Shown piece by piece: positions 1-20,735 of a stretch of 20,735 bases of DNA (its first letter is position 1; every line of letters starts with the position of its first letter). The stretch comes from a virus: IMG/VR virus record IMGVR_UViG_3300049727_000212, positions 1 to 20,735 of that record; one strand, given 5' to 3'. The notes beneath the pieces were generated by a model. It was not told where the DNA came from. It was given only the letters and a program-made list of their open reading frames with translations, and did not search any database. The translations under genes were made by a program, and so were the position numbers.

Positions 1-1789
1 TAGAGTTCGGGCTATCGACTGCCAGTACAAGTCCGCAGTTGGTGAGCCAGGTCGTGTAGTTCGTGTTGACGGTATGTTGTATAAAATTCAGACCAACGCC
101 GGTCGTCTCATAGGGTGAAAGGAACTCGCCCGGTCGGCCCTCGTTGAACAGCCCATGAGCCAGGTCAATGACGATGCTCTGTGTACCCCCGGTCGCAAAG
201 TCATACGGGATGTTCCAAAACCAACCACTGGGCGACGTGTTGTTGGCGACAATTTGCGCCAGCGCCAATGTTGCCGCCGCCGAAAAGCTCTCACCATAAG
301 TGCTGCTCGACAGGATGCCCAGGTAGATGCGAGGGGTAGTCGTTGCGGTTGTGGTTGCGGTCACGTCAATGTTGAGGTAGCGCCACCCGGCCATCCCTAC
401 AAGCGTTGCGGTCGTTGTCGCCGCCTTGCCGCCGCTGTCGGTCGAACTGGACGTAACGGTTATGTCATAGCTGCTCAGGTCGGGCGGGGCGGATTCGGTA
501 ATTGTGATAGAGCCGACGCCAAAATTATATGCGCCGCTCTCAAACTGAGTAAGCGTTTGCAGGTTGCCGCTCCAGCCAAGCGGATAATAAACGTCGTTAG
601 AATTGCTACGAGAGCCGCCCGGTCGTACATACGGGCCTTCTGTACTTGAATAGGTAATGTCCGGGTTGTTACTCACAGACCAGGTTGTGTTCGTCGAAGC
701 AACGCTTACCGGCATGGCGACCGTGAACCAATCCGTCGTACCGGCTATGTTTTGTAGGGTCGTTGCCGTCGAACATGGCGTTCCGTTAATTTCATAGCTG
801 CTAACGGACAAATCGACGCCAGCGATATTGGGGTTTGGGCACGATACCGAAGACGTACCACCGGAGGAAAACGACGCCGAATTGCCCAAGGCGTCCGTCA
901 ACGTAACATTGGCGCTTACAAACTCGCAGTTCCAATTTTCGACAAGCTGAAAGTCGGCAACGGTTACGGTTCGATGGTGATTCAATGAGCAAGTTGCGTT
1001 CGCTGTCATGGTGCCATTAAGAAGCAGACCCGCAGGAGTCGTTGTTGCTACATAGGTGCCATCCCAGAACGGATAGGTGATATTGTAGGGGCCGTATACG
1101 CCGTAAGCGCCATAGTATGCCCAATACTCATATTCACCCGCCACGGGGCTGTAGGGCGTGTTTATAACGTATATTTTGCCATCGGCGGTATTAAAGACAT
1201 TCGTGTAAACGCTCTTAATCGTCATGCCCGATAAGAAATCGGCACAAGACGAAACGTAACCATCGCCGCTAATTGGTGGAATGGTGCCGACCGAACAGAG
1301 ACAATACGACCAGTCAATAAGCGAACTGTCGGGAACATCGGTGAATGTCTGATAAACGACTTCTTCCGTTCCACCTTCTGAATAATAAATTGGGCGGCTT
1401 TCAGTAAAGAACTCAGGCGTAATATTAACGCCTGAAAATGTTGTCGTGTCACTCGTCGGCATTGCATACTGCCGCATTGATGAATAAATTGTTACAACAC
1501 CCGAAGGCGAAAAATTGACCGGCCTACCCGCAAATGTTCCGCCGAACGTTCCGGCGATATAAGTGGATACCGGATAAATTGCACAAAGAGCGCTTGGCGC
1601 ATAGCTGTCGTAAATATCTAACGAGGCGGGATTAAAATCGCCAAAAGTCCAAACGAAGTTAGGTTCTGGTGCTGCGCTAGGGTCGATTTGAAAGTGACCC
1701 GAATTCGTATTGAACGTGCTCGTGCTCGAATATGTGTATCCGTACTCAGTGTCAAATTCGGATAAGCTACTTGGTATTGGTGTTGGCAT
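1..1789 (-). CDS. Large virion/tail-tip protein, partial (runs off the window start)
   Basis: The minus-strand frame starts with ATG at 1789 (MPTPIPSSLSEFDTEYGY) and stays open for 596 codons to base 2, so the C-terminus lies outside the window. The product is very rich in Ser, Thr, Gly, Asn and Tyr, has few charged residues, and contains beta-like stretches and a Thr/Ala-rich segment near the visible end. That composition is common in phage tail-tip, fibre or other surface-exposed virion proteins, but I recognise no specific family. Its start lies 2 bases past the stop of the 80-residue gene, which implies co-transcription and translational coupling. The position downstream of tape measure and tail-tip genes supports a role in distal tail structure or host contact. 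Function is inferred from context and composition only. Confidence 0.75.
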   Translation of the reverse strand, partial: MPTPIPSSLSEFDTEYGYTYSSTSTFNTNSGHFQIDPSAAPEPNFVWTFGDFNPASLDIYDSYAPSALCAIYPVSTYIAGTFGGTFAGRPVNFSPSGVVTIYSSMRQYAMPTSDTTTFSGVNITPEFFTESRPIYYSEGGTEEVVYQTFTDVPDSSLIDWSYCLCSVGTIPPISGDGYVSSCADFLSGMTIKSVYTNVFNTADGKIYVINTPYSPVAGEYEYWAYYGAYGVYGPYNITYPFWDGTYVATTTPAGLLLNGTMTANATCSLNHHRTVTVADFQLVENWNCEFVSANVTLTDALGNSASFSSGGTSSVSCPNPNIAGVDLSVSSYEINGTPCSTATTLQNIAGTTDWFTVAMPVSVASTNTTWSVSNNPDITYSSTEGPYVRPGGSRSNSNDVYYPLGWSGNLQTLTQFESGAYNFGVGSITITESAPPDLSSYDITVTSSSTDSGGKAATTTATLVGMAGWRYLNIDVTATTTATTTPRIYLGILSSSTYGESFSAAATLALAQIVANNTSPSGWFWNIPYDFATGGTQSIVIDLAHGLFNEGRPGEFLSPYETTGVGLNFIQHTVNTNYTTWLTNCGLVLAVDSPNS

Positions 1790-1791
1790 AA

Positions 1792-2034
1792 TTAACTTGC
1801 TATAGGACCGTCAGCGCCGAAGCCATCAATATCCGCCAACGCAATTTTATTTGTGCCATTGTTGAGATTGACAACAGTTGATGTGTTGAGCGAAGAAAGA
1901 ATTGTTCCTATCGCCCACTTTGGATTAAGCTCACGTGTGGTAATCATATTGACTTTTGTATTGCGAATTCTTGGATTGTTTTTGTCAATACCGGAAACAA
2001 TTCGTGAGAGGTCGGAAGGATTAAATATTGTCAT
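1792..2034 (-). CDS. Small tail-region protein, 80 residues, unknown function
   Basis: This 80-residue frame (MTIFNPSDLSRIVSGIDKNN to GFGADGPIAS) ends two bases before the start of the large virion protein, as expected in a compact operon. It has no membrane segment, cysteine motif or recognisable domain. The sequence is polar with Asn-rich stretches and hydrophobic patches (NMITTRELNPKWAIGTILSSL). Its ATG is only a few bases from the left end of TnpB element A, so the element separates it from the tail-tip gene. No clear Shine-Dalgarno site is seen upstream, and the element may have changed its leader. It is probably a minor virion or assembly protein, a guess from position alone. Confidence 0.6.
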   Translation of the reverse strand: MTIFNPSDLSRIVSGIDKNNPRIRNTKVNMITTRELNPKWAIGTILSSLNTSTVVNLNNGTNKIALADIDGFGADGPIAS

Positions 2035-2146
2035 TGGATTATAGCAAGGAAACCTCGGGGCTTGCCCTTGGGAGGAATGCCACGCCTTTCTTAAAAATTT
2101 ATTTTTAAATTATTCAATTATACAGGTCAACATATATTATATATTG

Positions 2147-2152
2147 TATAAT
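2147..2152 (+). promoter_or_regulatory. Probable -10 box for tnpB of element A (leaderless)
   Basis: TATAAT sits 7 bases before the tnpB ATG at 2160, so a transcript starting at the usual distance would begin at or very near the ATG. There is no Shine-Dalgarno sequence between the box and the ATG, and no convincing -35 box. Element B has the same TATAAT-7-ATG arrangement. Confidence 0.45.
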
Positions 2153-2159
2153 GTAATAT

Positions 2160-3269
2160 ATGACAAAACTTTCTTTTAAAATTAAACTAAATACTAATGA
2201 ACAAGAGCAAAAACAATTAAAAGAATTAATGGTTGCTTATAATAATGCTTGTAATTATATAAGCCAAATTGCTTTTGAAAAGAAAGTTTTCAATAATTTT
2301 TCACTTCATCATCTTTGTTACAAAGATGTAAGAAAGATATATAATTTACCTGCTCAATTTACAATTTATGCTTTAGCTAAAGTAGCAGATGCATATAAAA
2401 CAGAATTAACTAAATCTCATAAAGAAAAACGAGAACTATCTTTATGTAAATTCAAAAAATATTCTGCTGTTACTTATGATTATCATTTATTATCTTATGG
2501 TAAGAACAATATAATTTCAATTAAAACCTTAGAGACAGGAAGATTAAAAGTTTTTGGTCACATTTATGATAATTCTAAAATTCCTTTTTTCAAAGGCGAA
2601 GCCGATTTAATTTACATTAATAAAAAATTCTATATTGTACAAACCATTGATGTTCCAACATCTAAGCCAAAAGATATTAAGGATTATTTAGGTATAGATT
2701 TAGGTATAGTCAAAATATCTACCGATTCCGATGGAGACTATTATTCTGGAGATATAATCGAAAGAAAGCGATTAAAATATAATCTCCAAAGACAAAGACT
2801 CCAAAAAGTAAATACAAAATCTTCCAAGCGACATCTTAAAAAGATGTCTAACAAAGAAGCAAGATTTAGAAAAGATGTTAACCATTATATTTCTAAACAA
2901 ATAGTCGAAAAAGCTGAACACACTTCACAAGGAATAGCATTAGAAAATCTAGTTCAATTCTTTGATAAGACAAGAGTTAGGAAAGAACAAAGAAATTCAA
3001 GAGCTTCTTGGTCTTTCTTCCAGCTTCGTAATTTTATTAATTACAAATCTATTCTAAAAGGCATTCCTATTGTTTTAGTCAATCCGAGAGATACATCTAA
3101 AAGATGTAATGTTTGTGGTTGTATTGATTCAAATAATAGAAAATCTCAATCTGAATTTAAATGTGTGTCCTGTGGACACACCGAAAATGCAGATATAAAT
3201 GCCGCAAAGAATATAAAATATTGGGCTGCTGTCAACCAGCCTATTGTATCAGCTTGCTCTGCAAGCTAG
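2160..3269 (+). CDS. tnpB: TnpB RNA-guided nuclease of element A
   Basis: This is a 369-residue TnpB. In this family the RuvC-like nuclease uses an RNA transcribed from the element's right end to cut DNA next to a short motif. The three RuvC acidic residues are visible: D180 in YLGIDLG, E262 in GIALENL and D345 in ENADINAAKN. A zinc ribbon (CNVCG, then CVSCG) lies between the last two. A basic segment (SKRHLKKMSNKEARFRKD) precedes the second RuvC motif. Length and motifs look intact, so the protein may be active. It resembles the TnpB of element C (shared RFRKD-NH-ISK block and short N-terminus) more than that of B. Codons are strongly A/T-biased compared with the phage genes. No TnpA partner is present. 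Confidence 0.93.
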   Translation: MTKLSFKIKLNTNEQEQKQLKELMVAYNNACNYISQIAFEKKVFNNFSLHHLCYKDVRKIYNLPAQFTIYALAKVADAYKTELTKSHKEKRELSLCKFKKYSAVTYDYHLLSYGKNNIISIKTLETGRLKVFGHIYDNSKIPFFKGEADLIYINKKFYIVQTIDVPTSKPKDIKDYLGIDLGIVKISTDSDGDYYSGDIIERKRLKYNLQRQRLQKVNTKSSKRHLKKMSNKEARFRKDVNHYISKQIVEKAEHTSQGIALENLVQFFDKTRVRKEQRNSRASWSFFQLRNFINYKSILKGIPIVLVNPRDTSKRCNVCGCIDSNNRKSQSEFKCVSCGHTENADINAAKNIKYWAAVNQPIVSACSAS

Positions 3270-3304
3270 GTACAAGCCTTGGGGCTTGCCCCAAGGTAGG
3301 TGAC
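3150..3304 (+). ncRNA. Predicted reRNA/omega-RNA scaffold of element A
   Basis: TnpB guide RNAs normally overlap the 3' end of tnpB and end beyond the right end. Here three tight hairpins follow one another: GTGTGTCC/GGACACAC (3163-3181), AGCTTGC/GCAAGCT (3251-3267, reaching the TAG stop) and CCTTGGGG/CCCCAAGG with a CTTG loop (3277-3296). The guide would begin at about 3305 (GTAGGTTCACTTC). The 5' limit is arbitrary. Confidence 0.4.
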
Positions 3305-3317
3305 GTAGGTTCACTTC

Positions 3318-5585
3318 TTAGGCCGCAACTAATTCAGCAACATAGCGAGTTTTACGGCATCTGTCCATTGATAAGTCAACATCAATAGACTGCACAAGGC
3401 AGGTACCATATCCGTCTGCGTCAATAGCCGCCCATAAATATAATTCGGGGCGAAGGTCCGGTAATGTGAATTCGATGTTTCGTTTTGCCTGAGTAATATT
3501 ATTTGCCAAGATTGCACAAACGGTATTTGCTGTTGCCTGGTCTGCTATCGAAGCGGAAATGAGAATATAATAAAATCTATCGCCCAGGTAATTTAATGCT
3601 GTCTTATCGCTCACGCTGGCTTCGTCGGAATAATGAGATACAATTGGGTTGCCCTCGCTGTCAGAACCAATCACCGTAATGTCGTTGGCGATTGTTTCAT
3701 TCAACATAATTTGCCGAGGGGCCGGGTCAGCAAGCATGGCGACATAAGAAATATCTGCGTTTGGAGTGGTTTGCTCTGATACGCCTTGTTCATTCATAAG
3801 CGAAGTGGCAGAAATAAACGGAACGCCATATCCGCCAATCGAATTGCTTATGAACCAATCACGAGTTGCGTAATACCAAACGCCGCCGATGTCATCTAAT
3901 ATCCACCCGGTGTAGGTAAGGACTTCGTTTTCTATGAAGTCGAGGGCGCTCATGCCGTCTGCTGGCCGATAGAGCGGTTCGGTGCCTGAGTCGGCGGAAG
4001 GAAGCGGCGTATCATCCCAAATTGGAATGACAATCTCAACATCGGCTTCGGTAATCACAAAGCCGTCTACGTCATCCTCGCTCACGTACCCGGCCAGCTT
4101 CAAAAGGTCGGTGATAACCTGACAGTGCGAAGCGCCATCCCACGACTTCGACGAACTCAAGAGGAAGTGAGCCAGCTTCTTGCGCATCGAAACGGCGTTG
4201 ACCGTCACACGGCTTGCTGAACCGTCTATGAAGTCGGGGATGTCCGAAAAGCCGACGAATATTGTATAGGGTCCGCCATTGTCCGTCAGAAGGGCATAAT
4301 CCGGGTCGTTAAGGTCGTCTTCGCTCGTTCCGCCGTGATTGCTTGGCAAATCGTAGTAAGCCCGTAGTTTGCGATTTTGCATGTCTTTGAGGGCTGTCCA
4401 TTCATCGGCGGGATTGTCCAATGTGAACTTGAATGTCTTCTGGCTGCGGTCGGCATTCAGCGTCATCGAAGCACTTATCGGATTCAGAATCGTGTTGGTC
4501 GTGTATTGGCGTGTACCGAGTGCTCGTTCGCAGTGAACGTAGTTGATGAAGTCCTGAGCCGTGTAGAGGTTGCCAAATATCGCCGCATTCCCGCCGCCAA
4601 TTCCGCCAACACCCGTCGAACCGGCTGCGCTCGTCAATGTTATGGAATAGCCAAAATTGTTTTGCGGAGCTAATGACGTGTTGTAAGTCACGGTTGGCGA
4701 GAGAGTACAGTTGGTGCCGAATGATTTATCCGCATTTGCCTCTAACGTTGGCTGGGCGGTTAATGGGTATTTGAGTGGGAAATTTGGAGTGGTAAGGGAA
4801 GCGCTGCCCGGATACATCAATGGCGAGAAATTAAAGAGCGCATTGATTGGCGTTGATGAATTATAAAAACTCACTCCTGCCGCTTCTGTAATGACCGACA
4901 ATGCTGTTCCGCCAGCAGGTTTATCCGCCGAAGTGGTATCAAGAGTCCCGCCAACGTTCGCAATGAAATACCCGCCCAGGTTCGACGAAATAATAATGTA
5001 CTTCGACCGATAAGGCAGGATGGTAATTTGAACGTCTTTGCCCGTTATGTCCTGAGACGATGAAATAGAGCCAGTTGCAATCGGGGCGTTTGGTTGTCCT
5101 GCCCCTGTCAATGTAGCCGTATTTCTCGTATCGTATAATTCACAAGTTCCGTTACTATGTAGAAACAACGAAAAATACTTACCGAACGACATATCGAACA
5201 GTTGATAGGCGCTTGTCTTTGGTTTGGTGTAGAACCAGGTTTCGACAAAGAATCCAGTGTTGCGTGGAAATATATACTTGCTGATAACCGGAGCGCCAAC
5301 CGTTCCGAGAGAATGAAGCGCATAGTCAGTTGCACCACGAACGCTATGTTGTTCCCATTTGGTCGTGTCGGTATTGAAATCGGTTAGTTTGAATTTAGGC
5401 TGCGTTGCCCAGCTATCTTGGTATTGATATGGCTGTATGATTAACGTAGAGCCGTCAACCGTTCGAATGATGCCGCTGTTAGTCGTTCCGCTTGCTGTCA
5501 AATTTAATTGGCTCACGGCAACACTCAAAGAAAAACCCGGCGAAGTCACAAGTGACCCGCTAATATCCATATCAATGACTAACAT
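3318..5585 (-). CDS. Tail-tip / baseplate-hub-like protein with LamG-like N-terminal part
   Basis: This protein has about 755 residues from the ATG at 5585 (MLVIDMDISGSL). An earlier ATG at 5615 lies inside a hairpin-U-tract structure, so the downstream start is preferred. Residues around 75-215 (YIFPRNTGFFVETWFYTK, then FSLFLHSNGTCELYD) resemble a concanavalin/LamG-type carbohydrate-binding beta-sandwich. The C-terminal third, with a segment like MSALDFIENEVLTYTGWIL, resembles the tail-hub proteins that cap siphophage tails. Position directly after the tape measure supports a distal tail or hub role, and the LamG-like part could bind host glycans. Both fold assignments are by eye. Element A is inserted just past its stop, leaving the frame intact. 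Confidence 0.75.
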   Translation of the reverse strand: MLVIDMDISGSLVTSPGFSLSVAVSQLNLTASGTTNSGIIRTVDGSTLIIQPYQYQDSWATQPKFKLTDFNTDTTKWEQHSVRGATDYALHSLGTVGAPVISKYIFPRNTGFFVETWFYTKPKTSAYQLFDMSFGKYFSLFLHSNGTCELYDTRNTATLTGAGQPNAPIATGSISSSQDITGKDVQITILPYRSKYIIISSNLGGYFIANVGGTLDTTSADKPAGGTALSVITEAAGVSFYNSSTPINALFNFSPLMYPGSASLTTPNFPLKYPLTAQPTLEANADKSFGTNCTLSPTVTYNTSLAPQNNFGYSITLTSAAGSTGVGGIGGGNAAIFGNLYTAQDFINYVHCERALGTRQYTTNTILNPISASMTLNADRSQKTFKFTLDNPADEWTALKDMQNRKLRAYYDLPSNHGGTSEDDLNDPDYALLTDNGGPYTIFVGFSDIPDFIDGSASRVTVNAVSMRKKLAHFLLSSSKSWDGASHCQVITDLLKLAGYVSEDDVDGFVITEADVEIVIPIWDDTPLPSADSGTEPLYRPADGMSALDFIENEVLTYTGWILDDIGGVWYYATRDWFISNSIGGYGVPFISATSLMNEQGVSEQTTPNADISYVAMLADPAPRQIMLNETIANDITVIGSDSEGNPIVSHYSDEASVSDKTALNYLGDRFYYILISASIADQATANTVCAILANNITQAKRNIEFTLPDLRPELYLWAAIDADGYGTCLVQSIDVDLSMDRCRKTRYVAELVAA

Positions 5586-5603
5586 TTGAAAAATTCCAGA
5601 TAC

Positions 5604-5631
5604 AAAAAAAGCCATCCCGTTTTTGGGTAGG
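5604..5631 (-). terminator. Hairpin with U7 tract before the tail-tip gene
   Basis: On the minus strand CCCTACCC-AAAAAC-GGGATGG forms an imperfect stem (CCC/GGG plus CC/GG around a 2x2 mismatch) followed by seven T. It fills the gap between the tape-measure stop (5650) and the tail-tip ATG (5585). It could be a weak intrinsic terminator or a leader structure. Confidence 0.45.
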
Positions 5632-5649
5632 GACGAGTCGATAATAAAT

Positions 5650-8600
5650 TTAGTGGCGAGTCGAACCTTCTAACGCCGGTAATAATTCGCCTGTGATTAA
5701 CTGAGCGGCCTTCTGTGCGATTTGTTGAATGACATTTCCGTCCAGGTTGATTGAAATATTATTCGTGAAGTCTAGCTTTGCCGATAGAGCGCCGTTTTTC
5801 CAATCGTTGATTTTCTTTCCCATCGAATGAGCGCCAACATCCGCTTTAGATAATGACATCGGCGTAATTCCCATCTTGGCTAATTCTTCGTTGCCTGGAG
5901 AATTAGGACCGCCAAGAACGCTGTCAACAACCGCATTAATTTTCGCCTGTCGTAAATCTTCTGCGATTCCGGCTCTCTTATCCATTAAGCCATCAATCTG
6001 CTTTTGCAGGTCAAGCCATTCTTTTGATTTGTTCTTGACGTTCTCGATAGCGTTTGCTTGTTTGGTTAGAGCGTCGATTTCCTTATCAATTGACGTAAGA
6101 GCTTGTTTACCAAAAATGCCTTCGCTATCCAAGTCTTTGAGGTCGTGCTTGTGCTGATAACCTTTTCGAGCGATATTAAATAGTGTTTCGGCCTTGTCGG
6201 TGTCGGCTTCATATCCGCTTATCTGGTTGAAGTTTTTATGCAGGTTGGCGTCTTCGGCTTCATCGTTAAGCTGCTGCATCTTTTCACGGAGGGCAAACAC
6301 CTTGTTCATGGTGTCGAGCCATTCGCTGCCTTGAGCCTCATCGTTCTTGATTGCGTCGGCATGGCGCTGTAAGTGGTCTAGTTCTTGTTGGGCGTTGTTT
6401 TGGAACTTAGCATTGGCGCTGTTCATGGCCGCTAAGCTGTTGGTGTCGTGGTTGCGGTTAAAGCCCATCTGAGCGACTTTGAAGCCCATTTCGTCATAGT
6501 CGCTTGCCGCAATCGCCTGGGTAGTCGTGCCGCCCTCAGAGCCGCTTGTAATGTCCGTATTAGCGCCGGGAGCGCCCGGAGGTGGGGTTACTTTGCCTCT
6601 GCTGCCGTCGTAAAGGTGAGGATGCGCCTTAACGAAAGCCGCATGGATTTTTCTTTGGTGGGCGGCTCTCCGTGCATCGCCAGCGGGGTCCGTGTTGTTT
6701 ATGCCGCCAGGGTCATCAGGGTTGTTTTCGAGAAGGTGAAAGTGGTCGAGCGCCCAATTTGTAGCAGCGTTAGCACCATAGGCCAGCACACCAATTGCCG
6801 CAAGAGCCGCAATCAACGGTCCTAGCGCCATCGTGCCGGTGACGCCCAGGCTTGTTAGTCCGACCTGTAAGGCCATGACGCCGCTAACCGAAGCGCCAGC
6901 GGCTGTTCCAACATTCGTCAACGTTGCAACAATTCGAATGCCTTGTAATGCCGCCCAGGTTTCCTTGAGTTCCTTGAAAAATACTACGGTTTTAATCATA
7001 ACGCCGCCCAAGAATACGAAAGCGCCGCCGATTCCAAGAACGGCAATCCCAAAGTCCTGTATCGGTTTGGGGATGTAGCCAAGTTCTTTAACTATCCAAT
7101 CCAGACTGTTTATAATTACGGTTATAGTAGGCGCAACGTCGGAACCAAGTTTTATAAATGCGTTGCCGAGTCTTTGTATTGCGTTCGGAAATTGCTGTTT
7201 TATAATATCAAGAGCTTGATTGATATAATTTGTTTTGCTGCCAAGTGCCTGGTCCTGAGCCGCTAATGCTTTTTGAAAGTCAGCAAAGCCCGTGTCGGAT
7301 GTCGCTGCTTCTAATCCAAAGCCACCACGCTTGGCGTTGATGATATTTAGCATCGAAAGATTATTTGGACCGACAATTTGTTGAGCTTCACGCAAATCGG
7401 CAATAATGCCCGATAAGCCTTTTTCGCTTATGCCCTTCTTGCTAAAGTCGGCTTCTAAGCTAATATCGCTGCCAGCACTACGTAATAAATCATCTGCATT
7501 CGCCAACGCTTTTCTTTGTTGCGTTGTTGGTGCGACAATTTTTTGAATTACTGCGGAAGTGTTTTGACCGGCCTGTTCAATAGTAAAACCATGCTGAGTT
7601 AAAGCTGTGAAATAAGCGCTTACGTCTTTTGCGGAAACATTCTCAGTTGAAGCGATACCAAGAACCGGTCCTAGTTGCTGAACCAAGCCCTGCATGTCGG
7701 TATTGGCTCTCATGGCGTCAACGTGAATCATTTCCATGAGATTTTTGCTGTCGGATGCTTGCAAATTATAAACATGCAGGAGCTTCGATAGCATCTCAAC
7801 ATTTTCAGATGGGTCGCCGCCTAAACCAAGGGCGGAATCACTTCCCGCCTTCACAATTTGGTCGGCATCCTTACCGACAAATCCGAAGTTCGACGCACGG
7901 AAATAGGCTTTGATGACTTCGTTCGGGTCGCCGCCATTTTGAACGCTATAGTCGAGGGCTTTTTGGCTTACATCCGCTCGTTCCGCTGCGGTAAGAGGTC
8001 GTGAACCGCCAGACCCATCCGGCATAGCCATGTTCGACATGGTGACAGCGGCTTTTCCTTGAAAATTTGCCGCTGCAACGCCAAGAACGCCAACGCCAAG
8101 AACGCCAGCGCCGCCTGTCATCATCATCATGTCTGCGGTATGTCGAGCCGCAAACATAGGAAAAGGCTTCGGTCGATTGGCTGCATTAATAATCGCTTGC
8201 TGTCTGAGCAAAGCATTCTGCGTTCGGACTTGTTCGGTAGATAGGCGCTGATTGTCGAGATTGACCTTGCCAGCCGCTATCTGGGCGTCATTAGTCATAC
8301 CGGACACTTGGCGAAGGGTTTTGGCTGCTTCGGTCTGTGTGGCTTGCTGCTCAGTGACAATTGCCGCCGCCGCTTTGTTGGCGTCGTTGGTCTGAGCCGC
8401 AAGAGTCCGGGCTTCCATTGCCAGGTTGCGCTGTGCAAGGGTTTGTTCCGTAATGAGCTTGGATGCCGTGAGGTTCGCATCGTTGCCCTGGGCGGCGATT
8501 GTACGGGCTTCTTGGGCTAACGCCGCTTGCTTACGAGCTTCTTCGGTGGCTTGCTTGGCGAGAGTAAGAGCTTCCTGTCCTTGTTGGATAGTGACCCGCA

Positions 8601-8727
8601 GATTCCCGCCCGTGATTCCTTTGAACTCATTCGCAAAAGCCTTTGTCGCTTCCGCCATTCGGCCTAAAGCCGCAATATATTCCGAATCGTCAAGCGTTGC
8701 TTTCGTTGTTAATAGGTCTACTGCCAT
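5650..8727 (-). CDS. Tail tape measure protein
   Basis: This 1025-residue protein sets tail length and is ejected with the DNA in long-tailed phages. The N-terminal 170 residues are a charged Ala/Gln-rich helix with three 32-residue repeats. Residues about 245-480 (ALDYSVQNGGDPNEVIKAY, then GLVQQLGPVLGIASTENVSA and ISEKGLSGIIADLREAQQ) match the TP901-type tape-measure domain. Hydrophobic stretches lie near 203-218 (GVLGVGVLGVAA), 555-580 (FGIAVLGIGGAFVFLGG) and 632-654 (LGPLIAALAAIGVLAYG), as is common in tape measures. The C-terminal 300 residues are again coiled-coil-like. No peptidase or lysozyme motif is seen. The ATG at 8727 directly follows a TAA that would end the restored gp10-like gene if element B were absent. 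Confidence 0.93.
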   Translation of the reverse strand: MAVDLLTTKATLDDSEYIAALGRMAEATKAFANEFKGITGGNLRVTIQQGQEALTLAKQATEEARKQAALAQEARTIAAQGNDANLTASKLITEQTLAQRNLAMEARTLAAQTNDANKAAAAIVTEQQATQTEAAKTLRQVSGMTNDAQIAAGKVNLDNQRLSTEQVRTQNALLRQQAIINAANRPKPFPMFAARHTADMMMMTGGAGVLGVGVLGVAAANFQGKAAVTMSNMAMPDGSGGSRPLTAAERADVSQKALDYSVQNGGDPNEVIKAYFRASNFGFVGKDADQIVKAGSDSALGLGGDPSENVEMLSKLLHVYNLQASDSKNLMEMIHVDAMRANTDMQGLVQQLGPVLGIASTENVSAKDVSAYFTALTQHGFTIEQAGQNTSAVIQKIVAPTTQQRKALANADDLLRSAGSDISLEADFSKKGISEKGLSGIIADLREAQQIVGPNNLSMLNIINAKRGGFGLEAATSDTGFADFQKALAAQDQALGSKTNYINQALDIIKQQFPNAIQRLGNAFIKLGSDVAPTITVIINSLDWIVKELGYIPKPIQDFGIAVLGIGGAFVFLGGVMIKTVVFFKELKETWAALQGIRIVATLTNVGTAAGASVSGVMALQVGLTSLGVTGTMALGPLIAALAAIGVLAYGANAATNWALDHFHLLENNPDDPGGINNTDPAGDARRAAHQRKIHAAFVKAHPHLYDGSRGKVTPPPGAPGANTDITSGSEGGTTTQAIAASDYDEMGFKVAQMGFNRNHDTNSLAAMNSANAKFQNNAQQELDHLQRHADAIKNDEAQGSEWLDTMNKVFALREKMQQLNDEAEDANLHKNFNQISGYEADTDKAETLFNIARKGYQHKHDLKDLDSEGIFGKQALTSIDKEIDALTKQANAIENVKNKSKEWLDLQKQIDGLMDKRAGIAEDLRQAKINAVVDSVLGGPNSPGNEELAKMGITPMSLSKADVGAHSMGKKINDWKNGALSAKLDFTNNISINLDGNVIQQIAQKAAQLITGELLPALEGSTRH
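8224..8511 (-). repeat. Three tandem 32-residue repeats in the tape measure N-terminus
   Basis: Residues 73-104, 105-136 and 137-168 align without gaps: EARTIAAQGNDAN.., EARTLAAQTNDAN.. and TLRQVSGMTNDAQ.., each followed by an I/V-x-T/L-E/D-x-Q segment. The third copy is more diverged. The DNA shows matching similarity. Confidence 0.75.
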
Positions 8728-8842
8728 TTATTTCTTATTTCTGAGTGCGTGATTCGAAAAATTTAACAAAGTTTCATCGGGCTAATTCCCCTTGCTTTAG
8801 CTATGGGGATACAGCCCGATACCTTAGTGCAACCGAAGGTTG

Positions 8843-8872
8843 CTGACAAAAAGCAAAAAATAGCACTATAAT
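8843..8872 (+). promoter_or_regulatory. Probable promoter of the interrupted tnpB (element B)
   Basis: CTGACA (8843-8848) and TATAAT (8867-8872) are separated by 18 bases. The ATG at 8880 follows the -10 box by 7 bases with no ribosome-binding site, so the transcript would be leaderless. A small CAACC-GAA-GGTTG hairpin (8830-8842) overlaps the upstream edge. Confidence 0.55.
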
Positions 8873-8879
8873 ATATATA

Positions 8880-9519
8880 ATGTCTAACTCTACTATACAA
8901 CTTGCTTACAAATACAGATTGTATCCAAACAAGCCAGAAATCAAGGCTCTTGAAGATACATTTGAAACTTGTCGTCAAGTTTATAATAGTATGTTGAATA
9001 ATCGAAAATATGAATATGAAGTCAATCAGAAATCTGTATCATATAATATTCAACAAAATTATCTTCCATCTTGGAAGCCTGACCACGAAGAACTTTCAGG
9101 AATACATTCTCAAGTTCTGCAAAATGTAGTCAAGAGAGTAGAGTTGGCTTTTCAAGCCTTCTTCAGAAGAGTCAAGGAAGGTGATACTCCTGGCTATCCT
9201 AGACACAAAGGAAAGAATCAATACAAATCAATCACTTATCCAGGTAGTGGTTTTGATATTATTAAAGGCAAACTACATCTTTCAAAAATAGGTGATATTG
9301 CTATTCGTGTACACCGTCCAATAATTGGACAAATCAAAACTTGTACTATTACCAAAAAAGGGAAATACCATTATGCTAAATGGTATGTATCATTCACAGT
9401 TGAACAACCTATTCCGTCACCTAATCAATTTTCTGAAGAAGAATTAGGTATTGATGTTGGGATTATAAAATTTGTAGCTTTTTCAAATGGTGATTTTATT
9501 GAAAATCCAATATTCTTTC
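8880..9519 (+). pseudogene. tnpB: 5' part of tnpB of element B, disrupted by element C
   Basis: Residues 1-213 of a TnpB with the classical N-terminus (YKYRLYPNKPEIKALEDTFE) and the first RuvC acidic residue D192 in LGIDVGI. The true frame breaks within the codon for R214 at 9519. Beyond that the reading frame runs into element C and stops at 9584 after about 20 unrelated residues. Joining base 9519 to 10788 completes the CGT codon and continues in frame into the 3' part, giving 402 residues, a normal TnpB length. The truncated protein lacks E276, the zinc ribbon and D385, so it cannot be a complete nuclease. Confidence 0.9.
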
Positions 9520-9690
9520 GTCAACAACCCCACCCACGAGGGGTGGGGCTTGCTACAATCGCCGCTAGGCGGCGAGAGCAATAGGTAGATTGACTGCTAC
9601 CCTATTAGTATTTAGCAAAGCTAAACCTAATTTTTGTATATTTTTTGAAGCATTATAATCTGCATTATCAACGTGTCCGCAAGACACGCA
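9520..9690 (-). ncRNA. Predicted reRNA/omega-RNA scaffold of element C
   Basis: The 3' end of the element C tnpB and its right end form two perfect hairpins on the minus strand: TCGCCGC-CTA-GCGGCGA (9571-9555), with the stop codon in the loop, then CCCCACCC-CTCGT-GGGTGGGG (9548-9528). The guide would begin at 9519 on the minus strand (GAAAGAATATTGG), which is tnpB sequence of element B. The 5' limit is arbitrary. Confidence 0.45.
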
Positions 9691-10662
9691 ATGGAATATT
9701 GCTTGGTTTTTTCTGTTTTCTTTAGAACAAAAACCACATATATTACACGTTCTTGAGGTATATGCAGGGTCAACTATTAGGAGTGTCACTCCTAATAGTT
9801 GACATTTATAAGTAATGAATTGTCTTAATTGAGCAAAAGACCAACTCATTCTTTCGTTTCTATTTTGTTTGCGTACCGTTACTCTATCATTTATATGCGA
9901 TAGCTCTTCCAGAGCTATCGCTGATTGAGTGCCCTTAGCTTTAGAAACTAAATACTTCGATATTTGATGATTTATATCTTTTCGGAATCTTGATTCTTTT
10001 TTACCAAAAGATTTTAATCTTCTTTTTGCAGAGCGTGTTCCACGCTCCTGCAATCTTTGCCGATAAGAATGATATTTCTTACGCTTGTTTTCTATTATAT
10101 CTGATGAAAATATTTTACCAGTTGAATCAACAGCTATATTTTTAACACCTAGGTCTACTCCTATGACGCCTTCGGCGTCATAGGGTGAAGTTTCTGGTAA
10201 TTCTAATGTAACTAAAAGATAAAATTGTTTATTTTGACAAACTAAATCAACTTGTCCTTTTCTTAATTTAAATAATTCTTTATTATAGACTTGAATTGGT
10301 ATATTCAATCTACCATTACTTGTCCATATGGAAACAGAATTATCTTTAAGAGTCAAACATCTTGCGTCGTAAACGACGGCAGATGTTTGACTAAAGGAAT
10401 TAGGTTTTTTAGAACGCTTTACTTTATACGATTGAGCTATTACATCCATAGCTCTAATCAATAATTGAGAAGAGAATTTCGGCATCGTTTCACGATGCCC
10501 TTGATAGAAAGCATCTTGAATTTTAATTTTATTATAGATTTTAGAATCAAAAGCTTGTTTAGAAAGTTGATTACAGACAGAATTAAAATCCTTCATAGTG
10601 CGCCAAAGCGCACTATGAGATTCTTTGGTTGTTAACAATTTAACTTTTAATACTGTCTTCAT
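9565..10662 (-). CDS. tnpB: TnpB RNA-guided nuclease of element C
   Basis: This is a 365-residue TnpB from the ATG at 10662 (MKTVLKVKLL). The frame is open seven codons further upstream, but this start matches the N-terminus of the element A protein and the promoter spacing. RuvC residues are D170 (GVIGVDLG), E252 (AIALEEL) and D335 (DNADYNAS). The zinc ribbon is C306/C309 and C325/C328. The basic block SRFRKDINHQISK is shared with the element A protein, so A and C are one subfamily. All motifs are intact. The coding region holds at least seven perfect or near-perfect stem-loops (9769-9803, 9897-9921, 10029-10050, 10160-10184, 10351-10392, 10481-10499, 10593-10618), far denser than in the phage genes. 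Because it reads with the late operon it may also be transcribed from phage promoters. Confidence 0.93.
   Translation of the reverse strand: MKTVLKVKLLTTKESHSALWRTMKDFNSVCNQLSKQAFDSKIYNKIKIQDAFYQGHRETMPKFSSQLLIRAMDVIAQSYKVKRSKKPNSFSQTSAVVYDARCLTLKDNSVSIWTSNGRLNIPIQVYNKELFKLRKGQVDLVCQNKQFYLLVTLELPETSPYDAEGVIGVDLGVKNIAVDSTGKIFSSDIIENKRKKYHSYRQRLQERGTRSAKRRLKSFGKKESRFRKDINHQISKYLVSKAKGTQSAIALEELSHINDRVTVRKQNRNERMSWSFAQLRQFITYKCQLLGVTLLIVDPAYTSRTCNICGFCSKENRKNQAIFHCVSCGHVDNADYNASKNIQKLGLALLNTNRVAVNLPIALAA
9769..9803 (-). repeat. Perfect 17-bp stem-loop inside tnpB of element C
   Basis: GTCAACTATTAGGAGTG (9769-9785), one base, then its exact reverse complement (9787-9803), within codons just upstream of the zinc ribbon. 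It is the longest perfect hairpin I found in the window. Confidence 0.9.
10351..10392 (-). repeat. Perfect 12-bp stem with inner stem inside tnpB of element C
   Basis: AGTCAAACATCT (10351-10362) pairs with AGATGTTTGACT (10381-10392). The loop itself contains CGTCG/CGACG. It lies in codons for the conserved SAVVYD region. Confidence 0.88.
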
Positions 10663-10671
10663 ACATATATA

Positions 10672-10701
10672 TTTATACATCACTTATGGTGACACCTGCA
10701 A
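10672..10701 (-). promoter_or_regulatory. Probable promoter of tnpB in element C
   Basis: On the minus strand TTGCAG (10701-10696) and TATAAA (10677-10672) are 18 bases apart. The preferred ATG at 10662 follows 9 bases later with no ribosome-binding site, again suggesting leaderless translation. Confidence 0.4.
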
Positions 10702-10787
10702 AATATATGGTATAATAAAAAAATAAATAAAATAAATTACCTGGCTAACCGCACCCACAAGGGGATGCGGCTTCCGCCAGGACTACT

Positions 10788-11356
10788 GTGAAGAAGAAAA
10801 GAATCTAACCAAAGCGCAGAAAAAACTAAAAAAGAAAAAACATCAAACAAAGGCTTATAGAAAAGCAGCACACACTGTTTCGAATATACACGAAAGAATT
10901 AAAAACAGAAGACATAATTTTCTACACCAAGAAACAAGAAAAATTGTAAACAAATATGGTTCAATTTACCTTGAAGAACTTCAAGTTGATAACATGAGTC
11001 GCAGACCTAAACCAAAACCTGACCCAGAAAATCCTGGACAATATCTACCTAATGGCGCAAGCGCCAAGACAGGATTGAATAAATCAATAGCGGACGTTTC
11101 TTGGTCAATGTTTCGTAATTTTCTAACCTACAAAGCTGAAAACGCTGGTGGAATAGTACATACGAATAATCCTGCATACACATCGCAAATGTGTAATAAA
11201 TGCGGATACATTGATGCAGAAAATAGAAAAAAAGAAGTGTTTTTATGTTTGCATAAAGACGAATTTGGCAATTATGATTGTTTGAATTCAGACCACGCAG
11301 ATACAAATGCAGCTAAAAACCAAATAACTGTAGGACATTACAGTTTGGCGGCGTGA
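10788..11356 (+). pseudogene. tnpB: 3' part of tnpB of element B
   Basis: This is the downstream half of the interrupted gene, in frame from the GT that completes R214 through EEEKNLTKAQKKLKKKK to the TGA at 11354. It supplies the basic linker, the second RuvC acid (E276 in YLEELQV), zinc-ribbon cysteines C349/C352 and C367/C378, and the third RuvC acid D385 (HADTNAAKN). Numbers refer to the restored protein. The second cysteine pair is spaced C-x10-C instead of the usual C-x2-C. An internal ATG at 10994 could start a 120-residue fragment, but no ribosome-binding site supports it. The half alone lacks the first RuvC motif. Confidence 0.88.
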
Positions 11357-11399
11357 GCCGCCTAGAAGCCCCTGCCTTTAGGCATGGGGAGTTTGTCAC
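11250..11399 (+). ncRNA. Predicted reRNA/omega-RNA scaffold of element B
   Basis: The 3' end repeats the pattern of A and C. GGCGGC-GTGA-GCCGCC (11347-11362) carries the tnpB stop in its loop, followed by CCCCTGCC-TTTA-GGCATGGGG and a short tail to GTCAC. The guide would begin at 11400 (ATTTCTGCTTG), inside the gp10-like gene. The 5' limit is arbitrary. Confidence 0.42.
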
Positions 11400-11872
11400 A
11401 TTTCTGCTTGTTCGACGATGTACTTTGCGTGTTTCAGCAATGGGTAAAGAGGAGGGGCGTCGGCAATCGACTGCTCAATAATCGGACGCCTACGCATTTT
11501 CTTGCGTGGTTCGTCTGGTTCGCCGGGGCGTTCCATATAGCCGGAATAGGGCGCTGTATTGGTGAAGGTCGTACAGGTGCCACCGGGCAATTTGTCGGTC
11601 GTCACATCCCAGCCATCAACAAAGTTTTCTTCCTGCTTGTTGATAAGCGCATCGAAGGCTGGTATAACGTCACGAGCGGTAGAATAAAGCCCCGGCTTCA
11701 TCTTACGCAATTCGGAATTTGGGATTGCGCCTTGAGAATTGGTAATCAATTCTTTTTTGACGGCTTTTGCCCAATCCTTTTGCGTTTGATAGAGCGCATT
11801 GTGAACAGCCGTTGCTCGTGCTTTTATCGTGCGAACGAGTTGATTTATGTTGGTTTCAAAAGTTACGTTCAT
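11396..11872 (-). CDS. HK97 gp10-like tail/neck protein, C-terminus cut by element B
   Basis: This is a 158-residue basic protein. Its N-terminal helical half (INQLVRTIKARATAVHNALYQTQKDWAKAVKKEL) and later segment with TNTAPYSGYMERPG and arginine-rich RKKMRRRPIIEQSI resemble HK97 gp10-type proteins, which act in head-tail joining or tail completion. Its ATG overlaps the stop of the tail-chaperone extension (ATGA). The final ATG-TGA is created by element B: the stop comes from the element's GTCAC end. In the uninterrupted arrangement the frame would continue LNFSNHALRNKK and stop at a TAA immediately before the tape-measure ATG, giving 170 residues. Loss of these 12 residues may be tolerated. 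The location between chaperone and tape measure is unusual for this family, so the assignment is moderate. Confidence 0.72.
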   Translation of the reverse strand: MNVTFETNINQLVRTIKARATAVHNALYQTQKDWAKAVKKELITNSQGAIPNSELRKMKPGLYSTARDVIPAFDALINKQEENFVDGWDVTTDKLPGGTCTTFTNTAPYSGYMERPGEPDEPRKKMRRRPIIEQSIADAPPLYPLLKHAKYIVEQAEM

Positions 11873-12455
11873 TCGTCGGGGTCCGCACGTTGCGAATCAA
11901 CATCTAATTGCATATTCGCAAAGCAATACATCAATTCGCCAATAGAGAGGTCGGGGTTGTCACGGAGCACTTCTGACGGCATTCTGTGAAGTTTGGTTAA
12001 ACAGAGTCGGCAGAAGGCACGGCCAAAGGGTCATTCTTTTGCGCCTCTTTGCTTTCGTCAAGCGCATCGGCAATCCCATTCGGCTTGTCTTCGACTAAGC
12101 GACTGCAAATAAAACACTGCATCAATATATTTTGCAACGCTAAGCTGCCTTGCGGGGCATGGGCGAACTCAAGCCACTCATTAACCGTCAATTCGGGGTC
12201 ACGAACGCAAATAGACGCCCATACAGCCGCCATGATGTCATGCTCAGCAGGAACGAATGTATCGTCGTCAACAGTGATTTTAAGTAGTCCCTGCTTGGCT
12301 AAGTCATTGGTGCCTTCAATTTTCGCTTGTAAATCTTGGCGCTCAATATACTTTTTGATGCCTTCGACAGTGACCGTCATTCCAAGAATTTCAACGTCAC
12401 GTGTAAATGGTTCCGGCGCTTTAATGGCTAAAATCGCTTCTTTTGTTGCTTTCAT
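11869..12455 (-). CDS. Tail assembly chaperone, -1 frameshift product (gpGT-like)
   Basis: Long-tailed phages make a chaperone and a longer -1 frameshift form that bind the tape measure during tail assembly. Here the 0-frame gene contains the slippery heptamer C-CCT-TTG, read in the correct phase at 12030-12024. It lies directly after the last -1-frame stop (TGA overlapping codons AAT GAC). Slipping there continues as GRAFCRLCLTKLHRMPSEV to NMQLDVDSQRADPDE, for 144 + 51 = 195 residues, ending at 11869 in a TGA overlapping the next ATG. The extension is conserved-looking (LPSEVL-type motif) and would otherwise leave about 125 bases unused. The slip site and phase are read from sequence; efficiency is unknown. 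Confidence 0.78.
11997..12455 (-). CDS. Tail assembly chaperone, short form (gpG-like)
   Basis: This 152-residue acidic protein (MKATKEAILAIKAPEPFTRD to LAVPSADSV) sits between the major tail protein and the gp10-like and tape-measure genes, the standard place for the chaperone. It is helical in the second half (FAHAPQGSLALQNILMQCFICSRLV) and has no catalytic motif. ATAGGAATATTTTATG gives a plausible AGGA ribosome-binding site. A C-CCT-TTG slippery site lies nine codons before its stop and would direct a minority of ribosomes into the longer form. It should be cytoplasmic and absent from the finished virion, as is usual for the family. Confidence 0.8.
   Translation of the reverse strand: MKATKEAILAIKAPEPFTRDVEILGMTVTVEGIKKYIERQDLQAKIEGTNDLAKQGLLKITVDDDTFVPAEHDIMAAVWASICVRDPELTVNEWLEFAHAPQGSLALQNILMQCFICSRLVEDKPNGIADALDESKEAQKNDPLAVPSADSV
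12024..12030 (-). promoter_or_regulatory. Programmed -1 frameshift slippery site CCCTTTG
   Basis: On the minus strand the bases read C CCT TTG in the chaperone frame, fitting the X-XXY-YYZ rule. In the -1 frame a TGA lies immediately upstream and none occurs until 11871-11869. Confidence 0.78.
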
Positions 12456-12469
12456 AAAATATTCCTATG

Positions 12470-12497
12470 AGAAAAAGGGAGGGGGAATTTCACCCCC
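12470..12497 (-). terminator. Hairpin with pyrimidine tract after the major tail protein
   Basis: GGGGG-TGAAATT-CCCCC (12497-12481) is followed by TCCCTTTTTC on the minus strand. It lies between the major tail protein stop (12504) and the chaperone ATG (12455). It may be a partial terminator lowering chaperone mRNA relative to major tail protein mRNA. Confidence 0.6.
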
Positions 12498-12503
12498 ATA
12501 TGT

Positions 12504-12926
12504 TTAGAGGGTCATTGCGGTAAGGGTGCCGTCGCCAGTTGCAAACAGCGGTATGCTTGTGACTTCGAACTCTTGTGAGTCTTCGGTTGCGCCTTCACCC
12601 GTGGACTTACCGAATCCGATTGGAGTGATAGTGAGCGAATATTTATCGCCACCAGTAGCTTCTGTAAAGAGCAAGGTCAAATTTTCGCCGCCAGCCGCAA
12701 ATGCTGTCGCATAGGCAGAAGTTCCACGAACAAAACCGGATACGGATGCGGTACCTTTGCCGAATCGAACGACACGAGTGCTTTCCGATAAATCGTTTGC
12801 GCCGGTAATATCGACGGTGACTTTCTTGAGCGAAAGAGTTAATTTCTTAAACGAAGCTAAGTAATCGCCGCCAGCAGTAAGCAATGTAGCGTCTGTGCCA
12901 ACGACTGTTTTTGTAAATGCAGACAT
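12504..12926 (-). CDS. Major tail protein
   Basis: This 140-residue protein starts at the ATG at 12926 (MSAFTKTVVGTDATLLTAGG), chosen because AAAAGGAA lies 8-10 bases upstream; the frame extends a few codons further from TTG without support. It alternates short beta-type segments rich in Thr, Gly and Val (KLTLSLKKVTVDITGAND, ASVSGFVRGTSAYATAF, SLTITPIGFGKSTGEG), consistent with the small beta-sandwich tube proteins of siphophages. Its place just upstream of the chaperone pair fits. Strong hairpins on both sides and a good ribosome-binding site suit a very abundant product. Sequence alone does not prove the fold, but no other tube candidate exists in the window. Confidence 0.78.
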   Translation of the reverse strand: MSAFTKTVVGTDATLLTAGGDYLASFKKLTLSLKKVTVDITGANDLSESTRVVRFGKGTASVSGFVRGTSAYATAFAAGGENLTLLFTEATGGDKYSLTITPIGFGKSTGEGATEDSQEFEVTSIPLFATGDGTLTAMTL

Positions 12927-12948
12927 AGTGTTTTTTCCTTTTGGCAAC

Positions 12949-12973
12949 AAAAAAGCCGCCCTTTCGGGCGGCT
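12949..12973 (-). terminator. Perfect hairpin with U6 tract in front of the major tail protein
   Basis: AGCCGCCC-GAAA-GGGCGGCT (12973-12954) followed by TTTTTT on the minus strand is a textbook intrinsic terminator. It ends only about 23 bases before the major tail protein ATG, leaving no room for a promoter between them. Confidence 0.75.
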
Positions 12974-13003
12974 CAGTTCATTGCGCTTTTATTGATTTAG
13001 CGA

Positions 13004-13204
13004 TTACTCGCTGATTGCGTCGGCTGTTGCGACATCGGTATGTGCTGGTATCTCTTGCACAATTGGGGGTTGCGGACTCTCTACTTCCACTTTCATCGGC
13101 TCTGTAAATTGACAAAACGGACAATCGAATTCTTTCACAGAATTAGGAAACGAATAGTGCCGGTAACATTCTGGACAGGTCCAGTCGGTTCGTAAATCTC
13201 TCAT
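13004..13204 (-). CDS. Small zinc-ribbon protein, 66 residues
   Basis: The protein begins MRDLRTDWTCPECYRHYSFPNS and has a second CPFC knuckle at residues 28-31, giving a CxxC-x15-CxxC zinc ribbon. The C-terminal half is acidic and Pro-rich. Its ATG directly follows the TAA of the upstream gene, so it is translated in the connector block. Small zinc ribbons occur scattered in phage structural operons with unclear roles. It could help assembly, bind nucleic acid, or be a minor virion part. No specific family is recognised. Confidence 0.7.
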   Translation of the reverse strand: MRDLRTDWTCPECYRHYSFPNSVKEFDCPFCQFTEPMKVEVESPQPPIVQEIPAHTDVATADAISE

Positions 13205-13696
13205 TTAATATTTTCCTTCGTACCAATAAATTTCGCATGGCAATGACACGCAAGATAGAGCGCTGTTCTGGTCCGACTCTTGGATTTCAATTTCGTCGGG
13301 GCAGTCATTACCTAAAAACATTTCGTGAGCTATGCACTTGTCAATCTCGGTATCGCTGTCAAGGCCGCTAAGCCGCTGGTCGGATTCGATGCTTGCGGCT
13401 ATATGCGAAAGCGTAGCGATAGCGTTAAGTTCTGCGTTGTCATTGCCTGTGCGTTGAACAATGCAATGAATAATAATTGGCAATGTAATTTTAACTGCAT
13501 TGATTTCGTAGCGGTCAAATTTGGCATTCTTGACTTCGATACAAGTCAACGGCAGTTCTTCTAATGACAATAGATATTGCGCTGCCGTGAATAAATAAGG
13601 CAACGAACTCGGAACTTGGCTCTGCGCTGTTAAATCCGCCAGAATGAATGCCCGAAACATAACCAACACCGGCGCTATTTGAAAAGTGAATGACAT
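13205..13696 (-). CDS. Probable tail terminator / tail-completion protein
   Basis: A 163-residue protein (MSFTFQIAPVLVMFRAFILADL) whose ATG overlaps the upstream stop (TAATG) and whose TAA abuts the zinc-ribbon ATG. Its size, the hydrophobic N-terminal helix, the central strands (INAVKITLPIIIHCIVQRTG) and its position between a neck protein and the major tail protein match tail terminators of the gpU/TrP class, which cap the tail tube and join it to the neck. Sequence similarity in this class is weak, so the call rests mainly on synteny. Confidence 0.5.
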   Translation of the reverse strand: MSFTFQIAPVLVMFRAFILADLTAQSQVPSSLPYLFTAAQYLLSLEELPLTCIEVKNAKFDRYEINAVKITLPIIIHCIVQRTGNDNAELNAIATLSHIAASIESDQRLSGLDSDTEIDKCIAHEMFLGNDCPDEIEIQESDQNSALSCVSLPCEIYWYEGKY

Positions 13697-14403
13697 TAGC
13701 TGATTCCTGCCGGTTTTACGTCACGATGACGAACTACCGCTATTTTTAGCCCCGTAGCAGGATAGGATTCTGAGGGCGTGTAGACTTCCCAGGCTTCGTC
13801 GGTCGATTGATTGACGAGATAAGCGCCAAGAGGGATATTAATTAGCGTATAGGCGTTGCAACCTCTTATGTCTGACTGGCCGAAGTAAAGAGCCTTCTCT
13901 GTCGAGCTAATCGGATTGAGCATCGCTTGTATGGGCGATTCGGTGTTGTACGAAATATCCTTGACGTTCTTCGTGGTGCTGTCTGTCTGAGCGGCCATTG
14001 ATTTAGGCGTGTAAAAAGAAAACGTGTCAGTCAAGAAAACTCCTGCACTCTCCGCATTGAGCATACAATAACCATAAGCCCGATAAGCCAGCGTGTCGGC
14101 AGAATTCACTTGTTCGGTTTCAATTCGAGTGACGATATAGACGGAACCATGAAAAGTTATTTCGGAATTGAATATCGGCGGCGTATCGGAATAAGTCGCA
14201 AAGTCCGCATAGTTGAAAGAAAATACACGAGGGTCGGAACTCACTACGAATGGGGAAAGGTCGCCATGCAGGAAGCTACCGGCTCTTACGGGCGGTACTT
14301 CTTTGTTCGTGATAGCGTAGACATGACCGTTATATGTCGCTTGCATTCCGTATTGCGTTCGAAATTGCGAGAGTATGTTATTGACTGTTTGTAATTCGCC
14401 CAT
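13696..14403 (-). CDS. Neck / head-closure candidate, 235 residues, family not recognised
   Basis: This protein (MGELQTVNNILSQFRTQYGM to RDVKPAGIS) is predicted mostly beta, with strands such as VYAITNKEVPPVRAGSF and SEITFHGSVYIVTRIETEQV and a C-terminal segment near AWEVYTPSESYPATGLKIAVV. Its position, after a connector protein and immediately before the likely tail terminator (TAATG overlap), fits a head-closure or stopper role. It has no signal peptide or metal-binding motif. It is preceded by about 144 non-coding bases holding two hairpins, so it may begin a sub-operon. The ribosome-binding site is weak. The function is a positional inference. Confidence 0.5.
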   Translation of the reverse strand: MGELQTVNNILSQFRTQYGMQATYNGHVYAITNKEVPPVRAGSFLHGDLSPFVVSSDPRVFSFNYADFATYSDTPPIFNSEITFHGSVYIVTRIETEQVNSADTLAYRAYGYCMLNAESAGVFLTDTFSFYTPKSMAAQTDSTTKNVKDISYNTESPIQAMLNPISSTEKALYFGQSDIRGCNAYTLINIPLGAYLVNQSTDEAWEVYTPSESYPATGLKIAVVRHRDVKPAGIS

Positions 14404-14456
14404 TTAATCGCTCAGCGCCTAGTAAAAAATATTTCGGGTCGTTTTCGATGCTATAT

Positions 14457-14481
14457 AAAAAAGTGCCCCGTTTCGAGGGCG
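14457..14481 (-). terminator. Hairpin with U6 tract between connector and neck genes
   Basis: On the minus strand GCCC-T-CG/CGGGGC closes a short AAA loop with one bulge and is followed by TTTTTT. A second hairpin, TCCTGTT/AACAGGA with a one-base loop (14486-14500), lies just upstream. Together they fill the 14404-14547 gap, where I see no gene. Confidence 0.55.
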
Positions 14482-14547
14482 GCTATTCCTGTTGAACAGG
14501 AGCCAAAGAGCAGAGAATATTGACTTGTGAGCTGGTCAATCGGCAAG

Positions 14548-15282
14548 TTAGTACGCCATCCTGCCCAGCGCCGTGCGGTTTTGCCCACGGTCACGGTATG
14601 CCTTGACCTTATCGACGAACTGCTTTCGCCAGGTCGTAATGGCGGATGTAACCATGTTGAAAGATGCTGTCGAGGTCGATTCAGATACCTCTACCGACTC
14701 GCTCTTGATTCGCTTGCCAAGCCCAACCACGCCGCCTTGGGATGCTATCAGGACACGAGCAGCCGCTTCGCATCGGATTGCTTCGTATATGTCGGCAGGA
14801 TTGCTTGTAGAAAGCGCCCAGCTTGCCGTTATGCTGATATTTCCCTCGCCAACCGGCCAGCCGTAGTAGCCGTTACCGAACGAGCCGTACCAATATTGGG
14901 TATTTCGCTCAATCTCGGTTATGCCCAGGCCGTCGTTGCTGTCCACGAGCGTAAAATCAGTAATCGGCGTGTTGAACACCGAAATCGTAACCGGATTGAC
15001 CGGGTTGTCGTCTTCGTCAACCGTTGGCGAAATAATGTTCGGAACCGTCAAAATGTTCGTGTCGTTGCCGTCGAACAAAAAGGTTATTGTGACCGGGCTA
15101 ATGCGTCTACCGGTCCCGCCGCTGCCTCTCGGTCCAGGCGGCGCTTCGAAGTCCGCAATAACAGCCGCAATAACTGAACCAATATCGTTCGTCTGTGCGG
15201 TCGTCAATGTGCTCGTGTCGATTACGGTTGCGAGTTTGGCGGTTACGTCGTCTAAGGTTGGGAGGTTGTTGGCGTCTGGCAT
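14548..15282 (-). CDS. Head-tail connector (adaptor-like) protein
   Basis: A 244-residue protein beginning MPDANNLPTLDDVTAKLATV. The N-terminal helices, the DIYEAIRCEAAARVLIASQGG helix and the C-terminal helix TTWRKQFVDKVKAYRDRGQNR resemble gp6/gp15-type adaptors that dock under the portal. A central beta insertion (VTITFLFDGNDTNILTVPN) is present. Location directly after capsid and a small protein is the usual adaptor position. Its ATG overlaps the preceding stop (TAATG). Adaptor assignment is by architecture and synteny, not by a diagnostic motif. Confidence 0.55.
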   Translation of the reverse strand: MPDANNLPTLDDVTAKLATVIDTSTLTTAQTNDIGSVIAAVIADFEAPPGPRGSGGTGRRISPVTITFLFDGNDTNILTVPNIISPTVDEDDNPVNPVTISVFNTPITDFTLVDSNDGLGITEIERNTQYWYGSFGNGYYGWPVGEGNISITASWALSTSNPADIYEAIRCEAAARVLIASQGGVVGLGKRIKSESVEVSESTSTASFNMVTSAITTWRKQFVDKVKAYRDRGQNRTALGRMAY

Positions 15283-15461
15283 TATTTTACGACTTCGATT
15301 GCTTTATGACTGAGTAGATAATTGAGCGAATTGCCGATTTCGGATTCGCTAAGAATTTGGCCTTGGCAATATTTTTTATTCGCAATCATTACGATTGCGT
15401 GATTGACACGGAACTTCTTTTCAATTGGCTTTGGAATTGGCTGTTTTATTTCTTCTTGCAT
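15282..15461 (-). CDS. Small protein between capsid and connector, 59 residues
   Basis: The ATG at 15461 is preferred over an upstream TTG because CACGAGG lies 7-9 bases before it. The product is MQEEIKQPIPKPIEKKFRVN with a short beta/alpha part containing KKYCQGQILSESEIGNSLNYLL and ending in AIEVVK. A motif of the type K-Y-x-x-G-x-x-L followed by an acidic helix is common in 50-70-residue proteins found right after phage capsid genes, whose role is unclear. It overlaps the connector start by one base. Confidence 0.6.
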   Translation of the reverse strand: MQEEIKQPIPKPIEKKFRVNHAIVMIANKKYCQGQILSESEIGNSLNYLLSHKAIEVVK

Positions 15462-15480
15462 ATTTGAACCTCGTGAAATT

Positions 15481-15514
15481 GGCAAGGGCCATCCATTTCT
15501 GAATAGCCCTCGCC
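15481..15514 (-). other. Long hairpin without U tract between capsid and small gene
   Basis: On the minus strand GGCGAGGGC (15514-15506) pairs with GCCCTTGCC (15489-15481) over nine base pairs including one G-U, with a 16-base loop. It is followed by AATTTCACGAGG, so it sits directly before the next ribosome-binding site. It could stabilise capsid mRNA or act as a processing site. Confidence 0.55.
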
Positions 15515-15521
15515 AAATGCC

Positions 15522-16490
15522 CTAGCTGGTTGTTGAATTGATAAGAACAGCGTGGCTCTGTCTCAAGAAGGCGATACCGTAGAGGATTTCAGCAGTGACC
15601 TTCAAAGCGCCAGCGTTGCCGTCGTAGAACATCGTAACGGATACCGACAAACCACTCGCTGGGTCCGTTTGAGTAGCCGTTAAAGCGCCCATACCGGCAG
15701 GAGCAGCGTACATCGGTCGGCAAGCCCATACAATCGCATCCTTGGCGAAGACGAGGTTGTGAGCCGTGGTAACGCCGGAAACGGTTGTAGTAGGTACCAA
15801 GCCGGAAGCAGCGAGGTCAACACCATACGCACGACCAATCGAGGATGGGAATACGCTAGACGGACCACCGATTTTGGCGTTGGCAATGTTACCAATCTGT
15901 CCAAGGGCAAGCCATTGTGTCAAGTTGGTATCGGCAAGTAAGGTTGCTTCGGAACCGAAGTCGATAACGCCGTAGAGTTCCTCGTTCGGAGTGACCCTGG
16001 CCTTTTTCAAAATCTCACGAGCCGCAATGATGTCAGCACGAGCCAAAACCGAGCTTGAAGTTACGGTGTTGCCGACAGCAATACTCGAATAAAGAGCAAA
16101 GATGTCGCTATCTACCTGTTCGGCAAGTTTCTGAGCGGCTTCCTGCAAGTGAGGAGTGACAACATCCTGGTTTACTAAGCTGAGCGCTCTTTTCTCTGTA
16201 CCGAAGGCCGCATATTTATGCTTGTTCAATACAAGAGTTTGGTCGCCAAGAACAAGTTCTTGGAATGTGTAGTTCTCATTCTCTGACTTGTCACCGATGC
16301 TTACGCTATCGACGGAAGGCAAATGAATGGTGTCGCCAATTCTTTTGAATTCGGAATCAACGTAATCGTTGATATTTGTGACTGCACGAGATACGGTTAA
16401 GTATTGTGGCAAGTAGCCGAGGATGCGAGTAGCCCAAAGAGCGGGAATAGCAGCAGCCGCATCAGCGCTAATCATATTTGTATTAGACAT
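15522..16490 (-). CDS. Major capsid protein (HK97 fold)
   Basis: This 322-residue shell protein begins MSNTNMISADAAAAIPALWA. The pattern PALWATRILGYLPQYLTVSRAVT, a GDTIHLPSV strand near residue 52, HKYAAFGTEKRALS, and the long spine helix VTPHLQEAAQKLAEQVDSDIFALY is typical of HK97-fold capsids, closest in style to the P22 gp5-like group. GVIDFGSEATLLAD and the C-terminal SHAVLIN are also typical. It follows the scaffold gene, as expected. A strong AAAGGAA ribosome-binding site lies just upstream, behind a hairpin with U6. There is no N-terminal protease-cleaved delta domain, in keeping with a separate scaffold. Confidence 0.9.
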   Translation of the reverse strand: MSNTNMISADAAAAIPALWATRILGYLPQYLTVSRAVTNINDYVDSEFKRIGDTIHLPSVDSVSIGDKSENENYTFQELVLGDQTLVLNKHKYAAFGTEKRALSLVNQDVVTPHLQEAAQKLAEQVDSDIFALYSSIAVGNTVTSSSVLARADIIAAREILKKARVTPNEELYGVIDFGSEATLLADTNLTQWLALGQIGNIANAKIGGPSSVFPSSIGRAYGVDLAASGLVPTTTVSGVTTAHNLVFAKDAIVWACRPMYAAPAGMGALTATQTDPASGLSVSVTMFYDGNAGALKVTAEILYGIAFLRQSHAVLINSTTS

Positions 16491-16511
16491 TTTGTGTTTT
16501 CCTTTGACAAC

Positions 16512-16541
16512 AAAAAAGCGCCAGCAATTTAATGCGGCGCT
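16512..16541 (-). terminator. Hairpin with U6 tract in front of the major capsid gene
   Basis: AGCGCC (16541-16536) pairs with GGCGCT (16522-16517) and is followed by TTTTTT. It ends about 20 bases before the capsid ATG, and the sequence from GGCGC through TTTTTTGTTG to CAAAGGAAAA is nearly the same as in front of the major tail protein. Confidence 0.65.
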
Positions 16542-16566
16542 CAGTGTCGCTATTTATTAAATTTGT

Positions 16567-17103
16567 TTAAGAGAGTAAATCAACTCTGCCTTCTTTTAGA
16601 GCTTGTCTAAATTCGGGCGTGTTTGTGATAGCGGGATTCTTCTGCGCATCAGACAATTTATATGTCGAAGTGCTTTGCCCTCCGGTTGTATCACGAGCCG
16701 CATTAGTAGATGAGCCTACGGCCTTCTTGGTAACTAATTTGGCTAATTCTGTTGCGTCTGCCCGAAGCGATTCCTCATCTGAACCAACTAATCTTGCGGC
16801 TAATACAGGCGGCAATTGGAATTCAGCAGCGACGGCCTTGCGGAGCAAAGTTTCGGCTTTTGATTTCCATTCCTCACGTTCTGTATTCGCCCGTTCGATT
16901 TCGGTCATTTCGTCTTTTGCCCGTTGCTGTTCTCGTGCTTTGTAAGCGTCGTTCTCAGCTTGCAATTTCGCAATTTTATCGCTCAATCGCTTTTCGGCAA
17001 ATTGACTGTTCTTCTTCGCAACACTGGTTGCATCTTCGGTAACAGACGGTGCTTCGACCGGCTCAGTCGCCTGGTCGTCAATAATTTCAACTTCTTCTGA
17101 CAT
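16567..17103 (-). CDS. Scaffold protein
   Basis: A 178-residue, highly charged protein directly upstream of the capsid gene. The acidic N-terminus (MSEEVEIIDDQATEPVEAPS) leads into a long coiled coil (residues about 35-95, KRLSDKIAKLQAENDAYKAR and EREEWKSKAETLL), then a linker and a polar C-terminus ending FRQALKEGRVDLLS. This layout is that of internal scaffolds (gp20-like and DUF4355-like), which shape the procapsid and then leave. GGAG 9 bases before the ATG is the ribosome-binding site. No protease motif is visible, so the scaffold is probably not a protease fusion. Confidence 0.85.
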   Translation of the reverse strand: MSEEVEIIDDQATEPVEAPSVTEDATSVAKKNSQFAEKRLSDKIAKLQAENDAYKAREQQRAKDEMTEIERANTEREEWKSKAETLLRKAVAAEFQLPPVLAARLVGSDEESLRADATELAKLVTKKAVGSSTNAARDTTGGQSTSTYKLSDAQKNPAITNTPEFRQALKEGRVDLLS

Positions 17104-17120
17104 GATTATTTACTCCAAAT

Positions 17121-17151
17121 AAAAAAACTATGCTCATGGGTTTGAACATAG
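17121..17151 (-). terminator. Hairpin with U7 tract in front of the scaffold gene
   Basis: CTATGTTC (17151-17144) pairs with GAGCATAG (17135-17128) with one G-U and an 8-base loop, then GTTTTTTT. It lies between the plus-strand small gene and the scaffold ATG and again precedes a ribosome-binding site at once. Confidence 0.6.
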
Positions 17152-17189
17152 CTCGTAATCTCAGCAATTACGGAATGCTGGCAACCTAA

Positions 17190-17216
17190 TTGATTCGAGA
17201 GGTCATAGTGTATAAT
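17190..17216 (+). promoter_or_regulatory. Probable promoter of the plus-strand small gene
   Basis: TTGATT (17190-17195) and a perfect TATAAT (17211-17216) are 15 bases apart, slightly short. The gene's ribosome-binding site AAAGGAA (17241-17247) follows 24 bases later. Confidence 0.55.
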
Positions 17217-17254
17217 ATGACTTACACGAGGGCAATAGTGAAAGGAACGACGCC

Positions 17255-17461
17255 ATGACTGCATATGATGACATCGTGGGAAAGAATGTGCAAATAGATT
17301 TTATGCAAAATCCTAAATTTATTAGTGATTGTCGGAGCTATAAACGTAGCTGCACACTTCAGGTGCTAGAAATGTCGGACGGTTTATTGCTTATAAAGTG
17401 CGTCGAAGTTGACATTACGGCCTGGGTGCCACTGTCAAATATATCGGCGCTCTATACGTAG
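17255..17461 (+). CDS. Plus-strand 68-residue protein (moron-like), unknown function
   Basis: MTAYDDIVGKNVQIDFMQNP to NISALYT, read opposite to all other phage genes. It has its own -10 box and AAAGGAA ribosome-binding site with 7-base spacing, the same site used by capsid and major tail genes. It ends 13 bases from the convergent portal stop. The alternating pattern (GKNVQIDFM, CTLQVLEMSDGLLLIKCVEV, AWVPLSNISALY) suggests a small beta-barrel, possibly SH3- or Sm-like, but that is a guess. A self-contained promoter-gene unit between head genes is what phage biologists call a moron; such genes often act on the host. No terminator follows it. Confidence 0.72.
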   Translation: MTAYDDIVGKNVQIDFMQNPKFISDCRSYKRSCTLQVLEMSDGLLLIKCVEVDITAWVPLSNISALYT

Positions 17462-17474
17462 TGGAAGCTCCTAT

Positions 17475-18998
17475 TTAGTAACCCGTACCGCCAGCGGCAT
17501 CGGCTATTTCGCCAATATTATTTCCGATGACGTCACCCCCGGCGTCGGCATCCAATCCAACCGCTTCTTTCAAGGCGTTGGCTACATGCTTTTCGACAAT
17601 CTCAGGGTGGTTACCATCAATTTTTTCTAACTCTCTTATCGCATCCTCTTTTGCCATCAATCCATTCTTGAATCGGCTAATGACTCGGTTGTATGCGGAT
17701 AATTTATCCTGGTCTGTTCTTTCAAAAAATTGCGGCCAGGTTACGCTCACTAAATCCGACTCTACATCGAAGTCGGCTAACTCAGGAAGGCATTGATAAT
17801 TCGCCAATCCCTCTAACATTGCCTGAAAGAATGGAACCAAGCCCATATTTCCAAGCTGATTTTGCTTCGACTTGGCGTTTGCTATGCTTCTACGCCAGGT
17901 CTGAAATAACGCAAGACTGGTCATCATGCCGCTATTTACTAAATTTTCTAAGTTCGGGTCTGAAACCGAACAAACCGCATATAATTTTGCTTCTAGGTAT
18001 TTTTTGTAATCGCTAACAGATTGCCGATTGCTTCCCAGCGGCTCAAGCATCTTAATCATGCCTTGCACGTCTTCTTGGCTGCTGATAGCGCTAAAGAATT
18101 CGCCCATCTTTGCGGGGTCGCCATTGTTTATGAGGTCGGCATCCAAAGCAACAATAATTGGTTTGCTGCTTAATTGGTTGTAACGAGATTCAAACCACGA
18201 CGTACCCGCTATCTGGTCCTGAATTCGATAACTACCGGCGCATTCGGGAAGGCCATAAAGCATTCCATGTACCGCCCGGTTCTTGAGTGGAACGCAAGGG
18301 CAAATCCCGAAAGGATTTACGCCGTTGAACTCGTTGGGTTTCTCTGTCCACTGCTTATCGTCGCCAAAATAATCCGTGTATCCGGGCGCTTCTAACAAGC
18401 TGCCGCAAGTCGCATCGCCAATCTCAATCGGCTCATAGGTAATCCACTCATTGTCTGTCCAATCCTCACGCTCTAGGTACAGCTTGCCGTTCGTCATGTC
18501 CCGCTTAGGCGTCTGGATGCGACAGCCAAGGACGTTATCGACATTGGCCGGGTCGTAGTAGAACCGCACACGCTCAGGGGCCGGTAAGAACTCAATCTGG
18601 ACCCGGTTCCTTACACGTTTCGGGTCATAGCTGAATTTGACCGCCATCGTTCCGTGTATAGCCAGGTCGGTCGATATGGCTTGCCACTTCGCATCGAGCT
18701 TGTTCTGAACAATAATCTTGGCGAGAGCAGCATTGGCGCTTGGCGAGTTTGGTACGCTGAAAACAGGATTGCCGCCCTGGTAAAGAAAGCTAAGCACGTC
18801 GGTAATAATTGCCTTCGTGAGCTGGCCGGATGCAGGAAGCGGTTCGTTCTTAAACCAATTCGCTTTTGTGATTCCATAGCGCCCGTATTCGACGCCGTGG
18901 TAATAGGCGCTTGACTCCAGAGCGGCTTTCATCGCCAGCACGTCTTCTTGGCGTGTATAGAGTGAAGCGCCTTGGTTATTTGTGGATTGTATTGCCAT
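17475..18998 (-). CDS. Portal protein
   Basis: A 507-residue protein forming the DNA-conducting ring at one capsid vertex. The start at 18998 (MAIQSTNNQGASLYTRQEDV) is preferred over a TTG at 19025 that overlaps the terminase end; neither has a strong ribosome-binding site. Recognisable portal traits are the N-terminal helical region, LDAKWQAISTDLAIHGTMAVK, the stretch PFGICPCVPLKNRAVHGMLYG ahead of the helix ECAGSYRIQDQIAGTSWFES, and the long helices around SVSDYKKYLEAKLYAVCSVS and MMTSLALFQTWRRSIANAKS. The C-terminus is glycine-rich (DADAGGDVIGNNIGEIADAA). Order after terL is standard. The portal is incorporated early with the scaffold. Confidence 0.88.
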   Translation of the reverse strand: MAIQSTNNQGASLYTRQEDVLAMKAALESSAYYHGVEYGRYGITKANWFKNEPLPASGQLTKAIITDVLSFLYQGGNPVFSVPNSPSANAALAKIIVQNKLDAKWQAISTDLAIHGTMAVKFSYDPKRVRNRVQIEFLPAPERVRFYYDPANVDNVLGCRIQTPKRDMTNGKLYLEREDWTDNEWITYEPIEIGDATCGSLLEAPGYTDYFGDDKQWTEKPNEFNGVNPFGICPCVPLKNRAVHGMLYGLPECAGSYRIQDQIAGTSWFESRYNQLSSKPIIVALDADLINNGDPAKMGEFFSAISSQEDVQGMIKMLEPLGSNRQSVSDYKKYLEAKLYAVCSVSDPNLENLVNSGMMTSLALFQTWRRSIANAKSKQNQLGNMGLVPFFQAMLEGLANYQCLPELADFDVESDLVSVTWPQFFERTDQDKLSAYNRVISRFKNGLMAKEDAIRELEKIDGNHPEIVEKHVANALKEAVGLDADAGGDVIGNNIGEIADAAGGTGY

Positions 18999-19012
18999 TA
19001 GTGCATATGAAC

Positions 19013-20323
19013 CTACACGCCGCAAAAGGCGTTTTCATAGAACGGGTTGTTCTCTGTTCGAATCGGCTCACTCTGTCGTTTGAACACGTGGTAATTCGCA
19101 AGCGCCAGCGCATTGACAATATCATCGTGCTTATTCTTCGGAGCGCCCATAGTGATAGCGCCCTTCGGGGTCCGGTCGTACTCGTAAGCCAACAGTTCCT
19201 TTTCTTGAATGGTGTTATCCATGAGTCGAAGGCGGCGCTTCTCAAAAGAGAGTTGCAATCGACCAATCATTTTTAGCTTGAATGTGTTGCTGAATGTATG
19301 GCCGATAACCGGCATCTTGCAACGTCGGGATAAATCCTCATATGGTGCTTGCCCAGCGCCGGAAGAGTCGATAATAATTGTTGCGTTGTATCGGATAGCC
19401 GTTCGGATGATGTGCTGCTTCTGTGTTTCCCAATCCGTACATTGCATCCGCTGTAGATAGACCTGTCGAGATTTGCCGTTCGTTTCGGATTCCAAAACTG
19501 TGAGCACGGAATAATCGTTGAACCTTCCGAGGTCCACGCCCAAAATATAACTTCGGTCACGTTTCGGTTCTTCGGGCAATTCACGGCCTTTGTCAACGGC
19601 ATCGGAAACATTGACCAGCACTGAGCCGGAATTTATAATGAACTCCGCTAGGTATTCTGCCCGGAACGAATTGAGCGGCTTCGAATTGAATTTCCGCTTC
19701 ATAAACTCGAAATTGACGTACTGGTCTTCGAATCTTTCTAGCTCGTGTCGTTTTCTTATTAAGCCGTTTTCGGTGACTTCGCAACCAATAAGCGGAGCAT
19801 TCCAGGCGGCATGGTCTGGCTGGCTCAGAGCGTTCTTGTAGGCGTCATAAAACCAATTCATTCCGTTAGGCGTAGATATAAGCCAACTGTATCCGCCCCG
19901 GTCTGAAATCATCGGCTCTAGGACATCATTAAATGCTTCTTCGGCGCAAAAGGCTGCTTCGTCAACAATGATGCCGTCAACGCCCATCGTTCGGATGTTG
20001 TTGTATTCCTCTAAGCCTTTGAAATAGATTTCACCGCCCGAAGGAAATCGGATTATCTTATCGGTGTGATTTATTTCGCCGTAACCATTGAGCCGCTTTT
20101 CGGTCTGGTCTAAAACATACTTGGCTTGAAAGTTCGTCGGACTACCCCAAACGATTGTCTTGCCCTGTATCGCATCCTGAACGGCAATATTCTGGCAGAG
20201 GGTCGTCTTACGCCACCTTCGACCGCATACCAATACGTTGTGTTGTTTGGCTTCCCTGAGAACTTGCTGCTGCCCATCGTGTAACCCGTAGAGCTTAATT
20301 GTTGGTGCTGTCGATTGAGGCAT
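19013..20323 (-). CDS. terL: Terminase large subunit
   Basis: A 436-residue packaging motor with ATPase and nuclease domains. The Walker A region is CGRRWRKTT (residues 33-41), with Arg38 where the second P-loop Gly is normally found. Walker B with catalytic Glu is GIIVDEAAF (D121, E122). The coupling motif is LISTPNG (148-154). RuvC-type nuclease acids are D264 (LGVDLGRFND), D319 (IIIDSSGAG) and D400/D401 (NKHDDIVNALA). Length is typical. No small terminase gene is visible upstream in the window. The ATG is preceded by a weak hairpin and a T7 tract. Its stop lies 14 bases before the portal ATG. Confidence 0.95.
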   Translation of the reverse strand: MPQSTAPTIKLYGLHDGQQQVLREAKQHNVLVCGRRWRKTTLCQNIAVQDAIQGKTIVWGSPTNFQAKYVLDQTEKRLNGYGEINHTDKIIRFPSGGEIYFKGLEEYNNIRTMGVDGIIVDEAAFCAEEAFNDVLEPMISDRGGYSWLISTPNGMNWFYDAYKNALSQPDHAAWNAPLIGCEVTENGLIRKRHELERFEDQYVNFEFMKRKFNSKPLNSFRAEYLAEFIINSGSVLVNVSDAVDKGRELPEEPKRDRSYILGVDLGRFNDYSVLTVLESETNGKSRQVYLQRMQCTDWETQKQHIIRTAIRYNATIIIDSSGAGQAPYEDLSRRCKMPVIGHTFSNTFKLKMIGRLQLSFEKRRLRLMDNTIQEKELLAYEYDRTPKGAITMGAPKNKHDDIVNALALANYHVFKRQSEPIRTENNPFYENAFCGV

Positions 20324-20324
20324 T

Positions 20325-20350
20325 AAAAAAAGCCCCTACCTTTCGGCGGG
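20325..20350 (-). terminator. Weak hairpin with U7 tract just before terL
   Basis: CCCGCC-GAAA-GGTAGGG forms about five pairs with one mismatch and is followed by GC and TTTTTTT, two bases from the terL ATG. It resembles the leaders of scaffold, capsid and tail genes. Confidence 0.4.
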
Positions 20351-20637
20351 ACCGGAAACCTTGTAGAAAATTGGCTTTGCTTGCGAGGGGGCCGCATGAC
20401 ATGAAAGAGGGCCGGGGGTTACTTTTTACCCCCCACGGTACCCCAACCAATAACGCCAAGCGCCAAGCCGACCTAAGCGCCAATAACTATCAATGAGGAT
20501 TAACAGCCAAGCCCTTCTGATTTATTGTGAACATTCGAACAGCGCCCTCAAATGCACAGCTTATCAGTGACGCTATTAACGTTATTGGCTGTTAGCAAGT
20601 ATCAAAGCGCTGTATATTCCTACAGCAACTAACTGTT

Positions 20638-20658
20638 CGTTTCGGCGAAGCCGAAACG
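20638..20658. repeat. Perfect 9-bp hairpin with GAA loop
   Basis: CGTTTCGGC-GAA-GCCGAAACG. No U tract follows on either strand, so it is not a standard terminator. Confidence 0.85.
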
Positions 20659-20713
20659 CAAATTGCGACTCTTATGATATTTAAGATTAGGCAGTCAGAA
20701 CCATATACTCAAC

Positions 20714-20731
20714 GTTTTTGTTAACAAAAAC
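20714..20731. repeat. Perfect 18-bp palindrome GTTTTTGTTAACAAAAAC
   Basis: The sequence is fully self-complementary with no loop. It could be an operator for a dimeric protein. Confidence 0.85.
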
Positions 20732-20735
20732 TTAT

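What the first reader, a model, noticed from the sequence alone, without database searches (positions are those of the whole stretch)
9500..9548. Guide of the inner TnpB would target the gene of its rival TnpB
In this family the guide is the sequence just past the right end. For element C that is GAAAGAATATTGG (minus strand from 9519), which lies in tnpB of element B, with TTCAC as the adjacent motif in the empty site. Element C would then cut intact copies of element B and spread into them by repair. In a cell or mixed infection carrying B-only elements, this is element-against-element targeting.
Basis: inference. Interest (0 to 1): 0.72.

Follow-up and report, generated by a model that had tools for sequence, protein, structure and literature searches.

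The report
Transposon guide matching its interrupted host transposon
In a phage genome, one small tnpB-carrying mobile element has landed inside the tnpB gene of another, and its guide RNA would therefore match that gene when uninterrupted; but a guide that matches its own empty insertion site is the normal design of this element family, so this is a neat nested example rather than a new kind of targeting.

Summary
The anatomy is confirmed. Element C is 9520-10787 (1268 bp, minus strand). Removing exactly those bases restores a stop-free tnpB-B frame of 402 codons, with TTCAC directly before C's left end and GAAAGAATATTGG directly after its right end. Relatives in other phage contigs share the right end (..TTGAC^) and the motif TTCAC/TTCAT. 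A covarying stem and a pseudoknot that pairs the last bases of the element fix the guide start at 9519. TnpB-C keeps its RuvC D/E/D residues. So C's predicted guide RNA would match the empty tnpB-B site perfectly.

That follows by construction for any IS200/IS605 TnpB, whose guide is its own flank. Retention, homing and gene drive into element-free alleles are already described. "Rival targeting" is an incidental result of where C landed. The reach is narrow: 0 of 78 distinct tnpB-B relatives carry TTCAY at the homologous position, all have at least 2 mismatches in the 12-nt seed, and no tnpB in the scanned collections carries the exact site. Other members of C's family sit beside non-tnpB genes, so there is no sign of a preference for tnpB. 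Cleavage and expression are untested. Verdict: real, nested, ordinary mechanism.

The parts
9520..10787 (-). Element C, a 1268-bp tnpB-only IS200/IS605-type insertion, no target-site duplication
   Evidence: Exact deletion restores the tnpB-B reading frame; both ends match relatives L004, L011, L015
9565..10683 (-). tnpB-C, 372 aa from GTG (a possible ATG start is at 10662); RuvC residues D177, E259, D342 kept
   Evidence: Pfam OrfB_IS605 and Cas12f1-like_TNB; NCBIfam guided_TnpB E 4e-49; catalytic motifs invariant in the family
9500..9519 (-). Predicted guide of C (GAAAGAATATTGGATTTTCA); the same bases are codons of tnpB-B
   Evidence: Sequence; guide start set by the right-end boundary and pseudoknot
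10788..10792 (-). Transposon-adjacent motif TTCAC directly 5' of the left end of C
   Evidence: the same position is TTCAC in L004 and TTCAT in L011 and L015
10740..10781 (-). Left-end subterminal hairpin of C
   Evidence: DNA fold z = -3.9 over 10730-10787
9520..9604 (-). Predicted reRNA scaffold of C: stem I, variable stem, right-end hairpin, pseudoknot 9594-9589 (GUCAAU) with 9525-9520 (GUUGAC)
   Evidence: RNA fold of 9520-9640 z = -5.3; stem I 100% and pseudoknot 97% paired in 6 family members, 4 pairs changed on both sides, no slid register comes close
8880..9519 (+). 5' part of tnpB-B, interrupted after the first base of an Arg codon
10788..11356 (+). 3' part of tnpB-B, resumes in frame
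8768..11399 (+). Element B as a whole; left boundary is inferred and uncertain by a base or more, right end ..GTCAC
   Evidence: B relatives L029, L030, L033 and L036 end GAGTAGTCAC

Best explanation
Element C is a tnpB-only member of the IS200/IS605 superfamily that inserted just 3' of a TTCAC inside tnpB of an unrelated tnpB element (B) in a tailed-phage genome. Its tnpB transcript runs through the right end, where the last ~85 nt fold into the reRNA scaffold and the next ~16-20 nt, read from tnpB-B, form the guide. TnpB-C with this reRNA would cut any DNA molecule carrying TTCAC-GAAAGAATATTGG uninterrupted, that is, the same phage locus without C, and repair from a C-carrying copy would put C there. 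This is retention or homing at its own insertion site. That the site is another element's tnpB is incidental. Shown by sequence: boundaries, restored frame, motif, scaffold covariation, catalytic residues. Inferred from characterised relatives: expression, guide length, cleavage, repair.
For: Exact restoration of tnpB-B. Shared right end TTGAC^ and motif TTCAY in independent phage contigs. L011 and L015 flanks join at the start codons of a thyX-like and a holA-like gene, which supports the boundary rule. Covarying stem and pseudoknot adjoining the guide, in the same place as the pseudoknot of ISDra2 omega-RNA (PMC10097598). Intact RuvC motifs. No terminator-like site on the minus strand at the right end. 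Guide-from-flank, donor-joint cleavage, proposed homing and plasmid gene drive are reported for this family (PMC8612924; PMC11870625).
Against: No RNA or cleavage data. No Y1 transposase tnpA in the contig or in six relatives' contigs, so mobility depends on a tnpA in trans. No promoter above chance. No B-only allele of this locus was found, so the target is reconstructed, not observed.
Confidence: 0.8

Rival explanations
1. Selected element-against-element targeting: C-type elements favour tnpB genes of other elements and use guides on a conserved tnpB segment to invade many B-type elements.
For: The guide sits in a fairly conserved part of tnpB-B (the ENPxFFR codons; rank 121 of 1187 20-nt windows for conservation across relatives).
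Against: 0 of 78 distinct B relatives have TTCAY at the homologous position. The best guide matches have 3 mismatches of 20 with at least 2 in the seed, where double mismatches abolished cleavage in ISDra2 (PMC10097598). L011, L015 and L004 are not in tnpB genes. No nested tnpB among 100 loci, though intact genes were favoured by the search.
Confidence: 0.06
2. Inert nested insertion: C interrupts B but makes no functional guide complex, so nothing is targeted.
For: No tnpA nearby; promoter matches not above chance; tnpB copies are often inactive (general knowledge).
Against: Intact ORF and RuvC residues, intact ends, and a covarying scaffold kept in register with the guide.
Confidence: 0.14

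Closest known systems
ISDra2 TnpB and reRNA (IS200/IS605; Karvelis et al. 2021, PMC8612924; cryo-EM PMC10097598)
   Same: TnpB with RuvC residues; guide from the flank past the right end; motif directly 5' of the insertion; pseudoknot formed by the last scaffold bases; cleavage of the empty donor joint.
   Different: Motif TTCAC/TTCAT instead of TTGAT; no tnpA in the element; the tnpB is a short, distant relative (372 aa); located in a phage inside another tnpB.
TnpB gene drive of IS200/605 in plasmids (Mears et al. 2025, PMC11870625)
   Different: Shown for plasmids; here the replicon is a phage and the interrupted sequence belongs to another tnpB element.
TldR, phage-encoded TnpB-derived RNA-guided repressors (PMC13418256 abstract)
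   Same: Phage-borne TnpB homologues with guides.
   Different: tnpB-C keeps all three RuvC residues and intact transposon ends; TldR proteins are nuclease-dead transcription factors (nuclease loss from general knowledge).

Membership tests
IS200/IS605 superfamily, tnpB-only (IS1341-like) element | TnpB with OrfB_IS605 and zinc-ribbon domains and the RuvC D-E-D triad | tested here: met
IS200/IS605 superfamily, tnpB-only (IS1341-like) element | Insertion 3' of a short fixed motif, without target-site duplication or terminal inverted repeats | tested here: met
   Restored frame and TTCAC; TTCAC/TTCAT in relatives
IS200/IS605 superfamily, tnpB-only (IS1341-like) element | Subterminal hairpins at both ends | tested here: met
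   DNA folds z = -3.9 and -3.7
IS200/IS605 superfamily, tnpB-only (IS1341-like) element | Y1 transposase tnpA in the element (not required for the tnpB-only group) | tested here: not met
   No PF01797 match in the contig or in six relatives' contigs; consistent with the tnpB-only group
RNA-guided TnpB (OMEGA) nuclease system | Structured reRNA from the tnpB 3' end and right end, with a pseudoknot next to the guide | tested here: met
   (prediction and covariation in 6 sequences; no RNA data)
RNA-guided TnpB (OMEGA) nuclease system | Guide-directed cleavage next to the motif | not testable with these tools
   Needs biochemistry or plasmid interference
Element-against-element targeting system | Guides of the family fall on other elements' genes more often than chance | tested here: inconclusive
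   L011 and L015 sit at thyX-like and holA-like start codons, L004 in no tnpB: no sign of it, but the sample is small

The most novel reading that the evidence does not exclude
In mixed phage infections, C acts as an RNA-guided drive that both inactivates a competing tnpB element and converts B-only phage genomes, so that nesting of tnpB elements is a recurrent competitive strategy aimed at the conserved RuvC-I-proximal part of tnpB.
Probability: 0.06. Interest if true: 0.55.

Novelty: new member of a known kind. Interest (0 to 1): 0.27.

Why it matters
It is a clean natural case in which one TnpB's guide is written in another TnpB's gene, with both the empty site and the boundaries readable to the base. 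If active it would extend TnpB gene drive to phage genomes in co-infection. The mechanism itself needs nothing new, and the predicted reach is limited to near-identical B copies.

Tried and rejected
Exact search for TTCACGAAAGAATATTGG in viral contigs: one hit, L005, which is not a tnpB; rejected as chance. Exact search for the 20-nt empty site in genome contigs: none. Close relatives of tnpB-B by single-protein scan of viral contigs: none; the best relatives are 43-46% identical. Close relatives of the phage through DNA and terminase: none, so no B-only allele could be read. Rfam: no match. A nuclease-dead TldR-like role was rejected because the RuvC residues are present. A guide match elsewhere in the window was rejected: the best TTCAY-flanked site has 11 mismatches of 20. 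Papers on nested tnpB elements were searched; no described case of a TnpB guide lying in another tnpB was seen in the titles and abstracts listed; one IS605 tnpB interrupted by an IS21-like element is reported in Halanaerobium (PMC7290912).

Full report
Setting. The window is an entire 20,735-bp virus record with tailed-phage terminase, portal, coat and tail tape-measure genes on the minus strand. It holds three tnpB elements: A (tnpB 2160-3269, +), B (tnpB split into 8880-9519 and 10788-11356, +) and C (tnpB 9565-10683, -). C and A belong to the same TnpB group (43% identity); B belongs to a different one with the HTH_OrfB_IS605 domain.

Observation. Removing 9520-10787 restores tnpB-B exactly, with no stop in 402 codons. 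On the minus strand the empty site is TTCTTCTTCAC^GAAAGAATATTGGATTTTC. Relatives of C in other phage contigs (54-64% identical; L011, L004, L015, L108) share the right end ..TTGA(C)^, and those with a recognisable left end have TTCAC or TTCAT directly before it. L011 and L015 give independent checks: their joined flanks meet at the start codon of a thyX-like and a holA-like gene. Neither half of tnpB-B has an extra stop, so the insertion looks recent (inference).

Guide RNA. The last 121 nt of C fold far better than shuffles (z = -5.3). In six family members stem I (5 pairs) is always paired, with changes on both sides at three pairs, and a loop GUCAAU pairs with the terminal GUUGAC in 97% of cells; no slid register comes close. 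In the solved ISDra2 complex the pseudoknot uses scaffold bases -6 to -2 next to the guide (PMC10097598), the same place. This puts guide position 1 at 9519. TnpB-C keeps D177, E259 and D342 in the RuvC motifs and scores above the cut-off of NCBIfam guided_TnpB. No terminator-like site lies at the right end on the minus strand.

Meaning. A TnpB guide always copies the DNA past the right end, so it always matches its own empty site. Cleavage of the donor joint and homing-like reinstatement were shown or proposed for ISDra2 (PMC8612924), and gene drive into IS-free plasmids has been reported (PMC11870625). That C's guide matches uninterrupted tnpB-B is thus expected from C's location and needs no special targeting of rivals.

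Reach. Of 78 distinct tnpB-B relatives, none has TTCAY at the homologous position, one has NTCAY, and the best guide matches are 3 mismatches of 20 with at least 2 in the first 12. In ISDra2 double mismatches in the first 12 abolished cleavage. The guide segment is moderately conserved (rank 121 of 1187 windows), so the sequence match decays slowly, but the motif is not conserved. Only near-identical B copies should be cut, and none is held in the collections searched.

Limits. No RNA, cleavage or read-level data; the contig is probably a fragment; no tnpA was found, so new transposition would need help in trans, whereas homing would not. The family sample for insertion-site preference is small.

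Verdict. Observation confirmed; interpretation correct as a formal prediction but ordinary for the family, and not evidence of element-against-element selection.

Noticed in passing
window 2028-2050; L011 about 2897; L015 about 2900: Three members of this tnpB group (A, L011, L015) sit exactly at the start codon of a divergent gene: the motif (T/G)TCAT is the complement of ATGA(A/C), so the gene keeps its ATG while the element lies directly upstream. This may be a harmless-site strategy or survivorship.
   Followed up: partly
window 2045-3321: Element A is a complete tnpB-only element of the same group with right end GGTGAC^ and motif GTCAT, so one phage contig carries three tnpB elements and no detected tnpA.
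   Followed up: partly
window 11396-11400: The right end of element B supplies the stop codon of the phage gene at 11396-11872; depending on B's exact left boundary, the uninterrupted gene could have run about 12 codons further, to just before the tape-measure gene.
   Followed up: partly
L108 about 2890-2960: A C-family tnpB in a 379-kb phage contig keeps its right end but lacks a recognisable left end, possibly an immobilised copy.
   Followed up: no
G002 (441-kb phage contig of L004): Five tnpB-like genes of different groups in one large phage contig.
   Followed up: no
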